NCBI GenBank assembly: GCA_026400435.1
Contig: JAPLOZ010000095.1
Location: forward strand, 1 to 64,000
Direction of reading: 5' to 3'
DNA from: Hyphomicrobiales bacterium
GTDB taxonomy: Bacteria; Pseudomonadota; Alphaproteobacteria; Rhizobiales; Rhizobiaceae
Length of the DNA: 64,000 nt
Shown: piece after piece, positions 1 through 64,000 of the stretch
Layout: the number at the start of each line of letters is the position of its first letter
Position numbering within the stretch: the stretch's first letter is position 1
Position numbers and translations under genes: made by a program
Notes under the pieces: model-generated
Told to the model about the DNA's origin: nothing
The model's input: the letters and a program-made list of their open reading frames with translations, nothing else
Databases searched by the model: none

Positions 1-324
1 CAGGATTAGCGCGGCGTTTTCGGCTATTTTCAGGCGCTGCGGCGTTACTTCGACGCCCTGCGCGCGAAGCTTCTCAAGCTCGCTTACGAAAGCATGCGGA
101 TCAAACACGACGCCATTGCCGATGATGGAGAGCTTTCCTTCGCGCACCACGCCCGATGGCAGCAGGGAGAGCTTGTAGACCTTACCGTCTATCACCAGCG
201 TATGGCCGGCATTGTGGCCGCCCTGGAAGCGCACGACCACGTCGGCCCGCTCCGAGAGCCAATCCACGATCTTGCCCTTGCCTTCGTCGCCCCATTGTGA
301 GCCGACGACAACCACGTTGGCCAT
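1..324 (-). CDS. purA: Adenylosuccinate synthetase, N-terminal part (cut by window start)
   Basis: PurA makes adenylosuccinate from IMP, aspartate and GTP, the first committed step of AMP synthesis in the cytoplasm. The first 108 codons are present. The protein opens [20 protein letters not shown], the family's GTP-binding loop (GDEGKGK), followed by [11 protein letters not shown] with the catalytic His. The ATG at 324-322 has a purine-rich GGAAAGAG upstream. The reading frame is open to base 1, so the rest lies outside the window. No gene lies between it and the next gene (bases 325-473). Confidence 0.95.
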
Positions 325-473
325 GTCTCTTTCCTTCGACGCTGCGGAAATGCGCTGCCGCCCCGATGCGACAGGCCTCTATAGCGGCAAGGCTCGCCGC
401 GCGCGACACTTCTTTGCCGATATAGCTTGCGCAGTTACAACAAGTCGCGCCGATCGGGAACCTGCTGACGCCG

Positions 474-1631
474 CTAGAGCAATTCCGCCGCGGACAGATC
501 GCGCATCAGATGACTGGCGCCATAGGTCCACGGCGCGCAGTCGGGAGACAGCCGGACGCGATTGACCAGTGCGCCAAGTTTCGGCGAGGAGATGGTGACG
601 ATGTCGCCAACATTGTGCGTGAAGCCCTTGCCGGCCTCGCCGCGATCTTTCACCGGTGCGAACATGGTTCCGAGATAGAGCGCGAATCCATCGGGGTACT
701 GGTGATGCCGGCCGATTGCCGCCCCGACAAGTTCTTCCGGCGAGCGGCTGATTTCGGTCATCGAGCTTGCGCCGTCCAGCACGAAACCGTCCTGCCCTTC
801 GACACGCAGCGCGACGACCGCGGACTTCACGTCATCGAGCGAGAAACCGTCGTCGAACAGCCGGATGAATGGCCCCAGCGATGCCGACGCGTTGTTGTCC
901 TTGGCCTTGCCAAGCAACAGCGCGGAGCGCCCCTCGACGTCGCGCAGATTTACATCGTTGCCAAGCGTGGCGCCGACGATCCGGCCGGCGCTCGACGCGA
1001 TCACCGCTATTTCAGGTTCGGGATTGTTCCAGGTCGACACCGGATGCAGGCCGACATCGGCGCCGAAGCCTACGGACGCCATCGGCTGGCATTTGGTAAA
1101 TACCTCGGCATCCGGCCCGATGCCCACTTCCAGATATTGCGACCACACGCCGCGTTCGATGAGCTTGGCCTTGACCCTTGCAGCTTCCCCGGACCCCGGC
1201 TTCAGCTTCGACAGGTCGTGACCGATCAGCGAGGCGATGTCGCCGCGGATCGCCTCGGCCTTGGCCGACGAACCCCGCGCCTGCTCCTCGATGACGCGCT
1301 CGAGCAGCGAGACAACGAATGTCACGCCGGCCGCCTTGACCGCCTGCAGGTCGACGGGCGACAGGAGACAGGGTTCTTTCGGATTGCGGCTGGCGACAAA
1401 GCTGTTGGCCGCGATCTCGACCAGCGAACCCACCGGCCTGCCCTCGGCCTTCGTCACGAAGCCCGCAGGGTCATCCATCTCGCAGACGTCGCGCGCGGTG
1501 GGCGCGGCTTTCGAGGTAATGTCCACCACTACTGCGTCGCGCACGGTGACGATCGCCGGATGCTTCCAGCCCTCGGCCATCGCCCGGCCTAAAAAGACGC
1601 CGCTCGCCGGCAGCTGGATCCCGTTAATCAT
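474..1631 (-). CDS. Fumarylacetoacetate hydrolase family protein
   Basis: This is a 385-residue member of the fumarylacetoacetate hydrolase (FAH) superfamily, metal-dependent enzymes that cut C-C bonds or hydrate acylpyruvates and related 2-oxo acids. NNPEPE matches the metal-binding EPE-type motif, GNDVNLRD follows as usual, and the catalytic barrel fills the C-terminal half. The long N-terminal region (about 170 residues) is longer than in minimal FAH proteins, as in the 380-390-residue subgroup. The ATG is preceded by GGGGAGGAAAC. The gene stands alone upstream of purA, with serA behind it, so the substrate cannot be read from context. Confidence 0.85.
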   Translation of the reverse strand: MINGIQLPASGVFLGRAMAEGWKHPAIVTVRDAVVVDITSKAAPTARDVCEMDDPAGFVTKAEGRPVGSLVEIAANSFVASRNPKEPCLLSPVDLQAVKAAGVTFVVSLLERVIEEQARGSSAKAEAIRGDIASLIGHDLSKLKPGSGEAARVKAKLIERGVWSQYLEVGIGPDAEVFTKCQPMASVGFGADVGLHPVSTWNNPEPEIAVIASSAGRIVGATLGNDVNLRDVEGRSALLLGKAKDNNASASLGPFIRLFDDGFSLDDVKSAVVALRVEGQDGFVLDGASSMTEISRSPEELVGAAIGRHHQYPDGFALYLGTMFAPVKDRGEAGKGFTHNVGDIVTISSPKLGALVNRVRLSPDCAPWTYGASHLMRDLSAAELL

Positions 1632-1703
1632 CGCCTGTTTCCTCCCCGCTTCGTAAAATTGAGTGTCACCGGGTTAGGCGTCCTGCAAATTCGCCCGCCG
1701 TAT

Positions 1704-3302
1704 TCAAAACCCTCCTATATCGAACTGCAGCCGCTTTGCCGAATCGATCGCCTTGTGCGAACGCACCTTTTCAAGCACGTTTTCCGGGAACGGAGCGTCG
1801 AGATAGAGCAGCGCAATGGCGTCGCCGCCGGGCCGGTTGCGGCCGAGCTGGAAGTTCGCGATGTTGACGCCGTTTTCGCCGCAGACCGTTCCAAGCAGGC
1901 CAATGATGCCCGGCGCATCGGCGTTGGTGGTGTAGAGCATGTGCTGGCCGACTTCGGCATCGAGGTTGATGCCCTTGATCTGGATGAAGCGCGGCTTGCC
2001 GTCCGAGAAGCAGGTGCCGGCGATCGAGCGGGTCATGTTCGGCGTCGTTACCTTCAGCATGATGTAGCCGTCGAAAACGCCAGACTTGTCGCGCTTCACT
2101 TCGGAGACGATGATGCCGCGTTCCTTCACCATGATCGGCGCCGACACCATGTTGACGTCGGCCACCTGCGGACGGATCAGCCCGGCAAGTGCCGCGCTGA
2201 TCAGCGCACGCGTGTTCATCTGCGCGGTCGCGCCGTCGAAGACGATCTCCACCTCGGTGATCGGCTCATCCGTCACCTGTCCGACGAAGGCGCCGAGCAC
2301 TTCCGCCAGCTTGACAAACGGCTTCAGCCGCGGCGCTTCCTCGGCGGTGATGGACGGCATGTTGATGGCGTTCGAAACCGCGCCCTTCATCAGGTAGTCG
2401 GCCATCTGCTCGGCGACCTGCAGCGCGACATTCTCCTGCGCCTCGCTGGTCGCGGCGCCGAGGTGCGGCGTGGCCACCACGTTGTCCAGATCGAAGAGCG
2501 GGCTCGCCGTCGCCGGCTCGACCTCGAACACGTCGATGGCAGCACCCGCCACCTTGCCATCCTTCAGCGCCGCCACGAGGTCGGCCTCGACGATCAGTCC
2601 GCCGCGTGCGCAGTTGATGATGTGGACGCCCTTTTTCATCTTCGCGATGGAATCGGCGTTGATGATGTTCTTCGTCTTTTCGGTCATCGGCGTGTGCAGC
2701 GTGATGAAGTCCGCACGCGCCAGAAGCGTGTCGAGCTCGACCTTTTCGACACCGAGTTCGGAAGCGCGCGATTCCGACAGGAAGGGGTCGAAGGCGATGA
2801 CGTGCATTTTCAGCCCCACGCCGCGCGTCGCAACGATCGAGCCGATGTTGCCGCAGCCGATGATTCCCAGCGTCTTTCCGGTGATTTCGGTGCCCATGAA
2901 GCGGTTCTTTTCCCACTTGCCGGCCTTGGTGGAGGCGTTTGCCTCCGGCAGTTGCCGGGCCAGCGCGAACATCATGGCGACGGCATGCTCGGCCGTGGTG
3001 ATCGAATTGCCGAAGGGCGTGTTCATCACGATGATGCCCTTGCGCGACGCTGCCGGTATGTCGACGTTGTCGACGCCGATGCCGGCGCGGCCGATCACCT
3101 TCAGCTTGGTAGCTGCGGCGATCAGCTTTTCGGTCACCTTGGTGGCCGAACGGATCGCCAGGCCATCATACTGGTCGATGATGGAGAGCAACTTCTCCTT
3201 GTCAGGCCCGACGTCGGGCAAATAGTCGACCTCGACGCCGCGATCCTTGAATATCTGCACGGCGGTCGTCGAAAGCTTGTCGGAAACGAGTACGCGAGGC
3301 AT
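1704..3302 (-). CDS. serA: D-3-phosphoglycerate dehydrogenase
   Basis: SerA oxidises 3-phosphoglycerate to 3-phosphohydroxypyruvate with NAD, the first step of serine synthesis. The 532-residue length is that of the long type: substrate domain, NAD domain, an intervening (ASB) domain and a C-terminal ACT domain from about residue 455. GIIGCGNIG gives the NAD-binding glycines at 149, 151 and 154. The catalytic set is visible as Arg233 (CARGG), Glu262 (EVEP) and His280 (TPHLG). It lies 55 bases behind serC and is probably co-transcribed from the serC leader promoter. The start has AAGGA upstream. Confidence 0.97.
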   Translation of the reverse strand: MPRVLVSDKLSTTAVQIFKDRGVEVDYLPDVGPDKEKLLSIIDQYDGLAIRSATKVTEKLIAAATKLKVIGRAGIGVDNVDIPAASRKGIIVMNTPFGNSITTAEHAVAMMFALARQLPEANASTKAGKWEKNRFMGTEITGKTLGIIGCGNIGSIVATRGVGLKMHVIAFDPFLSESRASELGVEKVELDTLLARADFITLHTPMTEKTKNIINADSIAKMKKGVHIINCARGGLIVEADLVAALKDGKVAGAAIDVFEVEPATASPLFDLDNVVATPHLGAATSEAQENVALQVAEQMADYLMKGAVSNAINMPSITAEEAPRLKPFVKLAEVLGAFVGQVTDEPITEVEIVFDGATAQMNTRALISAALAGLIRPQVADVNMVSAPIMVKERGIIVSEVKRDKSGVFDGYIMLKVTTPNMTRSIAGTCFSDGKPRFIQIKGINLDAEVGQHMLYTTNADAPGIIGLLGTVCGENGVNIANFQLGRNRPGGDAIALLYLDAPFPENVLEKVRSHKAIDSAKRLQFDIGGF

Positions 3303-3357
3303 GGGCGTCGTCCTTGAATTGGTCGCTTGGCGACCGGATCGGATTTGAGATCGGGGA

Positions 3358-4533
3358 TTATGCCGCTGACTTGAGCGCGGCCTTCTGTGCGGCGAAAGCC
3401 CAGTCGAGCCAGGGTATGAGCGCCTGGAGGTCGGCGGTCTCGACGGTTGCCCCGCACCAGATGCGCAGACCGGGCGGCGCGTCGCGGTAGCTCGCTATGT
3501 CGTAGGCGACGTTTTCGGTCTCGAGCAGGGCCACAAAACCCTTTACGAAGGCCTGTTGTCCGGCGTCGTCAAGATTGGCAACGGCAGGATCGGAGAAGCG
3601 CAGGCAAACCGACGTGTTCGAGCGCGTTTCCGCGACGGATGCCAGAAACTCGACGGCGGGCGTGCCGGCAGCCCAGTCCGCAATCACCTTGAAATTGGCG
3701 TCGGCGCGCGCAACCAGCGCATCGAGCCCGCCGATCGACTTCGACCACAACAGCGCGTCGATATAGTCTTCGACACAGAGCATCGAGGGCGTGTTGATCG
3801 TCTCGCCCTTGAAGATGCCTTCGATCAGCTTGCCGTTGGCGGTCAGCCGGAAGATCTTGGGCAGCGGCCATGCGGGCCTGTAGCTTTCAAGCCGTTCCAC
3901 GGCGCGCGGGCTGAGGACCAGCATGCCGTGTCCGCCCTCGCCGCCCAGCACCTTCTGCCAGGAGAAGGTGACTACATCGAGCTTCGCGAAATCGAGCCTC
4001 TGGGCGAAGGCCGCCGAGGTAGCGTCGCAGATAGTGAGGCCTTTGCGGTCGCCTGGAATGAAGTCGCCGTTCGGCACGCGCACGCCCGATGTCGTGCCGT
4101 TCCAGGTAAACACGACGTCGCGGTCGAAATCGATCGTGGCGAGATTCGGCAGTTCGCCGTAAGGCGCATTGATGGCGCGGACGTCGGCCAGCCTGAGCTG
4201 CTTCACCGCGTCGGTAACCCAGCCCTCGCCAAAGCTTTCCCATGCGACCATGTCGACACCGCGCTGGCCGAGCAGCGACCACATCGCCATTTCAACGGCC
4301 CCAGTGTCGGAGGCCGGCACGATGCCGATGCGGTAGTCCGCCGGCACGCGCAACACTTCGCGGGTGAGGTCTATCGCCTGCTCGAGCTTGGTCTTGCCAA
4401 TCTTGGCGCGGTGTGAACGGCCAAGGGCAGCGTTCTTCAGCGCGTCGGGCGACCAGCCGGGACGTTTTGCGCAAGGTCCTGATGAGAAATTGGGGTTTGC
4501 CGGACGCAATCCGGGCTTCATGACTGAAGTCAT
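3358..4533 (-). CDS. serC: Phosphoserine aminotransferase
   Basis: SerC is a PLP enzyme that transaminates 3-phosphohydroxypyruvate to phosphoserine, the step after SerA. At 391 residues it belongs to the alphaproteobacterial type. The PLP-binding lysine is Lys194 in [10 protein letters not shown], and the N-terminal [13 protein letters not shown] is characteristic. I chose the ATG at 4533: GGAAGGA lies just upstream within a predicted hairpin, while an in-frame start 51 bases earlier would run through the leader RNA. It heads serC-serA. Translation is probably controlled by the structured leader in front of it. Confidence 0.95.
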
Positions 4534-4585
4534 CGTGGCTATCCTTCCAGATAGAAAGCCCCTCGTTGGGGAGGGGTGGCCCACG
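4531..4585 (-). ncRNA. serC-type cis-regulatory leader RNA
   Basis: Read on the minus strand, the leader forms two hairpins directly before the serC ATG. One is CCCCTC/GAGGGG (4571-4576 with 4559-4564). The other is CTATC/GATAG (4554-4550 with 4543-4539), with the Shine-Dalgarno GGAAGGA partly in its loop and 3' arm. This matches the layout I know for the serC motif (Rfam), a conserved alphaproteobacterial element before serC-serA thought to act on translation initiation. Its ligand, if any, is not known to me. Exact ends are inferred from the promoter position. Confidence 0.7.
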
Positions 4586-4589
4586 GACG

Positions 4590-4618
4590 GCGATATTCCT
4601 CCTCTCTGGCGGCGTCAA
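4590..4618 (-). promoter_or_regulatory. Probable sigma-70 promoter of serC-serA
   Basis: On the minus strand TTGACG (4618-4613) is separated by exactly 17 bases from TATCGC (4595-4590). Transcription would start around 4583, leaving a short leader that is almost entirely the two-hairpin element before serC. Confidence 0.5.
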
Positions 4619-4677
4619 GGGGATTGTTGTCTCGCGGTCGCGATACCCGCGTGGCCGCGGCGGTCGAGACATGCAAA

Positions 4678-4697
4678 CGGCGGGCCAGTGCCCGCCG
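4678..4697 (-). terminator. Hairpin terminator after the first outer membrane protein gene
   Basis: A 7-bp GC-rich stem (CGGCGGG with CCCGCCG) has a 6-base loop and lies about 28 bases past the stop of the beta-barrel gene. On the minus strand it is followed by only TTT, so termination may be inefficient. Confidence 0.45.
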
Positions 4698-4724
4698 TCG
4701 AAAAGTTTCTACAGAAGGAAGCGG

Positions 4725-5552
4725 CTACCAGAGTTCGTAGCGCAGGCCGATCTTGAATTCGTGGGTGTCGATGGAGCCTTGAGTGCCAGCGCCAAATGTC
4801 TGCTGCGTATCCCAGCCGAACATGTCGCCGCCGTCGATGCTGCGGTATTTGTACCCGACATCGAGCTTGAAGTTGCGTGAGATATCATAGGCCACGCCCG
4901 CCATGAGCGCGTAGGTCAGGCGCCAGCTGTCGTCGCCGGGATGACTGGTGCTGTCGACCGGCAGCGCCGAAGCGCAGGCCGTCAGGCCGTCGACGCAATA
5001 GGTGGTGTCGCTGAGGTCGCCCCAGCTTACCAAGGAATAGCCGAGACCCGCGCCTACATATGGCGTGAAGCCGACGTAGGTGCCGAGGTCCACATAGCCG
5101 TTGGCCATGATGCTGAGGGCCGAAACTTCCGAACCGTTTGTCGAACGGCAGCTCGTATCGACCACCGGATCGGCGAAGCAGGGCTCGGTGCTCGAGGTCG
5201 CGCCGCTGAAGTCCGCGCGGAAACCGTCGACCGTCGCGTCGGCGCGGAAGTAGTCGGTAAAGCGATAGCCGAAGCCGCCGCCCCAGGCGAAGTCGGTGTC
5301 GAGGTCCGCGGACGTGAAGGAGGCCGAGCTGTAGGTCACCGCGACCGGATCGTACGTCGTATAGTCGACGGCTCCGATGCTCTTGTTGAACACATAGCTG
5401 ACGTCGCCTCTGAGGTACCATCCAGAGCCGATCTCGACCGGAACCATCTCGGCGGGATCGTCAACGACGATCGGCGGGTCATAGTCGGCGGCATTTGCCG
5501 CGAACGGCAGAAGAACCGCCAGCGATAGCAGAATACGCAGTGACATTTTCAT
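4725..5552 (-). CDS. Outer membrane beta-barrel protein (Omp25/Omp31-like)
   Basis: This is a 275-residue exported protein with a signal peptide (MKMSLRILLSLAVLLPFAANA), then alternating beta-strands with GSGWYLRGDVSY, FAWGGGFGYRF and GYKYRSIDGG motifs. The chain ends in KIGLRYELW, the terminal aromatic residue expected of outer membrane barrels. It resembles the small eight-stranded surface proteins of rhizobia and Brucella. I chose the ATG at 5552 because GGGAG lies 8 bases upstream and it opens the signal peptide. A further in-frame stretch upstream runs into the promoter. A paralogue of the same architecture lies next to it. Its transport or structural role cannot be told from sequence. 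Confidence 0.85.
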   Translation of the reverse strand: MKMSLRILLSLAVLLPFAANAADYDPPIVVDDPAEMVPVEIGSGWYLRGDVSYVFNKSIGAVDYTTYDPVAVTYSSASFTSADLDTDFAWGGGFGYRFTDYFRADATVDGFRADFSGATSSTEPCFADPVVDTSCRSTNGSEVSALSIMANGYVDLGTYVGFTPYVGAGLGYSLVSWGDLSDTTYCVDGLTACASALPVDSTSHPGDDSWRLTYALMAGVAYDISRNFKLDVGYKYRSIDGGDMFGWDTQQTFGAGTQGSIDTHEFKIGLRYELW

Positions 5553-5625
5553 GGCGCGGACTCCCGAAATAGTGGTGGGCGCGGCACCCGCCTGCCCGTT
5601 CGAGAGTGTATTATTAACTATAGAG

Positions 5626-5643
5626 GTTAAATGCAGGTTAACC
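5626..5643. promoter_or_regulatory. CtrA-like box upstream of the first outer membrane protein gene
   Basis: TTAA-N7-TTAACC is present exactly (TTAA at 5627-5630 and 5638-5641), matching the full binding consensus of the cell-cycle regulator CtrA. On the minus strand it lies just before TCTATA, a candidate -10 at about 5623-5618, so bound protein would overlap the promoter spacer. Confidence 0.6.
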
Positions 5644-5699
5644 ACAATCCTGCCGCAATCACTGTAATTCCAAGGGCTTGATGTGCTGCAACGAAAAAG

Positions 5700-5728
5700 A
5701 AAAAGGCCCCGTTGCCGGGGCCTTTTTT
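5700..5728 (-). terminator. Intrinsic terminator (both directions) after the second outer membrane protein gene
   Basis: The stem GGCCCC/GGGGCC (5705-5710 with 5717-5722) is flanked by A5 on one side and T6 on the other, so it gives a U-tract on either strand. It lies 19 bases past the stop of the minus-strand barrel gene. Confidence 0.85.
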
Positions 5729-5746
5729 GCTACGTTGCATCCGTTC

Positions 5747-6508
5747 TCAATAAAGCGAGTAGCGCACGCCCAGCTTGAAGTCGTGCGAGTAGATGTTATT
5801 GAATTTCAAGCCATCGTTGTCGATGTCGAATGCGGGATCGTCGTTGTAGAGCACCCCGGTCTGGGCGTCGCCCAGGGAAACGAAGCTGTAGCCGAGATCG
5901 AGGGTCAGGCGTTCCGTTGCCTGGATGCCGACGCCGGCATGGAGGGCCCATGCAAGGTTCCATTCGGAGTTGTCGCCCGCATAGGCGCCAGCGCCATTGA
6001 TGATGTTGGTGTCGCGGAAATGCGAGATGGTGTTGTACGACGTGCCGAGGCCCGCGCCGACATAGGGCGTGATGCCGGAGAAGTTGCCGAAGTCATAGTA
6101 GCCATTGGCCATGAACACCAGTTCCGACTTTTTGGCGGTGTAGTCGTTGGTCGTTGGACTGTCGCCATCATTCACGACCACCCAGTCGAGCGCGTTGAAG
6201 TCCGACTTCCCGCGCCATTCGACTGTGACGTCGCCACGCAGATTGTTGTTGAACTGGTAGCCAACGCCGCCGCCGAAGATCGGCGCGGAAGAAAAGCCGC
6301 CTTCGTCGTGCCAGCCGAAGCCGAAGGGCAAGGCGAACAGATCGGATTCCAGTCCGTCGTAGAACTGGTTGCTCATGCCGATGTGGCCGCGGATATACCA
6401 GCCGCCGAAAGCCGGAGCCGGCTCCTCGATAAGGTCAGCCGCCAAAGCCGAGCCAGCAGCGCCAGCCAACAGCGCGGCCAAGAGTGCCGTTTTTGCGAAT
6501 CGATACAT
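5747..6508 (-). CDS. Outer membrane beta-barrel protein (paralogue)
   Basis: This is a 253-residue protein with a clear signal peptide (MYRFAKTALLAALLAGAAGS, cut near ALA-AD), followed by GGWYIRGHIGMSNQF, FGGGVGYQFNN and a C-terminal FKLGVRYSLY ending in an aromatic residue. It shares architecture with the neighbouring barrel gene: WYLRG/WYIRG near the mature N-terminus, DLGTYVGFTPYVGAGLG against DFGNFSGITPYVGAGLG, and similar C-termini. The two probably arose by duplication. I placed the start at 6508, where the signal peptide begins, not at the earlier in-frame codon near the CtrA-like box. It has its own terminator. Confidence 0.85.
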   Translation of the reverse strand: MYRFAKTALLAALLAGAAGSALAADLIEEPAPAFGGWYIRGHIGMSNQFYDGLESDLFALPFGFGWHDEGGFSSAPIFGGGVGYQFNNNLRGDVTVEWRGKSDFNALDWVVVNDGDSPTTNDYTAKKSELVFMANGYYDFGNFSGITPYVGAGLGTSYNTISHFRDTNIINGAGAYAGDNSEWNLAWALHAGVGIQATERLTLDLGYSFVSLGDAQTGVLYNDDPAFDIDNDGLKFNNIYSHDFKLGVRYSLY

Positions 6509-6581
6509 GCTCGTCACCTCTGGTCTCGTCGGGACCCGCCCGAACCCAATTGATTTCGTTAGGGATAATGAATTGGAAAAG

Positions 6582-6609
6582 TTAAGCGCCACTTAACCCT
6601 GTCGCTTAA
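6582..6609. promoter_or_regulatory. CtrA-like box upstream of the second outer membrane protein gene
   Basis: TTAA-N7-TTAACC is exact (6582-6585 and 6593-6596), with a third TTAAC at 6606-6610. It is in the same orientation as the box before the neighbouring barrel gene, which suggests shared control of the pair. Confidence 0.6.
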
Positions 6610-6677
6610 CCATGGCGATTCCTCCGCGCCGCCTCGTGGGCGCGCTGCGCGGCAACTCGGCCGTGGCCCGATTTCAG

Positions 6678-6706
6678 TGGCGGTTGCCACGCGGGGTGCC
6701 TATATT
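6678..6706 (+). promoter_or_regulatory. Candidate promoter of 6S RNA
   Basis: TATATT (6701-6706) lies 17 bases after TGGCGG (6678-6683). It would start transcription at the 5' side of the 6S RNA terminal stem. Confidence 0.5.
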
Positions 6707-6710
6707 GGGG

Positions 6711-6869
6711 ACGGCGGTCTGCGCTTCCCGGCAGGAGAGACATTTCCCCGGGGCCTTATTGATCCCTAGGGAGCTGTCCCTGGCCAGACCCGTGGGTTTG
6801 GACACACGGCGCCCACCTACTTTGTAGGTTCCCGGGATCGACTTCTTCACCGGTTGTGTGGATCGCCAC
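6711..6869 (+). ncRNA. ssrS: 6S RNA
   Basis: A roughly 160-nt structured RNA lies directly before the 5-formyltetrahydrofolate cyclo-ligase gene, the classic genomic place of 6S RNA. The terminal stem pairs GGCGGTC (6713-6719) with GATCGCC (6861-6867). Further GC-rich arms and an unpaired central part around TTATTGATC fit the promoter-mimic shape through which 6S RNA binds sigma-70 RNA polymerase. Ends are inferred from the stem and the TATATT box upstream. Confidence 0.8.
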
Positions 6870-6892
6870 CTCTCAGTTTAGTCCCACGCGCC

Positions 6893-7477
6893 ATGACCCC
6901 AGCAAAAGACCTGAAGAAGCAGCTGCGCATCCAGGCGCTGGCCCGGCGCGACGCCCTCGAGCCCTCGTGGCGCGCCGAGATGTCGCAGCGCATGACTGCC
7001 GCCGCCGACCGCATCGGCCTGAACTCAGGCGCCGTCGTGTCCGGCTTCTGGCCCATCCGTTCCGAAGTCGACGTTCGTCCGCTGATGCTGGCGTTCGCCA
7101 AGCGCAACGCGCGGCTTTGTCTTCCCGCGATTCTCGACAGGACCACTATCGTCTTTCGAGAGTTTGTGACCGATGCGCCGCTTGTCGACATGGGGTTCGG
7201 GACGCTCGGTCCCTCCGAAGACGCGGCCGTGCTTTCCCCCACCGTCATGCTGGTGCCGCTCGCCGCGTTCGACCGACGCGGGCACCGCATCGGCTATGGC
7301 GCGGGCCACTACGACCGTGCGATCGCGAAGCTGAAGGATGCGGGGCGCCCGCCACGCCTGATAGGGATCGCCTTCGATTGCCAGGAAGTGCCGGGCGTTC
7401 CCGACGAACCGCACGACGTCGTCATCCCCGAAATACTGACCGAAAGCGGTTTGCGGCGGTTCGCCGCGCCTTTATAG
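6893..7477 (+). CDS. fau: 5-formyltetrahydrofolate cyclo-ligase
   Basis: The enzyme converts 5-formyl-THF to 5,10-methenyl-THF with ATP, recovering stored folate. It has 194 residues, the usual size. The C-terminal signature GYGAGHYDRAIA is present, and the N-terminal KKQLRIQALARRDAL is typical. I chose the ATG at 6893. An earlier in-frame GTG at 6854 would lie inside the 6S RNA. Linkage to 6S RNA is conserved widely in proteobacteria. The next gene follows after 7 bases, so the two are probably one transcript. Confidence 0.93.
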   Translation: MTPAKDLKKQLRIQALARRDALEPSWRAEMSQRMTAAADRIGLNSGAVVSGFWPIRSEVDVRPLMLAFAKRNARLCLPAILDRTTIVFREFVTDAPLVDMGFGTLGPSEDAAVLSPTVMLVPLAAFDRRGHRIGYGAGHYDRAIAKLKDAGRPPRLIGIAFDCQEVPGVPDEPHDVVIPEILTESGLRRFAAPL

Positions 7478-7484
7478 ACAGACC

Positions 7485-8309
7485 ATGAGACTTCTTTTTC
7501 TGGGCGACATGGTCGGCAAATCGGGACGGACGGCGGTCTGGGAACTGCTTCCCGGCCTGATTGCCGACTTCCGGCTCGATTTCGTGATCGTCAACGGCGA
7601 GAACGCAGCCGGCGGCTTCGGCATCACCGAGGAGATTTTCCAGACAACGCTGTCGGCAGGAGCCGACGTCGTGACCACCGGCAACCATGTCTGGGATCAA
7701 CGCGAGGCGCTTAGTTTCGCGGCCCGCGAGGACCGTTTCCTGCGCCCCTCAAACTATCCCAAGGGAACACCCGGTCGCGGGTCTGGCGTCTATATGGCGA
7801 GGAACGGCGCACGTGTGCTGGTCGCCAACATCATGGGCCGCATTTTCATGCATCCCGAGCTCGACGATCCCTTCATGGCCGCGGAGCGCGAGATGGCCGC
7901 CTGCCCGCTCGGCTCCCAAGCCGACGCCGCTGTCATCGACTTCCATGCCGAGGCTACATCGGAGAAGATGTGCTTCGGACATTTCCTCGACGGCCGCGTC
8001 AGCCTCGTGGTCGGCACCCACACCCATCAACCGACCGCCGATCACCAGATCCTCAACGGCGGCACCGCCTACATGACCGATGCGGGCATGTGCGGCGACT
8101 ACGATTCCTCGCTCGGCATGGACAAGGAAGAGCCGCTGAACCGCTTCCTCTCGAAGGTGCCCAAGGGCCGCTTTGAAGCAGCGAACGGTCCGGCCACCCT
8201 TTGCGGCGTCGGCGTCGATATCTCGGACCGGACCGGGCTGGCCGAGCGCATAGCGCCATTTCGTCGCGGTCCCAGGCTCGAGGAAACTGCACCTTCCTTC
8301 TGGTCCTGA
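7485..8309 (+). CDS. YmdB-type metallophosphoesterase (TIGR00282 family)
   Basis: This is a 274-residue cytoplasmic dinuclear metal phosphodiesterase. It starts MRLLFLGDMVGKSGR, giving the GDxxG metal motif (Asp8), followed by NGENAAGG, GNHVWD and GTHTHQPTAD, which supply the remaining Asn/His ligands. Members act on 2',3'-cyclic nucleotides in other bacteria. The cellular role here is inferred from family only. It lies 7 bases behind fau and is probably co-transcribed with it. Confidence 0.9.
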   Translation: MRLLFLGDMVGKSGRTAVWELLPGLIADFRLDFVIVNGENAAGGFGITEEIFQTTLSAGADVVTTGNHVWDQREALSFAAREDRFLRPSNYPKGTPGRGSGVYMARNGARVLVANIMGRIFMHPELDDPFMAAEREMAACPLGSQADAAVIDFHAEATSEKMCFGHFLDGRVSLVVGTHTHQPTADHQILNGGTAYMTDAGMCGDYDSSLGMDKEEPLNRFLSKVPKGRFEAANGPATLCGVGVDISDRTGLAERIAPFRRGPRLEETAPSFWS

Positions 8310-8363
8310 CGTTGACGCCGGCGCGGGGCGACCTTACTTGGCAACGCAGCCGATCCTGCTGAC

Positions 8364-9146
8364 ATGCCTGGAACAACCGACATGCCGATCATCGACTTCC
8401 TCGCTCCGCACTTCGCCTGGTTCAACGACCCGACTGCCTGGGTCGCGCTCCTGACGCTTGTGGTGCTCGAAATCGTGCTCGGCATCGACAACCTGATCTT
8501 CATCTCGATCCTGACAAACAAACTCCCGCCGGAGCAGCAGCCTCGCGCGCGCTTTCTCGGCATCAGCGCCGCCCTGGTGATGCGGCTCCTGCTGCTTGCA
8601 ACTATCTCCTTCATCGTCCAACTGACTGCTCCGCTCTTCACGATGTTCGGCCATGACTTCTCATGGCGCGACCTCATTCTCATTGCGGGCGGTCTGTTCC
8701 TGGTCTGGAAGGCTACCAACGAAATCCACCACACGGTCGATCCGGACGATCACAAGGATTCGATAGTCGGCACGCTGCAGCTTTCGCTCGGCGGCGCCAT
8801 TTTCCAGATCCTGCTGCTCGACCTGGTGTTCTCGATCGATTCCATCATCACGGCGGTCGGCATGACCGACGAGATCGCCATCATGTACATCGCCGTCATC
8901 GCCGCGGTTACCGTGATGATGCTTGCGGCCACTCCGCTCGCCAACTTCATCGCCAAGAACCCGACCATCGTCATGCTGGCGCTGGGCTTCCTGCTGATGA
9001 TCGGCATGACGCTGATCGCGGATGGCATGGGCTACCACGTCCCCAAGGGCTACATCTACGCGGCGATGGGTTTCTCGGCATTGGTCGAGGGCCTCAACAT
9101 GTTGGCGCGGCGCAGGAAAAAGGGCGGCTCGGACGACGCTCACTGA
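8364..9146 (+). CDS. TerC family integral membrane protein
   Basis: This 260-residue polytopic membrane protein has about seven to eight hydrophobic helices. The TerC signatures [16 protein letters not shown] near the N-terminus and [16 protein letters not shown] in the middle are clear and carry the conserved acidic residues inside the membrane. TerC proteins are linked to tellurite resistance, metal (Mn/Ca) handling and metallation of exported enzymes. Which applies here is unknown. The start is uncertain between 8364 and an in-frame ATG at 8382. Neither has a strong Shine-Dalgarno. It ends in a basic tail (RRRKKGG). Confidence 0.88.
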
Positions 9147-9243
9147 GGACGCCCATTGAGGACGCACGCCGCCATTCGACCGCTGCCCCATCCATTTGCC
9201 TGACTGCCGCGTTTCGCAAGACGCTCTGTGGAGCGGGCTCTGC

Positions 9244-9272
9244 TGGACGTTTTGCGCCGACTTATCTATAAC
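9244..9272 (+). promoter_or_regulatory. Probable promoter of yebC
   Basis: TGGACG (9244-9249), 17 bases, then TATAAC (9267-9272). The start of transcription would fall about 35 bases before the yebC ATG. Confidence 0.5.
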
Positions 9273-9312
9273 GCGCGCCATTCCTGAAATTTGCTGCAAG
9301 ACGACGGGGACA

Positions 9313-10062
9313 ATGGCCGGCCATTCACAGTTCAAGAACATCATGCACCGCAAGGGTCGCCAGGACGCGATGCGGTCGAAGCTGTTTTCCAAGCTCGCGC
9401 GCGAGATCACGGTTGCTGCGAAGCAGGGCCTGCCTGATCCCTCGATGAACGCGCGCCTGCGCCTTGCGATTCAGAACGCCAAGGCGGAGTCGATGCCCAA
9501 GGACAACATCCAGCGCGCGATCAACAAGGCCGCCGGCGGCGATGGCGACACCTACGAGGAGGTGCGCTACGAGGGTTACGGGCCGGGCGGGGTCGCCCTC
9601 ATCGTCGAGGTACTGACCGACAACCGCAACCGGAGCGCCTCCAACGTGCGTGCCGCTTTCACCAAGGCCGGCGGCGCACTGGGGGAGACAGGCTCGGTTT
9701 CGTTCATGTGGGAGCGGGCAGGCGAAATCTACTACCCGGCCTCAGCCGGAGATGCCGAAAAGATCATGGACGCAGCGATCGAAGCCGGCGCCGACGACGT
9801 ACAGTCGGACGAGGAAGGTCATACGATCCTATGCGCCTTCGAGGCCGTTGGCGAGGTGTCCAAGGCGCTCGAAGCCTCGCTTGGCGAGGCCGAGTCGGTC
9901 AAGGTCATCTGGAAGCCTCAGAACAACATACCGGTCGACGAAGAGCGCGCGCAGTCGCTGATGAAGCTCGTCGCCACGCTAGAGGACGATGACGACGTGC
10001 AGAACGTCTACGCCAACTTCGAGGTCGACGACGCGACGCTGGCCAAGCTCAGCGCGGCATGA
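9313..10062 (+). CDS. yebC: YebC/PmpR family transcriptional or translational regulator
   Basis: This 249-residue cytoplasmic protein starts [19 protein letters not shown], a near-invariant beginning that fixes the start at 9313 rather than at an earlier in-frame codon. GGYGPGGVA-type residues ([14 protein letters not shown]) and [18 protein letters not shown] are family hallmarks. YebC proteins were described as DNA-binding regulators and more recently as factors helping ribosomes at difficult stretches. Its stop overlaps the next start by 4 bases (ATGA), which implies translational coupling. Confidence 0.94.
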
Positions 10063-10394
10063 CCGAGAGCCCTCCGCCCTTCGCCCTGCCGCCAAGCCCT
10101 CACGTCGTACGTATCAGCTACTGCACGCAATGCCATTGGCTCCTGCGCGCCGGCTGGATGGCGCAGGAGCTTCTCTCGACGTTTGGCACGCAACTCGGCG
10201 AGGTCGTGCTCGTTCCCGGCACGGGCGGGATATTCACCATCACCTGCAACGACCGCCCGGTCTGGGAACGCAAGCGCGACGGCGGGTTTCCCGATGCCGC
10301 GAAGCTGAAGCAACTCGTGCGCGACGTGATCGATCCCGGGCGCGATCTCGGCCACTCCGATCGCAAGGCCGACAAGGCCAGGGACGACGCCTGA
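10059..10394 (+). CDS. SelT/SelW/SelH family (Rdx) thioredoxin-like protein
   Basis: This is a 111-residue small redox protein. The CxxC motif is CTQC in [21 protein letters not shown], where selenoprotein W has CxxU, so this is the cysteine form. The C-terminal part holds the conserved GTGGIFTI and a Lys/Arg-rich tail. Proteins of this family have a thioredoxin-like fold and an unsettled redox role. The gene overlaps yebC by 4 bases and lies 25 bases before ddl, so it belongs to a yebC-ddl transcript. Confidence 0.88.
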
Positions 10395-10419
10395 AGCTCG
10401 GGCGCCAGCGGAATTGATC

Positions 10420-11490
10420 ATGACAAAACCACGCATCGCGGTTCTGTTCGGCGGCCGTTCGGCCGAGCACGAAGTATCGGTCCTGTCGGCGAGCAACGTC
10501 GTCAAGGCAATTGACGTCGCCAGGTACGAGATCGTGATCATCGGCATCACCCGGTCGGGAAAGTGGCTGCTTGCAGATGCGGGAGCTGATGGCGCACTGC
10601 CCGCTGCGGTTCCGGAGCGCGGTACCGAGGTGTGTCTGCTGCCCGGAGGCAGAGGCCGTCTGCTTGCACTTCCAGAGACAGGCTCACCCTTCGAGCTTGC
10701 TCCAGTCGACGTTATCTTTCCGGTCCTGCACGGACCGTTCGGCGAGGACGGCTCTGTGCAGGGTCTCGCCGAAGTCGCGGACGTTGCCTACGTTGGGTGC
10801 GGCGTACTGGGTTCAGCCGCAGCCATGGACAAGGACGCGGCCAAACGGCTGCTGCTCGAAGCAGGAGTTCCGGTGGCGCGCGCAGTGACGGTCCACGCCG
10901 GCGAGCGGCCGACCTTCGAGGAGGTCGTTCGCAAGCTGGGACTTCCCGTCTTCGTGAAACCAGCGCGCCAGGGCTCTTCGGTCGGCGTCAGCAAAGCCGA
11001 GACCGCGGACGCGTTCGAGGCTGCATTGGCGGCGGCGTTCCTGCACGATCGCAAGGTGCTGGTGGAAGAGTTCGTCGCCGGCCGCGAGATCGAGCTGGGC
11101 GTGCTCGAGAACGCCGACGGCGCGCTCACGGTTTCGGTGGCCGGCGAGATCGTGCCGGCCCAGAGCCACGGCTTCTACACTTACGAAGCCAAATACATCG
11201 ATGCCGATGGTGCGTCCCTCAGTGTTCCGGCGCCTCTTCCCGACGCACTGCTCAAACACCTGCAGGATCTGTCAATCCGCGCCTTCCGGGCGCTGTGCTG
11301 CGAAGGAATGGCGCGGGTCGACTTCTTCGTGCGCGCCGATGGCAGCGCATTGTTGAATGAGGTCAACACCATCCCCGGATTCACCAACATCAGCATGTAC
11401 CCAAAGGTGCTTGGCGCAAGCGGCGTGGCTTACGAGGCGCTCGTCGGCAAGCTGATCGACCATGCGCTCGCACGCGCAGCGCGAGCCTAA
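10420..11490 (+). CDS. ddl: D-alanine--D-alanine ligase
   Basis: Ddl joins two D-alanines with ATP for peptidoglycan precursors. At 356 residues it is the long (DdlA-like) form. GGRSAEHEVSVLSASNV, HGPFGEDGSVQG (about 100-111), the ATP-grasp VKPARQGSSVGVSK and the metal-binding NEVNTIPGFT are visible. I start it at the ATG at 10420 rather than a TTG six bases earlier. It is not set in a division/cell-wall cluster, so a second ddl may exist elsewhere in the genome. The stop codon merges with a palindromic repeat. Confidence 0.92.
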   Translation: MTKPRIAVLFGGRSAEHEVSVLSASNVVKAIDVARYEIVIIGITRSGKWLLADAGADGALPAAVPERGTEVCLLPGGRGRLLALPETGSPFELAPVDVIFPVLHGPFGEDGSVQGLAEVADVAYVGCGVLGSAAAMDKDAAKRLLLEAGVPVARAVTVHAGERPTFEEVVRKLGLPVFVKPARQGSSVGVSKAETADAFEAALAAAFLHDRKVLVEEFVAGREIELGVLENADGALTVSVAGEIVPAQSHGFYTYEAKYIDADGASLSVPAPLPDALLKHLQDLSIRAFRALCCEGMARVDFFVRADGSALLNEVNTIPGFTNISMYPKVLGASGVAYEALVGKLIDHALARAARA

Positions 11491-11591
11491 AGCACGTCGC
11501 GTTAGATAGGGTTCATGCGGCGTGCTTTACGTCCTGGTTTTGATGCATGTCGTTGTCCCAAAACCGGTTCCCACCTTTGGGCGACATGCAT
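11489..11591. repeat. Paired inverted-repeat element between convergent ddl and pyc
   Basis: Two hairpins fill the whole space between the stop codons of two convergent genes. The first pairs AAAGCACG (11489-11496) with CGTGCTTT (11521-11528). The second pairs ATGCATGTCG (11543-11552) with CGACATGCAT (11582-11591) and has an inner stem CCCAAA/TTTGGG. The second resembles dispersed intergenic palindromes I know from Mesorhizobium-type genomes. Its arms overlap both stop codons, so it probably also ends transcription from both sides. Confidence 0.65.
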
Positions 11592-14500
11592 TAGCTGAAG
11601 GAAACCAGCAGATCCTTGGCGTCAATCTGGTCGCCGGTCTTGACCAGCACCTCGGCAACGGTTCCGTCGCGTTCGGCGTGAAGCGCCGTTTCCATCTTCA
11701 TCGCCTCGATCGACAGCAGCACATCGCCGGCCTTGACCGCCTGCCCCGCCGCGACCGCAAGGGTCGACACGACGCCGGGCATCGGTGCGCCGACATGCAT
11801 TTCGTTGCCTGGCTCGGCCTTGCGTCTGATGGCTCCGGCCGTAGCGCCCGCGGTGCGGTTGGGCACTTTCACCCGGCGCGGCTGGCCATTGAGTTCGAAG
11901 AACACGGTCACCATGCCCTTCTCGTCAGTGTCGCCGATAGCAAGGCAGCGCACCACCAGCGTCTTGCCCTTCTCGATGTCGACGAAAATCTCGCCCTCGG
12001 TCTTCATGCCGTAGAAATAGGTCGGCGTGGGCAGCACGCTGACAGGCCCGTAGCTTTCCTGCGCCGCAGCGAAGTCCGAGAAGACCTTCGGATACATCAG
12101 CCAGGACGCGAACTCGTATTCCGAGAGCCGCCGTCCGAGCTTCTCCTCTATGTCTTTGCGGTTGGCCTTGAGGTCGGCGGCCTTCAGCAGAGAGCCGGGC
12201 CGCACGACAATCGGCTTTTCGCCCTTCAGCGCCTTCTTCTGAAGGCCCGAAGGCCAGCCCCCTGGCGATTGCCCTAGATCGCCCCTCAGCATGGACACGA
12301 CCGAATCCGGGAACGCTATATCCCTCGATGGGTTCTCCACGTCCGCCACGGTGAGGTCCTGGCTCACCATCATCAGCGCCATGTCGCCGACGACCTTGGA
12401 TGAAGGCGTCACCTTGACGATATCGCCGAACATCAGGTTGACGTCGTGATAGGCCTGAGCCACCTCGTGCCAGCGGGTTTCCAGTCCCAGACTGCGCGCC
12501 TGTTCCTTGAGGTTGGTGAACTGCCCTCCCGGCATCTCATGCAGATAGACTTCCGAAGCGGGACCCTTGAGATCGCTCTCGAACGCCGCGTACTGATTGC
12601 GAACGGCCTCCCAGTAGAAGGAGATCTTTCGAATCCAGGCGGAATCGAGCTTAGGGTCGCGATCGCTTCCTTTCAGCGCTTCCGCCAGCGAGCCGAGACA
12701 TGGCTGCGATGTGTTGCCGGAGAACGAGTCCATCGCCGCGTCGATCGCGTCCACGCCGCTGTCGACCGCGGCAAGAACGGTCGCCGCCGACAGGCCGGAG
12801 GTGTCGTGCGTGTGGAAATGGATCGGCAGGTCGGTTTCCTCGCGCAGCGCCTTGAACAACACCCTGGCCGCGGCAGGCTTGAGAAGCCCGGCCATGTCCT
12901 TGACGGCAATGATGTGGGCGCCGGCCTTCTCGAGGTCCTTGGCGAGACCTACATAGTATTTGAGATCGTACTTTGAACGGTCCGGGTCCAGCAGATCGCC
13001 GGTGTAGCACATCGCCGCTTCGCAAAGCTTGCCTTCGGCAACCACCGCGTCCATCGCAACGCGCATGTTTTCGACCCAGTTCAGGCAGTCGAATACCCGG
13101 AACAGGTCGATGCCGCCGGATGCCGCCTGCTTGACGAAATGCTGCACAACGTTGTCCGGATAGTTGGTGTAGCCGACGCCATTGGCGCCCCGAAGCAGCA
13201 TCTGCAGCAGGATGTTGGGTGCGGCTTCTCGCACCAGCGACAGACGTTCCCACGGGTCTTCGGTGAGGAAGCGCATGGCCACGTCGAAGGTCGCGCCGCC
13301 CCAGCATTCGAGCGACAGAAGCTGTGGCAGCGAGCGCGCATAGACGCCGGCGATGCGCGCGATGTCGTAGGTGCGCATCCGGGTCGCCAGCAGCGACTGG
13401 TGGCCGTCGCGCATCGTCGTGTCGGTGACGAGCACCTGCTTTTGCGCGCGCATCCAGGCGGCGAACTTTTCGGGGCCTAGGTCGTCGAGGCGCTGCTTCG
13501 AGCCCGCCGGCACGGTGCCGTTGAGATAGGGTACGATCGGTTCGGCGGCGTCTGCGCTGGGCGCGGGGCGCCCGCGCGTTTCGGGGTGGCCGTTCACAGA
13601 TACGTCCGCCAGATAGTTCAGGAGCTTGGTGGCGCGGTCCTGGCGCTTGACCTGCTGGAACAGTTCCGGCGTCGAGTCGATGAATCGCGTCGTGTAGGAA
13701 TTGTCCCTGAAGGACGGGTGGTTGATGATCGCTTCGAGGAACGTCAGGTTGGTCGCCACGCCGCGAATGCGGAATTCACGCAGGGCGCGATTCATGCGCG
13801 CAATTGCCTCCTGCGGCGTCGGCGCCCAGGCCGTCACCTTCTCGAGCAGGGGATCGTAAAAGCGCGTGATCACCGCGCCCGAATAGGCGGTGCCGCCGTC
13901 GAGCCTTATGCCGAAACCCGTGGCTCCGCGATAGGCGGTAATGCGGCCATAGTCCGGAATGAAATTCTGCTCGGGGTCCTCGGTCGTGATGCGGCACTGC
14001 AGCGCGTGCCCGTTGAGGCGGATGTCCTTCTGCGCGGGCACGCCCGATTCCGGCGTACCGATCGCAAATCCGTCGAGGATGTGAATCTGCGCCTTGACGA
14101 TGTCGATGCCTGTGACCTGCTCGGTCACGGTGTGTTCGACCTGGATGCGCGGATTTACCTCGATGAAATAGAACTTGCCGGTATCGGCATCCTGGAGGAA
14201 CTCGACCGTACCGGCGCCGATATAGCTGGTGTCGCGCGCCAGCTTGAGGGCATAGCCGCAAAGCTCCTGCCGTAATTCCTCGGATAGATAGGGGGCCGGC
14301 GCCCGCTCGACCACCTTCTGGTTGCGACGCTGGATCGAGCAGTCGCGCTCGAACAGATGTACCGCGTTGCCATGTGTGTCGCCCAGCACCTGGACCTCGA
14401 CATGGCGCGCGCGTTCGATCAGCTTCTCGAGGTAGACTTCATCCTTGCCGAACGCGGCTTTTGCCTCGCGCTTGCCTTCGGTCACCTCACGCGCAAGATC

Positions 14501-15049
14501 TGCCTCGCTGCGGATTGCGCGCATGCCGCGTCCGCCGCCGCCCCACGAAGCCTTGAGCATGACGGGATAGCCGACTTCGGCTGCCAGTTTCTTGACCGCT
14601 TCCATATCGTCGGGCAGCGGGTCGGTTGCCGGGATGACCGGCACGCCGACCTCGATAGCGAGATTGCGCGCGGCAACCTTGTTGCCCAGGCGGCGCATCG
14701 TCTCCGGCTTGGGACCTATGAAGGTTATGCCCGCTTCAGCGCACGCGTCCGCGAATTCGGGGCTTTCGGAGAGAAGCCCGTACCCCGGATGGATGGCGTC
14801 GGCGCCCGACGCCCTGGCGACCCGGATCACCTCCTCGATCGACAGATAGCTCTCGATCGGTCCCATGTCCTTGTCCAGATGCGGCCCGCGTCCGACCTGG
14901 TAGCTCTCGTCCGCCTTGAAGCGATGTAGCGAGTATTTGTCTTCTTCGGCCCATATGGCGACGGTCTTCAGGCCGAGTTCGTTGGCCGCGCGAAACACCC
15001 GGATGGCGATTTCTGAACGGTTGGCTACGAGAATCTTGGAGATTGGCAC
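11591..15049 (-). CDS. pyc: Pyruvate carboxylase
   Basis: This biotin enzyme carboxylates pyruvate to oxaloacetate, refilling the TCA cycle. It has 1152 residues in one chain: biotin carboxylase (about 1-450; KASWGGGGRGMRAI ATP loop, RDCSIQRRNQK), carboxyltransferase (about 530-810; TMRDGHQSLLATRMRT), a central allosteric/tetramer region and the biotinyl domain with EAMKMET, whose lysine carries biotin. I chose the GTG at 15049 (VPISKILVANRSEIAIRV): it has GGAG 7 bases upstream and gives the family length. The earlier in-frame codon is only a TTG. It stands alone behind the liv operon. Confidence 0.97.
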   Translation of the reverse strand: MPISKILVANRSEIAIRVFRAANELGLKTVAIWAEEDKYSLHRFKADESYQVGRGPHLDKDMGPIESYLSIEEVIRVARASGADAIHPGYGLLSESPEFADACAEAGITFIGPKPETMRRLGNKVAARNLAIEVGVPVIPATDPLPDDMEAVKKLAAEVGYPVMLKASWGGGGRGMRAIRSEADLAREVTEGKREAKAAFGKDEVYLEKLIERARHVEVQVLGDTHGNAVHLFERDCSIQRRNQKVVERAPAPYLSEELRQELCGYALKLARDTSYIGAGTVEFLQDADTGKFYFIEVNPRIQVEHTVTEQVTGIDIVKAQIHILDGFAIGTPESGVPAQKDIRLNGHALQCRITTEDPEQNFIPDYGRITAYRGATGFGIRLDGGTAYSGAVITRFYDPLLEKVTAWAPTPQEAIARMNRALREFRIRGVATNLTFLEAIINHPSFRDNSYTTRFIDSTPELFQQVKRQDRATKLLNYLADVSVNGHPETRGRPAPSADAAEPIVPYLNGTVPAGSKQRLDDLGPEKFAAWMRAQKQVLVTDTTMRDGHQSLLATRMRTYDIARIAGVYARSLPQLLSLECWGGATFDVAMRFLTEDPWERLSLVREAAPNILLQMLLRGANGVGYTNYPDNVVQHFVKQAASGGIDLFRVFDCLNWVENMRVAMDAVVAEGKLCEAAMCYTGDLLDPDRSKYDLKYYVGLAKDLEKAGAHIIAVKDMAGLLKPAAARVLFKALREETDLPIHFHTHDTSGLSAATVLAAVDSGVDAIDAAMDSFSGNTSQPCLGSLAEALKGSDRDPKLDSAWIRKISFYWEAVRNQYAAFESDLKGPASEVYLHEMPGGQFTNLKEQARSLGLETRWHEVAQAYHDVNLMFGDIVKVTPSSKVVGDMALMMVSQDLTVADVENPSRDIAFPDSVVSMLRGDLGQSPGGWPSGLQKKALKGEKPIVVRPGSLLKAADLKANRKDIEEKLGRRLSEYEFASWLMYPKVFSDFAAAQESYGPVSVLPTPTYFYGMKTEGEIFVDIEKGKTLVVRCLAIGDTDEKGMVTVFFELNGQPRRVKVPNRTAGATAGAIRRKAEPGNEMHVGAPMPGVVSTLAVAAGQAVKAGDVLLSIEAMKMETALHAERDGTVAEVLVKTGDQIDAKDLLVSFS

Positions 15050-15081
15050 GAACGCACTCCGGGGCCGCAAAGACTGGGTCG

Positions 15082-15110
15082 TGCAGCATGATTAGCGCGA
15101 AAATGCTGCA
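15082..15110. promoter_or_regulatory. Inverted repeat in the pyc upstream region
   Basis: TGCAGCAT (15082-15089) and ATGCTGCA (15103-15110) are perfect 8-bp arms around a 13-base spacer. On the minus strand a weak TTGCAC box overlaps the distal side, so the palindrome could be an operator. No regulator is identified. Confidence 0.3.
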
Positions 15111-15165
15111 GTGCAACCGAAAAAGGCAGCCGGCGGCGGCCGATGAAATTTTAGTCAGCAGAAAT

Positions 15166-15195
15166 GAAAAATGCCCGGCGCGAGGCGCCGGGCAT
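15166..15195 (-). terminator. Intrinsic terminator of livK
   Basis: A 10-bp perfect stem ATGCCCGGCG/CGCCGGGCAT (15171-15180 with 15186-15195) has a 5-base loop and, on the minus strand, is followed by TTTTCATTTC. It lies 27 bases past the livK stop. Confidence 0.85.
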
Positions 15196-15222
15196 CTTCG
15201 CTAGATTGAACGAAACGAAGAA

Positions 15223-16347
15223 TTACATTGCATTCTCGAAATACGTGTACTTGCCGTCGTCACCCTTCTTCCACGTGTAGAGCACGTAGTCGGGACGGGT
15301 GATGTCACCCTTAGCGTCGTAGCCGATATCGCCGATGGCGGTCGTCCACGGGCCGCTCTTCTTGATCTCGTCGGCAACCTTCTGCGCGTCAGCGGCGCTG
15401 CCGAGCTTGTTGGCGGCGGCAGCGACGATCTGCAGGGCAGCGTAGGAGTAGAGCGTGTAGGCTTCCGGTTCGAAGCCGGCCGCACGGAACTTCTCGACGA
15501 GCTCCTTGGCGTTCGGGTTCTTGCGCGGATCCGGAGCAAATGTCATCAGCGTGCCGTCGACGGCGTCGCCGGCGATCGAGGCCAGTTCGTTCGACACGAT
15601 GCCGTCACCCGACATGAAGGTAGCCTTCAGGCCCTGGTCTGCCGCCTGACGCTCGATGAGGCCGAACTCGGAGTGCAGTCCGCCGTAGTAGACGACCGTG
15701 ACGCCCGCGTCCTTCATCTTGGCGATGAGAGCCGAGAAGTCCTTGTCGCCGACATTGATGCCTTCATACATGGCTTCGGTCACGCCGGCAGCGTTGAGGG
15801 ACTTCTTGGTTTCGTCGGCGAGACCCTGGCCATAAGGGGTCTTGTCGTGGACGACCGCGATCTTGGCGTCCTTGAAGTTGGCGGCGAGATAGCCGCCGGC
15901 AACGGCGCCCTGCTGGTCGTCGCGTCCGCAGGTACGGAACGTGTTCCACAGGCCGCGTTCGGTCAGCGTCGGGTTGGTGGCCGAGGGCGTGATCACCAGG
16001 ATGCCGTTTTCCGCATAGACTTCGGAAGCCGGGATGGTGACGCCAGAGTTGAAGTGACCGACGACATACTTGACGCCGTCAGCGACGAACTTGTTGGCGA
16101 CCGAGATGCCCTGCTTGGGATCGGAGACGTCGTCGCCGATGGTCAGGACGATCTTCTCGCCGTTGATGCCGCCGGCTGCGTTGATGTCGGCTGCTGCCTG
16201 CTCTGCGCCCTTCTGGAGCTGTGCGCCGAAAGCAGCGTTCGGACCCGTGATCGGGCCGGCCACGCCGATGAGGATGTCCGCCCACGCGCTGCTGCTGAGC
16301 GCCATGACGGCGGTCAGGGCAACTGCGGACAATAGTGATTTCTTCAT
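15223..16347 (-). CDS. livK: Branched-chain amino acid ABC transporter, periplasmic binding protein
   Basis: This 374-residue periplasmic protein has a signal peptide ([23 protein letters not shown]) and the LivJ/LivK fold. [21 protein letters not shown] opens the mature chain, and [17 protein letters not shown] with [14 protein letters not shown] lines the ligand cleft. It captures leucine, isoleucine, valine or related amino acids for the LivHMGF transporter encoded just upstream. GGGAG precedes the ATG. A 120-base gap separates it from the preceding small membrane gene and a strong terminator follows, so it may be expressed more strongly than the rest. Confidence 0.93.
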
Positions 16348-16467
16348 GGATAACTCCCATTAAACCGAGTGGGCGTGAATGAAACTTCCATGCGATGCCC
16401 ACCCTATCGCAGAAAGGTTACTTTGCCCATTTTCCGGCGCTTGTCACGCCGATTCGCGTCAGCGCGG

Positions 16468-16821
16468 TTAACCGCCGGCCTTCGACTTCCAGCTCAGGAG
16501 CGAGGCGCGCTCGTAGAGCCAGTGATACTGGGTCACCATCTGGCCAGTGCGGGTGTACTGATAGCCGATGACGCCGATGATAAGCAGGATGACGGTGTCG
16601 ACGATGTAGTACTGCGCCGTGAACATCGTGCCCTCGAACAGGGCATGATGGATGAAGCGAACGCCGATACCGAGCAACAGCAGGAAGATGATCAGGCTCG
16701 ACATCGGTCGCCAGGTCTGCGCGCAGGCGCGGCCGGTCATCCAGGCGGCCCAACCGCCGAGCAGGCAGGTCACGAAGAAGAACTGCCAGATCGATGATTC
16801 TTCGTAGAGGATACCGCTCAT
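16468..16821 (-). CDS. Small membrane protein of the liv operon, function unknown
   Basis: This 117-residue protein has three predicted membrane helices (about residues 11-29, 41-62 and 69-88) and a basic C-terminus (WKSKAGG). I do not recognise a characterised family. It lies 16 bases behind livF with its own GGGAGG ribosome binding site, inside the liv transport operon and before livK, so it is probably translated with the transporter and may assist it. Confidence 0.75.
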   Translation of the reverse strand: MSGILYEESSIWQFFFVTCLLGGWAAWMTGRACAQTWRPMSSLIIFLLLLGIGVRFIHHALFEGTMFTAQYYIVDTVILLIIGVIGYQYTRTGQMVTQYHWLYERASLLSWKSKAGG

Positions 16822-16837
16822 AGTGACCTCCCGCTGC

Positions 16838-17566
16838 TCAATGCCGTCCGCCTTCGAGATAGGCGGCGCGAACTTCCGGATTTGCCAGCAGTTCCTGGCC
16901 CGTGCCGCTCATGGTGACGTTGCCGTTGACCATCACGTAGCCGCGATTGGCGAGCTTGAGCGCGCCGAACGCGTTCTGTTCCACCAGAAAGACGGTCAGC
17001 CCCTGCGAACGGTTCAGTTCCCGGATGGCGTCGAAGATCTGCTTGACGATCAGGGGCGCCAGTCCGAGCGATGGCTCGTCGAGCAGCAGGAGCTTGGGTC
17101 TCGCCATCAGCGCCCGGCCGATCGACAGCATCTGCTGCTCGCCCCCCGACAGCGTTCCGCCACGCTGGGCAATGCGCTCCTTGAGCCTCGGGAAAAGTTG
17201 GAAAACCTTCTCCGAATCCTCGTCGAAATATTTGAGCTTGTCGAGACTGGCCCCCATCTGGAGATTTTCCATCACGGTCATGCGCGGAAATATCCGTCGG
17301 CCCTCGGGCGACTGGGCGATCCGCATCCGTGCGATCTCGTGGGTGGGAAGCTGGGTGATGTCCGTTCCGGCGAAAGTGATCGTGCCGCTCTTGGCGCGCG
17401 GGGTGCCGAAGATCGTCATCATGAGTGTCGACTTGCCGGCGCCGTTTGCGCCGATCAGCGCAACGATCTCCCCTTCGTTGACCGCGATCGACACACCGTT
17501 CAGCGCACGGATATTCCCATAGAAGGTTTCCACGCCTTCGACCTGGAGCAGGGTCTTGCCGGCCAT
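16838..17566 (-). CDS. livF: Branched-chain amino acid ABC transporter ATPase LivF
   Basis: This cytoplasmic ATPase subunit has 242 residues, the normal LivF size. Walker A is GANGAGKST, the signature is LSGGEQQMLSIGRALM, Walker B is LLLLDEPSLGLAP, and the switch His is replaced by Gln in LVEQNA, as is usual for LivF. The ATG at 17566 overlaps the livG stop by one base (TGATG). A GTG three bases earlier is possible. It works as a pair with LivG under the LivHM pore. Confidence 0.93.
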   Translation of the reverse strand: MAGKTLLQVEGVETFYGNIRALNGVSIAVNEGEIVALIGANGAGKSTLMMTIFGTPRAKSGTITFAGTDITQLPTHEIARMRIAQSPEGRRIFPRMTVMENLQMGASLDKLKYFDEDSEKVFQLFPRLKERIAQRGGTLSGGEQQMLSIGRALMARPKLLLLDEPSLGLAPLIVKQIFDAIRELNRSQGLTVFLVEQNAFGALKLANRGYVMVNGNVTMSGTGQELLANPEVRAAYLEGGRH

Positions 17567-18840
17567 CACGCAGCCCCTCCGCTCTTTGCAAACGCTTTGG
17601 CCTGGCCGATCCAGTCCTCGCGTCCGATGCGGCCGTCGAACTCGAGATAGGCTTCGGCTGCCTCGACATCCGCCTGGGTCCAGGCGGCGATCTGGTCGAA
17701 ATGGAAGATGCCGTGCTCATGGAGCTTGCGCTCGTTGACCGGCCCGATGCCCTTGATGCGGGTCAATTCGTCGGCGCTCCCACCGCGCGGCGCGGCGATT
17801 GCCGTCGACAGCGCGGCAACGCGTTGATCGTACTGCGCGGCCTTGGACGCCCCTCTCGAAACCTTGACCGTTTCGCCGGCTTCGTCGCTGTGGCCGATCG
17901 TGTCGGAAACCGCGCCGGCCATCATCGATGCCGAATCCGACGGGCCATGCGCGCGGTCTGGCTCTCCGTCGAACTTCTCAATGACGCGGTCTTCGGCGAC
18001 TTCGGCGAGCACGTCCGTCACCTCGGTATCGTCGACGCCGAGATAGGCGGCGATGACGCGCGGGTCCGTCTTGACGGAGGTCGGATCGCCGTCTGAGATC
18101 TTGCGACCGTATTCAAGCACGACGACGTGGTCGGAAATCTGCATCACCACCGACATGTCGTGTTCGATCAGCAGGATCGAGGTGCCGGTTGTCGCCTTGA
18201 TGTCAATGAGAAGCTCGTTCAACGCGAGCGACTCCCTCGGATTGAGTCCCGCCGCCGGCTCGTCGAGACACAGCAGTTCCGGCCCGGTGCACATGGCGCG
18301 CGCAATCTCGAGCCGACGCTGCGCTCCATAGGGAAGATCCCCAGCCGGGTCGTCGGCGCGGTCGATCAGGTTGGCCTTCTCCAGCCAGTGCTTCGCCAGT
18401 TCCATCGATTCCGCCGAGGCCTTGCGGTAGCCGCTGAAGCCGAACAAGCCAAGCACCGTGTATCCGGATGCCTTCATGAGCTTGTTGTGCTGCGCAACCA
18501 GCAGGTTCTCCAGCAGCGTCATGCCCGAGAAGAGCCGGATGTTCTGGAATGTGCGCGCAACCTTCGCCTTGGCGGGAATCTGGAAATCTGGCAGCCGCTC
18601 GAGCAGGAACTGCTTGCCGCTGCGGCTGGTCAGCGTGATCATCCCCTCGGACGGCTTGTAAAAGCCGGTGATGCAGTTGAACACCGTTGTCTTGCCGGCG
18701 CCGTTGGGACCGATCAGCGCGGTAATCTCGCCGCGCCGCGCCTGGAAGGACAGGTCGCCGATGGCGACGAGCCCGCCAAATTTCATCGAAAGGTGGTCAA
18801 CGGACAGGATCGGATCATTCATGGCGGGAACAGCGTTCAT
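17566..18840 (-). CDS. livG: Branched-chain amino acid ABC transporter ATPase LivG with C-terminal helix-hairpin-helix domain
   Basis: Residues 1 to about 270 are a standard LivG ATPase: Walker A GPNGAGKTT at 44-52, LPYGAQRRLEIARAM signature, Walker B LLCLDEPAAGLNP, switch His in IEHDMSVV. The chain then continues to 424 residues, where LivG usually ends near 250-290. The extra part is an acidic linker (about 275-355) and a module starting LTRIKGIGPVNERKL, then FDQIAAWTQADVE and GREDWIGQAKAF at about 358-417. This is the helix-hairpin-helix unit known at the C-termini of rhizobial ribosomal protein L21 and NuoE. Overlaps with livM and livF (TGATG each) show coupled translation. Confidence 0.9.
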   Translation of the reverse strand: MNAVPAMNDPILSVDHLSMKFGGLVAIGDLSFQARRGEITALIGPNGAGKTTVFNCITGFYKPSEGMITLTSRSGKQFLLERLPDFQIPAKAKVARTFQNIRLFSGMTLLENLLVAQHNKLMKASGYTVLGLFGFSGYRKASAESMELAKHWLEKANLIDRADDPAGDLPYGAQRRLEIARAMCTGPELLCLDEPAAGLNPRESLALNELLIDIKATTGTSILLIEHDMSVVMQISDHVVVLEYGRKISDGDPTSVKTDPRVIAAYLGVDDTEVTDVLAEVAEDRVIEKFDGEPDRAHGPSDSASMMAGAVSDTIGHSDEAGETVKVSRGASKAAQYDQRVAALSTAIAAPRGGSADELTRIKGIGPVNERKLHEHGIFHFDQIAAWTQADVEAAEAYLEFDGRIGREDWIGQAKAFAKSGGAA

Positions 18841-20228
18841 CAGCCGTGACCCTCCTTGGTGAAGGAACTGGACACAGCCTTGCGCTCGTTCAGGAAGGCG
18901 GTCGGCTCACGGCTGCCCACGAAGCCACGCGGCTTCCAGAGCATCACGATGACCATCGCCAGCCCGAACAACAGCATGCGGTAGAGTTCGGGGGTGAAGC
19001 TCTCGCCGAAGATCGCCTTCAGGAACTGCAGCTCGCGCAGGATTTCCGTGCCGCCGATCATGACCAGCGCCGCGATGGCGATGCCGGTCAGCGAACCCAT
19101 GCCGCCGAGCACCACGATGGCGAGAATGATCGCCGATTCCAGGAAGACGAAAGATTCGGGGCTGACGAAGCCCTGGCGCGCCGCGAAGAATGCGCCGGCG
19201 AAACCGCCGAACATCGCGCCGATGGCGAAGGCCGTGAGCTTGGTGATGGTCGTGTTGATGCCGAGGGAGCGGCAGGCAATCTCGTCCTCGCGCAGCGCTT
19301 CCCAGGCGCGTCCGACCGGAAGCCGCCGCAGCCTGACCGTGACAAAAGCCGTCAGCAGCGCCAGCGCGAGTATGAGGTAGTACAGGAATATCTTGTAGTA
19401 GGAGCCCGACTGCGCGATGCCGAACACCTTCGCGATGTAGTAGGGCGACGATGTGTTGAAGTCGAACAGGCCGAAGAACGTCACCTTAGGTATGCCTGAA
19501 ATGCCGGCGGTGCCGTTGGTGACTTCACGCCAGTTGATCAGAACGAGACGGATGATCTCTCCGAACGCTAGGGTTACGATAGCGAGATAGTCGCCTCGCA
19601 GCCGCAAGACGGGAAACCCGAGGATGACGCCCCACAGGGCAGCCATGGCGCCCGCGCAGGGCAGCAGTATCCAGAACGACCAGCCGAATTCGGTGCCAAG
19701 GAGCGCATAGCAATATGCTCCGACCGCATAGAACGCGACGTAGCCGAGGTCGAGCAGGCCGGCGAGCCCAACCACGATGTTCAGGCCCCACGCCAGCATC
19801 ACGTAGATCAAGATCTGGATGCCGAAATTGTCGACCCATTTCAGCGAACCCTGGAAGCCGACCAGAAGAACGATCACCACCGGATAGAGCAGCAGCGCGC
19901 CAATGGCGATCTTGGTCCAGTGCGTCCAGAAGAACGACTTTTCCGTCTGCACCACAGGCGCTCTCGCCTTCTCCGCATTGCGGCCCGCGAAATAGGGCTG
20001 CAGGAAGGCAACCGCCACGAAGCGCCCGGCCATGACCAGACCGACGACGATGGCAAGCAGGCCCCAGCGCTGGACCAGGATCAGTTCGTTGCGGATGTTC
20101 TGGTCGGTCTTGACGCCGATCAGCAGGAAGAAAAGTCCAAACGCGATCACGCCTGCGTAAAACGCCTCGCGTATCGCTCTCTGGAAGGTGCTTGTATTCT
20201 CGATGCGGTCCGGGGAAATGGCTGCCAT
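18840..20228 (-). CDS. livM: Branched-chain amino acid ABC transporter permease LivM
   Basis: This 462-residue inner membrane permease has the long LivM form: an N-terminal extension with three hydrophobic helices (to about residue 135), then the core starting at [50 protein letters not shown] is the cytoplasmic loop that contacts the ATPases. It forms the membrane pore with LivH. It starts 4 bases after the livH stop and overlaps livG by one base. Confidence 0.93.
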
Positions 20229-20232
20229 TTTC

Positions 20233-21135
20233 TCAGACCTTCTCGACTTCGGGCCGGCCGAGGATGCCGGAAGGCAGGAAAATCAGCACGATGGCCAGGA
20301 TCGAAAACGCTGCGACGTCCTTGTAGTCGATCGAGAAATAGGCCGACCACATGCCTTCTATGAAGCCGATAAGCAGTCCCCCCAGCATGGCCCCGGGTAT
20401 GGAGCCTATGCCGCCGAGCACTGCGGCGGTGAATGCTTTCACGCCCGGCACGAACCCGTCGGAGAACACCACGACGCCGTAGTACATGAGGTAGAGCGTG
20501 CCGGCGACGGAAGCCAGCGACGCGCCCATGATGAAGGTGATCGAGATCGTGCGGTCGACGTCGACGCCAAGCAGCGCGGCCATCTTACGGTCCTGCTCGC
20601 AGGCCCGCTGGGCGCGTCCCAGCGACGTCTTGTTGACGAGGTACCAGAACAGCGTCAGCAGCAGCACGGTGACCACGACGATGACGATCTGCTTGGCCGA
20701 GACGGAAATGCCGAAGACGTCGTAGACCTTGGAGATCATCGGCGGGATCGGCTTGTTGCGGGGACCCTGCGTCACCTGCACGAAGTTGGACAGGGTGATC
20801 GACATGCCGATTGCCGTGATCAACGGCGCCAGCCGAAACGAGCCGCGCAAAGGCCTGTAGGCGACCTTTTCGATGGTCCAGTTGTACAGGCTGGTCATCA
20901 GCATGGCGACGATCATCATGATCAGCAGGAACAGGACCACGTTGACGGTCGCGAACACGCTCACCAGAAACAGGAACACGATCAAGGCGACGAAAGCGCC
21001 GACCATGAAGATATCGCCATGGGCGAAGTTGATCATTCCGATGATGCCGTAGACCATCGTATAGCCGATCGCGATCAGCCCATAGATCGATCCCAGCGTC
21101 AGCCCGTTAACAAGCTGCTGGACAAAATATTCCAT
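20233..21135 (-). CDS. livH: Branched-chain amino acid ABC transporter permease LivH
   Basis: This 300-residue polytopic inner membrane protein of normal LivH size begins [26 protein letters not shown] and carries [20 protein letters not shown] as the ATPase-coupling loop. It heads the operon livH-livM-livG-livF-small membrane gene-livK. GGGGAG precedes the ATG. No convincing sigma-70 promoter was found in the 328 bases upstream. Confidence 0.93.
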
Positions 21136-21463
21136 CTGTACGCGGCTCCCCGAGAATGTCGCCCGATGGACGCATTCCTTTCTTGATTTCCCCTAGTCCT
21201 AATGTGTCGAGATGCAATTGCAACGTCAAATCTTCGCGATGCAGCATGCCGTTGCGGCACATCACCGCGACACGCTGGACTGCGGTCGCCGGCCTCTTGG
21301 ACTATCGCGGACGCTATCATTGGCACAACGCAATGTCCTTGAGGAATCGGCGTTATGCAAGACCGAAAATCGAAGAATATTCGAACCAGGCTGCATGGGT
21401 CCGCAGAAAGTTGCGAAAGCAGTCGCATTTTAAAGCCGCCGGCAACGCGCCCCAAAAGCATGC
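21136..21463. other. Intergenic region upstream of livH without a recognised gene
   Basis: These 328 bases contain the livH ribosome binding site and presumably the liv promoter. A TTGACG on the minus strand near 21227 lacks a good partner. Short open frames here show no family features. I see no RNA structure or repeat. Confidence 0.5.
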
Positions 21464-22465
21464 CTACTTCACGACGAAACCGTGCGCGAAGGGGTCGCGC
21501 TCATCGATGAAGATCGTGTTGAAGCCGGTCTGCCTCGCCCATCCGCCGATCGACGGAATGATAGCCGGCTTGTCGGCAACGCGTGTCTCTCGCTCCACGC
21601 GCCCCTTGAAGAGCGATCCGATGATCGATTCATGCACGAAGCTGTCGCCTGCCTTCAGCCTGCCCTTGGCGTGAAGTTGCGCCATCCTGGCCGAGGTGCC
21701 GGTGCCACACGGGCTGCGGTCGATCGCCTGGTCGCCATAGAAGACAGCGTTGCGCGCGTCCGCATCCGGATGGGTCGGCGCACCCGTCCACAGCATGTGG
21801 CTCAGCCTTTTGATCTCGGGATTTTCCGGGTGCTCGAAGCAGTACTTCTCGTTCAGGCGCTGCCTTACCACCGGGCTCCAGGCAAGTAATTGACCCGCCT
21901 GATAGTCCGCCATGTCGCGGTAGTTTTCCTGCGGATCGACGATGGCGTAGAAATTGCCGCCATAGGCGACGTCGACCTTTATCGTGCCGAGTTCGGGACA
22001 CTCGACGGTGAGACCTTCCGCGTAGAGGAAGGACGGCACGTTGGTGATGCGGACTTCCTCGACATACGAGCCTTCCTGGCGATATTCGGCGATGACCAGC
22101 CCCGCCGGCGTATCGAGCCTCAGTACGCCGGGCGTCTTGGGCGTCACGAGGCCGTTCTCGATTGCCATCGTGACCGTGCCTATCGTGCCGTGCCCGCACA
22201 TCGGCAGGCAGCCGGACGTCTCGATGAAAAGGATTGCGATGTCGCAATCCTGACGCGTCGGCGGATAGAGGATGGAGCCCGACATAACGTCGTGGCCGCG
22301 CGGCTCAAACATCAGCCCGGTGCGGATCCAGTCGTATTCGGCCAGGAAATGCGCCCTTCGTTCCATCATTGTCGAGCCGGTCAGCAAAGGTCCGCCGCCC
22401 GCGACCAGCCGGACCGGATTGCCGCAGGTATGACCGTCGATGCAGGTGAACGTATGTCTTGCCAT
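21464..22465 (-). CDS. 4-hydroxyproline epimerase (proline racemase family)
   Basis: The enzyme interconverts trans-4-hydroxy-L-proline and cis-4-hydroxy-D-proline without cofactor, opening hydroxyproline breakdown. At 333 residues it has both catalytic cysteines, Cys90 in MCGHGTIG and Cys253 in CGTGTSA, one on each side of the active site. I chose the ATG at 22465 (MARHTFTCIDGHTCG). A GTG two codons earlier is less likely. It is the last gene of a set with an FAD oxidoreductase and a DapA-like deaminase, which points to epimerase rather than proline racemase activity. Confidence 0.88.
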   Translation of the reverse strand: MARHTFTCIDGHTCGNPVRLVAGGGPLLTGSTMMERRAHFLAEYDWIRTGLMFEPRGHDVMSGSILYPPTRQDCDIAILFIETSGCLPMCGHGTIGTVTMAIENGLVTPKTPGVLRLDTPAGLVIAEYRQEGSYVEEVRITNVPSFLYAEGLTVECPELGTIKVDVAYGGNFYAIVDPQENYRDMADYQAGQLLAWSPVVRQRLNEKYCFEHPENPEIKRLSHMLWTGAPTHPDADARNAVFYGDQAIDRSPCGTGTSARMAQLHAKGRLKAGDSFVHESIIGSLFKGRVERETRVADKPAIIPSIGGWARQTGFNTIFIDERDPFAHGFVVK

Positions 22466-22495
22466 CAGCACCCAACTCCCATCATCGACTATCTC

Positions 22496-23770
22496 TCAAA
22501 ACCGTTGCGGGCTGAAAGGCGCAAGATCAATGGCCGGCATCTCGCCTGAAATGAGGTCGCGGATCAAGCGCGCGGTGCTTGCGGCCTGTGTCTTGCCAAG
22601 GTGGCCGTGGCCAAAGGCGTAGAGGACCTTCCCGGTCGCCCGCGACGCGCCGATCACCGGCAGCGAATCCGGCAGCGACGGCCGGTAGCCCATCCACTCG
22701 CGCCCACCTTCGGACTTCAATCCGGGCAGGAAGCGGCGCGCCTTTTCCAGCATTGCCCTGGAGCGGGCGAAATTCGGCGGCAGGTCCAGTCCGCCGAGTT
22801 CCACCGCGCCACCGATGCGAAGCCCCGTCGAAAGCGGCGTAATGACGAAGCCGTGTCCGCCGAAAATCAGCTGCCGCTTCACGTCGAACGCGCCGACCGG
22901 CAGCGTCGTGTTGTAGCCGCGCTCCGTCTCAAGCGGGATCGTATCGCCAAGGTGCGCCGCCAGCCGGTGTGACCACGCGCCGGCAGCAACGAGCACGCGG
23001 CCGGCGCTCTCGGCAGCGCCGTCTGCGAAACGCAGCCGGACCCCATTCCCGGCCGGCTCGATTGCAGTCACTTCCCTGCGTACGAAACGCGCGCCAAGCT
23101 TCTCGGCATAGCTCCAGACTGCCTTGCCGAGCAGCTTCGGATCGATCGAGGTCTTCCATCCCGGCACGAATGTCGCCTTGACGAACTGCTTCGACAGGCC
23201 GGGCTGCAGTGCGGCCAGCTCCTCTCCCCAGACATGCCGGTAGGCGATGGAGAAGCGGTCCCGCGCGGCCCAGCCAGGCAGCGACGCCAGGAACTCCGCC
23301 TCGCCCTCATAGAGCTCCAGCGAACCGTCCTCGCGCAGCATGCCCCTGGTGCCGGAGCTATCGAGCAGACGCATCCATTCGGGCTCTGCCAGCTTCATCA
23401 TGGCGACCTGGGCCGCAAGGCTCGCCTCGTAGAACCTCGGAGAGCCGGCCCGCCAGAAGCGAAACAGCCATGGCAGCAGTGTCGGCAGATAGGACGGCGG
23501 GATGGCCAGCGGCCCGAGCGGGTCGGCCAGCCAGCGCGGCAGGTTCCGCATCATGCCCTTGTGGGCGAGCGGCAGCACGTCAGAGAAGGCGAAGGCGGAC
23601 GCGCTGCCCGAACTCGTCTCCTCGCACACCCCGGTGCGATCATAGACCGTCACCCGGTAGCCCGCCTCGACGAGATAGGCCGCCGCGCAGATGCCTATGA
23701 TGCCGGCTCCCACTATCGAAACGTCAATGTCGCTACCGGTCGGCAGGTCGGATTGGCCTTGGTTGGGCAT
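22496..23770 (-). CDS. FAD-dependent D-amino acid dehydrogenase, probable D-hydroxyproline dehydrogenase
   Basis: This 424-residue DAO/DadA-type flavoprotein has the FAD-binding VSIVGAGIIGICAAAYLVEAG near residue 18. C-terminal GYRPSLPDSLPVIG and FGHGHLG are typical of D-amino acid dehydrogenases. By position between the epimerase and the deaminase it should oxidise cis-4-hydroxy-D-proline to 1-pyrroline-4-hydroxy-2-carboxylate, passing electrons to the respiratory chain. Substrate is inferred from neighbours. It lies 17 bases behind the deaminase gene and 30 bases before the epimerase. Confidence 0.85.
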   Translation of the reverse strand: MPNQGQSDLPTGSDIDVSIVGAGIIGICAAAYLVEAGYRVTVYDRTGVCEETSSGSASAFAFSDVLPLAHKGMMRNLPRWLADPLGPLAIPPSYLPTLLPWLFRFWRAGSPRFYEASLAAQVAMMKLAEPEWMRLLDSSGTRGMLREDGSLELYEGEAEFLASLPGWAARDRFSIAYRHVWGEELAALQPGLSKQFVKATFVPGWKTSIDPKLLGKAVWSYAEKLGARFVRREVTAIEPAGNGVRLRFADGAAESAGRVLVAAGAWSHRLAAHLGDTIPLETERGYNTTLPVGAFDVKRQLIFGGHGFVITPLSTGLRIGGAVELGGLDLPPNFARSRAMLEKARRFLPGLKSEGGREWMGYRPSLPDSLPVIGASRATGKVLYAFGHGHLGKTQAASTARLIRDLISGEMPAIDLAPFSPQRF

Positions 23771-23787
23771 GCGCCTTGGCGACCGCG

Positions 23788-24699
23788 CTAGGCTGCCTTC
23801 GCCAGCGAGAGCCTCGATAGATCCGGCCGTGCCGCCAGGGCTTGCGCCACGATCGTCTCGACCGCAGCGCGGCGTTCTCCGGCCAGCGGTTGGCGAGGCA
23901 TGCGGACACGGTCGTTTGTGTCAATCACCAGTGCCTCGACGAGCTTGAGGTTCTGGACCAGGTAGGTCGACACGTCGAGGTCGAGCAGCGGACGGAACCA
24001 GCGATAGATCGCCAGCGCCTCTTCGCGGCGACCGGCCTTCATCAACTGGTAGATCGCGACGGTTTCCTTCGGAAAGGCCACGACCAGGCCGGCAACCCAG
24101 CCGATCGCCCCGACCGCCAGCGCTTCGAAGGCAAGATTGTCGACGCCGGTGAACAGGTCGAACCGGTCGCCGAAATGATTGATGATATCGGTCGAACGGC
24201 GAATGTCGTCCGACGATTCCTTGATAGCAACGAAACGATCATCCTTGGCCAGCGCCTCCATGTCGGCGATGGTTACATCGACACGGTAGGCCAACCGGTT
24301 GGAATATATCATCACGGGCAGATCGCCAGCCGCGGCAACCGCTGAGAGCGCCGCGACGGTCTCGGCGGGATTGGTGTGGTAGATCGGCGAGGGAACAACC
24401 ATCAGACCGTTCGCGCCGGCCTTTGCCGCGCGCCTGGCCATCGCCGCGGCTTCGCGTGTGCCCGGTTCATTGACGGTAAGAAGCACCGGCTTCTTGCCGG
24501 CCGCCTTCTGGGCGGTCTTCAGCACCTCGATCTTCTCGTCCTGGCTGAGCATCGGGCCCTCGCCGAGCGAGCCGGCAACTATCAGGCCATCGCAACCTGC
24601 CTCCATCTGGAGCGCAAAGCAGCGTTCCATCTCGGCATGGTCGAGCTGATCGTCAGCGGTAAATTTGGTCGTGACTGCTGGAAAAACACCGGTCCACAT
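23788..24699 (-). CDS. DapA-family aldolase/deaminase, probable 1-pyrroline-4-hydroxy-2-carboxylate deaminase
   Basis: This is a 303-residue TIM-barrel enzyme of the dihydrodipicolinate synthase family. The Schiff-base lysine is Lys160 in FVAIKESSDD, and the catalytic tyrosine is Tyr132 in VMIYSNR. In hydroxyproline catabolic clusters such a protein deaminates and dehydrates the pyrroline to 2-oxoglutarate semialdehyde. The specific role is inferred from the adjoining epimerase and dehydrogenase. I chose the ATG at 24699 because GGAG stands 6 bases ahead; an ATG at 24711 lies too close to the predicted transcription start. It is the first gene of the operon. Confidence 0.82.
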   Translation of the reverse strand: MWTGVFPAVTTKFTADDQLDHAEMERCFALQMEAGCDGLIVAGSLGEGPMLSQDEKIEVLKTAQKAAGKKPVLLTVNEPGTREAAAMARRAAKAGANGLMVVPSPIYHTNPAETVAALSAVAAAGDLPVMIYSNRLAYRVDVTIADMEALAKDDRFVAIKESSDDIRRSTDIINHFGDRFDLFTGVDNLAFEALAVGAIGWVAGLVVAFPKETVAIYQLMKAGRREEALAIYRWFRPLLDLDVSTYLVQNLKLVEALVIDTNDRVRMPRQPLAGERRAAVETIVAQALAARPDLSRLSLAKAA

Positions 24700-24711
24700 G
24701 ACAATCTCCAT

Positions 24712-24731
24712 CTGATATATCAGTGATATAT
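24712..24731. promoter_or_regulatory. Probable GntR operator: palindrome plus half-site
   Basis: CTGATATATCAG (24712-24723) is a perfect 12-bp palindrome followed at once by TGATATAT. It overlaps the -10 box and start point of the hydroxyproline operon. ATATATCAG recurs at 24781-24789 just before the divergent GntR gene, so the regulator may control both sides. Confidence 0.65.
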
Positions 24732-24753
24732 TTTAACGCTTGATGACTGTCAA
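24725..24753 (-). promoter_or_regulatory. Strong sigma-70 promoter of the hydroxyproline operon
   Basis: On the minus strand TTGACA (24753-24748), 17 bases, TATATC (24730-24725). This is a near-consensus promoter whose -10 lies within the operator. Confidence 0.7.
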
Positions 24754-24800
24754 TACCGATTCCATGGTGATAGACGGGAAATATATCAGAGACCTGTTTT

Positions 24801-25457
24801 GTGCTGGACACCGTCAACACCTCCCCCGAACCTGCCGCGACGCGCGCCTATCGTGCGCTTGAGCGCATGATCGTGATACTTGAGCTCGCCCCCGGCAGCA
24901 TCGCCACCGAAGGCGTGCTGATCGAGCGGCTGGGCCTTGGGCGCACGCCGGTGCGCGAGGCAATCCAGCGGCTCGCCTGGGAAGGGCTTGTGGAAATCAG
25001 GCCTCGCGCCGGTCTCGCCATTGCACCGCTTCATCCGGGCGACTGGGCTCGCGTCATCGACGCACGCTGGGGCGTTGAGGTCGTTCTCGCCCGCTCGGCG
25101 GCGCGCAATGTGAGCCGCGAAGCTGCCGCACGGTTCCACGACGCGGCTCTTGGCATGCGCCAGGCGGTTCTTGCGGATGACGTGCTGGCTTTCCTCGTCG
25201 CCGACAAGGCGCTGGACGAAGCCTTGGCGCTTGCGGCGGAAAACCCATTCGCTGCCCGCGTTGCCGCACCGCTTCAGACGCACAGCAGGCGATTCTGGTT
25301 CCGCTATCGCGCCGGCACCGGCCTTGCCGAAGCTGCCGGCCAGCATGTCGCCCTGATCCGCGCAATCGTCGCCGGCGACGAGGCGGCCGCCGGCGAAGAG
25401 GCCGCCCGCCTCATGACGCTCCTGCGGGACCACGCGGAGGCTGCGGCGAGGCGCTGA
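24801..25457 (+). CDS. GntR family transcriptional regulator (FCD subfamily)
   Basis: This 218-residue protein has an N-terminal winged helix (LIERLGLGRTPVREAIQRLAWEG) and a helical C-terminal effector domain of the FCD type. The usual D-x-x-F-H stretch in that domain reads DKALDEAL, so one metal-binding histidine looks to be missing. The start is a GTG at 24801. No ATG suits. It is divergent from the hydroxyproline genes across a 101-base gap with palindromic sites and is most likely their repressor. Confidence 0.85.
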   Translation: MLDTVNTSPEPAATRAYRALERMIVILELAPGSIATEGVLIERLGLGRTPVREAIQRLAWEGLVEIRPRAGLAIAPLHPGDWARVIDARWGVEVVLARSAARNVSREAAARFHDAALGMRQAVLADDVLAFLVADKALDEALALAAENPFAARVAAPLQTHSRRFWFRYRAGTGLAEAAGQHVALIRAIVAGDEAAAGEEAARLMTLLRDHAEAAARR

Positions 25458-25524
25458 ACGACCAGACGGGGTTGTCTGGCCACGCTGCACAAGTCTGGAC
25501 ACGGGGATTCATGCCCCGCGGGCT

Positions 25525-27021
25525 TCAGTTCATCGTCGGGATGACGAACTCCGCGCCGTCCTTGACGCCGGACGGCCAGCGAGAGGTGACGGTCTTTGTC
25601 TTGGTGTAGAAGCGGAAGGCGTCCGGCCCATGCTGGTTCAGGTCGCCGAAGGAAGATGCCTTCCAGCCCCCGAACGTATAGTATGCGATCGGCACGGGAA
25701 TAGGCACGTTGATGCCGACCATGCCGACTTGGACGCGCGAGGCGAAGTCGCGCGCGGCGTCGCCGTCGCGGGTGAAAATCGCGACGCCGTTGCCCATCTC
25801 GTGGTCGTTGGCGATCTTGAGCGCATATTCGTAGTTCGGCGCGCGCACCACCGACAGCACCGGCCCGAATATTTCTTCCTTGTAGATCTTCATCTCCGGC
25901 TTGACGTCGTCGAACAGGCAGCCGCCCATGTAGTAGCCGTTCTCGTAGCCCTGCATCCTGAAGCCGCGCCCGTCGACGACGAGCTTGGCGCCTTCCTTCA
26001 CGCCGGCATCGACATAACCTTTCACCCTCTCGAGCGCCTGGGCGGTCACCAGCGGGCCAAAGTCGGCCGCGGCATCGGTGGAGGGACCGACCTTGAGGCT
26101 CTCCACACGCGGGACAAGCTTTTCCATGAGCCGGTTGGCGGTGTCGTTGCCGACGGGCACGGCCACCGAGATCGCCATGCAGCGCTCGCCGGCCGAGCCG
26201 TAGCCGGCGCCGATCAGCGCATCTACCGTCTGGTCCATGTCGGCGTCGGGCATGATGATCATGTGGTTCTTGGCGCCGCCGAAGCACTGCACGCGCTTGC
26301 CGCTCGCGGTTCCCCGCGAATAGATGTAGTGCGCGATCGGCGTCGAGCCGACGAAGCCGATCGCCTTGATATCCTGGTCGTCCAGGATCGCGTCGACCAC
26401 TTCCTTGTCGCCGTTCACCACGTTGAGAATGCCGGCCGGCAATCCTGCCTCGATGAAAAGTTCCGCAATGCGCAGCGGAACGCCCGGATCCCGTTCGGAA
26501 GGCTTCAGGATGAACGCGTTGCCGCAGGCAATCGCAGGCGCGATCTTCCAGAGCGGGATCATGGCCGGGAAATTGAACGGCGTGATGCCTGCGACGACGC
26601 CCAGCGCCTGGCGCATCGAGTAGACGTCGATGCCTGGACCAGCGCCGTCGGTGAACTCGCCCTTCATCATGTGCGGAGCGCCGATGCAGACCTCGACCAC
26701 TTCCAGCCCGCGCTGGATGTCGCCCTTGGCGTCTGCGATCGTCTTGCCGTGTTCGCGCGCGAGGATCTCGGCAAGCGAGTCGTATTCCCGGTTGACCAGT
26801 TCTAGGAACTTCATGAGCACGCGTACGCGCCGCTGCGGATTTGTCGCTGCCCAGCCAGGCTGCGCGGCCTTTGCATTCTCAACCGCGCCACGCAGTTCGG
26901 CGGCTGAGGCCAGCGCGACGGTGCCACGCACCGTGCCGTCCATCGGCTGCATGACGTCCTGCTTGCGCCCGCTCGTGCCGGCAACGCGCTTGCCGCCTAT
27001 GAAATGGCCGTATTGGATCAT
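25525..27021 (-). CDS. mmsA: Methylmalonate-semialdehyde dehydrogenase (CoA-acylating)
   Basis: MmsA oxidises methylmalonate or malonate semialdehyde to propionyl- or acetyl-CoA in valine and inositol breakdown. It has 498 residues. The catalytic Cys281 sits in SAGERCMAIS, the MmsA-specific context, after GGAKNHMIIMPDAD. TPFNFPAMIPLWK is the cofactor-site stretch. GGGAG precedes the ATG. It is transcribed away from a divergent LysR gene that probably controls it, and runs toward the GntR gene. Although it neighbours the hydroxyproline set, its motifs are not those of 2-oxoglutarate semialdehyde dehydrogenase. Confidence 0.92.
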   Translation of the reverse strand: MIQYGHFIGGKRVAGTSGRKQDVMQPMDGTVRGTVALASAAELRGAVENAKAAQPGWAATNPQRRVRVLMKFLELVNREYDSLAEILAREHGKTIADAKGDIQRGLEVVEVCIGAPHMMKGEFTDGAGPGIDVYSMRQALGVVAGITPFNFPAMIPLWKIAPAIACGNAFILKPSERDPGVPLRIAELFIEAGLPAGILNVVNGDKEVVDAILDDQDIKAIGFVGSTPIAHYIYSRGTASGKRVQCFGGAKNHMIIMPDADMDQTVDALIGAGYGSAGERCMAISVAVPVGNDTANRLMEKLVPRVESLKVGPSTDAAADFGPLVTAQALERVKGYVDAGVKEGAKLVVDGRGFRMQGYENGYYMGGCLFDDVKPEMKIYKEEIFGPVLSVVRAPNYEYALKIANDHEMGNGVAIFTRDGDAARDFASRVQVGMVGINVPIPVPIAYYTFGGWKASSFGDLNQHGPDAFRFYTKTKTVTSRWPSGVKDGAEFVIPTMN

Positions 27022-27164
27022 GTCTCGCTCCCTGGCGTTTTCGACTTGCTGCCATTGTCACGCTTCCGGCCTGCCTTGGCAACGCGAGCGGACGCGCTAC
27101 CGTTGTGCATGGAATAAAGAACAGATAGAGTTGGCGCTTCATTTGTCGCATAGGCAAAAGTCCG

Positions 27165-28046
27165 ATGAATTGGGACGATGTCCGCATATTTTTGGCTGTT
27201 GCCCGCGCCGGCCAGATCCTCGGCGCGGCGCGGCGTCTTGAGCTTAACCATGCCACCGTTTCCCGCCGCATCGTAGCACTGGAAGACTCGCTCGGCGCCA
27301 AGTTATTTCGCCGGCTTACGACCGGCACCGAGCTGACCCCGGCGGGGGAGCGCTTCCTCGCCGTAGCCGAGCGCATGGAAGCCGACATGATCGCCGCGCG
27401 CTCCGAGCTTGCCGGCGGCGACGATGACGTTTCGGGGACCGTCCGGATTGGCGCGCCCGACGGGTTCGGTGTCGCGTTCCTCGCTTCCCGACTCGGCGCG
27501 CTGACTGCCCAGCATCGCGACCTCAGGATCCAGCTCGTTCCCGTGCCGCGCTCCTTCTCGCTGTCCCGCCGCGAGGCCGATATAGCGATCACGACGGAAC
27601 GGCCGACGGAGGGCAGGCTCGTCGCGCAGAAACTGGTCGACTATTCGCTCGGGCTCTATGCCTCGCGCAGCTATGCAGAGGCCAACGGCCTGCCTGCAAC
27701 CCAATCCGAACTGCGAGCCCACCGGCTGATCGGCTATGTCCCCGATCTGGTGGTCAGCTCCTCGCTAGCCTATGCGCAGGAGTTCAGCCCGGACTGGGAC
27801 GCCGCGTTCGCGATCTCCTCGGCGCTCGGTCAGGTGGAAGCCGTGCGCTCGGGAGCAGGCATCGGCATCCTGCATTCCTTCATCGCACGGGCGCTGCCCG
27901 ACCTCGTTGCGGTCGATGCGGCAAGACCGATTCTCCGTGCCTACTGGCTGGTCTATCACGAGAGCGTGCGACCGCTGCGCCGCATCCAGGTCGTCGCCGG
28001 CCACATCCTGCATGCCGTAGAAAAGGAACGGCGGCTGTTCCAGTGA
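27165..28046 (+). CDS. LysR family transcriptional regulator
   Basis: This 293-residue protein has an N-terminal helix-turn-helix (WDDVRIFLAVARAGQILGAARRLELNHATVSRRI) and a substrate-binding-like effector domain beginning near residue 90 (GTVRIGAPDGFGVAFLASRL). It is divergent from mmsA across 143 bases, the usual LysR arrangement, so it probably activates mmsA in response to a metabolite. No clear T-N11-A palindrome was found. It converges on purH with 24 bases between the stop codons. Confidence 0.9.
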   Translation: MNWDDVRIFLAVARAGQILGAARRLELNHATVSRRIVALEDSLGAKLFRRLTTGTELTPAGERFLAVAERMEADMIAARSELAGGDDDVSGTVRIGAPDGFGVAFLASRLGALTAQHRDLRIQLVPVPRSFSLSRREADIAITTERPTEGRLVAQKLVDYSLGLYASRSYAEANGLPATQSELRAHRLIGYVPDLVVSSSLAYAQEFSPDWDAAFAISSALGQVEAVRSGAGIGILHSFIARALPDLVAVDAARPILRAYWLVYHESVRPLRRIQVVAGHILHAVEKERRLFQ

Positions 28047-28070
28047 AGCTTCCCGTCGCAGCGCGGCCAG

Positions 28071-29687
28071 CTAGTGCCTGAAGTGCCTGACGCCGGTGAA
28101 CACCATGGCGATGCCATTTGCGTCGGCGGCGGCGATCACCTCGTCGTCGCGCATCGACCCGCCCGGCTGGATAACAGCGCTGGCGCCTGCCTCGACTGCC
28201 GAAAGGAGCCCGTCGGCGAACGGGAAGAACGCGTCCGAGGCGACGACTGAGCCTTTGGTGAGAGGCTCCGCATGTCCGGCCGCCTCGGCGGCGTCGACCG
28301 CCTTGCGCGCCGCGATGCGCGCGGAATCAACGCGGCTCATCTGGCCGGCCCCGATGCCTACCGTCGCCTGGTCCTTGGCATAGACGATGGCGTTGGACTT
28401 CACGTGCTTGGCTACCCGGAACGCAAATTTGAGATCGGCCATCTCTCCATCGGTCGGCGCGCGCTTCGTGACGACCTTGAGATCGAGATCGTCGACAACG
28501 GAAGCGTCGCGGCCCTGCACGAGCAGGCCCCCGGCCACTGACTTGACGCCGGTGCCCGCCGCGCGCGGGTCCGGCAGTCCGCCCGTTACCAGGAGCCGCA
28601 GGTTCTTCTTCGCGGCGACGATCGCCTGCGCTTCCTCGCTTGCCTCGGGCGCGATGATCACTTCGGTAAATGTCTTGACGATCTCCTCCGCGGCATTCGC
28701 GTCGAGTGGCCGGTTCACCGCGACAATCCCGCCGAATGCCGAGACCGGGTCGCATGCGAGCGCCTTGAGGTATGCCTCCTTCAGGGTCGCGCCTTCGGCG
28801 ACGCCGCATGGGTTGGCGTGCTTGATGATCGCCACGGCCGCGGTCCGTTGCGGATCGAATTCGCCAACCAGTTCGAACGCCGCGTCGGTGTCGTTGATAT
28901 TGTTGTAGGAAAGCTGCTTGCCCTGAAGTTGGCGGGCGGTCGCAACGCCGGGGCGCTTCTCGCCGGTGACGTAGAAGCCGGCCTGCTGATGCGGATTTTC
29001 GCCGTAGCGCATCACGCTTTCCAACCGGCCGCCAAAGGCCCGCCATGCTGGATGCTCGACCTCGAGCGCTTGCGCGAACCAGTCCGATATCGCGGCATCG
29101 TAGGCGGCGGTGCGCGCAAACGCCTTGGCCGCGAGCTTCTGGCGAAACTCCAGCGACAGGCTACCAGAATTCAGCTCCAGCGCGTTGAGCACCGAGGCGT
29201 AGTCCTGCGGGTCGGTAACCACAGCCACATAGGCGTGGTTCTTGGCCGACGCGCGCACCATCGCGGGTCCGCCGATGTCGATGTTCTCGACGATCGAGGC
29301 ATAATCGCCGCCCGACTGCCTGACCTCGTCGAACGGGTAGAGATTGACCACCACCAGATCAATCGGCTCGATGCCGTGCCGAAGCATCGCCTCGGCATGT
29401 TCCGGATCGTCGCGGATCCCCAGCAGCGCGCCGTGCACCGAGGGATGCAGCGTCTTCATCCGCCCGTCCATGATCTCCGGAAAGCCGGTCAGCTCGGCTA
29501 CGTCGCGGACCGGGATGCCTGCTTGCTCGATCGCCTTGGCGGTGCCTCCGGTCGAGACCAGTTCGACCCGCGAGGCCGACAGCGCGGCGGCGAACTCGGC
29601 CAGCCCCGTCTTGTCGGACACCGACAAAAGCGCTCGGCGCACCGCAACGAGATCGGGCGCGGGAATTTTCTTTGAGGCAACCGCCAT
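28071..29687 (-). CDS. purH: Bifunctional AICAR transformylase/IMP cyclohydrolase
   Basis: PurH performs the last two steps of IMP synthesis: formylation of AICAR with 10-formyl-THF and ring closure. The 538 residues comprise the IMP cyclohydrolase domain (about 1-200, [24 protein letters not shown]) and the transformylase domain, with the KH-x-NPCG motif in [13 protein letters not shown] and [10 protein letters not shown] near the C-terminus. Together with the heparinase-like gene, rsmB and htpX it forms a gene string common in rhizobia. Confidence 0.96.
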
Positions 29688-29774
29688 GCGGAGGGCCTTT
29701 CGGGTTCTTGGATGTTGGGTGAGCGGGTAGCGGCTCGGAAGCGCTAAATCAAGCAGGACCGACCGGTCACGCGG

Positions 29775-31523
29775 TCACGTTTTCTGCACATAGTTCATTA
29801 TATGCGTGCGCGTGAATTGCCAGTGGACTTCCTGCAGCTCCGAAGCCTTGAACGTCAGAGCAATCTGCCGACTGCGGCGCGGGCCACCTAGCCCCGCGAA
29901 ATAGATCGACTCTTCGATTGATGGCGCCAGCTCTTCACAAGACATCACCCATCGATCCGCGTTCTGCGCGGTGAGGACGAGGCGGTCCTCTTCGTCCTGC
30001 AAAAGCTCGACGTCCGGATGCAGGTGGAAGCGGATCGTCACCAGGTCACGCCCGTTGTCGCGCGCTGCCGCACCACCGGCACGCAGGAAGCGGTCGATCC
30101 CGACGAGGACATTGCCGTCCGAAGTCAGCGCCAGTTCACGCTCGTGGTAGAGCGAGAAACGCGCCACATATCCGTCATGACTGGCAATGAAGCCCTGGAT
30201 GCCCGGACGGTCGGTGCGCCGGCAAGGCACGTTCTGAGGCCCGCCGATCAGCGGCGGGCTCTCGATATCGTTGACACGGATCGAATGGTTGAAGCGGGCG
30301 GACGATGTATCGTTGAGCGTCGCGGTCGTATGCGCCGCGGTGGCCCGGGCCAGGGGACGGAATTCCGCCGCCCCATATGTGTCGACGCCGCAATTGACCA
30401 GGAAATGCTGGCGACCCGACGACATCTCGAAGGAAAGGCAGCCCGCATGGGCGGTGTTGGAGACGTCGATTGGCGGCGGCAGGCCGGTGTCGGCGATCAC
30501 GGTGACGCCGCCCATTGACAGCCGCTCGTACCCCGAATGGGGTGCATGGAGCAGCGGCGCGCCTTCCGTGTCGTCGTGGCGCAGGATCGCGGCGATGCGG
30601 TCGTGGATCGTCGCACCCATGCCGTTGAAGCGTGCGAGCGCGCCGTCTTCATGCCGGAAGAATCGCAGTGCGGGCAGCATTCGGTCGACGGCGTTGATCA
30701 GAGCCGCAGGCGGCGTCTCGGCCTGATTGGTGTAGGTGTGCCGGAGCGGCAGGAGGTCGGCTAACAATTCCATGACGGTGAGCGGATTGCGTGAAATGTG
30801 GCCGCCGTCTGGCAGTATTTGCCGTTCGAGCTCCTCGGCGAGCTGGCGCGTTGCTCCGCGCAACGCCGAGGCGGGAGCCGGCAGCGATAGCGCCGCGAAG
30901 GCCAGCGCGATGCGGGCGCGCAGCCTGTCCTTGCCATCTGGCATCTCCTTCACCACCGAGCGCAGGTAGCGGATCTGCATGGCGAGCGACTTCAGATAGG
31001 ACCGGTAGAAGGGAAATTCGGCGCCCTGCAGCACGACCGGGGAATGCTGCAACCACGCAATAATGCGCTTGGCCGTGATCGCCGGTTCCCAGGCGACCCC
31101 AGTGATGCTTCCGCCATGCGTGGCGATCCAGTCGGACACCAGCGCGCGTGCATTGGCCGCCGAAAGATCCGTTCCGGCGGCGCGCATGTGGCGCAGCCAG
31201 CGGAACCCGTGCAGGGTTTTTTGCCAGCCGCGGTTCGGCACGTCGATCTGAAACGGCGATCGCCCGCCGGTCTCGACCAGATGACCCGACAAGGGGAACC
31301 GGCCGTAGTAGATCTCGAGTGCAATCTGCGGGTCGGCGAGACGAAGGTCGGGCGGCGCGATCAGCACCCGTTCCGGTGTCCTGCCCGAATAGCGCCAGCG
31401 ATAGATCGGCCCGGCGCGAAGGCGGCGGCGGGCCTTGCGCCACATCTCCTTTGCGACGAGCGTCCAAAGACGCGTCGTGTTGCCCGCCGCAGTCGCCAAT
31501 GAATTTCCTCTCCCGCTCGCCAT
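29775..31523 (-). CDS. Heparinase II/III family protein
   Basis: This 582-residue protein has an alpha/alpha-toroid N-terminal half and a beta-sheet C-terminal heparinase II/III domain (about 320-540) with GCLSFEMSSGRQHFLVNCG, a well kept core motif. WGP-type WLRHMRAAG residues precede it. Members are polysaccharide lyases, but this conserved housekeeping-linked version has no established substrate and lacks an obvious signal peptide. It lies between rsmB and purH, 118 bases behind rsmB. Function beyond family is not inferred. Confidence 0.85.
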   Translation of the reverse strand: MASGRGNSLATAAGNTTRLWTLVAKEMWRKARRRLRAGPIYRWRYSGRTPERVLIAPPDLRLADPQIALEIYYGRFPLSGHLVETGGRSPFQIDVPNRGWQKTLHGFRWLRHMRAAGTDLSAANARALVSDWIATHGGSITGVAWEPAITAKRIIAWLQHSPVVLQGAEFPFYRSYLKSLAMQIRYLRSVVKEMPDGKDRLRARIALAFAALSLPAPASALRGATRQLAEELERQILPDGGHISRNPLTVMELLADLLPLRHTYTNQAETPPAALINAVDRMLPALRFFRHEDGALARFNGMGATIHDRIAAILRHDDTEGAPLLHAPHSGYERLSMGGVTVIADTGLPPPIDVSNTAHAGCLSFEMSSGRQHFLVNCGVDTYGAAEFRPLARATAAHTTATLNDTSSARFNHSIRVNDIESPPLIGGPQNVPCRRTDRPGIQGFIASHDGYVARFSLYHERELALTSDGNVLVGIDRFLRAGGAAARDNGRDLVTIRFHLHPDVELLQDEEDRLVLTAQNADRWVMSCEELAPSIEESIYFAGLGGPRRSRQIALTFKASELQEVHWQFTRTHIMNYVQKT

Positions 31524-31641
31524 GCCAGTTCGGCCGCCCAGCCACCGGCCCCCCGCGAATGGCTAGTCGATTCAGCAGCTTATATGAGAGTGAATTTTGC
31601 GTGAAGGCAACCGCACGTTTTTTGAGCAATTTCGACGCGTA

Positions 31642-33024
31642 TCACGGCAGACGTCGAAATCGCGCGGCAAAGAAGCCGTCAAGCCCGGAAACCCCGGGGT
31701 TTGCAAGCTGGAGGTCGGCTGGCGTGGTCCGCAGCAGGCCCTGTTTGCTCAGGAAGCTGTCCATGCCCGGCACTTCGCCGGCAACCGCCGGATCGAGCAC
31801 CACGTCAGGAGAGGCCGCCAGGAACGCGGCAAAAAGCGCTTCGCCTTCCGATGGATCGAGCGAACAGTTCGAGAAGACGACACGCCCGCCGGGTTTTACA
31901 AGACGCGCAGCCACGACGATCATCCGGGCCTGCAGAGCCGCAAGCTTTTCGATATCGGCCGCCGACTTTGTCCACGGCACATCCGGATGCCGGCGAATCG
32001 TTCCGGTCGACGAGCAAGGCGCGTCGAGGAGCACCGCGTCGAAAAGCTCCGGCGGTTCGTAAGCCAGCAAATCAGCCTGGACCATTTGTGCCTGGAGGTT
32101 GAGCCGCGCGAGGTTCTGGCCGAGGCGGGACAGCCTGTTCTTCGATGTATCAATCGCCGTGACATTGGCGCCGGCAAGCACAAGCTGGGTGGTTTTGCCG
32201 CCCGGAGCCGCGCAAAGGTCGGCGACATTCTTGCCTGCAATGTCTCCGAGCAGGCGCGCCGGCAACCCGGCGGCGGCATCCTGGACCCACCATTCCCCAT
32301 CGGCAAAGCCCGGCAGTTCCGGGACGCTGGCGGCAAGACGCTCGATGCGAACGCCCCCCGTCGGAAGCACCATACCGCCAAGACGCTCGGCCCACAGTTG
32401 CGGGTTCGATTTGACGGAAACATCGACCGGCGCCTCGATCCGGTGCGCGGCCAGTATCGCCGTCGTACGATCCGCCCCGTATGCGGCCGTCAGTCTTGCG
32501 ACGAACCAGTCCGGCGCGTCCAGGGTGGTAGCAAGCATCGGTTCGAGTTCGGCGTCCTTGGAGCGCGCCATCGAACGCAGCACGCCATTGACCAGGGCTG
32601 CAAACCGCGTCGTGCGCGGGTCGGACTTCGCGTGCGTCACCGCGAGGTCGACCGCCGCGCTGTCTGGGATGTCGAGAAACAGGATCTGCGCCGCGGCGAC
32701 ATGCAGGATATGCGTCAGCGTGTGCGCATTCGGCGGCAGTGGCCTTTCGAGCCGCCGGGACAGCAGCTTGCCGATGGTGACGCGAAAGCGCAGCGCCGTC
32801 GTCAGGATCGCGCGCACAAGGCTGCGATCGCGCGCGTCGAGCGCGAGATAATACGGATGTCCGTTGTCGTTGTCGGTCAACCCGTCGAGCGGCGTCCTGG
32901 CGTCGATGACGGTGGCCAACAGTTTTGCCGCTGTCTTGCGTGCGGCCAGGCCGGGCACTTTGTCGTCGGCGGCGGGACCCTCAGCGGACCTCGAAGGAGC
33001 CCTGCGCCCCTGCGAAGGGTTCAC
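31642..33024 (-). CDS. rsmB: 16S rRNA (cytosine-C5) methyltransferase, RsmB/NOL1 family
   Basis: This cytoplasmic SAM enzyme modifies 16S rRNA. The N-terminal NusB-like domain (about 30-160) is followed by the methyltransferase: [12 protein letters not shown] for [21 protein letters not shown] and [12 protein letters not shown] carrying the two active cysteines. I set the start at the GTG at 33024, which overlaps the htpX stop (GTGA), giving 460 residues. An upstream in-frame ATG at 33126 lies well inside htpX. The start is moderately uncertain. Confidence 0.88.
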
Positions 33025-34034
33025 GACCACCGGCCCTTTTTGGGCCCGGTCGGATTGCGGCCCCAGGGATTGGAGGTCGGGGGTTCCGGCTGGCGTGGTT
33101 TTTCCACCGGCTCGGCCCGCGACCAAGGCCCGTCATTCCCGGTCGCTTCCTCCTGGGGAGCTTGCGGCGCGGAGGGCGGCTCGAAACCGCTTTGGGCCAT
33201 TTCCTGCAACGCGCGTATCCGGTTTTCCGTCGCCGGGTGGGTCGAGAACAAATTGTCCATCCGTTCTCCCGACAGCGGGTTGATGATGAAGAGCGGCGCC
33301 GTGGCAGGGTTTCGCTCGGCGTCCGGGTTATGGATACGCTCGGCCGTCTTGGCAATCTTGCCGAGCGCCGACGCCAGCCACAGAGGCTGGCCGCATATCT
33401 CGGCGCCGCGCCGGTCGGCGGAATACTCGCGCGTGCGGCTGATCGCCATCTGCACGATGGCCGCCGCGAGCGGCGCGACGATCATCGCCACCAGCACTCC
33501 TATGAAACCGAGCGGGTTACTGTTGTTGTTGTCGCGGCTGCCGCCGAAGAAGAAGGCGAAATTGCCAAGCATCGAGATGGCGCCGGCGAGCGTGGCGGTG
33601 ATCGTCATCGTCAGAGTGTCGCGGTTCTGGACGTGGGCCAGTTCATGCGCCATCACGCCCGCCACCTCCTCGTATGACAGCCGCTCAAGCAGGCCGGTCG
33701 TCGCCGCCACCGCAGCGTTCTGGGGATTGCGGCCGGTCGCAAACGCGTTCGGCTGCAGATTCTGAATGAGGTAGGTCTTGGGCATCGGCAGGCCGGCGCG
33801 GGCCGATAGATCGCGCACGATGCCGTAATACTCCGGCGCATTTTTCTCGTCGACCTCGACCGCATGGTGCATCCGCAACACCATCTTATCGGCATTCCAG
33901 TAGCTGAAGAAATTCATGGCGGCGGCGATCAGGAAGGCAATCATCATGCCGCTGCCGCCGCCGATGAGGTATCCGACCGCCATGAACAGCGCTGTCATGA
34001 AAGCCAGCAGCATGGCCGTGCGAATGATGTTCAT
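33021..34034 (-). CDS. htpX: Zinc metalloprotease HtpX homologue
   Basis: This inner membrane protease for quality control of membrane proteins has 337 residues. Two N-terminal helices (5-45) and further hydrophobic segments near residues 150-200 surround the zinc motif HELAH in [16 protein letters not shown]. The zinc-binding Glu and [10 protein letters not shown] follow. The C-terminal 50 residues are a Pro/Glu-rich tail ([12 protein letters not shown]), longer than in E. coli. The gene overlaps rsmB by 4 bases and is divergent from an SDHAF4-like gene. Confidence 0.93.
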
Positions 34035-34139
34035 CCCGGTCTCCGTTGACGGCCGCCCAAAACGTTCGATCCAGCCTGTAAATTGCCACTATATGATGGG
34101 AAAGTCCGCGCCAGGTTTCAACGACCATGTTGAGGAACA

Positions 34140-34355
34140 ATGGGCAACCAGAATGTTTCCGGAAATGCGCCGGAATCCCGGCCGCGCAAGCCGCTTTCGC
34201 CCGAGGCGGTGCGGGCGCTTGCCGAAGCCGATGCTCGACGGGAGCTATACTTGACCCGGGAAGCCGCCCGGCCCCGCGAACTTGGCGGCCGCGGCGGAAA
34301 CGAACCGGTTCGCTACGGCGATTGGGAAGTGAAGGGTTTGGCCTCCGACTTCTGA
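34140..34355 (+). CDS. DUF1674 / SDHAF4-like protein
   Basis: This is a small 71-residue cytoplasmic protein ending EPVRYGDWEVKGLASDF, the family's invariant C-terminus (RYGDWE-x-GxxSDF). The mitochondrial relative SDHAF4 helps assemble the FAD-loaded succinate dehydrogenase subunit. A like role here is inferred. GAGG stands 6 bases before the ATG. It is divergent from htpX across 105 bases. Confidence 0.88.
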   Translation: MGNQNVSGNAPESRPRKPLSPEAVRALAEADARRELYLTREAARPRELGGRGGNEPVRYGDWEVKGLASDF

Positions 34356-34448
34356 CGACAGCCTCCGCCACGTCGGATCGGGAACAAGCGACGCGCTGCT
34401 GCGTTTGTTGTCCAGTTTTTCCGACACTTCAAATGTGCGAGGTCTGCC

Positions 34449-35318
34449 ATGCTGATCCGGCTCGGCTACGAAATTGCTATCGAATCCCCGGCGCGGACGC
34501 CCCTGATCTCGCTTCTCGAGATTCATTCCGATCGTCAGCCCGACATCAAGCGCGCGACACGCGTCATCACCTCTCCCGCGGTCGAAAGCACGCTCTACGA
34601 GGATCGATACGGTAACAGCTGCCGGCGCTTCAGCGCGCCGGGCGGCGAGTTTCGTATTCTGTACGACGCCGTGGTCGAGGATGCGGGTCAGCCGGACGAG
34701 GTCAACACGCTCGCCCGCGAGACGCCGGTGGAGGACCTGCCGCCCGAGGCGCTCGGTTACCTGCTCGGCAGCAGGTACTGCGAGACGGATCATCTGAGCA
34801 GCCTCGCCTGGAACCTGTTCGGTCACATGCCGCCGGGTTGGGCGCGCGTGCAGGCGATCGTCGACTACGTCCACAACCGACTGTCCTTCGGCTACGGCTA
34901 TGCTCGCTCCACCCGCACCGCCGCCCAGGCCAATGACGAGCGCGTGGGCGTGTGCCGCGACTTTGCCCATCTGGCCATCACGCTCTGCCGCTGCATGAAC
35001 ATTCCCGCCCGCTATGTGAACGGCTACCTCGGCGACATCGGCGTGCCCCAGGATCCGGCGCCGATGGACTTTTCGGCCTGGATGGAGGTGTTCCTCGAAG
35101 GGAAATGGTACACGTTCGATCCGCGTCACAATGTACCGCGCATCGGCCGGGTTGTGATTGCGCGCGGACGCGACGCGACCGATGTCCCGCTGCTGCATAG
35201 CTTCGGGCCGCATCGGTTGTCGATGTTCAAGGTGTGGACATACGAGCAGGACAGCCATCCCGCCACGCCGCCCCGTCACGGAGTGGATCGCACGGCCACT
35301 GTGCAGATGATCGCCTGA
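34449..35318 (+). CDS. Transglutaminase-like family protein
   Basis: This 289-residue protein has an N-terminal beta domain and a transglutaminase/protease-like core. The nucleophile context VCRDFAHLAITLCR with Cys near residue 173 is clear, and the aspartate of WYTFDPRHN is present. The position where the catalytic histidine is normally found (HAW) reads SAW in MDFSAWMEVFLEG. It may be inactive, use another residue, or belong to a subgroup with this change. No signal peptide is seen, so it is probably cytoplasmic. It is not obviously in an operon. Confidence 0.82.
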   Translation: MLIRLGYEIAIESPARTPLISLLEIHSDRQPDIKRATRVITSPAVESTLYEDRYGNSCRRFSAPGGEFRILYDAVVEDAGQPDEVNTLARETPVEDLPPEALGYLLGSRYCETDHLSSLAWNLFGHMPPGWARVQAIVDYVHNRLSFGYGYARSTRTAAQANDERVGVCRDFAHLAITLCRCMNIPARYVNGYLGDIGVPQDPAPMDFSAWMEVFLEGKWYTFDPRHNVPRIGRVVIARGRDATDVPLLHSFGPHRLSMFKVWTYEQDSHPATPPRHGVDRTATVQMIA

Positions 35319-35374
35319 ACAGCCAGTCGCCAAACTACTTGCATGATACCACATAGAGGAATAAATTCCTCGCC

Positions 35375-35818
35375 ATGGGACCATGTGTCAGTATTGCAGC
35401 GGTACTCGGGGTGGCGACCCTTCTCGCCTGCTTCCCGGCCGGTGCGGCGAAGCTGTTTCGCGGACCGGTCGACGCGGTCGTTGTCGAAGTCCTGGACGGC
35501 GATACGTTCGTCGCCGAGGCAATGGTCTGGCCAGGCCATTCCGTCAGGGTGAACATACGCATACGAGGCATCGACGCGCCCGATATGAAGGCCCGCTGCG
35601 CTGACGAGAAATCGGCGGCACTGCAGGCACGCGAAGCGCTCGTGCACCTTCTGGGCGACGGTCGCGTCGCGATCTCCAATATCGCGGGCGCAAAATACTA
35701 CGGCCGCGTCCTGGCGGACGTTTCGACCTCCCAAGGCCTACCGGTGGCCCCGATCTTGCTGAATGAAAACCTGGTGCGACCCTACGGCGGAGAGCGGCGG
35801 CGGACTTGGTGCGGTTGA
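35375..35818 (+). CDS. Exported staphylococcal nuclease-like (thermonuclease family) protein
   Basis: This 147-residue protein has a hydrophobic signal segment (residues 5-24, ending PAGAA) and an SNase-like OB fold: VVEVLDGDTFVAEA, RIRGIDAPDMKARC and KYYGRVLADV. The two catalytic arginines appear kept (IRIR and YGRV). The acidic position usually Glu in DxPE is Asp (DAPD). The family cuts nucleic acids outside the cytoplasm, but many short members are untested. It lies 56 bases behind the transglutaminase-like gene. Confidence 0.75.
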   Translation: MGPCVSIAAVLGVATLLACFPAGAAKLFRGPVDAVVVEVLDGDTFVAEAMVWPGHSVRVNIRIRGIDAPDMKARCADEKSAALQAREALVHLLGDGRVAISNIAGAKYYGRVLADVSTSQGLPVAPILLNENLVRPYGGERRRTWCG

Positions 35819-35931
35819 CCCACATCGACACACCGCACGGTCCCAGCCTGATACGCATTCGTTAATCGGCCCGGCACGCAGGCGGCCTTCGGTAAACAAG
35901 TCGTTAGCTTTTTCGCCAGAATGCCTAAACG

Positions 35932-35948
35932 TTAACGTTGCGTTTACC
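35932..35948. promoter_or_regulatory. CtrA-like near-match upstream of the TadG-like gene
   Basis: TTAA-N7-TTTACC differs from the CtrA consensus by one base (second half TTTA instead of TTAA). It lies about 130 bases before a Flp-pilus-type gene, a class often under CtrA control. Confidence 0.35.
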
Positions 35949-36076
35949 ATCATTTCCGCCAAGAAGCTTTGTTTTCAAGGACTTGGATTTCTCCGCGCTG
36001 CATTTTTCTCGACGCTCTCAGCTTGGCCGAATTCCTGCTCCCTCCCCTGCAGCGGTATGCGGATGGAGGCTCCCAG

Positions 36077-37405
36077 ATGTTTCACAGTGCGGAATTCGCC
36101 CGAAAGATTAACGCCTTCGGCAAGGCGCGGTCGGGCACATTTGCAATCCTGATGGCATTGGTGCTCACGGTGCTCGCCCTTTCGGCGGGCTTTGCGGTAA
36201 ATCTTGCGCAACTCTACAATGTCCGTTCGAGCCTCAGTCAGGCGCTCGACGCCGCGGTGACCTCGACGGCGCGCGACATAACCACCGGCAAGATCGTCCC
36301 GGATGACGCCCGCGCCTGGGTCGAACTCTTCCTCAAGGCCAATGGAGATCCGACCTTCATGGCCAGCGACAAGCTGGTCCTGAACCAACTCACGGTCGAC
36401 AAGGTCAACAGCACCATCGACGCCACGGCGTATGTCGACGTCGACCTGTTCTTCCCACTCTTCGGCCTTCCCAATGAACGCCGCGTGACCGGCGCATCTG
36501 CCTCCGTCTATTCCGACAAGAGGATCGAGGTCGCCATGATGCTGGACGTGACTGGCTCAATGGACGGCCAGAAGATCAAGGATCTCAGGACGGCGGCCAG
36601 CAATGCGGTCGACACGTTCCTGGCGGGACAGGATGCTTCCAAGCCACGCGTCCGCGTAGCCCTGGTGCCTTACGCAAACGCCGTGAACACGGGCACGCTG
36701 CAGAATGTCGTCTTTGCCGAGGACAAGTACACGGCGGGCGACGTCGAACCGCCCAAGCTCGACGATCCGATTGCCGTATCCGGCTACACGGCGCCCGACG
36801 CGTGCGCAACCGAACGCAAGGGCAGCCAGCAATTTTCCGACGCCAGCCCGTATACCGCCAAGGTCAATCGCGACAACAGGCTCGATTTCTGCCCCACCGC
36901 GACCCTGGTGCCGCTTTCTGCCGACGGGACCGCCCTGAAGACGGCAATCGGCAAGTTCAAGGCGGGCGGCTACACGGCCGGGCACATCGGCGTGCAGTGG
37001 AGCTGGTACATGCTGTCGCCCAAGTGGCGCGATGTGCTGCCCAAGGCGGCCCAGCCGCTCGACTATGACCCCAAGAAGGTAGCGAAATATGCGATCTTGA
37101 TGACGGATGGCGAGTTCAATACGGCGTTCGCGGGCGTTTCAAAGAAGGGCACGACGACCAACCAGCCAACGCTCTCGCGCGGCAACGCCGACCAACTGTG
37201 TGCGAAAATGCGCGCTGAGGGCATCGAGATCTTCACGGTCGGCTTCATGCTGAACGAGGACAACGCCAAGAAGATCATGCAGAAATGCGCTTCGGCCGAT
37301 ACCTCGTCGATAAAGCACTACTATGAAACGAGTTCGGGCACCGAACTCAACCAGGCCTTCCAGGCAATCGCCCGCAACATCGAACGTCTGGCAATCACGA
37401 AATAG
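36077..37405 (+). CDS. TadG-like pilus assembly protein with von Willebrand A domain
   Basis: This 442-residue protein has a cytoplasmic N-terminus, one membrane helix (about residues 23-45, FAILMALVLTVLALSAGFAV) of the Tad_N type and an external von Willebrand A domain. The metal site (MIDAS) is MMLDVTGSMDG, with TDGEFN further on. Such proteins belong to Flp/Tad pilus or tight-adherence systems, but no other tad gene is nearby. The start at 36077 is supported by GGAGG 7 bases ahead. A longer in-frame version upstream has no ribosome binding site. Confidence 0.85.
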   Translation: MFHSAEFARKINAFGKARSGTFAILMALVLTVLALSAGFAVNLAQLYNVRSSLSQALDAAVTSTARDITTGKIVPDDARAWVELFLKANGDPTFMASDKLVLNQLTVDKVNSTIDATAYVDVDLFFPLFGLPNERRVTGASASVYSDKRIEVAMMLDVTGSMDGQKIKDLRTAASNAVDTFLAGQDASKPRVRVALVPYANAVNTGTLQNVVFAEDKYTAGDVEPPKLDDPIAVSGYTAPDACATERKGSQQFSDASPYTAKVNRDNRLDFCPTATLVPLSADGTALKTAIGKFKAGGYTAGHIGVQWSWYMLSPKWRDVLPKAAQPLDYDPKKVAKYAILMTDGEFNTAFAGVSKKGTTTNQPTLSRGNADQLCAKMRAEGIEIFTVGFMLNEDNAKKIMQKCASADTSSIKHYYETSSGTELNQAFQAIARNIERLAITK

Positions 37406-37567
37406 ACTGAGCGTTCAAAGTCGCATCCAAACGCATGGGGCCGCCGCTGGGCGACCCATGCAAAAATCTGCCCCTTGCCTTGAAGCACCCCCCAACGCCA
37501 TTGTTGGCGGTGAGCCGGACGTGGTCATGCGCTGGCGCATTCGCACAGGCGGGGTAAGGGTGAGTGC

Positions 37568-38839
37568 ATGGACAAGGCTGACAGGGCGGCGCGCGTCGTC
37601 AGGACCATCGTCGAAAAGTTGCAGCCGGGCTTCGCCGTTCGACTTTGGAACGGCGAGCGCATCGGACCGGCGGACGGGCCTGTGCTTGTGATCAACGACA
37701 GCGGCATCGTCGGACGCATTCTGCGGCGGCCTGCATTCACGACCTTTGTCGAGCTCTGGATATCGAAGGCGATCGACGTCGAGAACGGCTCGCTTTTTGA
37801 CCTGCATGAACTCAAGCCGAAAGGAAAAACCAGGGCCAAGCTCCGCGAGATCCCGAAGCTGAAGCTTCTGCGCGACCTTCCCCTCCTCGCCTTTTCGAGT
37901 GGACGTGTTTCAGGCGTCGACGGTCTGGCAGGAAAGGATCCTTTCGTCAGCGGCTCCAGCAAGGAGGCGATCACCCATCACTACGACATTTCGAACGCGT
38001 TCTATCAGCTCTTCCTGGATGAACGCATGGTCTACACCTGCGCCTATTTCAAAGATTTCGAGAACGGCATCGACCAGGCGCAGGCCGACAAGCTCGATCA
38101 CATCTGCCGCAAGCTGCGGCTCAAGCCAGGCGACCGCCTGCTCGACATCGGCTGCGGCTGGGGTGCGCTGCTGATACACGCCGCGAAAAATTACGGCGTG
38201 ATAGGCCATGGCGTATCCCTTTCGGAGGAACAAACGAAGCTGGCGCGCGAGCGCATACGCAAAGAAGGGCTTGAGGATCGCGTAACCATCGACATCCAGT
38301 CCTACACCGAACTTTCAGGCAGGAGTTACGACAAGATCTCGTCGATAGGCATGTTCGAGGCGGTCGGCTTCGCCAATCACGACACTTACTTTTCCACCAT
38401 CCTGCGGCTGCTCAAGCCGGGCGGCATCTACCTGCATCATGCCATCACCCGCCGCATGAAGAAGGACAAGCGTGCGTGGAGCCGCAAGGGGCCAGCCTAC
38501 CGCGCGCTCATCAAGTACATCTTTCCAGGCGGCGAGGTCGATCACATCGGTCTGACTCTGGACAACCTGGAATCGCACGGGTTCGAGGTCCACGACGTTG
38601 AGGATCTACGCGAACATTATGCGCGCACCTGCAGGCTGTGGGCGGATCGTCTGCGCGCCCGTTTCGACGAGGCCATCGCCGAGGTCGGCGAGGCGAAGGC
38701 GCGGCTGTGGCTCTTGTATCTGACGGGCTGCTCTACAGGCTTCGAAGGCGGATCGGTTCTGATCTACCAGACCGTGGCGACGCGGCGTTCGCGCGGCCGC
38801 AGCGGGCTGCCTCCGACACGCGCCGATCTGTACCGATAG
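37568..38839 (+). CDS. Cyclopropane-fatty-acyl-phospholipid synthase family protein
   Basis: This 423-residue SAM-dependent enzyme should methylate double bonds of membrane phospholipids, forming cyclopropane fatty acids. The SAM motif is LLDIGCGWGALLIHAA. The surrounding HHYDISNAFYQLFLDERMVYTCAYF and SIGMFEAVGFANHDTYF are strongly family-specific. A basic tail (RRSRGRSG) may touch the membrane. Rhizobia usually carry several paralogues, so I do not assign cfa1 or cfa2. A GC-rich hairpin follows 31 bases after the stop. Confidence 0.92.
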   Translation: MDKADRAARVVRTIVEKLQPGFAVRLWNGERIGPADGPVLVINDSGIVGRILRRPAFTTFVELWISKAIDVENGSLFDLHELKPKGKTRAKLREIPKLKLLRDLPLLAFSSGRVSGVDGLAGKDPFVSGSSKEAITHHYDISNAFYQLFLDERMVYTCAYFKDFENGIDQAQADKLDHICRKLRLKPGDRLLDIGCGWGALLIHAAKNYGVIGHGVSLSEEQTKLARERIRKEGLEDRVTIDIQSYTELSGRSYDKISSIGMFEAVGFANHDTYFSTILRLLKPGGIYLHHAITRRMKKDKRAWSRKGPAYRALIKYIFPGGEVDHIGLTLDNLESHGFEVHDVEDLREHYARTCRLWADRLRARFDEAIAEVGEAKARLWLLYLTGCSTGFEGGSVLIYQTVATRRSRGRSGLPPTRADLYR

Positions 38840-38870
38840 AGCTCTCGCCAGCCGGACCAGCAAAAGGCAA

Positions 38871-38895
38871 GGGCCGCCTCGCTGGGAGGCGGCCC
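38871..38895. terminator. GC-rich hairpin between convergent units
   Basis: A perfect 10-bp stem GGGCCGCCTC/GAGGCGGCCC has a 5-base loop. The minus strand reads TTGCCTTTTG after it and the plus strand CGTGCTTTC, so it can end transcripts from either side, better on the minus strand. Confidence 0.6.
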
Positions 38896-38961
38896 CGTGC
38901 TTTCGTCCGTGGCGCGACCCGTGGCCGTAGCTCGTGCTGCCGGCCGCGCTTCATGTCGCTG

Positions 38962-39030
38962 TCAGGAAGGCTGCTTCCCGAAAGGCCAATCCGCCCGAGC
39001 CACGCTCTGGAAACCGAAACCACTCGACAT
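38962..39030 (-). CDS. 22-codon mini-ORF with a near-perfect Shine-Dalgarno
   Basis: The ORF reads MSSGFGFQSVARADWPFGKQ then PS and a stop. It has no recognised family. The 16 bases 39047-39032, read on the minus strand, are GAAAGGAGGCGATCC-like and pair with the 16S rRNA 3' end (anti-Shine-Dalgarno and beyond) over about 14 positions with one G-U. The ATG follows directly. A promoter-like pair lies upstream and a terminator hairpin downstream, giving a unit of about 200 nt. It may be a leader peptide, a small protein or part of an RNA that binds ribosomes. The evidence is signal strength only. Confidence 0.45.
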   Translation of the reverse strand: MSSGFGFQSVARADWPFGKQPS

Positions 39031-39067
39031 CGGATCGCCTCCTTTCGTTTTGTTGAACACGCAAGGA

Positions 39068-39096
39068 ATGTGGGGGCATTCGCCGCAGGATGCAAG
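39068..39096 (-). promoter_or_regulatory. Candidate promoter (RpoH-like) of the mini-ORF unit
   Basis: On the minus strand CTTGCA (39096-39091), 17 bases, CCACAT (39073-39068), close to rhizobial heat-shock sigma (RpoH) promoter patterns. It begins right after the MOSC gene stop. Confidence 0.4.
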
Positions 39097-39099
39097 TGG

Positions 39100-39837
39100 T
39101 CAGTCGACGAACCTTACCGTCGCGCCTGACCGGATCTCGCCTGGTCGCGTCACCTCGCAATAGACCCCGAGATTGTGCGCGTTCTTGCGGACCAGCGTGC
39201 GCAGGATGTCGGGATCATTTTCAAAACCTTCCTGCGCGATGATGGTGAAGCCGCAACGCCGGCAGGGATCGGTGACGGCCAACTCTACGTCGCCGATCGC
39301 AAGCTTTCGGCCGAGCCATTCTGTCTCGGGAAAATGTCCCGCCACCTGTGGCATCTCGACCAGGATGTTCGGGCGGAAGCGACGTGGGTCCGGATTGCCC
39401 TCCGGATGGAGCGCCTTGAGTTCGGCGAGCGAGGCGGTGGTCAGCAAATGCACCGGCGCCTTCTTGTAGCGCGGCGCCGGCAGGCGCGTCCCCGCCTCGA
39501 ACGGCAGGATGGCGGCGTCGAAATCAAGCAGCGCGCTCGCGGCGCGGTCAGCCGCTTCGCCCGGCGCGGCGAGCCAGTCTCCACCGGGCGCCCGCACCTC
39601 CAGGCTGCCGTTTTCCGACAGCCTGGCCGCGATGCCGGGCAGGCCATGCCACTTCTTGTTGGCGTCCGGCTTGGCGATCTCCCCGGTCGAATTGTCGACC
39701 AGCCCGAACTGCCTGTCGCCGACGAAACCGTCGGCGCCGACCGCGATCTTGTCCAGGCGCTCGCCGGCGAGCGAACTGACCGGATAACGCCAGAGCCCGG
39801 CGACGCGCCCGGGCACGCCATCCGGCCCGGTGCTCAA
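39100..39837 (-). CDS. MOSC domain protein (YcbX/mARC-like)
   Basis: This 245-residue protein has an N-terminal MOSC_N beta-barrel ([20 protein letters not shown]) and a MOSC domain with the molybdenum-binding cysteine in [11 protein letters not shown]. Relatives bind molybdenum cofactor and reduce N-hydroxylated bases. The start is uncertain: a TTG at 39837 overlaps the acs stop by 3 bases, while a GTG at 39816 gives a more usual N-terminus. The overlap implies co-transcription with acs. Confidence 0.85.
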
Positions 39838-41789
39838 GTCTTTTTGTTCTGTCGGTTGGCGATCAGGTCTTCGACGACGGCGGGATCGGCCAGCGTCGAT
39901 ATATCGCCGAGCGCGGAAAAATCGTCCTCGGCGATCTTGCGCAGGATGCGCCGCATGATCTTGCCCGATCGCGTCTTCGGCAGGCCGGGCGCGAACTGGA
40001 TCTTGTCCGGCGTCGCGATGGCGCCGATCTCCTTGCGGACATGCTGGACGAGATCCTGGCGCAGCGGGTCAGACCCCTGTTCTCCCGACATCAGCGTCAC
40101 GTAGCAGTAGATGCCCTGGCCCTTGATGTCGTGCGGATAGCCGACAACCGCCGCCTCCGACACCTTGGCGTGGCTGACCAACGCCGATTCCACCTCCGCC
40201 GTGCCCATGCGATGGCCCGATACATTGAGCACGTCGTCGACGCGGCCGGTGATCCAGTAGTAGCCGTCGGCATCGCGGCGACATCCGTCGCCGGTGAAGT
40301 ATTTGCCCTTGTAGGTGGAGAAATAGGTCTGCACGAACCGTTCGTGGTCGCCATAGACCGTCCGCATCTGTCCCGGCCAGCTATCGGTAATGCACAGGTT
40401 GCCGTCGGTCGCTCCCTCCAGAACCTTGCCTTCGCCGTCGACGATCTCGGGCTTGATGCCGAAGAACGGTCGCGTCGCCGATCCGGCCTTGAGACTGGTG
40501 GCGCCGGGCAGCGGCGTGATCAGGATTCCGCCGGTCTCGGTCTGCCACCACGTATCGACGATCGGCACCTTGCCGTTGCCGACCACGTTGAAATACCACT
40601 CCCAGGCTTCCGGATTGATCGGTTCACCGACAGAGCCAAGCACCTTCAGGGATTTGCGCGACGTCTTCTTCACATGGCCGTCGCCCGCCCCCATCAGCGC
40701 GCGCAGCGCCGTCGGCGCCGTGTAGAAGATATTGACCTGGTGCTTGTCGATGATCTCCCAGAAGCGCGACATCGACGGATAGTTCGGCACGCCTTCGAAC
40801 ATCAGGGTCGTCGCGCCGTTGGCGAGCGGCCCATAGACGATGTAGCTGTGGCCGGTGACCCAGCCGACATCGGCGGTGCACCAGTAGATGTCTCCGTCAT
40901 GATAGTCGAACACGTACTGGTGGGTCATCGACGTATAGACGAGATAGCCCCCGGTCGTGTGCAGCACGCCCTTCGGCTTTCCGGTCGAGCCGGAGGTGTA
41001 GAGAATGAAAAGCGGATCCTCCGCCTTCATCCTCTCGGGCTTGCACGTCGCCTCGACGGTCGCGATCTCGTCGTGGTACCAGAGGTCTCGGCCATCAGCC
41101 CATCCTGTCTTGCCGCCGGTTCGTCTGACCACCAGGACGTTCTTCACAATCACATGCTGGCGCGCCGCGATGTCGATCGCCTTGTCGGTGTTTTCCTTAA
41201 GCGGAATAGCCTTGCCGCCACGGAGGCCTTCGTCGGCGGTTATGACGAAGGTCGATTCGCAGTCGACGATGCGGCCGGCGAGCGAATCCGGGGAGAAGCC
41301 GCCGAATACCACCGAATGAACCGCGCCGATGCGCGCGCAGGCGAGCATCGCATAGGCCGCCTCCGGGATCATCGGCATGTAGATGGTGACGCGGTCGCCC
41401 TTCTTGACGCCGCGCTTCTTCATCACGTTGGCGAGGCGGCAGACATGTTCGTGGAGTTGTCTGTAGGTGATCTTCCTGTCGTCGTAGGGGTTGTCGCCTT
41501 CCCAGATGATGGCGACCTGGTCGCCGCGCTTCCTGAGGTGCCGGTCGATGCAGTTGTGCGAGACGTTGGTGACGCCGTCCTCGTACCACTTGATCGAGAC
41601 CTTGCCCTTGAAGCTGGTGTTCTTGACCTTGGTGTAGGGTTTGAACCAGTCGATGCGCTTGCCGTGCTTCCCCCAGAACCTGTCCGGATTGGCAATGCTG
41701 TCACCGTACCATTTCAGGTAGGTGTCGTTGTCGATCAGCGCGCGCTTCTTCCACGCCGACTTGACCTTGTGAACGTGAACCTCGGACAC
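39834..41789 (-). CDS. acs: Acetyl-CoA synthetase (acetate--CoA ligase)
   Basis: Acs activates acetate with ATP and CoA to acetyl-CoA. It has 651 residues, the standard size. [20 protein letters not shown] is the AMP-binding P-loop, WWQTETGGI binds acyl-adenylate, and [12 protein letters not shown] and [15 protein letters not shown] carry the C-terminal hinge and the acetylatable lysine. No acetyltransferase neighbour that would regulate it is seen. It is followed by the overlapping MOSC gene. Confidence 0.96.
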
Positions 41790-42023
41790 TTTTTCTTCCC
41801 TCCCCGGCGCTGCCTGCCAGTCATGATCCGGCGGCGTTCAGGGCGCAAGCCCATGGAACGGCGGCATTTATTATCAGTTGGCGTTCGCGCACAATATTAG
41901 ACGTTCGACGAGCGCGGCGGCTTGCCGCAGGCATCTGTCAGCAGTCACCGCAAGAGGCTGCTAAGCCTCTGTTTTCACGCGATGAATCGGCGCTCGATCA
42001 CGAAGATTTCAATAGACGGTTAA
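41790..42023. other. Intergenic region upstream of acs without a recognised gene
   Basis: This stretch presumably holds the acs promoter. AGAGGCTGCTAAGCCTCT at 41952-41969 forms a 6-bp stem-loop without a T-tract. I recognise no gene or repeat here. Just beyond it begins a remnant of a usg gene. Confidence 0.4.
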
Positions 42024-42182
42024 GAAAAGCGCATTGCCCCGCGCTTCCCCGTGCTGATCAAATTCATCGAGTTCTGGAAGGCAAAACTTGAGGGACCCCT
42101 GCATTCGGTCGAATACACGCACCGCAAGCTGATTGCGCCGAACGAATGGCGCAACGTCGATGGGGAGTTTGCGCTGCACTGA
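42024..42182 (+). pseudogene. Remnant of a usg-type gene (C-terminal half)
   Basis: An open frame of about 52 codons ends at 42182. It reads IAPRFPVLIKFIEFWKAKLE then GPLHSVEYTHRKLIAP and a VDGEFALH terminus, which matches the C-terminal half of Usg proteins (about 90 residues, function unknown, common in alphaproteobacteria). In frame there is a stop at 42021-42023, and no sequence resembling the Usg N-terminus precedes it. The likeness begins at about 42033. The only in-frame start is a GTG at 42051. I read it as a 5'-truncated remnant. Confidence 0.55.
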
Positions 42183-42222
42183 TAGCTGACAGAGGAAGTC
42201 GCCGGCCTGCCGCTATCCCGAC

Positions 42223-43272
42223 TTAAGCCTTCGGCTTGAAAGGCTCCGGGCGGCGTCCCGCGCCCTGCCGTTCCAGCATCCAGCCTGGATATTCGGACGG
42301 CAGCGCACTTACAGCGTCGAGCTTCTCGATGTCCTGTGCATCAAGCTTCAGTTCGACCGAGGCGAGGTTCTGTTCCAGCTGGTCCATGCGGCTTGCGCCG
42401 ATGATGACGCTCATGACAAACGATTTCGCCAGAACATAACCCAGCGCCACCGTCGCAACGCTGACGCTGTGCTTGGCGGCGATCTTCCGCATTTGCGCAA
42501 CGGCTGCCCAGGCGCGGTCCTCGTTGACAGGCGGAAAGTTGAAATTCGCCCGGCGACCCTCGCCATTGCCGGGCGCGCCGGGGCCGTATTTTCCCGAAAG
42601 CAGTCCTCCCGCCATCGGCGACCACACCATCAGGCCGAGCTTCTCCTCGTTGATCAGCGGCACCACCTCGCGTTCAAGGTCGCGGCCGGCGATGGAATAG
42701 TAGGACTGGATGGTTTCAAAGCGGGCATAGCCCTTTCGTTCCGAGATGCCGAGCGCCTTGGCGACGCGCCACGCCTGCCAGTTCGAAACGCCGATATAAC
42801 GCACCTTGCCGCTGGCGACGAGGTCGTCCAGCGCACGCAGCGTTTCCTCGATGGGCGTGACCGTATCGGTGCCATGCAACTGATAGAGGTCGATATGATC
42901 AGTCTGCAGGCGCCTCAGGCTGCCCTCAACCGAATCCATGATATGCCCGCGCGATGAACCACGCTGGTTCGGACCCTCGCCCATTGCGCCATGCACCTTG
43001 GTGGCGACGATGACATCCTCGCGACGCAGGCCGAGGTTGCGGATCGACTGGCCAAGCAGTTCCTCCGACACCCCAAACGAATAGATGTCCGCCGTGTCGA
43101 AGAAGTTGACGCCCGCCGCTACGGCGCGGCCGGTGATTTCGTCGACGCCTTTCTGGTGGAGACTGGCGATGGCGCCCCAGTAGCCGTTTTCGCCTGCCGG
43201 TCCGAACGTCATGGTTCCCAGGCAGATTTCGGAGACGAAAAGCCCCGTGTTGCCGAGTTGCTTGTAGCGCAT
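42223..43272 (-). CDS. Aldo/keto reductase
   Basis: This 349-residue TIM-barrel NADPH oxidoreductase has catalytic residues Asp in NFFDTADIYSFG (with Tyr), Lys in VIVATKVHG and His in LYQLHGTD. VIIGASRMDQLEQNL is the cofactor-binding C-terminal stretch. Length and IYSFGVSEELLGQ fit the Tas/YajO-like general stress group. The substrate is unknown. The gene stands alone behind yggS on the same strand. Confidence 0.9.
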   Translation of the reverse strand: MRYKQLGNTGLFVSEICLGTMTFGPAGENGYWGAIASLHQKGVDEITGRAVAAGVNFFDTADIYSFGVSEELLGQSIRNLGLRREDVIVATKVHGAMGEGPNQRGSSRGHIMDSVEGSLRRLQTDHIDLYQLHGTDTVTPIEETLRALDDLVASGKVRYIGVSNWQAWRVAKALGISERKGYARFETIQSYYSIAGRDLEREVVPLINEEKLGLMVWSPMAGGLLSGKYGPGAPGNGEGRRANFNFPPVNEDRAWAAVAQMRKIAAKHSVSVATVALGYVLAKSFVMSVIIGASRMDQLEQNLASVELKLDAQDIEKLDAVSALPSEYPGWMLERQGAGRRPEPFKPKA

Positions 43273-43363
43273 ATGTGGTACTCCAATTCAATTCTGTGTG
43301 CACTGCACAAAGATAGGAGCCCTGCAATGCGATCGCCATGTGACGCGTGAGAAACAGGTAAGT

Positions 43364-44023
43364 TCAGCGTGTTCCGAAAATCGCTGAACCCACCCTGACG
43401 CTCGTCGCACCGAAGGCGACCGCGAGCTCGTAGTCGCCCGACATCCCCATCGACAGCTTGTCGACGCCTGCCTCCTTGGCGAGCTTCGCCAGCAGCGCGA
43501 AATGCGGACCTGGGTTTTCCTCGGCTGGAGGGATGCACATCAGGCCCTCGATCGCCAGGCCATGCGTCTCGCGGCAGCGTTTCACAAAGGCCACCGCATC
43601 GCGCGGCTCGATGCCGGCCTTCTGCGCTTCCGAGCCGGTGTTGACCTGCACGTAAAGTCGCGGACTCCTGCCCTGCCTGGCGATCTCCTTTGCGAGTTCG
43701 GCGGCGATCTTTTCGCGGTCGATCGTCTCGATCACGTCGAACAGCGACACCGCCTCCCTCGCCTTGTTTGACTGCAACGGACCGATCAGATGCAGTTCGA
43801 TATCAGGGAATTCGGCCTTCATGTCGGGCCATTTGCCCTGCGCTTCCTGCACGCGGTTCTCGCCGAAGACACGCTGACCAGCCTCGATGACCGGCCTGAT
43901 GGCAGCGGCCTCGAAGGTCTTCGACACCGCCACAAGCCGCACGCCACCAGCCTGCCGCTTGGCGTCGCGCTCGGCGATGGCGATCTTTTCCAGGACGACC
44001 CCCAGGTGTTCGACTGCGCTCAT
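43364..44023 (-). CDS. YggS family pyridoxal phosphate homeostasis protein
   Basis: This 219-residue PLP-binding single-domain alanine-racemase-like protein buffers PLP. The PLP lysine lies in LVAVSKTFEA, and FGENRVQEAQGKW, HLIGPLQSNKA and LSMGMSGDYELAVAFGATSVR are diagnostic. I place the start at the ATG at 44023. The frame stays open for another 500 codons upstream, but only antisense to leuS, which is a high-GC artefact. It is divergent from leuS. Confidence 0.92.
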   Translation of the reverse strand: MSAVEHLGVVLEKIAIAERDAKRQAGGVRLVAVSKTFEAAAIRPVIEAGQRVFGENRVQEAQGKWPDMKAEFPDIELHLIGPLQSNKAREAVSLFDVIETIDREKIAAELAKEIARQGRSPRLYVQVNTGSEAQKAGIEPRDAVAFVKRCRETHGLAIEGLMCIPPAEENPGPHFALLAKLAKEAGVDKLSMGMSGDYELAVAFGATSVRVGSAIFGTR

Positions 44024-44176
44024 GATTGCTTCGTCCGCATCGTTTCGGATCCGTCCAAACGCGGGCGGAGTTGACGCTCCCGGCAATACATGGTGAAGGT
44101 CCGCCCCGATATTCCTCGATCCGCTGGGGGCTGCCCGGCGGATCTGCTCTACCCTTCTTGAAGTGAAATTCCGGTC

Positions 44177-46810
44177 ATGGCAACCGAACGATACAACGCT
44201 CGAACTTCGGAACCGAAGTGGCAAAAGGCCTGGGACCAGGCAAAGCTGTTCGAAACCAGCAACGACGATCCGCGTCAGAAGTACTACGTCCTCGAGATGT
44301 TCCCGTATCCGTCGGGGCGTATCCATATGGGCCATGTCCGCAACTACACGATGGGCGACGTGGTCGCCCGCCATCGCCGCGCGCTGGGCTACAACGTGCT
44401 GCATCCGATGGGCTGGGACGCCTTCGGCCTGCCGGCCGAGAACGCGGCGCGCGACCGTGGCGTCAACCCGCGCTCCTGGACTTACCAGAACATCGAGGCC
44501 ATGAAAGCGCAGCTCAAGGTCATGGGCCTCTCGCTGGACTGGGCGCGCGAGATCGCGACCTGCGACCCGTCCTACTACAAGCACCAGCAGAGGATGTTCC
44601 TCGACTTCTGGAAGGCCGGGCTGGTCGAGCGCAGGTCGGCCAAGGTCAATTGGGACCCCGAGGACATGACCGTGCTCGCAAACGAGCAGGTCGTCGACGG
44701 GCGCGGCTGGCGTTCCGGCGCACTTGTCGAACAGCGCGACCTGACGCAGTGGTTCTTCAAGATCACCTCGATGTCCCAGGAATTGCTCGACAGCCTGGAC
44801 ATGCTCGACAAGTGGCCCGAGAAGGTCAAGCTGATGCAGGCTAACTGGATCGGCCGGTCGCAGGGCGTCCTGTTGCGCTGGCCGCTCGATCCTGCCACGG
44901 CGCCATCCGGCGAGACCGAACTCGAAGTTTACACGACCCGCCCCGACACAATCTTTGGCGCTTCCTTCATGGCGATAGCCGGCGACCACCCGCTGGCAAG
45001 GAAGTCCGCCGAAGGCAATCCCGCGCTCGCCGCCTTCATCGAGGATATCCGCCATGGCGGCACCTCGGCGGCGGAGATAGAGACCGCGGAAAAGAAGGGC
45101 TTCGACACCGGACTTCGCGTTGTCCATCCTTTCGACCCGGACTGGCTGCTTCCAGTCTATGTCGCGAACTTTGTGTTGATGGACTACGGCACCGGCGCGA
45201 TCTTCGGCTGTCCCTCCGGCGACCAGCGCGACCTCGACTTCGCCAACAAGTACGGACTGCCGGTCGTTCCGGTGGTGATGCCCGAAGGCGCCGACGCCAA
45301 GACCTTCCGGATCCTCGAGGAGGCCTATGTCGACGACGGCGTAATGATCAACTCGCGCTTCCTCGACGGCATGGCGCCGAAACAGGCATTCGACGAGGTC
45401 GCGACGCGCCTCGCGGGCGTTTCCGTCGGCGGAAGGCCGCAGGCCGAGCGCAAGGTGCAGTTCCGCCTGCGCGACTGGCTGATCTCGCGCCAGCGCTACT
45501 GGGGCTGCCCGATCCCTGTCGTCCACTGCGAGTCCTGCGGCGCGGTGCCCGTGCCGCAATCAGAACTGCCCATCGAACTGCCCGTTGATGTCACCTTCGA
45601 CAGGCCAGGAAATCCGCTCGACCATCACCCGACCTGGAAACACGTCGATTGCCCGCAATGCGGCAGGCACGCGCGACGCGACACCGACACGATGGACACT
45701 TTCGTCGATTCGTCTTGGTATTTCGCCCGCTTCACCGATCCCTGGAATGAGGCCGCGCCGACAACCCTCTCGGTCGTCGACGGACCGAACGGCTGGCTCC
45801 CGGTCAACCAGTATATCGGCGGCATCGAGCACGCGATCCTGCACCTCTTGTATTCGCGCTTCTTCGCACGCGCCATGCAGGCGACCGGCCATCTCAATAG
45901 CGTCTCGGAGCCCTTCGAAGGCCTGTTCACGCAGGGCATGGTGGTGCACGAAACCTACAGGGGCCCGGACGGATGGGTCACGCCCGCCGAGGTCAAGGTC
46001 GAGGATTTCGACGGCTCGCGCCGCGCCTTCCTGCTCACCGACGGGACGCCGATCGAGATCGGTTCTATCGAGAAGATGTCGAAGTCGAAGAAGAATGTCG
46101 TCGACCCCGACGACATCATCGGCAGCTACGGCGCAGACACCGCGCGCTGGTTCATGCTCTCGGATTCGCCGCCCGAGCGCGACGTGATCTGGACGGAGGC
46201 GGGCGTCGAAGGCGCGCACCGCTTCGTGCAACGGCTGTGGCGGCTGGTTTCGGAGGCTGCTCCGACGCTGGCCGGCGTTGTCCCCGCATCCGCTTCCGAA
46301 GGCGTGGCCGGTGCGATTTCCAAGGCCGCGCACAAGACCGTGAAGGCTGTCGGCGAGGAAATCGAACGGCTCGGCTTCAACAAGGCGGTCGCCCGCATCT
46401 ACGAGCTCGCCAACGCCCTGCAGGCGCCGCTCGCCGAGATTGCAGCAGGCAAGGCGTCGCCGGCGGTGAAGTCGGCCGCCCGTGAAGCGCTCGACATGCT
46501 GGTCATCCTGATCGCGCCGATGATGCCGCATCTCGCCGAGGAGTGCTTTGCCGTTCTGGGCGGCTCCGGAATGGTCGCCGACAAACCGTGGCCGGACTTC
46601 GATCAGGCCCTGGTGGTCGACAGCGAGATTGTGATGCCGGTGCAGATCAACGGCAAGAAGCGGGGGGATTTGACAATCGCCCGCGACGCAGACCAAGGTG
46701 CTGTCGAGAAAGCCGCGCTCGAACTTGAAGTCGTGCAAAAGGCGCTCGAGGGGAAAAAACCGCGCAAGGTGATCGTCGTGCCGCAGAGGATCGTCAATGT
46801 CGTCGTCTGA
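44177..46810 (+). CDS. leuS: Leucyl-tRNA synthetase
   Basis: LeuRS charges tRNA-Leu and belongs to class I. It has 877 residues. HIGH is HMGH in [19 protein letters not shown] is in [16 protein letters not shown], and the editing domain lies at about 225-420 ([13 protein letters not shown]). The stop lies 14 bases inside lptE, coupling the two. It is divergent from yggS over 153 bases. Confidence 0.97.
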
Positions 46811-47348
46811 TCGGTCCCTTCCAAGGTCGAGCCGCCGCTTGCTGGCTGTTGCGCTCCTTGCCGTCCTTCCGGTGGTTTCGGCCTGTACGGTGAAGCCTCT
46901 CTATTCCAACCCGTCATCGGGAAAGCCGCAGGGCGCCGTCACGGCGGACTTGTCGTCGATCGCGATCAAGCCGGTCGACCAGCGCTATGCGCAGCAGGTT
47001 CGCAACCAATTGATTTTCCTGTTCGGCCGCGGCGCCGGACAGCCGGCCGCGCCGGCCTATACCCTGACGTTGGTCGTCACGGCCCGCCACGAATCAGGCG
47101 CGGTGGTGCAGATCGGCGACGACAACGAGCCGACCGCCGGCACGGTCACCATGACCGCAAACTATGCGCTCACACGCGTCAACAGCACCGATGTCGTTGC
47201 AAGCGGCCGGCGCCTGATCACATCGCAATACGATGTGCCCCGGCAGGAATTCGCGGCCTACCGCGCCAGGCTCAACGCCGAGGATCGCGCCGCACGAGAA
47301 CTGGCCGAGCTGCTGAACCTTGTGATCGCGCAGCAGCTGTCCAAATAG
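46797..47348 (+). CDS. lptE: LPS-assembly lipoprotein LptE
   Basis: This 183-residue outer membrane lipoprotein plugs the LptD barrel that inserts lipopolysaccharide. The signal peptide ends in a lipobox with Cys30 (LPVVSAC), followed by TVKPLYSN, typical of alphaproteobacterial Lpt[20 protein letters not shown] and the C-terminal [17 protein letters not shown] complete it. It overlaps leuS by 14 bases. The holA gene that usually follows in relatives is not here. A gene on the other strand begins 1 base after its stop. Confidence 0.9.
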
Positions 47349-47349
47349 C

Positions 47350-48156
47350 TCAGACAATCTCGACCGAAAGGCCGGGCAGGTCGCAGCCCTGTATTTCCGT
47401 CGCCCAGCGCTCGCCGGGCAGGACTGGAAAGGCACGCGTCAGCGTACCGGTGGTGACAATCTCGCCGGCGCGAAGCTGCGGGTTGATTCTGTCCTTGCCA
47501 AGCACCGCGATGAGATGCGCCAGCGCCTGGATTGGTCCGTCGAGTACGTTCGATCCAACACCCGTATCCATTGTCTCGCCGTTGCGGCTGAGACTGATGG
47601 TGAGCTGCGACAGGTCGCGTGCAAGCATCATGCGCTGGTCGGCGGACAGTTCCAGCCTGGGCCCGACAAACAGCCGGCCATGCAATCCGCCATCGGCGAT
47701 GCAATCAGCGACCTTGAACCGCCAGCCGGGAAAGATCGATTGCACGAACTCGAAGCCGTGCGCGATCCAGTCGATAGATTGCCCTATCTCGTCGACGCTC
47801 ATGCCCGGCGTGAGATCGTGCCCGAGGCCAAGGACGATTTCCGGTTCGATGCGCGGCTCGGGCAATTGCGAAACCGCGACCGCGTCCCCCGGCAGAACGT
47901 CGCGCAACGTGGTGTCATAGACGTCGCCCCAGATCGGCTGGAACACGCCATATTCCGCCCAGATGGTGCGGTTCGTGAAGCCGATCTTGCGGCCGACCGG
48001 CGTTTCGCCCCGCGCGACTCTCAGCGCGCGCAATTCCGCCGTCACGCGATAGGCGTCGGAATCGGAGAACCCCGGGTCTGCGACCGTGAACGGTTCCATC
48101 TGGCCACCGCCATCGATCGCTGAAAGTACCGTTCTGGCGATCGCGGCGGCGTCCAT
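47350..48156 (-). CDS. 2-keto-4-pentenoate hydratase-like protein (FAH superfamily)
   Basis: This 268-residue hydratase/decarboxylase-like protein has VGRKIGFTNRTIWAEYGV near residue 53, the metal-binding stretch EPRIEPEIVLGLG, and VLDGPIQALAHL near the C-terminus, as in MhpD/HpaH proteins of aromatic meta-cleavage routes. No other aromatic catabolic gene adjoins it, so its substrate is open. It lies 11 bases behind the transaldolase-like gene and is probably its operon partner. Confidence 0.82.
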   Translation of the reverse strand: MDAAAIARTVLSAIDGGGQMEPFTVADPGFSDSDAYRVTAELRALRVARGETPVGRKIGFTNRTIWAEYGVFQPIWGDVYDTTLRDVLPGDAVAVSQLPEPRIEPEIVLGLGHDLTPGMSVDEIGQSIDWIAHGFEFVQSIFPGWRFKVADCIADGGLHGRLFVGPRLELSADQRMMLARDLSQLTISLSRNGETMDTGVGSNVLDGPIQALAHLIAVLGKDRINPQLRAGEIVTTGTLTRAFPVLPGERWATEIQGCDLPGLSVEIV

Positions 48157-48167
48157 TTCGGTCGACC

Positions 48168-48824
48168 TCAGGCGATCTTCTGGCCGGTCTTGGCCCAGTC
48201 GGCCAGGAACGCCGCGAGGCCCTTGTCTGTCAGCGGATGGCTGACAAGCGCCTTCAGCGTGGCCGGCGGCGCGGTGATGACATCCGCACCGATCAGCGCT
48301 GCCTGCTTGACATGGTTCACCGTGCGGACGGAGGCGGTCAGGATCTCCGTCGGATAGTCGTAGTTGTCGTAGATCTGCCTGATCTCGGCGATCAGCTCCA
48401 TGCCGTCAGACCCAGTATCGTCGATGCGTCCGACGAAAGGCGAGATGAAGGACGCACCGGCTTTGGCGGCGAGCAGCGCCTGGTTGGCGGAGAAGCACAG
48501 CGTGACGTTGACGAGGCGCTTCATGTCCGTGCGGATCGTCTTGCAGGCCTTGAGCCCGTCCAGCGTCAGCGGCACCTTGATGCAGATGTTGTCGGCGATC
48601 TTCGAGAGGACTTCCGCTTCCTTCATCATCTGCCCATATTCGGTGGCGACGACTTCCGCCGACACAGGCCCGGAGACTATGGAGCAGATTTCCTTGGTCA
48701 CCTCGGTGATGTTGCCGCCCGACTTCAGGATCAGCGACGGGTTCGTTGTAACGCCGTCGAGCAGACCGAGGTCATTGAGCTCGCGGATTTCCTTGACGTC
48801 TGCCGTATCGGCGAAAAACTTCAT
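48168..48824 (-). CDS. Transaldolase, small TalC/fructose-6-phosphate aldolase type
   Basis: This 218-residue TIM-barrel Schiff-base aldolase begins [20 protein letters not shown] and has [14 protein letters not shown] and [15 protein letters not shown] with the reactive lysine. [21 protein letters not shown] follows. The short length separates it from the 320-residue TalA/B type. It supports the non-oxidative pentose phosphate pathway. Transaldolase versus F6P-aldolase activity cannot be fixed by eye. It is divergent from priA by 120 bases. Confidence 0.9.
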
Positions 48825-48944
48825 GGCCTTCTCCTTTAAATCGTTGCGCGCCGTCCATGGCGCAAACCATTCAGGCCGATCGGGTTCGATCGTCGGCCCT
48901 GCCGGCCTTTGCTCTAGCCGAAACTCGGGGCAAGGTCACGCGCC

Positions 48945-51140
48945 ATGAAAGACGATTCGCGCAAGGCACAGGGAACTGTGCGTTCGGCGCCCGTGCTGGT
49001 GCCAATGCCCGCCGAGCGACCCTACACCTATGCCGTGCCCGACGGCATGCATGTCGTTCCGGGTTCCATTGTGCGCGTGCCGCTTGGTCCCCGCGAGGTC
49101 GCCGGCATCGTCTGGGACTGCGATGCCGGGGACGTCGACCCGAAGAAGCTGAAGCCGATTTCGCAGCTATTCGACTGTCCGCCCATCGACCGGGAAACCC
49201 GGCGTTTCGTCGATTGGATCTCGACCTACACGCTTGCCGCACCCGGAATGGTTGCCCGCATGCTCCTGCGCGCGCCCGCCGCGTTCGATCCCGAGCCGTG
49301 GACGGAGGGTCTGCAGCGTACCGAAGCCGTTCCCGACCGGATGACCGCAGCCCGCGCCCGCGTGCTTGAAGCATCCCGTGACGGCTTTGCCTGGACGCGC
49401 TCGGGGCTTGCCCACGCGGCCGGCGTGTCTTCCACCGTCATTGACGGTCTGCGCGATCAGGGTGTGTTCGAGACGGTCATGATTCCGCCGCGTCCCGTCG
49501 TCGCCGAACCCGACACCAGCTATGCGCAGCCGGAACTTTCGCCCGACCAGCAGGCAGTGGCCGACATGCTGCGCGCGGCGGTGGAAAAGGGCGGCGCGGC
49601 GGTGACGCTGGTCGACGGCGTCACCGGCTCCGGCAAGACCGAGGTCTATTTCGAGGCGGTGGCCTCGGCGCTGGATAAAGGCCGTCAGGTGCTGATCCTT
49701 TTACCTGAAATTGCCCTGACGCACGCCTTTCTGGAACGCTTTCAGGACAGATTTGGCGCCAAACCGGCCGAATGGCACTCGGATCTGCCTCCGCGCATGC
49801 GCGAGAAGGTATGGCGTCAGGTGGCAGAAGGGTCTGTGCGTGTGGTGGCCGGCGCGCGTTCGGCGCTTTTTCTGCCGTTTCAGGAACTCGGGCTGATCGT
49901 CGTCGACGAGGAGCACGACCCGGCCTACAAGCAGGAGGACCGCGTCTCTTACAACGCCCGCGACATGGCGGTGGTGCGCGGACGGATCGGCGGCTTTCCG
50001 GTAGTCCTGGCGTCGGCGACACCCTCGATCGATAGCCGGGTCAACGCGGATCAGGGCCGTTATGCCCGCGCGATGCTGCCGGCGCGGTTCGCGGAAGCTG
50101 CGCTGCCCCACCTGCAGACGATCGACATGCGCCGTGCACCGCCGGCGCGCGGCGGCTTCCTGTCGCCGATCCTGATTTCACAGATCCGGCGGACCCTCGA
50201 GCGCGGCGAGCAGTCGCTGCTCTTCCTCAACAGGCGCGGCTACGCGCCGCTGACGCTGTGCCGGGTCTGCGGTCACCGCTTCCAGTGCCCTGACTGTTCG
50301 AGCTGGCTGGTCGAACACCGCTTCCGGGGGCAACTCGTCTGCCATCATTGCGGACACCACGAAAAGCGCCCGGACGCCTGCCCGGAATGCGGCACGTTCG
50401 ACCATCTCGTCGCCTGTGGGCCGGGCGTCGAGCGTGTAGCGGAAGAAGTCGTCGGCCATTTCCCGGACGCCCGCACCATCGTGCTGTCGTCCGACCTGCT
50501 CGGCGGCGTGCGGCGGCTTAGGCTGGAACTCGACGCCATCGCCAATGGCGACGCCGACATCGTCATCGGCACGCAACTCGTGGCCAAGGGCCACAATTTC
50601 CCGGATATGACGCTGGTCGGAATCGTCGACGCGGATCTCGGGCTCGCCAATGGCGATCCCCGCGCGGCAGAACGGACGTTCCAGCTGCTCAGCCAGGTCA
50701 CCGGCCGCGCCGGCCGAACCGGCAAGAAGAGCCTGGGGCTCTTGCAGACTTTCCAGCCCGATCATCCGGTCATGCGCGCAATCGTGTCGGGCAATGCAGA
50801 GGCATTCTATCAACGGGAGATAGCCGAGCGCGAAAAGTCCGGCCTGCCGCCGTTTGGCCGGCTCGCCGGCATCATCGTCAGCGCCGCCACGCGCGCCGAG
50901 GCCGAAAGTCACGCTCGCGCCATCCGCCGCGCCGCGCCCGCAACGGCCGACATCCAGATGCTTGGCCCCGCCGAAGCGCCGCTGGCGCTGCTGGCCGGCC
51001 GCCATCGCTTCCGCCTCCTGGTGCATGGCGGGCGTCGTTCCGACATGCAGAGCTACATCAAGGCTGTCCTGTCGGACGGACCGAAAGTGCGCGGATCGGT
51101 GCGTGTCGCCGTGGACATCGATCCGCAGAGCTTCTTGTGA
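48945..51140 (+). CDS. priA: Primosomal protein N' (replication restart helicase)
   Basis: PriA reloads the replicative helicase at stalled forks. It has 731 residues: an N-terminal DNA-binding domain (APVLVPMPAERPYTYAVPDG), a helicase core with Walker A GVTGSGKTEVYF, the DEEH box in VVDEEHDPAYKQED, and a zinc region CRVCGHRFQCPDC with CHHCGHH and CPECG. GTQLVAKGHNFPDMTLVG and QVTGRAGRTGKKS are later helicase motifs. ATG at 48945. Confidence 0.95.
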   Translation: MKDDSRKAQGTVRSAPVLVPMPAERPYTYAVPDGMHVVPGSIVRVPLGPREVAGIVWDCDAGDVDPKKLKPISQLFDCPPIDRETRRFVDWISTYTLAAPGMVARMLLRAPAAFDPEPWTEGLQRTEAVPDRMTAARARVLEASRDGFAWTRSGLAHAAGVSSTVIDGLRDQGVFETVMIPPRPVVAEPDTSYAQPELSPDQQAVADMLRAAVEKGGAAVTLVDGVTGSGKTEVYFEAVASALDKGRQVLILLPEIALTHAFLERFQDRFGAKPAEWHSDLPPRMREKVWRQVAEGSVRVVAGARSALFLPFQELGLIVVDEEHDPAYKQEDRVSYNARDMAVVRGRIGGFPVVLASATPSIDSRVNADQGRYARAMLPARFAEAALPHLQTIDMRRAPPARGGFLSPILISQIRRTLERGEQSLLFLNRRGYAPLTLCRVCGHRFQCPDCSSWLVEHRFRGQLVCHHCGHHEKRPDACPECGTFDHLVACGPGVERVAEEVVGHFPDARTIVLSSDLLGGVRRLRLELDAIANGDADIVIGTQLVAKGHNFPDMTLVGIVDADLGLANGDPRAAERTFQLLSQVTGRAGRTGKKSLGLLQTFQPDHPVMRAIVSGNAEAFYQREIAEREKSGLPPFGRLAGIIVSAATRAEAESHARAIRRAAPATADIQMLGPAEAPLALLAGRHRFRLLVHGGRRSDMQSYIKAVLSDGPKVRGSVRVAVDIDPQSFL

Positions 51141-51210
51141 ACGGTCATGGCGGTACGGTCGTCGCCGATGCACCAGCACGCCTGAAGCGCTGCGGATCAA
51201 TTGTGTGCTG

Positions 51211-51852
51211 TCAGGCGGCCTTTCTCAGGGCCGTCAGGGTCGAGTCGGCCCGGCTCCAGGCATCGGTCGCCCGCATGGCGTCGAAGTAGCGGTTGATATT
51301 GGCGAAGCGCGACCAGTCGAAGTCGATGGCGTCACGATATTTTTCCAAGCAGATCATCGCATAGTCCGCCAGGGTTACGCCGGAACCGACAAGCGTTGCG
51401 CGACCCTCGAGACGGCCGTCGAGGACCGGCGCATAACGGGCGATCTCCTGCAGGCAGAAGTCCATAAGGTCCTTGCTGGGTGGAGCAAATCCGAACTTCG
51501 GCTTTATGACGCTTTCGAACACCACAGTGCCGAATGCCCGGTTGAAATGCGCCAGTTCCCAGAACTGCCAGCGCAGGACGTCGGCGCGAACCACCGGATC
51601 GGCGGGGAAGAGCGACGACCCGCCCGCCTTCTCCACCAGGTAGATGTTGATGGCGTTCGATTCCCAGAGCGTGACGTCGCCGTCAACCAGGACCGGCACC
51701 ATCGCGTTCGGATTCAAGGCGACAAATTCCGGCCTGGTCGTATCACCGCTGGCGAAGTCCAGCCCTGTGATCTCCGCCTTCAAGCCAAGATGATTGAGGA
51801 CTGCGACGACCTTGCGCGAATTGGGTGAACCGGGAAGTGTATAGAGTTTCAT
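51211..51852 (-). CDS. Glutathione S-transferase
   Basis: This 213-residue cytosolic GST has an N-terminal thioredoxin fold (MKLYTLPGSPNSRKVVAVLNH with a likely catalytic Ser/Asn and VPVLVDGDVTLWESNAINIYL for glutathione) and an alpha-helical C-terminal domain (about 88-210). GAGGAG precedes the ATG. Its promoter mirrors that of the divergent sigma factor gene, so it is probably a target of that factor in a stress response. The substrate is unknown. Confidence 0.9.
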   Translation of the reverse strand: MKLYTLPGSPNSRKVVAVLNHLGLKAEITGLDFASGDTTRPEFVALNPNAMVPVLVDGDVTLWESNAINIYLVEKAGGSSLFPADPVVRADVLRWQFWELAHFNRAFGTVVFESVIKPKFGFAPPSKDLMDFCLQEIARYAPVLDGRLEGRATLVGSGVTLADYAMICLEKYRDAIDFDWSRFANINRYFDAMRATDAWSRADSTLTALRKAA

Positions 51853-51880
51853 GACCGAACTCCTCTTGTTGGGGTCGCGC

Positions 51881-51912
51881 TGAAGACGAAAGCCATGGCA
51901 AAAAGGATTCCC
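51881..51912 (-). promoter_or_regulatory. ECF-type promoter of the GST gene
   Basis: On the minus strand GGGAATCC (51912-51905), 16 bases, CGTCTTCA (51888-51881), 28 bases before the GST ATG. The -35 is identical to that of the divergent sigma factor promoter. Confidence 0.65.
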
Positions 51913-51933
51913 GTCTAAACAATTTTGGTTTGC

Positions 51934-51965
51934 GGGAATCCTTTGGGCTGGACGAAACGTCTAAG
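51934..51965 (+). promoter_or_regulatory. ECF-type promoter of the sigma factor gene
   Basis: GGGAATCC (51934-51941), 16 bases, CGTCTAAG (51958-51965), 33 bases before the sigma factor ATG. This -35/-10 style is that of extracytoplasmic function sigma factors, suggesting self-activation. Confidence 0.65.
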
Positions 51966-51998
51966 CGAAACCGAACAAGGAGTTCGGGGGAGCAAGCC

Positions 51999-52901
51999 AT
52001 GCCAAGTGCACTACCTCTTACAGACTTTGAAGAGCTGGCCCGTACCATGCGGCCGAAGCTGCATCGCTACTGCTCACGCATGGCGGGCTCGTCGATAGAC
52101 GGCGAGGACATCGTCCAGGACGCCTTGCTCAAGGCGACGCAGGCGGGCATGGACGCAACGGTCGCCGATCCCGAGGCGTGGCTGTTTCGCATTGCCCACA
52201 ACGCCGCCATCGATTTCTTGCGTCGCAGAGTGCGCCTGCAGGCGATTTCCGTCGAGCAACGCGACGAAGAGGCGGTCGCCGACCCCAATGACGAGGTTGG
52301 GCGCCACGAAATTGCGGCCATGGGACTGCGCCCATTCATGAAGCTGTCGCCGGCGGAGCGCAGCAGCGTCATCCTGATGGACGTCATCGGCTATTCGGCG
52401 CGTGAAGTCGGCCTGATCATGAACGCAACGACACCGGCGGTGAAGGCCGCGCTGCACCGTGGTCGAACGCGGTTGGCCTCGCTCGGCGCGCAGGAGCAAA
52501 GCGAGGATGCGGTCGAGCTGTCGGAGCGCGAACATGAGCGCCTGGCGCACTATGTGGACCGGTTCAACGCGCGCGACTTCGACGCCGTGCGAAAATTGCT
52601 CGCTGAAGACGTTCACCTGGAAATCGTCGGCCGCATGGAGCTTCGCGGCAAGCGCGAGGTTGAGCGCTACTTTGGCAACTACGGAAGCCGTTTCGACTGG
52701 CAGCTTGCGGTCGGAGCGATCGAGGGACGTCCCGCCGTTCTGTTGCGAAACACAAGCGGAGAAGGCAGCAAGCCAACCAACTTCATCCTGCTCGAATGGC
52801 AGGCCGACAGCATAACCAGCATCAGGGATTTCCACTACACCGCCTACGTCCTAGAATGCGCGCTGGCTGGACCGTCCACCCCCTCGCCGGCCGCGCAATA
52901 A
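51999..52901 (+). CDS. ECF-like sigma factor with a SnoaL-like C-terminal domain
   Basis: This 300-residue RNA polymerase sigma factor has region 2 at about 10-80 (IDGEDIVQDALLKA, WLFRIAHNAAIDFLRRR) and region 4 at about 112-160 (LSPAERSSVILMDVIGYSAREVGLIM). It continues with an extra domain at about 175-285 (ERLAHYVDRFNARDFDAVRKLLAED) of the SnoaL/NTF2-like fold. Such fused domains regulate the sigma factor in place of a separate anti-sigma protein. The DGGGR-type motif of the ECF41 group is not visible. GGGGGAG and the ATG at 51999 set the start. It is divergent from a GST gene. Confidence 0.88.
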   Translation: MPSALPLTDFEELARTMRPKLHRYCSRMAGSSIDGEDIVQDALLKATQAGMDATVADPEAWLFRIAHNAAIDFLRRRVRLQAISVEQRDEEAVADPNDEVGRHEIAAMGLRPFMKLSPAERSSVILMDVIGYSAREVGLIMNATTPAVKAALHRGRTRLASLGAQEQSEDAVELSEREHERLAHYVDRFNARDFDAVRKLLAEDVHLEIVGRMELRGKREVERYFGNYGSRFDWQLAVGAIEGRPAVLLRNTSGEGSKPTNFILLEWQADSITSIRDFHYTAYVLECALAGPSTPSPAAQ

Positions 52902-53000
52902 GCGCCACTGGACGACGGGACCGGCGAATTTGCGCCGCGGGGTTCTTGACTTCCGCCCCGGGCGCCAGTCCATTTGATGCGGGCGCGCGAGGGTGACGAT

Positions 53001-53399
53001 ATGGAGTTCGCATTTCCATGGCCGGTGACGCAGGGAGAATGGCTGGCCTGGTGTTCAGCCGCCGTCACCGCGTTTCTCGGCGCAATCCTGCTGTTTGCGC
53101 CCGGCATCTCGTTTCGCTTGTTGAGGCTGCAGCCTAGACCCGAGCGCCCGGAAGCTTATGCCGCCGCCCGCGCCAACATGGCGGGCTTCTATCTTGGACT
53201 TGGCCTCTGCTGCCTTTTCCTCGGTCCCCAGCCCTTTCTTTACCTGGCGCTGGGATGCTCGTGGCTGATCACTGCTTTCGGCCGCATCGTTTCGATGATG
53301 TCCGACCGTGGCACCGGCCTGTCCAACTGGCTTTGGCTGGTCTTTGACATCGTGCTGGCGGGGCTCGCCCTTGCCTTTGCGCTGAGCTTCGTTCCCTGA
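53001..53399 (+). CDS. Four-helix membrane protein, DUF4345-like
   Basis: This 132-residue protein has four hydrophobic segments (about 14-35, 60-78, 80-98 and 108-130). ARANMAGFYLGLGLCC and GRIVSMMSDRG resemble the DUF4345 family of small membrane proteins with no known role. GAGGGTGA precedes the ATG at 53001. It follows the sigma factor gene after 99 bases on the same strand and may share its transcript. I see no terminator between them. Confidence 0.65.
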   Translation: MEFAFPWPVTQGEWLAWCSAAVTAFLGAILLFAPGISFRLLRLQPRPERPEAYAAARANMAGFYLGLGLCCLFLGPQPFLYLALGCSWLITAFGRIVSMMSDRGTGLSNWLWLVFDIVLAGLALAFALSFVP

Positions 53400-53470
53400 T
53401 TCCCTGAGGCCTTTCAGCGGCTTGCCCCGCACTGCGACAAAAGTGCCTGAAAAGCCCGTCCGCCAACGTG

Positions 53471-53499
53471 TTGCGGACTTGGAAAGCCTGTGCTAGACG
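53471..53499 (+). promoter_or_regulatory. Candidate promoter of the atp operon
   Basis: TTGCGG (53471-53476), 17 bases, TAGACG (53494-53499) lies about 130 bases before atpH. The boxes are imperfect. Confidence 0.35.
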
Positions 53500-53635
53500 G
53501 CAAGCGACTTTCGACAGGGGGGTACGGAGCGCGTATGCTCGTGTCGGAAAAAATCCAATGAGGCCAGGTACTTAGCCAGCGCAACAGTTGGCCACATGTG
53601 ACCTGCGGCCGGGCCAGACAGAGAAAAGACGAACA

Positions 53636-54196
53636 GTGGCACAGTCCAGCTCGCCAGTCTCCGGTATCGCCGAACGTTATGCGGGCTCTCTGTATGAGCT
53701 TGCCTTCCAGACCGGCGCCGTTGAGCAGGCCGAGACCGATCTCGCCCGCTTCGAGGGTATGCTTGCCGAAAGCGCGGACCTCGAGCGCATGATAAAGAGC
53801 CCGGTCTTCTCGGCCGAGGAGCAGCTCAAGGCGGTCGCCGCCATCGCCGACAAGGCGGGAATAGCCGGCTTGGTCGGTAATTTCCTGCGGGTGGTCGCGC
53901 AGAACCGCCGTCTGTTCGCCATTCCGGCGATGATCAAGGCATTCCGCGCCATAGCCGCGGACGCGCGCGGCGAGGTTGCGGCTGAAGTCACCAGCGCGCA
54001 TCCTCTCTCGGCCTCTCAGCACGACGAGCTCAAGGCAGCGCTCAAGAGCGTGACCGGCAAGGATGTCGCAATCGCCGCCACCGTCGACCCTTCGCTGCTC
54101 GGCGGGCTGGTGGTTAAGATCGGCTCGCGCCAGATCGACACGTCGCTCAAGACAAAACTCAATTCGCTCAAGCTTGCACTGAAAGAGGTCGGCTGA
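53636..54196 (+). CDS. atpH: ATP synthase F1 subunit delta
   Basis: This subunit links the F1 head to the peripheral stalk. It has 186 residues, the standard size. [18 protein letters not shown] is the N-terminal helix bundle, and [18 protein letters not shown] with [10 protein letters not shown] closes the C-terminus. The start is the GTG at 53636 ([10 protein letters not shown]). The in-frame ATG further upstream would add unrelated residues. The stop overlaps atpA by one base (TGATG). The Fo genes lie elsewhere, as is normal in alphaproteobacteria. Confidence 0.94.
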
Positions 54197-55725
54197 TGGA
54201 CATCCGCGCCGCGGAAATTTCCGCAATCCTAAAGGACCAGATCAAGAATTTCGGCAATGAGGCCGAAGTATCCGAGGTCGGTCAGGTTCTGTCGGTGGGC
54301 GACGGCATTGCCCGCGTCTATGGCCTCGACAATGTCCAGGCCGGCGAAATGGTCGAGTTCCCCGGCGGCATCCGCGGCATGGCGCTGAACCTCGAAAGCG
54401 ACAATGTCGGCATCGTCATCTTCGGCGCAGACCGCGACATCAAGGAAGGCGACATCGTCAAGCGCACCGGCTCCATCGTCGACGTGCCTGTCGGCAAGGG
54501 CCTGCTCGGACGCGTCGTCGACGGTCTCGGCAATCCGATCGATGGCAAGGGGCCCATCGTGGCGACAGAGCGCCGCCGCGTCGACGTCAAGGCGCCCGGC
54601 ATCATACCGCGCAAGTCGGTGCACGAGCCGATGTCAACCGGCCTCAAGGCCATTGACGCGCTGATCCCGATTGGCCGCGGCCAGCGCGAGCTGGTCATCG
54701 GCGACCGGCAGACCGGCAAGACCGCCATCATTCTCGACACTTTCCTGAACCAGAGGTCGCTCAACGAAGGCGACGACGAGAGCCAGAAGCTCTATTGCGT
54801 CTATGTGGCCATCGGCCAGAAGCGCTCGACGGTCGCGCAGTTCGTGAAGGTTCTGGAAGAGCGCGGTGCGCTCGAATATTCCATCATCGTTGCCGCAACC
54901 GCTTCGGATGCCGCCCCCATGCAGTTCATTGCGCCGTTCGCCGGTTGCGCGATGGGCGAGTATTTCCGCGACAATGGCATGCACGCCGTGATCGCCTACG
55001 ACGATCTGTCCAAGCAGGCCGTCGCCTACCGTCAGATGTCGCTGCTGCTGCGCCGGCCGCCGGGTCGCGAAGCCTATCCGGGCGACGTTTTCTACCTGCA
55101 CTCGCGCCTTCTGGAACGCGCCGCCAAGCTGAATGACGACAACGGCAACGGCTCGCTCACCGCCCTGCCGGTCATCGAGACGCAGGCCAACGACGTTTCC
55201 GCCTATATCCCGACCAACGTGATCTCGATCACCGATGGCCAGATATTCCTTGAGACCAACCTGTTCTTCCAGGGCATCCGCCCTGCCGTCAACGTCGGCC
55301 TCTCGGTGTCGCGCGTCGGCTCGTCGGCGCAGATCAAGGCGATGAAGCAGGTTGCCGGCTCGATCAAGGGCGAGCTTGCCCAGTACCGCGAGATGGCTGC
55401 CTTCGCGCAGTTCGGCTCCGATCTCGACGCTGCGACCCAGCGCCTGCTCAACCGCGGCGCACGCCTGACGGAACTGCTCAAGCAGCCGCAGTTCTCGCCG
55501 CTCAAGACCGAGGAACAGGTCGTCGTCATTTTTGCCGGCGTCAATGGCTACCTCGACAAGCTGACGGTGCCGCAGGTCGGCAAATTCGAGCAGGGCCTGC
55601 TTGCCCACATGCGCGCGGACGGCAAGGATGTGCTCGACGCCATCCGCCTCGAAAAGCAGATCAGCGACGACACCCGGGCCAAGCTCAAGGGCCACATCGA
55701 CGCGTTCGCAAAGAACTTCGCCTGA
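54196..55725 (+). CDS. atpA: ATP synthase F1 subunit alpha
   Basis: This 509-residue regulatory, non-catalytic nucleotide-binding subunit of F1 has Walker [14 protein letters not shown], the alpha signature [14 protein letters not shown], and a normal N-terminal [13 protein letters not shown] that meets delta. It is the second gene of atpHAGDC. The next gene follows after 15 bases. Confidence 0.98.
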
Positions 55726-55740
55726 ACTGACGGATAAGGC

Positions 55741-56625
55741 ATGGCCTCGCTAAAAGACCTCCGCAACCGGATCGCCTCGGTCAAGGCGACGCAGAAGATC
55801 ACCAAGGCGATGCAGATGGTCGCCGCGGCGAAGCTGCGCCGCGCGCAGGAAGCGGCCGAGGCAGCTCGACCCTATTCGCAGCGCATGGGCGCCGTACTCG
55901 CCAACATCGCGCAGGCGGTCGGCGGCGGCGGCGATGCCCCCGCGCTAATGACCGGCACCGGGAAGGACGATACCCATCTTCTGGTCGTCTGCACCGCCGA
56001 ACGCGGACTTTGCGGCGGCTTCAACAGCCAGATCGCGCGATTTGCGCGGGACCATATCCGCCGCTTGCAGGGCCAGGGCAAGACTGTGAAGATCATCTGC
56101 GTGGGCAAGAAGGGTTTCGACATCCTTCGTCGCGACTTCGCCTCGCTGATCATCGACCGAGTCGACCTGCGCGAGGTAAAGACGCTCGGCTTTGTCAACG
56201 CCGACGCAATCGCCAGGAAAATCATCGGCCTCTTCAACGAGGGCGGCTTCGACATCTGCACGCTGTTCTATTCCGAGTTCAAGTCGGTAATTAGCCAGGT
56301 TCCGACCGCGCTTCAGGTCATACCGGCCGCGGCTTCGGTGGCTGCCGGCGCCGCCGAATCCGGCGGCACGGCTGCCTACGAGTATGAGCCCGAGCCAGGC
56401 GAAATCCTGTCGGACCTCATTCCGCGCAACATTTCCGTGCAGGTTTTCCGGGCGCTGCTCGAAAACGCAGCCGGCGAGATGGGCGCCAAGATGAGCGCCA
56501 TGGACAATGCCACGCGCAACGCAGGCGAAATGATCGGCAAGCTGACGATCACCTACAACCGCCAGCGTCAGGCACAGATCACCAAAGAACTCATCGAGAT
56601 CATTTCGGGCGCGGAAGCGCTCTAG
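55741..56625 (+). CDS. atpG: ATP synthase F1 subunit gamma
   Basis: The rotor shaft of F1 has 294 residues. The N-terminal [29 protein letters not shown] coiled helix and the C-terminal [20 protein letters not shown] with a helix to the end form the shaft. The middle has [13 protein letters not shown] small Ala/Gly/Glu-rich insertion (about residues 200-220) is typical of the group. Confidence 0.97.
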
Positions 56626-58182
<1,557 letters not shown>

Positions 58183-58184
58183 TC

Positions 58185-58290
58185 GGTGAATGGTCAATAG
58201 TGAATGGTGAATGGAGAGCGGTGATCGTGAAGCAGTGACTTGTTGCGGTCGTTCCATCGACCATTGACTATTCACTCTTGACCATTCACC
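58185..58290. repeat. Long imperfect inverted repeat between atpD and atpC
   Basis: Two arms of about 30 bases (58185-58214 and 58261-58290) pair with few mismatches around a 46-base centre. They are built of the short units GTGAATGG and GTCAATAG. The element begins 3 bases after the atpD stop and ends 9 bases before the atpC start, where no Shine-Dalgarno is left. It looks like a dispersed palindromic (REP- or MITE-like) element in an essential operon. Confidence 0.75.
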
Positions 58291-58299
58291 CAAAAACCG

Positions 58300-58698
58300 A
58301 TGGCTGCATCCTTCCAGTTCGATCTCGTATCTCCCGAACGGCTGCTTGTGTCCGAGGAGGTGGAATCGGTCGTCATTCCGGGTGCGGAAGGCGAGATGAC
58401 GATCCTCGCAAACCACGCGCCGGTCATGACGACCGTCAAGCCGGGCGTCGTGACCGTGACGACCGCGTCAGGCTCCACCGAGCGCTATTGCGTGTTCGGC
58501 GGCTTCGCCGACATTCTGCCGACCGGTTGCACGCTGCTCGCGGAATCGGCGGTGGCAGTCGGCTCCATCGATCGCAACGACCTCGCCAAGCGCATGCAGA
58601 ATGCGCGCGAGGACTTGGCGGACGCCAAGGACGCAACGACTCGCCAGAAGGCGCAGGAGTATCTGGACCACCTCTCGACACTCGAGGCAGCGATCTAG
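58300..58698 (+). CDS. atpC: ATP synthase F1 subunit epsilon
   Basis: This rotor subunit can inhibit ATP hydrolysis. It has 132 residues: FQFDLVSPERLLVSEEVESVVIPGAEGEMTIL is the N-terminal beta-sandwich, and the C-terminal RMQNAREDLADAKDATTRQKAQEYLDHL gives two helices. The ATG at 58300 follows a repeat element with CAAAAACCG directly ahead and no ribosome binding site, so translation may depend on coupling through the repeat hairpin. Confidence 0.95.
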   Translation: MAASFQFDLVSPERLLVSEEVESVVIPGAEGEMTILANHAPVMTTVKPGVVTVTTASGSTERYCVFGGFADILPTGCTLLAESAVAVGSIDRNDLAKRMQNAREDLADAKDATTRQKAQEYLDHLSTLEAAI

Positions 58699-58746
58699 AG
58701 CATCCAGCAGGGCTGCGCTGGTTTTGCGACCGGAAAGGACAAATTG

Positions 58747-58775
58747 AAAAGGCGAGGCAGTTGCCTCGCCTTTTT
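58747..58775. terminator. Intrinsic terminator of the atp operon (bidirectional)
   Basis: Stem GGCGAGGC/GCCTCGCC (58751-58758 with 58763-58770) with T5 following on the plus strand and, in the other direction, TTTTCAATTT. It serves atpC and probably also the convergent PPOX gene ending at 58801. Confidence 0.9.
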
Positions 58776-58800
58776 CGTTTCCTCGGGCGCCTGGCGCGGG

Positions 58801-59421
58801 TCACCACATGGATTTGGCGTACGCGTCATCCAGCCACCGGTCGGTCTTTTCAGCCGGTTCCTCGAGCGCCAGTTGGTCGCGCAGAATCTCCCCCAGCGTC
58901 GGCATTGACTTGCGGTCGGACCAGCTTTCAGGCTGCCACAGTTGCGAGCGCATGAAGGCTTTAGCGCAGTGCATGTATGCCGATTTCACCGTGACCACGA
59001 CAACGCTGACCGGCTGCTTCCCTTCGACGGTGAAGCGCTCGCGCAGCGCCGGATCCAGCGTGATCTTCGCTTCACCGTTGACCCGCAGCGTCTCGTTCAT
59101 GCCGGGGATGAGAAACAGCAGGCCTATCGCCGGGTCGAGGATGATGTTTTCCAGCGTGTCGAGCCGGTTGTTGCCGGGCCGGTCGGGTATCGCAATGGTC
59201 GTTTCGTCCAGAACGGCGGCGAAGCCGGGCTTGTCGCCTTTCGGCGTCACATCGGCGTTGCCCTTGCCGTCTGAGGACCCGATCAGCACGAACGGGCTGC
59301 GCGCGATGAAGGCCCGGCAATGGGCGTCTAGCCGTCCGAGTTCCTTGCGTATGGGGTTGGAGTCCGGCTCCGGCGTCTTGTAGACGGTCCGCAATTGCTC
59401 GTGAGACGTGACGAAGTCCAT
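58801..59421 (-). CDS. Pyridoxamine 5'-phosphate oxidase-like (PPOX) flavoprotein
   Basis: This 206-residue flavin-binding split-barrel protein has SPFVLIGSSDGKGNADVTPKGD and IPDRPGNNRLDTLENIILDP, typical of the MSMEG_1061-like FMN-dependent PPOX group. It is not PdxH. Its substrate is unknown. I chose the ATG at 59421, preceded by GGGAGG. An earlier in-frame start would overlap yciB. It is the last gene of dapF-mtaB-ftsY-yciB and lies 14 bases behind yciB. Confidence 0.82.
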   Translation of the reverse strand: MDFVTSHEQLRTVYKTPEPDSNPIRKELGRLDAHCRAFIARSPFVLIGSSDGKGNADVTPKGDKPGFAAVLDETTIAIPDRPGNNRLDTLENIILDPAIGLLFLIPGMNETLRVNGEAKITLDPALRERFTVEGKQPVSVVVVTVKSAYMHCAKAFMRSQLWQPESWSDRKSMPTLGEILRDQLALEEPAEKTDRWLDDAYAKSMW

Positions 59422-59435
59422 GGTGAACCCTCCCG

Positions 59436-60086
59436 CTATTTCTTCTGCAGCTTTTCGTCGAGCGAATGGCGCATGATCAACGGCATCTGGCTCAGCGTGA
59501 AGATCAGCGTGATTGGCATGATTCCCCACACCTTGAAGGCAACCCAGACGTCAGTCGAGAAGCTGCGCCAGACTATCTCGTTGAGGGCGGCCAGAAGCAG
59601 GAAGAACAGCCCCCAGCGCAATGTCAGCTTGCGCCACCCTTCGGCGTCAAGGCTGAAGGCCGAATCGAAGACATAGCCGAGCAGCGACTTGCCGAAGTAG
59701 AGGCCACCCAGAAGGGCGCCGCCGAACAACGTGTTGATAATGGTCGGCTTCATCTTGATGAAAACATCGTCCTGCAGCCACAGCGTAAGCCCGCCGAAGA
59801 CGAATACGACCACACCCGATACCAGCGGCATGATTGGCAGCGTCCTGATGAGCAGCCATGAGGCCGCGAGCGCGATCGCCGTTGCTATCATGAAGAGGCC
59901 GGTGGCGACGAAGATCGGGCCGCCGAAAGCGTGCAGGGCCGGAAATTTCCCGACCAGCCATTCGCCGCGCGCGTTTGCGAAGAAGAAGACCATCAGCGGT
60001 CCAAGCTCCAGCGCCAGCTTCAGCAGCGGATTGGTATCTTTTTTCTTCGGGTCGCTCGGGTCGCGTTCGATGATGGACGGATTCAT
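59436..60086 (-). CDS. yciB: Inner membrane-spanning protein YciB (septation protein A family)
   Basis: This 216-residue protein has five to six membrane helices starting at [21 protein letters not shown], the family's opening motif. [24 protein letters not shown] and a C-terminal DEKLQKK tail are also characteristic. It is linked to cell envelope formation and septation. It starts 6 bases after the ftsY stop. Confidence 0.92.
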
Positions 60087-60092
60087 TGTTGA

Positions 60093-61355
60093 CTACGCCA
60101 CTCCCGCGATCGCCTTGGCGAAATCGCTTGCCGAAAAGGGTTCGAGATCGTCGACCTGTTCGCCGACGCCGATGAAATAGACCGGCAGCTTGTGCTTTGC
60201 CGCGATCGCCACAAGGATGCCGCCGCGCGCCGTTCCGTCAAGCTTGGTCATCACCAGCCCGCTGACGCCCGCCACGTTGCGGAATATCTCGACCTGGTTG
60301 AGCGCATTCTGGCCGGTCGTTGCGTCGACCGTCTGGAGAACCGTATGCGGCGCGTCGGAATCGTGCTTGCTGAGCACGCGCACCATCTTCTCGAGTTCCG
60401 CCATGAGTTCGACGCGGTTCTGCAGCCGCCCCGCGGTGTCTATGATCAGCACGTCCGTGCCGGCGGCCTTGGCCTTCTCATAGGCGTCGAAAGCCAACCC
60501 CGCCGCATCCGCGCCAAGCTTCGAGGAAACCACTTCGGAGCCTGTGCGCTCGCCCCAGATCTTCAACTGCTCAATAGCGGCGGCGCGGAAGGTGTCGCCC
60601 GCGGCGAGCATCACCTTCAGTCCGCCTGCGGTGAGTTTGGCGGCGAGCTTGCCGATCGTTGTCGTCTTGCCGGTTCCGTTGACGCCGACCACCAGGATGA
60701 CATGCGGCTTGGTGGAAAGGTCAAGCTCCAGCGGCCTGGCGACCGGGGTCAGCACCTTTTCGATCTCTGCGGCCATGATCGTGCGCACATCGGCATCCGA
60801 GACGTCCCGCCCATAGCGGGCAGCCGACAGAGCGCCCGTCACACGAAGCGCCGTCTCCATGCCGAGATCGGCGCGGATCAGCACGTCCTCCAGGTCCTGC
60901 AGTGATTCTTCGTCGAGGCGTTTCTTGGTGAAGACGCCGGCGATATTGCCGGAAAGTTCGCGCGACGAGCGCGCCAGCCCCTGGCTCAGGCGCTGGAACC
61001 AGGCAGTTCTTGGCGGCTCGGGCTCAGGCGGCGCCGGCGGGACATACTGCTCGACAGTCTTAGAGACTGTGAACTTCTGCGCTGGCCTTTCTGTCCCACC
61101 GAGGCCGTCATCCTCGGGCTTGTCCCGAGGATCTGCTGGCGAGCTATCGGCCACGACCCGATTCGATGCCGCTGAAGGTTCCGTACCGCCTGGATCCGAA
61201 TTCTCGGCATATCCTCGGGACAAGCCCGAGGATGACGGTGGGACCAGGCTGTCTTCTTCTCCTGCACGCGCAGGCGACTCCGCTTCCACGGGCGCAGGAT
61301 TTGCGCCGGACTGCTGACCGAACGAAAATACCTTCCTCAGGAACCCGATCGCCAT
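60093..61355 (-). CDS. ftsY: Signal recognition particle receptor FtsY, N-region carrying a repeat-derived insertion
   Basis: FtsY docks ribosome-SRP complexes at the membrane. The 420 residues comprise a short N-terminal helix (MAIGFLRKVFSFG), an A-region to about 115, then the NG GTPase: GVNGTGKTTTIGKLA (G1), DTFRAAAIEQL, DTAGRLQN (G3), TKLDGTARGG (G4). The A-region includes SSSGLSRGYAENS and ADPRDKPEDDG, which are the two translated arms of a 28-bp perfect inverted repeat. The start at 61355 gives a normal N-terminus. mtaB ends 4 bases upstream. Confidence 0.95.
   Translation of the reverse strand: MAIGFLRKVFSFGQQSGANPAPVEAESPARAGEEDSLVPPSSSGLSRGYAENSDPGGTEPSAASNRVVADSSPADPRDKPEDDGLGGTERPAQKFTVSKTVEQYVPPAPPEPEPPRTAWFQRLSQGLARSSRELSGNIAGVFTKKRLDEESLQDLEDVLIRADLGMETALRVTGALSAARYGRDVSDADVRTIMAAEIEKVLTPVARPLELDLSTKPHVILVVGVNGTGKTTTIGKLAAKLTAGGLKVMLAAGDTFRAAAIEQLKIWGERTGSEVVSSKLGADAAGLAFDAYEKAKAAGTDVLIIDTAGRLQNRVELMAELEKMVRVLSKHDSDAPHTVLQTVDATTGQNALNQVEIFRNVAGVSGLVMTKLDGTARGGILVAIAAKHKLPVYFIGVGEQVDDLEPFSASDFAKAIAGVA
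61105..61238. repeat. 134-bp palindromic repeat inside ftsY
   Basis: Bases 61105-61132 and 61211-61238 are exact reverse complements over 28 bp. Each arm also holds its own small palindrome (CCTCGGG/CCCGAGG). The core ATCCTCGGG-CTTGT-CCCGAGGAT matches a very abundant dispersed repeat I know from alphaproteobacterial genomes. The element is read through in frame in the variable linker of FtsY. Confidence 0.85.
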
Positions 61356-61359
61356 CGTG

Positions 61360-62646
61360 TCAGGCGGCCCGGGCAACGGAGATCGGTGCGGCCAACAGAC
61401 GCTCGCCGTCATGGCCCGTGATGACGGCTTTGACTATCTCGCCTGGCTCCCCGGCGTCGAGCGATGTCAGCGCAAAGCCTTCGGTCCGGCCGAGGCCGGC
61501 GCGCTCGATCAGCACCGCCTGGGTCGTACCGGCAAGCGAAACGAGGTGGCGCGCGTAGGTTTGCGCGCCGGCTGCCCGCAGCCGCGCGGCGCGTTGCTTG
61601 ACGATCTCGCGGCGTACCTGCGGCATGCGCGCGGCCGGCGTACCTTCGCGCGGAGAATATGGAAAGACGTGGAGATGGGTGAGCCCGCACTCCTCGACGA
61701 TATCAAGCGACTTCTCGAACATCGCATCTGTCTCGGTCGGGAAACCCGCGATGATGTCGGCGCCGAACACGACATCTCGTCGCAAGGCACGTACTTCTTC
61801 GCAAAAGCGGATGGAATCGTCTCGGCTGTGGCGGCGCTTCATCCGCTTCAAAATCATGTCGTCGCCCGACTGCAGCGAGAGATGCAGATGGGGCATCAGC
61901 CTGGATTCCGCGGCGATTGCCTCCATGAGTTCGCCGTCTGCCTCGATCGAATCGATGGAAGACAAGCGCAACCGCCGCACATCCGGAACCTGGCGCAGGA
62001 TTGTCTTGACCAGCCGGCCGAGCCGGGGAGCGCCCGGCAGGTCGGCGCCATAGCTGGTGAGGTCGACGCCCGACAACACGACTTCAGCGTAGCCGTTGCC
62101 GGCGAGCCGCTTGACCTGCTCGACCACAGCGCCCATCGGCACGGAGCGTGAATTTCCCCGGCCGTAGGGGATGATGCAGAAGGTGCAGCGATGGTCGCAG
62201 CCGTTCTGCACCTGCACGAATGCACGCGCGCGTCCCTCGATGGCGTCGACCATGTGGGAGGCCGTCTCCCGCACCGAGAAGATATCGTTGACGCGGGCTT
62301 TCTCGAAATCGTTGACGCCGAAATCGGGCAGCGCCCGATAATTGTGGCTTTCCAGCTTTTCAGCGTTGCCGAGCACGAGATCGACCTCGTCCATCTCGGC
62401 GAACGAAGCCGGCTCGGTCTGCGCCGCGCAGCCGGTGACGATGATCCTTGCGCCGGGATTCTCGCGCCGCGCCTTGCGGATCGACTGCTTGGCCTGGCGC
62501 ACGGCTTCGGCCGTCACGGCGCAGGTGTTGAAGATGACGGCGCCGTCCTTCAACGCGCCGAGACCGGCAGCCGTGGCTTCGCGCCGCATCACTTCCGATT
62601 CATAGGTGTTGAGCCGGCAGCCGAAGGTGACGATCTCCACGCCCAT
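61360..62646 (-). CDS. mtaB: tRNA t6A37 methylthiotransferase MtaB
   Basis: This radical-SAM enzyme adds a methylthio group to N6-threonylcarbamoyladenosine 37 of tRNAs. It has 428 residues: an N-terminal UPF0004 domain with cluster cysteines Cys10, Cys42 and Cys73, a radical SAM motif CDHRCTFC (Cys150, 154, 157) followed by IIPYGRGNSRS, and a C-terminal TRAM-like region. The start overlaps the dapF stop by one base, so it is translated with dapF. Confidence 0.93.
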   Translation of the reverse strand: MGVEIVTFGCRLNTYESEVMRREATAAGLGALKDGAVIFNTCAVTAEAVRQAKQSIRKARRENPGARIIVTGCAAQTEPASFAEMDEVDLVLGNAEKLESHNYRALPDFGVNDFEKARVNDIFSVRETASHMVDAIEGRARAFVQVQNGCDHRCTFCIIPYGRGNSRSVPMGAVVEQVKRLAGNGYAEVVLSGVDLTSYGADLPGAPRLGRLVKTILRQVPDVRRLRLSSIDSIEADGELMEAIAAESRLMPHLHLSLQSGDDMILKRMKRRHSRDDSIRFCEEVRALRRDVVFGADIIAGFPTETDAMFEKSLDIVEECGLTHLHVFPYSPREGTPAARMPQVRREIVKQRAARLRAAGAQTYARHLVSLAGTTQAVLIERAGLGRTEGFALTSLDAGEPGEIVKAVITGHDGERLLAAPISVARAA

Positions 62647-63527
62647 CAGGCGGCGCTTTCAGTGTCGCGCGCCCAGCCGCCCGTCGCCGGATCGAAGCTG
62701 CCGGAGAATTCCCATTCGGCAGGACCGGTCATGACGACGTGATCGTCGTCGCGCCACTCGATCCTGAGCGGACCGCCCGGTACCGTGACCGTCACCGTGC
62801 GGCCGGTGCGCCTCGTGCGCGCAGCGCTGACGGCGACCGCGCAGGCGGCCGAGCCGCAGGCCCGGGTCAGGCCCGCGCCGCGCTCCCATGTGCGGATGGT
62901 GATGGCGTCGTTTGCCGTCACATGCGCGATCGAGATGTTGGCCCGCTCCGGAAAGATCGGATGATTTTCTAGCATCGGCCCGAAGCGGTCGAGCGCGTAG
63001 TTCCAGACATCATCATCGACCCAGAAGATGGCGTGCGGATTGCCCATGTTGGCGACCGAGGGCGAATGCAGGAGAGGCGCGTCGATTGGACCAACCTGCA
63101 ACTCGATCATGCGCGTGTCGCGGAACTCCTCGGCGAGCGGGATGTCCTGCCAGCCGAAGCGCGGCACGCCCATGTCGACCGAGATCAACCCGTCGGCATG
63201 CTCCTCGGCGTTCAGGATGCCTGCGACCGTCTCGAAGGTGAAAATCTTCTGCCCGGTTTCGGCGGCGAGCGCCTGCACGACGCAGCGCATCCCGTTGCCG
63301 CAGGCCTGCGCCATCGAACCGTCCGAGTTGATGATTTGGATGTAGTTTGCCGTCCCCGGCGTCTTCGGGTCGTGGATCGCCATGATCTGGTCGAACCTGG
63401 TGGCGAGGTCGACATTGAGCGCGACCGCCGCGGCCGGGGTTACGCGGTCCGCGCGACCGCGCATGTCGGCGACGATGATCTCGTTGCCGAGCCCGTTCAT
63501 CTTGGCGAAAGGGGCTGCGCTGGCCAT
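62646..63527 (-). CDS. dapF: Diaminopimelate epimerase
   Basis: DapF converts LL- to meso-diaminopimelate for lysine and peptidoglycan. It has 293 residues. The two catalytic cysteines are Cys76 in [10 protein letters not shown] and Cys224 in [26 protein letters not shown] is the N-terminal signature. It is the first gene of dapF-mtaB-ftsY-yciB-PPOX. Confidence 0.95.
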
Positions 63528-63635
63528 GCGGCGGGAAAACTCAGTATCCGTTCGGCGCTATATGGCGGAGATTTTCCACAATTGCCAGTCTCGCCGACCA
63601 CTGATGCGGACAGCAATCCCATTGAAAGACCGCAT

Positions 63636-64000
63636 TCAACCCGCAGGCACGTCCCAGACTTCGCCAGGCAGCATGGCGCGAAATCTCTCGCGGCCGATGC
63701 CCTGGGCATCGAGCGCCGCGTGTAACCGCTCGCGCGGTTCGTCGATCGCCTCGTCGGTGAGACGAAACGTGCCCCAGTGGCAGCCCGCCGCGTGGGCGGC
63801 ATTGCACAATTGCATTCCCGCGACGGCCTCTTCCGGATTCTGGTGCTGGTGTTCCATGAACCAGCGCGGCTCGTAGGCGCCGATCGGCAGAATGGCGAGA
63901 CGGAAAGCGTCATGCTTTTGCGTCAGCGCCCGATAGATTTTGCCGTCGTTGAAGCCGGTGTCTCCCGCGAAATAGATCTTTCCGGACGGGGTCTCGATGA
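63636..64000 (-). CDS. Metallo-beta-lactamase-fold hydrolase, C-terminal part (cut by window end)
   Basis: About 120 C-terminal residues of an MBL-fold protein are present. IYFAGDTGFNDGKIYRAL holds the conserved metal-binding Asp of GDTG. LPIGAYEPRWFMEHQHQNPEEAV and GCHWGTFRLTDEAIDEPRERL with the last metal histidine resemble the NAPE-PLD/UlaG-like group. The frame is open to base 64000. An internal ATG at 63857 is not the true start. The substrate is unknown. It lies upstream of dapF with 108 bases between. Confidence 0.85.
   Translation of the reverse strand, partial: IETPSGKIYFAGDTGFNDGKIYRALTQKHDAFRLAILPIGAYEPRWFMEHQHQNPEEAVAGMQLCNAAHAAGCHWGTFRLTDEAIDEPRERLHAALDAQGIGRERFRAMLPGEVWDVPAG

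Follow-up and report, generated by a model that had tools for sequence, protein, structure and literature searches.

Why should a gene for an ECF sigma factor and a divergent gene for a glutathione S-transferase (GST) share a 146-bp gap that carries the same promoter-like box on each strand, and what would read those boxes? We addressed these questions for a locus in the window (the whole 64,000-nucleotide stretch analyzed here), for which a sequence-only reading had proposed mirror-image ECF promoters with an equal N16 spacing, leaders of about 30 bases, and a 12-mer forming an inverted repeat. These elements were all located in the gap (Table 1). GGGAATCC-N16-CGTC runs from 51934 to 51961 on the plus strand, where TAAG follows, and from 51912 to 51885 on the minus strand, where TTCA follows, while the 12-mer CGGGAATCCTTT occupies positions 51933-51944 and 51913-51902, respectively. 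Counted from CGTC to the ATG, the leaders measure 37 nt for the sigma factor gene and 32 nt for the GST gene. The full element common to both strands is GAATCCTTT-N13-CGTC, and the mirror-image pattern is stronger than had been claimed. The interval between the two boxes has an AT fraction of 0.56, versus 0.37 for the locus. Both boxes look like divergent ECF-type promoters. They also differ, as had been suggested, from the TGTCACA element described for ECF41 (PMC3426412), since TGTCAC is absent from both strands of the gap.

Table 1. Positions of the features discussed for the GST-sigma factor locus, numbered from the first letter of the window
Feature	Position	Strand	Basis or remark
GST gene, 213 aa, presumed divergent target	51211..51852	-	GST_N 4e-17, GST_C 2.8e-9
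GST-side promoter (predicted), GAATCCTTT-N13-CGTC	51885..51910	-	-35 = 51910-51902, -10 = 51888-51885
A/T-rich interval between the two -35 boxes, 25 bp, UP-element-like (putative role)	51911..51935	.	
Sigma-side promoter (predicted), GAATCCTTT-N13-CGTC	51936..51961	+	-35 = 51936-51944, -10 = 51958-51961
ECF sigma factor gene, C-terminal SnoaL-like domain, 300 aa	51999..52901	+	Pfam, NCBIfam, AlphaFold2
Sigma4 recognition-helix segment, K149-R156	52443..52466	+	Residues 151/153 vary with -35 base 3
SnoaL/NTF2-like domain, residues 172-287, presumed ligand-binding	52512..52859	+	Pfam, structure matches
DUF4345 membrane protein gene, resident upstream of atpH	53001..53399	+	Outside the GST-sigma factor unit

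We compared the regions upstream of related sigma factor genes pooled from GTDB species contigs (L003-L037), alphaproteobacterial genomes (L089-L094), a paralogue in the same genome (L058), and the window. The GTDB contigs had yielded 54 loci, of which 35 were used and 19 weaker or partial ones (L038-L056) stood outside the promoter counts; removal of L026 and L090, near-duplicates of L024 and L008, left 41 loci, which were scanned on both strands up to 1500 bp upstream. At least 7 of the 9 bases of GAATCCTTT, followed by CGTC exactly 13 bases on, occurred in 27 of the 41 loci (37 sites), whereas any other gap from 6 to 23 gave 0 to 3 loci each, the next best tetramer at gap 13 gave 3 loci, and a control region downstream of the sigma factor start gave 2 sites at gap 13. 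With a stricter 8/9 match, 18 of the 41 loci were retained. An unbiased count of gapped 5-mer/4-mer pairs placed TCCTT-N14-CGTC and CCTTT-N13-CGTC at the top on the plus strand (16/41 loci each), although GC-rich patterns outranked both when the two strands were counted together. The complement control for this count held the motif in disguise, and the claim of conservation rests on the gap and tetramer controls.

Eight of 11 records of plasmid-borne relatives were also used (H3 repeats H2, and H6 and H7 resemble H5). Four of the eight carry a box that matches at least 7 of 9 bases, the site sequence being identical in L131 and L132; three carry the variant GATCCGTTT (6/9) at N13, and one has no box. 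When this variant is admitted, 36 of 46 loci have a plus-strand box and 10 have none by the criteria used. Across the 36 loci, the consensus reads G-A/c-A/T/C-T/C-C-N-TTT-N13-CGTC, in which box base 5 and the first two T's do not vary. The box accompanies SnoaL-sigma factor genes in Acidobacteriota and other groups as well as in alpha- and betaproteobacteria. Three loci without the CGTC box (L018, L033, and L036) have GCATCCTTT or GTATCTTTT with CGTT at the 13-base gap, a different -10 end.

Back-to-back boxes were observed in 11 loci (the window, L003, L004, L006, L007, L011, L012, L091, L092, L093, and L126), the minus-strand box of L011 being a weak match (6/9). The divergent gene encodes a GST in five of them (the window, L003, L007, L091, and L093), an MFS transporter in L004 and L011 as judged by reading of the sequence, an ABM-like protein of ~100 aa in L012 and L092 (the L012 score is under the Pfam cut-off, and L092 was assigned by resemblance), a glyoxalase-fold protein in L006, and, by annotation, a hypothetical protein in L126. 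The GSTs that adjoin the sigma factor in L003 and L007 are 66.8% and 62.5% identical to the window GST, and these two loci fall in one clade with the window (SH-aLRT, 100). In L003 and L007, the two orthologous GST-sigma factor regions found, both boxes are kept at N13, as the sequence-only reading would predict.

The interval between the boxes is richer in A+T than its own locus in 9 of the 11 divergent loci; the exceptions, L006 and L093, have intervals of only 12 and 10 bases. The 18 bases just upstream of the plus-strand box are A+T-richer than their surroundings in 18 of 25 single loci and in all 11 divergent loci, although in L006 and L093 the opposite box reaches into these bases. Such a stretch has the look of a putative UP element. 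The -35 to -35 distances in the 11 loci are 10, 12, 22, 22, 24, 24, 24, 25, 25, 25, and 35 bases. Helical phasing of these distances (R of 0.68, P = 0.005 for 11 loci; R of 0.64, P = 0.06 when each clade contributes a single value) is not claimed. Across the family as a whole, the neighboring genes encode GST, ABM, EthD, glyoxalase-fold, SDR-like, SRPBCC-like, and MFS-like proteins, the SDR, SRPBCC, and MFS labels having been given by reading of the sequences. Since the neighbors vary, no single substrate is implied, but their nature suggests that the signals may be reactive or toxic organic compounds.

Whether the sigma factor itself reads the box was approached through covariation. Loci have A, T, or C at box base 3, and in a scan of all alignment columns, residue 153, in the sigma4 recognition helix, was the one most associated with this base (normalized mutual information of 0.62). 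Q153 pairs with T at base 3 in 10 of 10 cases, and H151 pairs with C in 5 of 5. In our alignment, residue 153 adjoins an arginine that presumably corresponds to R186 of Mycobacterium tuberculosis SigH. SigH R186 reads G-34 (PMC6411747). A rule set beforehand on residue 153 alone held in 5 of the 7 box-bearing plasmid loci but not in the other 2; all 7 fit once H151 was added after the fact. For the scan and the tree, L132 (the same as L131), L019, and L025 were dropped as well, and for L029, which has two boxes, the scan took the less likely one, whose base 3 is the same. The base-3 covariation rests on ~3 independent changes, and tree contrasts amount to 1 to 2 independent pairs. In addition, the top columns for box bases 2, 4, 6, and 9 fall in the SnoaL domain and that for base 1 falls in sigma2, a sign that common descent by itself can produce links of this kind. 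The base-3 covariation is suggestive of recognition of the box by this sigma factor and falls short of proof.

We also asked how often the element occurs elsewhere. In the assembly that contains the window (3,878,522 bases, 87.6% complete), exact GGGAATCC-N16-CGTC occurs twice, both times in this gap, and the reversed pattern does not occur; the whole-genome scan that the sequence-only reading had called for thus confines exact copies to the two gap sites. With up to two mismatches, GAATCCTTT-N13-CGTC gives 70 matches in this assembly versus 34 for the reversed pattern: 2 are exact (both in this gap), 2 have one mismatch, and 66 have two. Of the 68 non-exact sites, 28 were located, and 27 of these fall within open frames of 100 aa or more, although such a position is weak evidence against function when the DNA is GC-rich. 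Across 20 sigma-bearing genomes, GAATCYTTT-N13-CGTC has 24 sites, 19 of them at the sigma factor locus, against 2 for the reversed pattern, and exact matches are missing from 7 of the 20 genomes. Each of the five exact sites elsewhere falls within an open frame or straddles one, and two of them are one sequence in an apparent repeat. In 60 relatives without a sigma factor match at 1e-40, there are 8 sites versus 6 for the reversed pattern.

By these counts, the predicted promoter is private to the sigma factor locus, where most exact copies lie. Since the exact sites cluster there, the switch would be expected to act on its own operon and the divergent gene. In the two-sided stress regulon proposed earlier, "regulon" accordingly means the locus itself. 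A wide regulon is disfavored, given that the 27 of 28 near-match sites and the five exact off-locus sites coincide with open frames.

The sigma factor matches Sigma70_r2 in Pfam, scores 25.6 bits against a cut-off of 25.7 for Sigma70_r4_2, and passes the ECF (group IV) superfamily model TIGR02937 (61.4 bits; cut-off, 42.9). SnoaL_2 scores over its cut-off, which bears out the C-terminal SnoaL-like domain that had been recognized from the sequence. An AlphaFold2 model built on a 34-row alignment has a mean pLDDT of 84.4 and a pTM of 0.64. DGEDIVQD and similar peptides, which look invariant in the family alignment, also served as search seeds, and their invariance is partly a product of that selection. 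The top PDB match of the model is SigG1 of Streptomyces tsukubaensis (7qh5; Foldseek E, 4.8e-13; 28% identity; Z, 14.2, with an rmsd of 12.7 over 197 residues), followed by M. tuberculosis SigJ (Foldseek E, 7.5e-9). The large rmsd (~18) of the Foldseek matches points to domains that are placed differently or whose placement is uncertain. For residues 172-287, the matches are NTF2-like folds, including ketosteroid isomerases and epoxide hydrolases (Z, ~11). As modeled, the SnoaL domain has a ligand-pocket fold, and the fold by itself shows no function. In agreement with the earlier reading, no recognizable anti-sigma gene stands beside the sigma factor gene in the window.

This combination invites comparison with known ECF groups. 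Like ECF41 (SigJ, Ecf41Bli, and Ecf41Rsp), as described in PMC3426412, the window sigma factor joins an ECF core to a C-terminal SnoaL-type domain, has no recognizable adjoining anti-sigma gene, and has a conserved predicted promoter of its own with CGTC at -10. According to the same source, the fused domain of ECF41 is regulatory and the sole detectable targets are at its own locus. Unlike ECF41, for which TGTCACA-N16-CGTC is given (PMC3426412), the window has GAATCCTTT at -35, and the family of the window sigma factor has a two-way promoter in 11 loci. The protein motifs WLPEP, DGGGK, and NPDKL occur in 0 of 34 aligned family members, the window sigma factor included. DGGGK is a C-terminal motif of ECF41. 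WLPEP, in the linker, and NPDKL, at the C terminus, are likewise ECF41 motifs (PMC7730460). Against the SigX4-type model TIGR02957, which we take to stand for ECF41, the window sigma factor scores 83.1 bits, below the cut-off of 323.25. It would work like ECF41, yet it has neither the ECF41 promoter nor the ECF41 motifs.

By structure match, the nearest solved relative is SigG1 (ECF56), and the best-scoring models are SigX5 TIGR02960 (125.2 bits; cut-off, 264.75) and PRK08241 NF006089 (137.2 bits; cut-off, 240), which presumably stand for ECF56; both scores are below cut-off. According to PMC7730460, however, the SigG1 promoter is CCG / CCCTCC with 17-bp spacing, a clear ChIP peak for SigG1 is missing from its own promoter, and SigG1 has an anti-sigma factor, RsfG. 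The conserved element in the window is GAATCCTTT-N13-CGTC rather than an ECF56-type promoter; CCG alone is too short to score. Next to the window sigma factor gene stands DUF4345, which is resident at the site, and, since SigG1 has a separate anti-sigma factor, an unlinked or unrecognized one is conceivable here.

ECF294, with a representative from Herbaspirillum hiltneri, is also described as an ECF with a SnoaL-like C-terminal extension (PMC8999054). The window sigma factor may belong to this group. H. hiltneri is a betaproteobacterium. A GGAAT -35 core is shared with ECF26 (GGAATA) and SigH/SigR-type factors (GGAAY) (PMC6180224, PMC6411747, and PMC11588781). Unlike the elements of these groups, the present box has a nearly invariant TTT after the core and CGTC at one fixed distance, and the window sigma factor has a SnoaL domain and no recognizable adjoining anti-sigma gene. 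The literature searched yielded no report of this promoter or of the two-way design, and no paper in it brought a SnoaL-type ECF sigma factor together with a GST or with ABM; the motif may nevertheless have been published, most likely in the ECF reclassification (10.1093/nar/gkaa1229).

The setting of the locus was examined in the atpH-atpA loci of 29 relatives, taken with 1500-bp flanks so that priA was sometimes outside the view. A DUF4345 match precedes atpH in 15 of the 29, including all three same-genus genomes, whereas none of the 29 loci has a GST or sigma factor match. The small membrane protein gene noted downstream of the sigma factor gene is real, but its membership in the unit is rejected, since DUF4345-atpH occurs in relatives without the sigma factor gene. 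Between priA and DUF4345, two same-genus genomes each hold a different gene, methyltransferase-like by reading, and the third has an unrelated open frame before DUF4345. The interval at ~51139-52999 (priA to DUF4345) is a variable site that differs in each of these three relatives. The GST and sigma factor genes appear to have been inserted as a pair between priA and DUF4345-atpH, probably by horizontal acquisition. None of 60 near relatives has a sigma factor match at 1e-40. With at most six candidates scored per genome, 7 of 385 alphaproteobacterial genomes have a match, the present one included. In the class of G455, 1 of 369 genomes has a match, namely, G455 itself. The SnoaL-ECF sigma factor family is rare among the genomes searched. 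The paralogue in the same genome (L058, on C38) is a SnoaL-ECF sigma factor with 43% identity and GATCCGTTT-N13-CGTC upstream; it seems to share an operon with an EthD-domain gene and, by reading, an alpha/beta-hydrolase-like gene. SnoaL-ECF sigma factors also reside on very large plasmids of Rhizobium, Neorhizobium, and Roseateles (L126-L133). In Roseateles sp. XES5, the sigma factor gene stands behind annotated ABM and EthD genes and converges on an encapsulin/Dyp-peroxidase pair.

Taken together, these results make it likely, in our judgment, that the locus encodes an ECF sigma factor that is self-contained and regulates itself, its private bidirectional promoter driving both the sigma factor gene and the neighboring detoxification gene. 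The SnoaL domain would keep the basal sigma factor inactive or unstable until a small molecule, perhaps an electrophile, bound the SnoaL/NTF2-fold domain and turned the sigma factor on. Holoenzyme containing it would then read GAATCCTTT-N13-CGTC and fire both ways from one short A/T-rich core, into the sigma factor gene on the plus strand and into the GST gene on the minus strand, and firing on the sigma side would amount to positive feedback on sigma factor synthesis. The two boxes, their conservation in the family, and the concentration of exact copies at the locus are seen in the sequence, whereas we infer that the boxes are promoters, along with recognition by this sigma factor, the feedback, the SnoaL domain as sensor, the electrophilic signal, and a role in stress. 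By analogy with the fused domain of ECF41, on/off control is most likely the function of the SnoaL domain.

The boxes do admit other readings. The inverted repeat AAAGGATTC-N25-GAATCCTTT is a good palindrome whose A/T-rich center could be the spacer of a binding site, and it might therefore be the operator of an ordinary transcription factor, with CGTC incidental. However, the box stands on a single strand in most box-bearing loci, still with the 13-base gap, and inverted copies lie anywhere from 10 to 35 bp apart. CGTC is moreover kept at exactly 13 bases (27 loci, with no other tetramer or gap exceeding 3), and we consider an operator highly improbable. Recognition by another ECF sigma factor of the cell, of which the SnoaL-sigma factor would be a passenger target, fares slightly better, given that the genome has the paralogue at 43% identity and that GGAAT-type -35 elements are read by other ECF groups, such as ECF26 with GGAATA (PMC6180224). 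Nevertheless, the box accompanies SnoaL-sigma factor genes from alpha- and betaproteobacteria to Acidobacteriota and others, stays near the reversed-control level in the 60 relatives without the sigma factor gene, and is replaced by a different box, GATCCGTTT, at the paralogue locus, all of which makes this arrangement unlikely.

A variant of the favored explanation would make the SnoaL domain merely a structural part of the sigma factor, with control exerted transcriptionally or by an unlinked anti-sigma factor. Removal of the full domain abolishes SigJ activity and SigG1 has the anti-sigma factor RsfG (PMC7730460), but the window sigma factor has no dedicated neighbor, DUF4345 being a locus resident, and the fused domain is regulatory in ECF41 (PMC3426412). 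We regard this variant as rather doubtful, if clearly more plausible than recognition by another ECF sigma factor. Returning to the autoregulated sigma factor with its private promoter, we can tentatively extend it to a hitherto unrecognized type of horizontally mobile, one-protein, ligand-gated ECF switch, a possibility that we would rate short of even. Such a switch would combine an insulated two-way promoter, in the sense of two -35 boxes on one common A/T tract, with a divergent payload gene exchanged between genomes (GST/MFS/glyoxalase/ABM) and with residues 151/153 that set -35 base 3.

How the SnoaL extension contributes to regulation in ECF56, ECF205, ECF294, and ECF295 is described as yet to be worked out (PMC8999054). 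With the present analysis, a SnoaL-type ECF outside ECF41 gains a defined, if predicted, promoter, candidate target genes, and a testable self-switching logic. Since the promoter has hardly any other copy in the genome, the sigma factor and its promoter could serve as an orthogonal expression pair. The divergent genes hint at what the SnoaL domain may sense.
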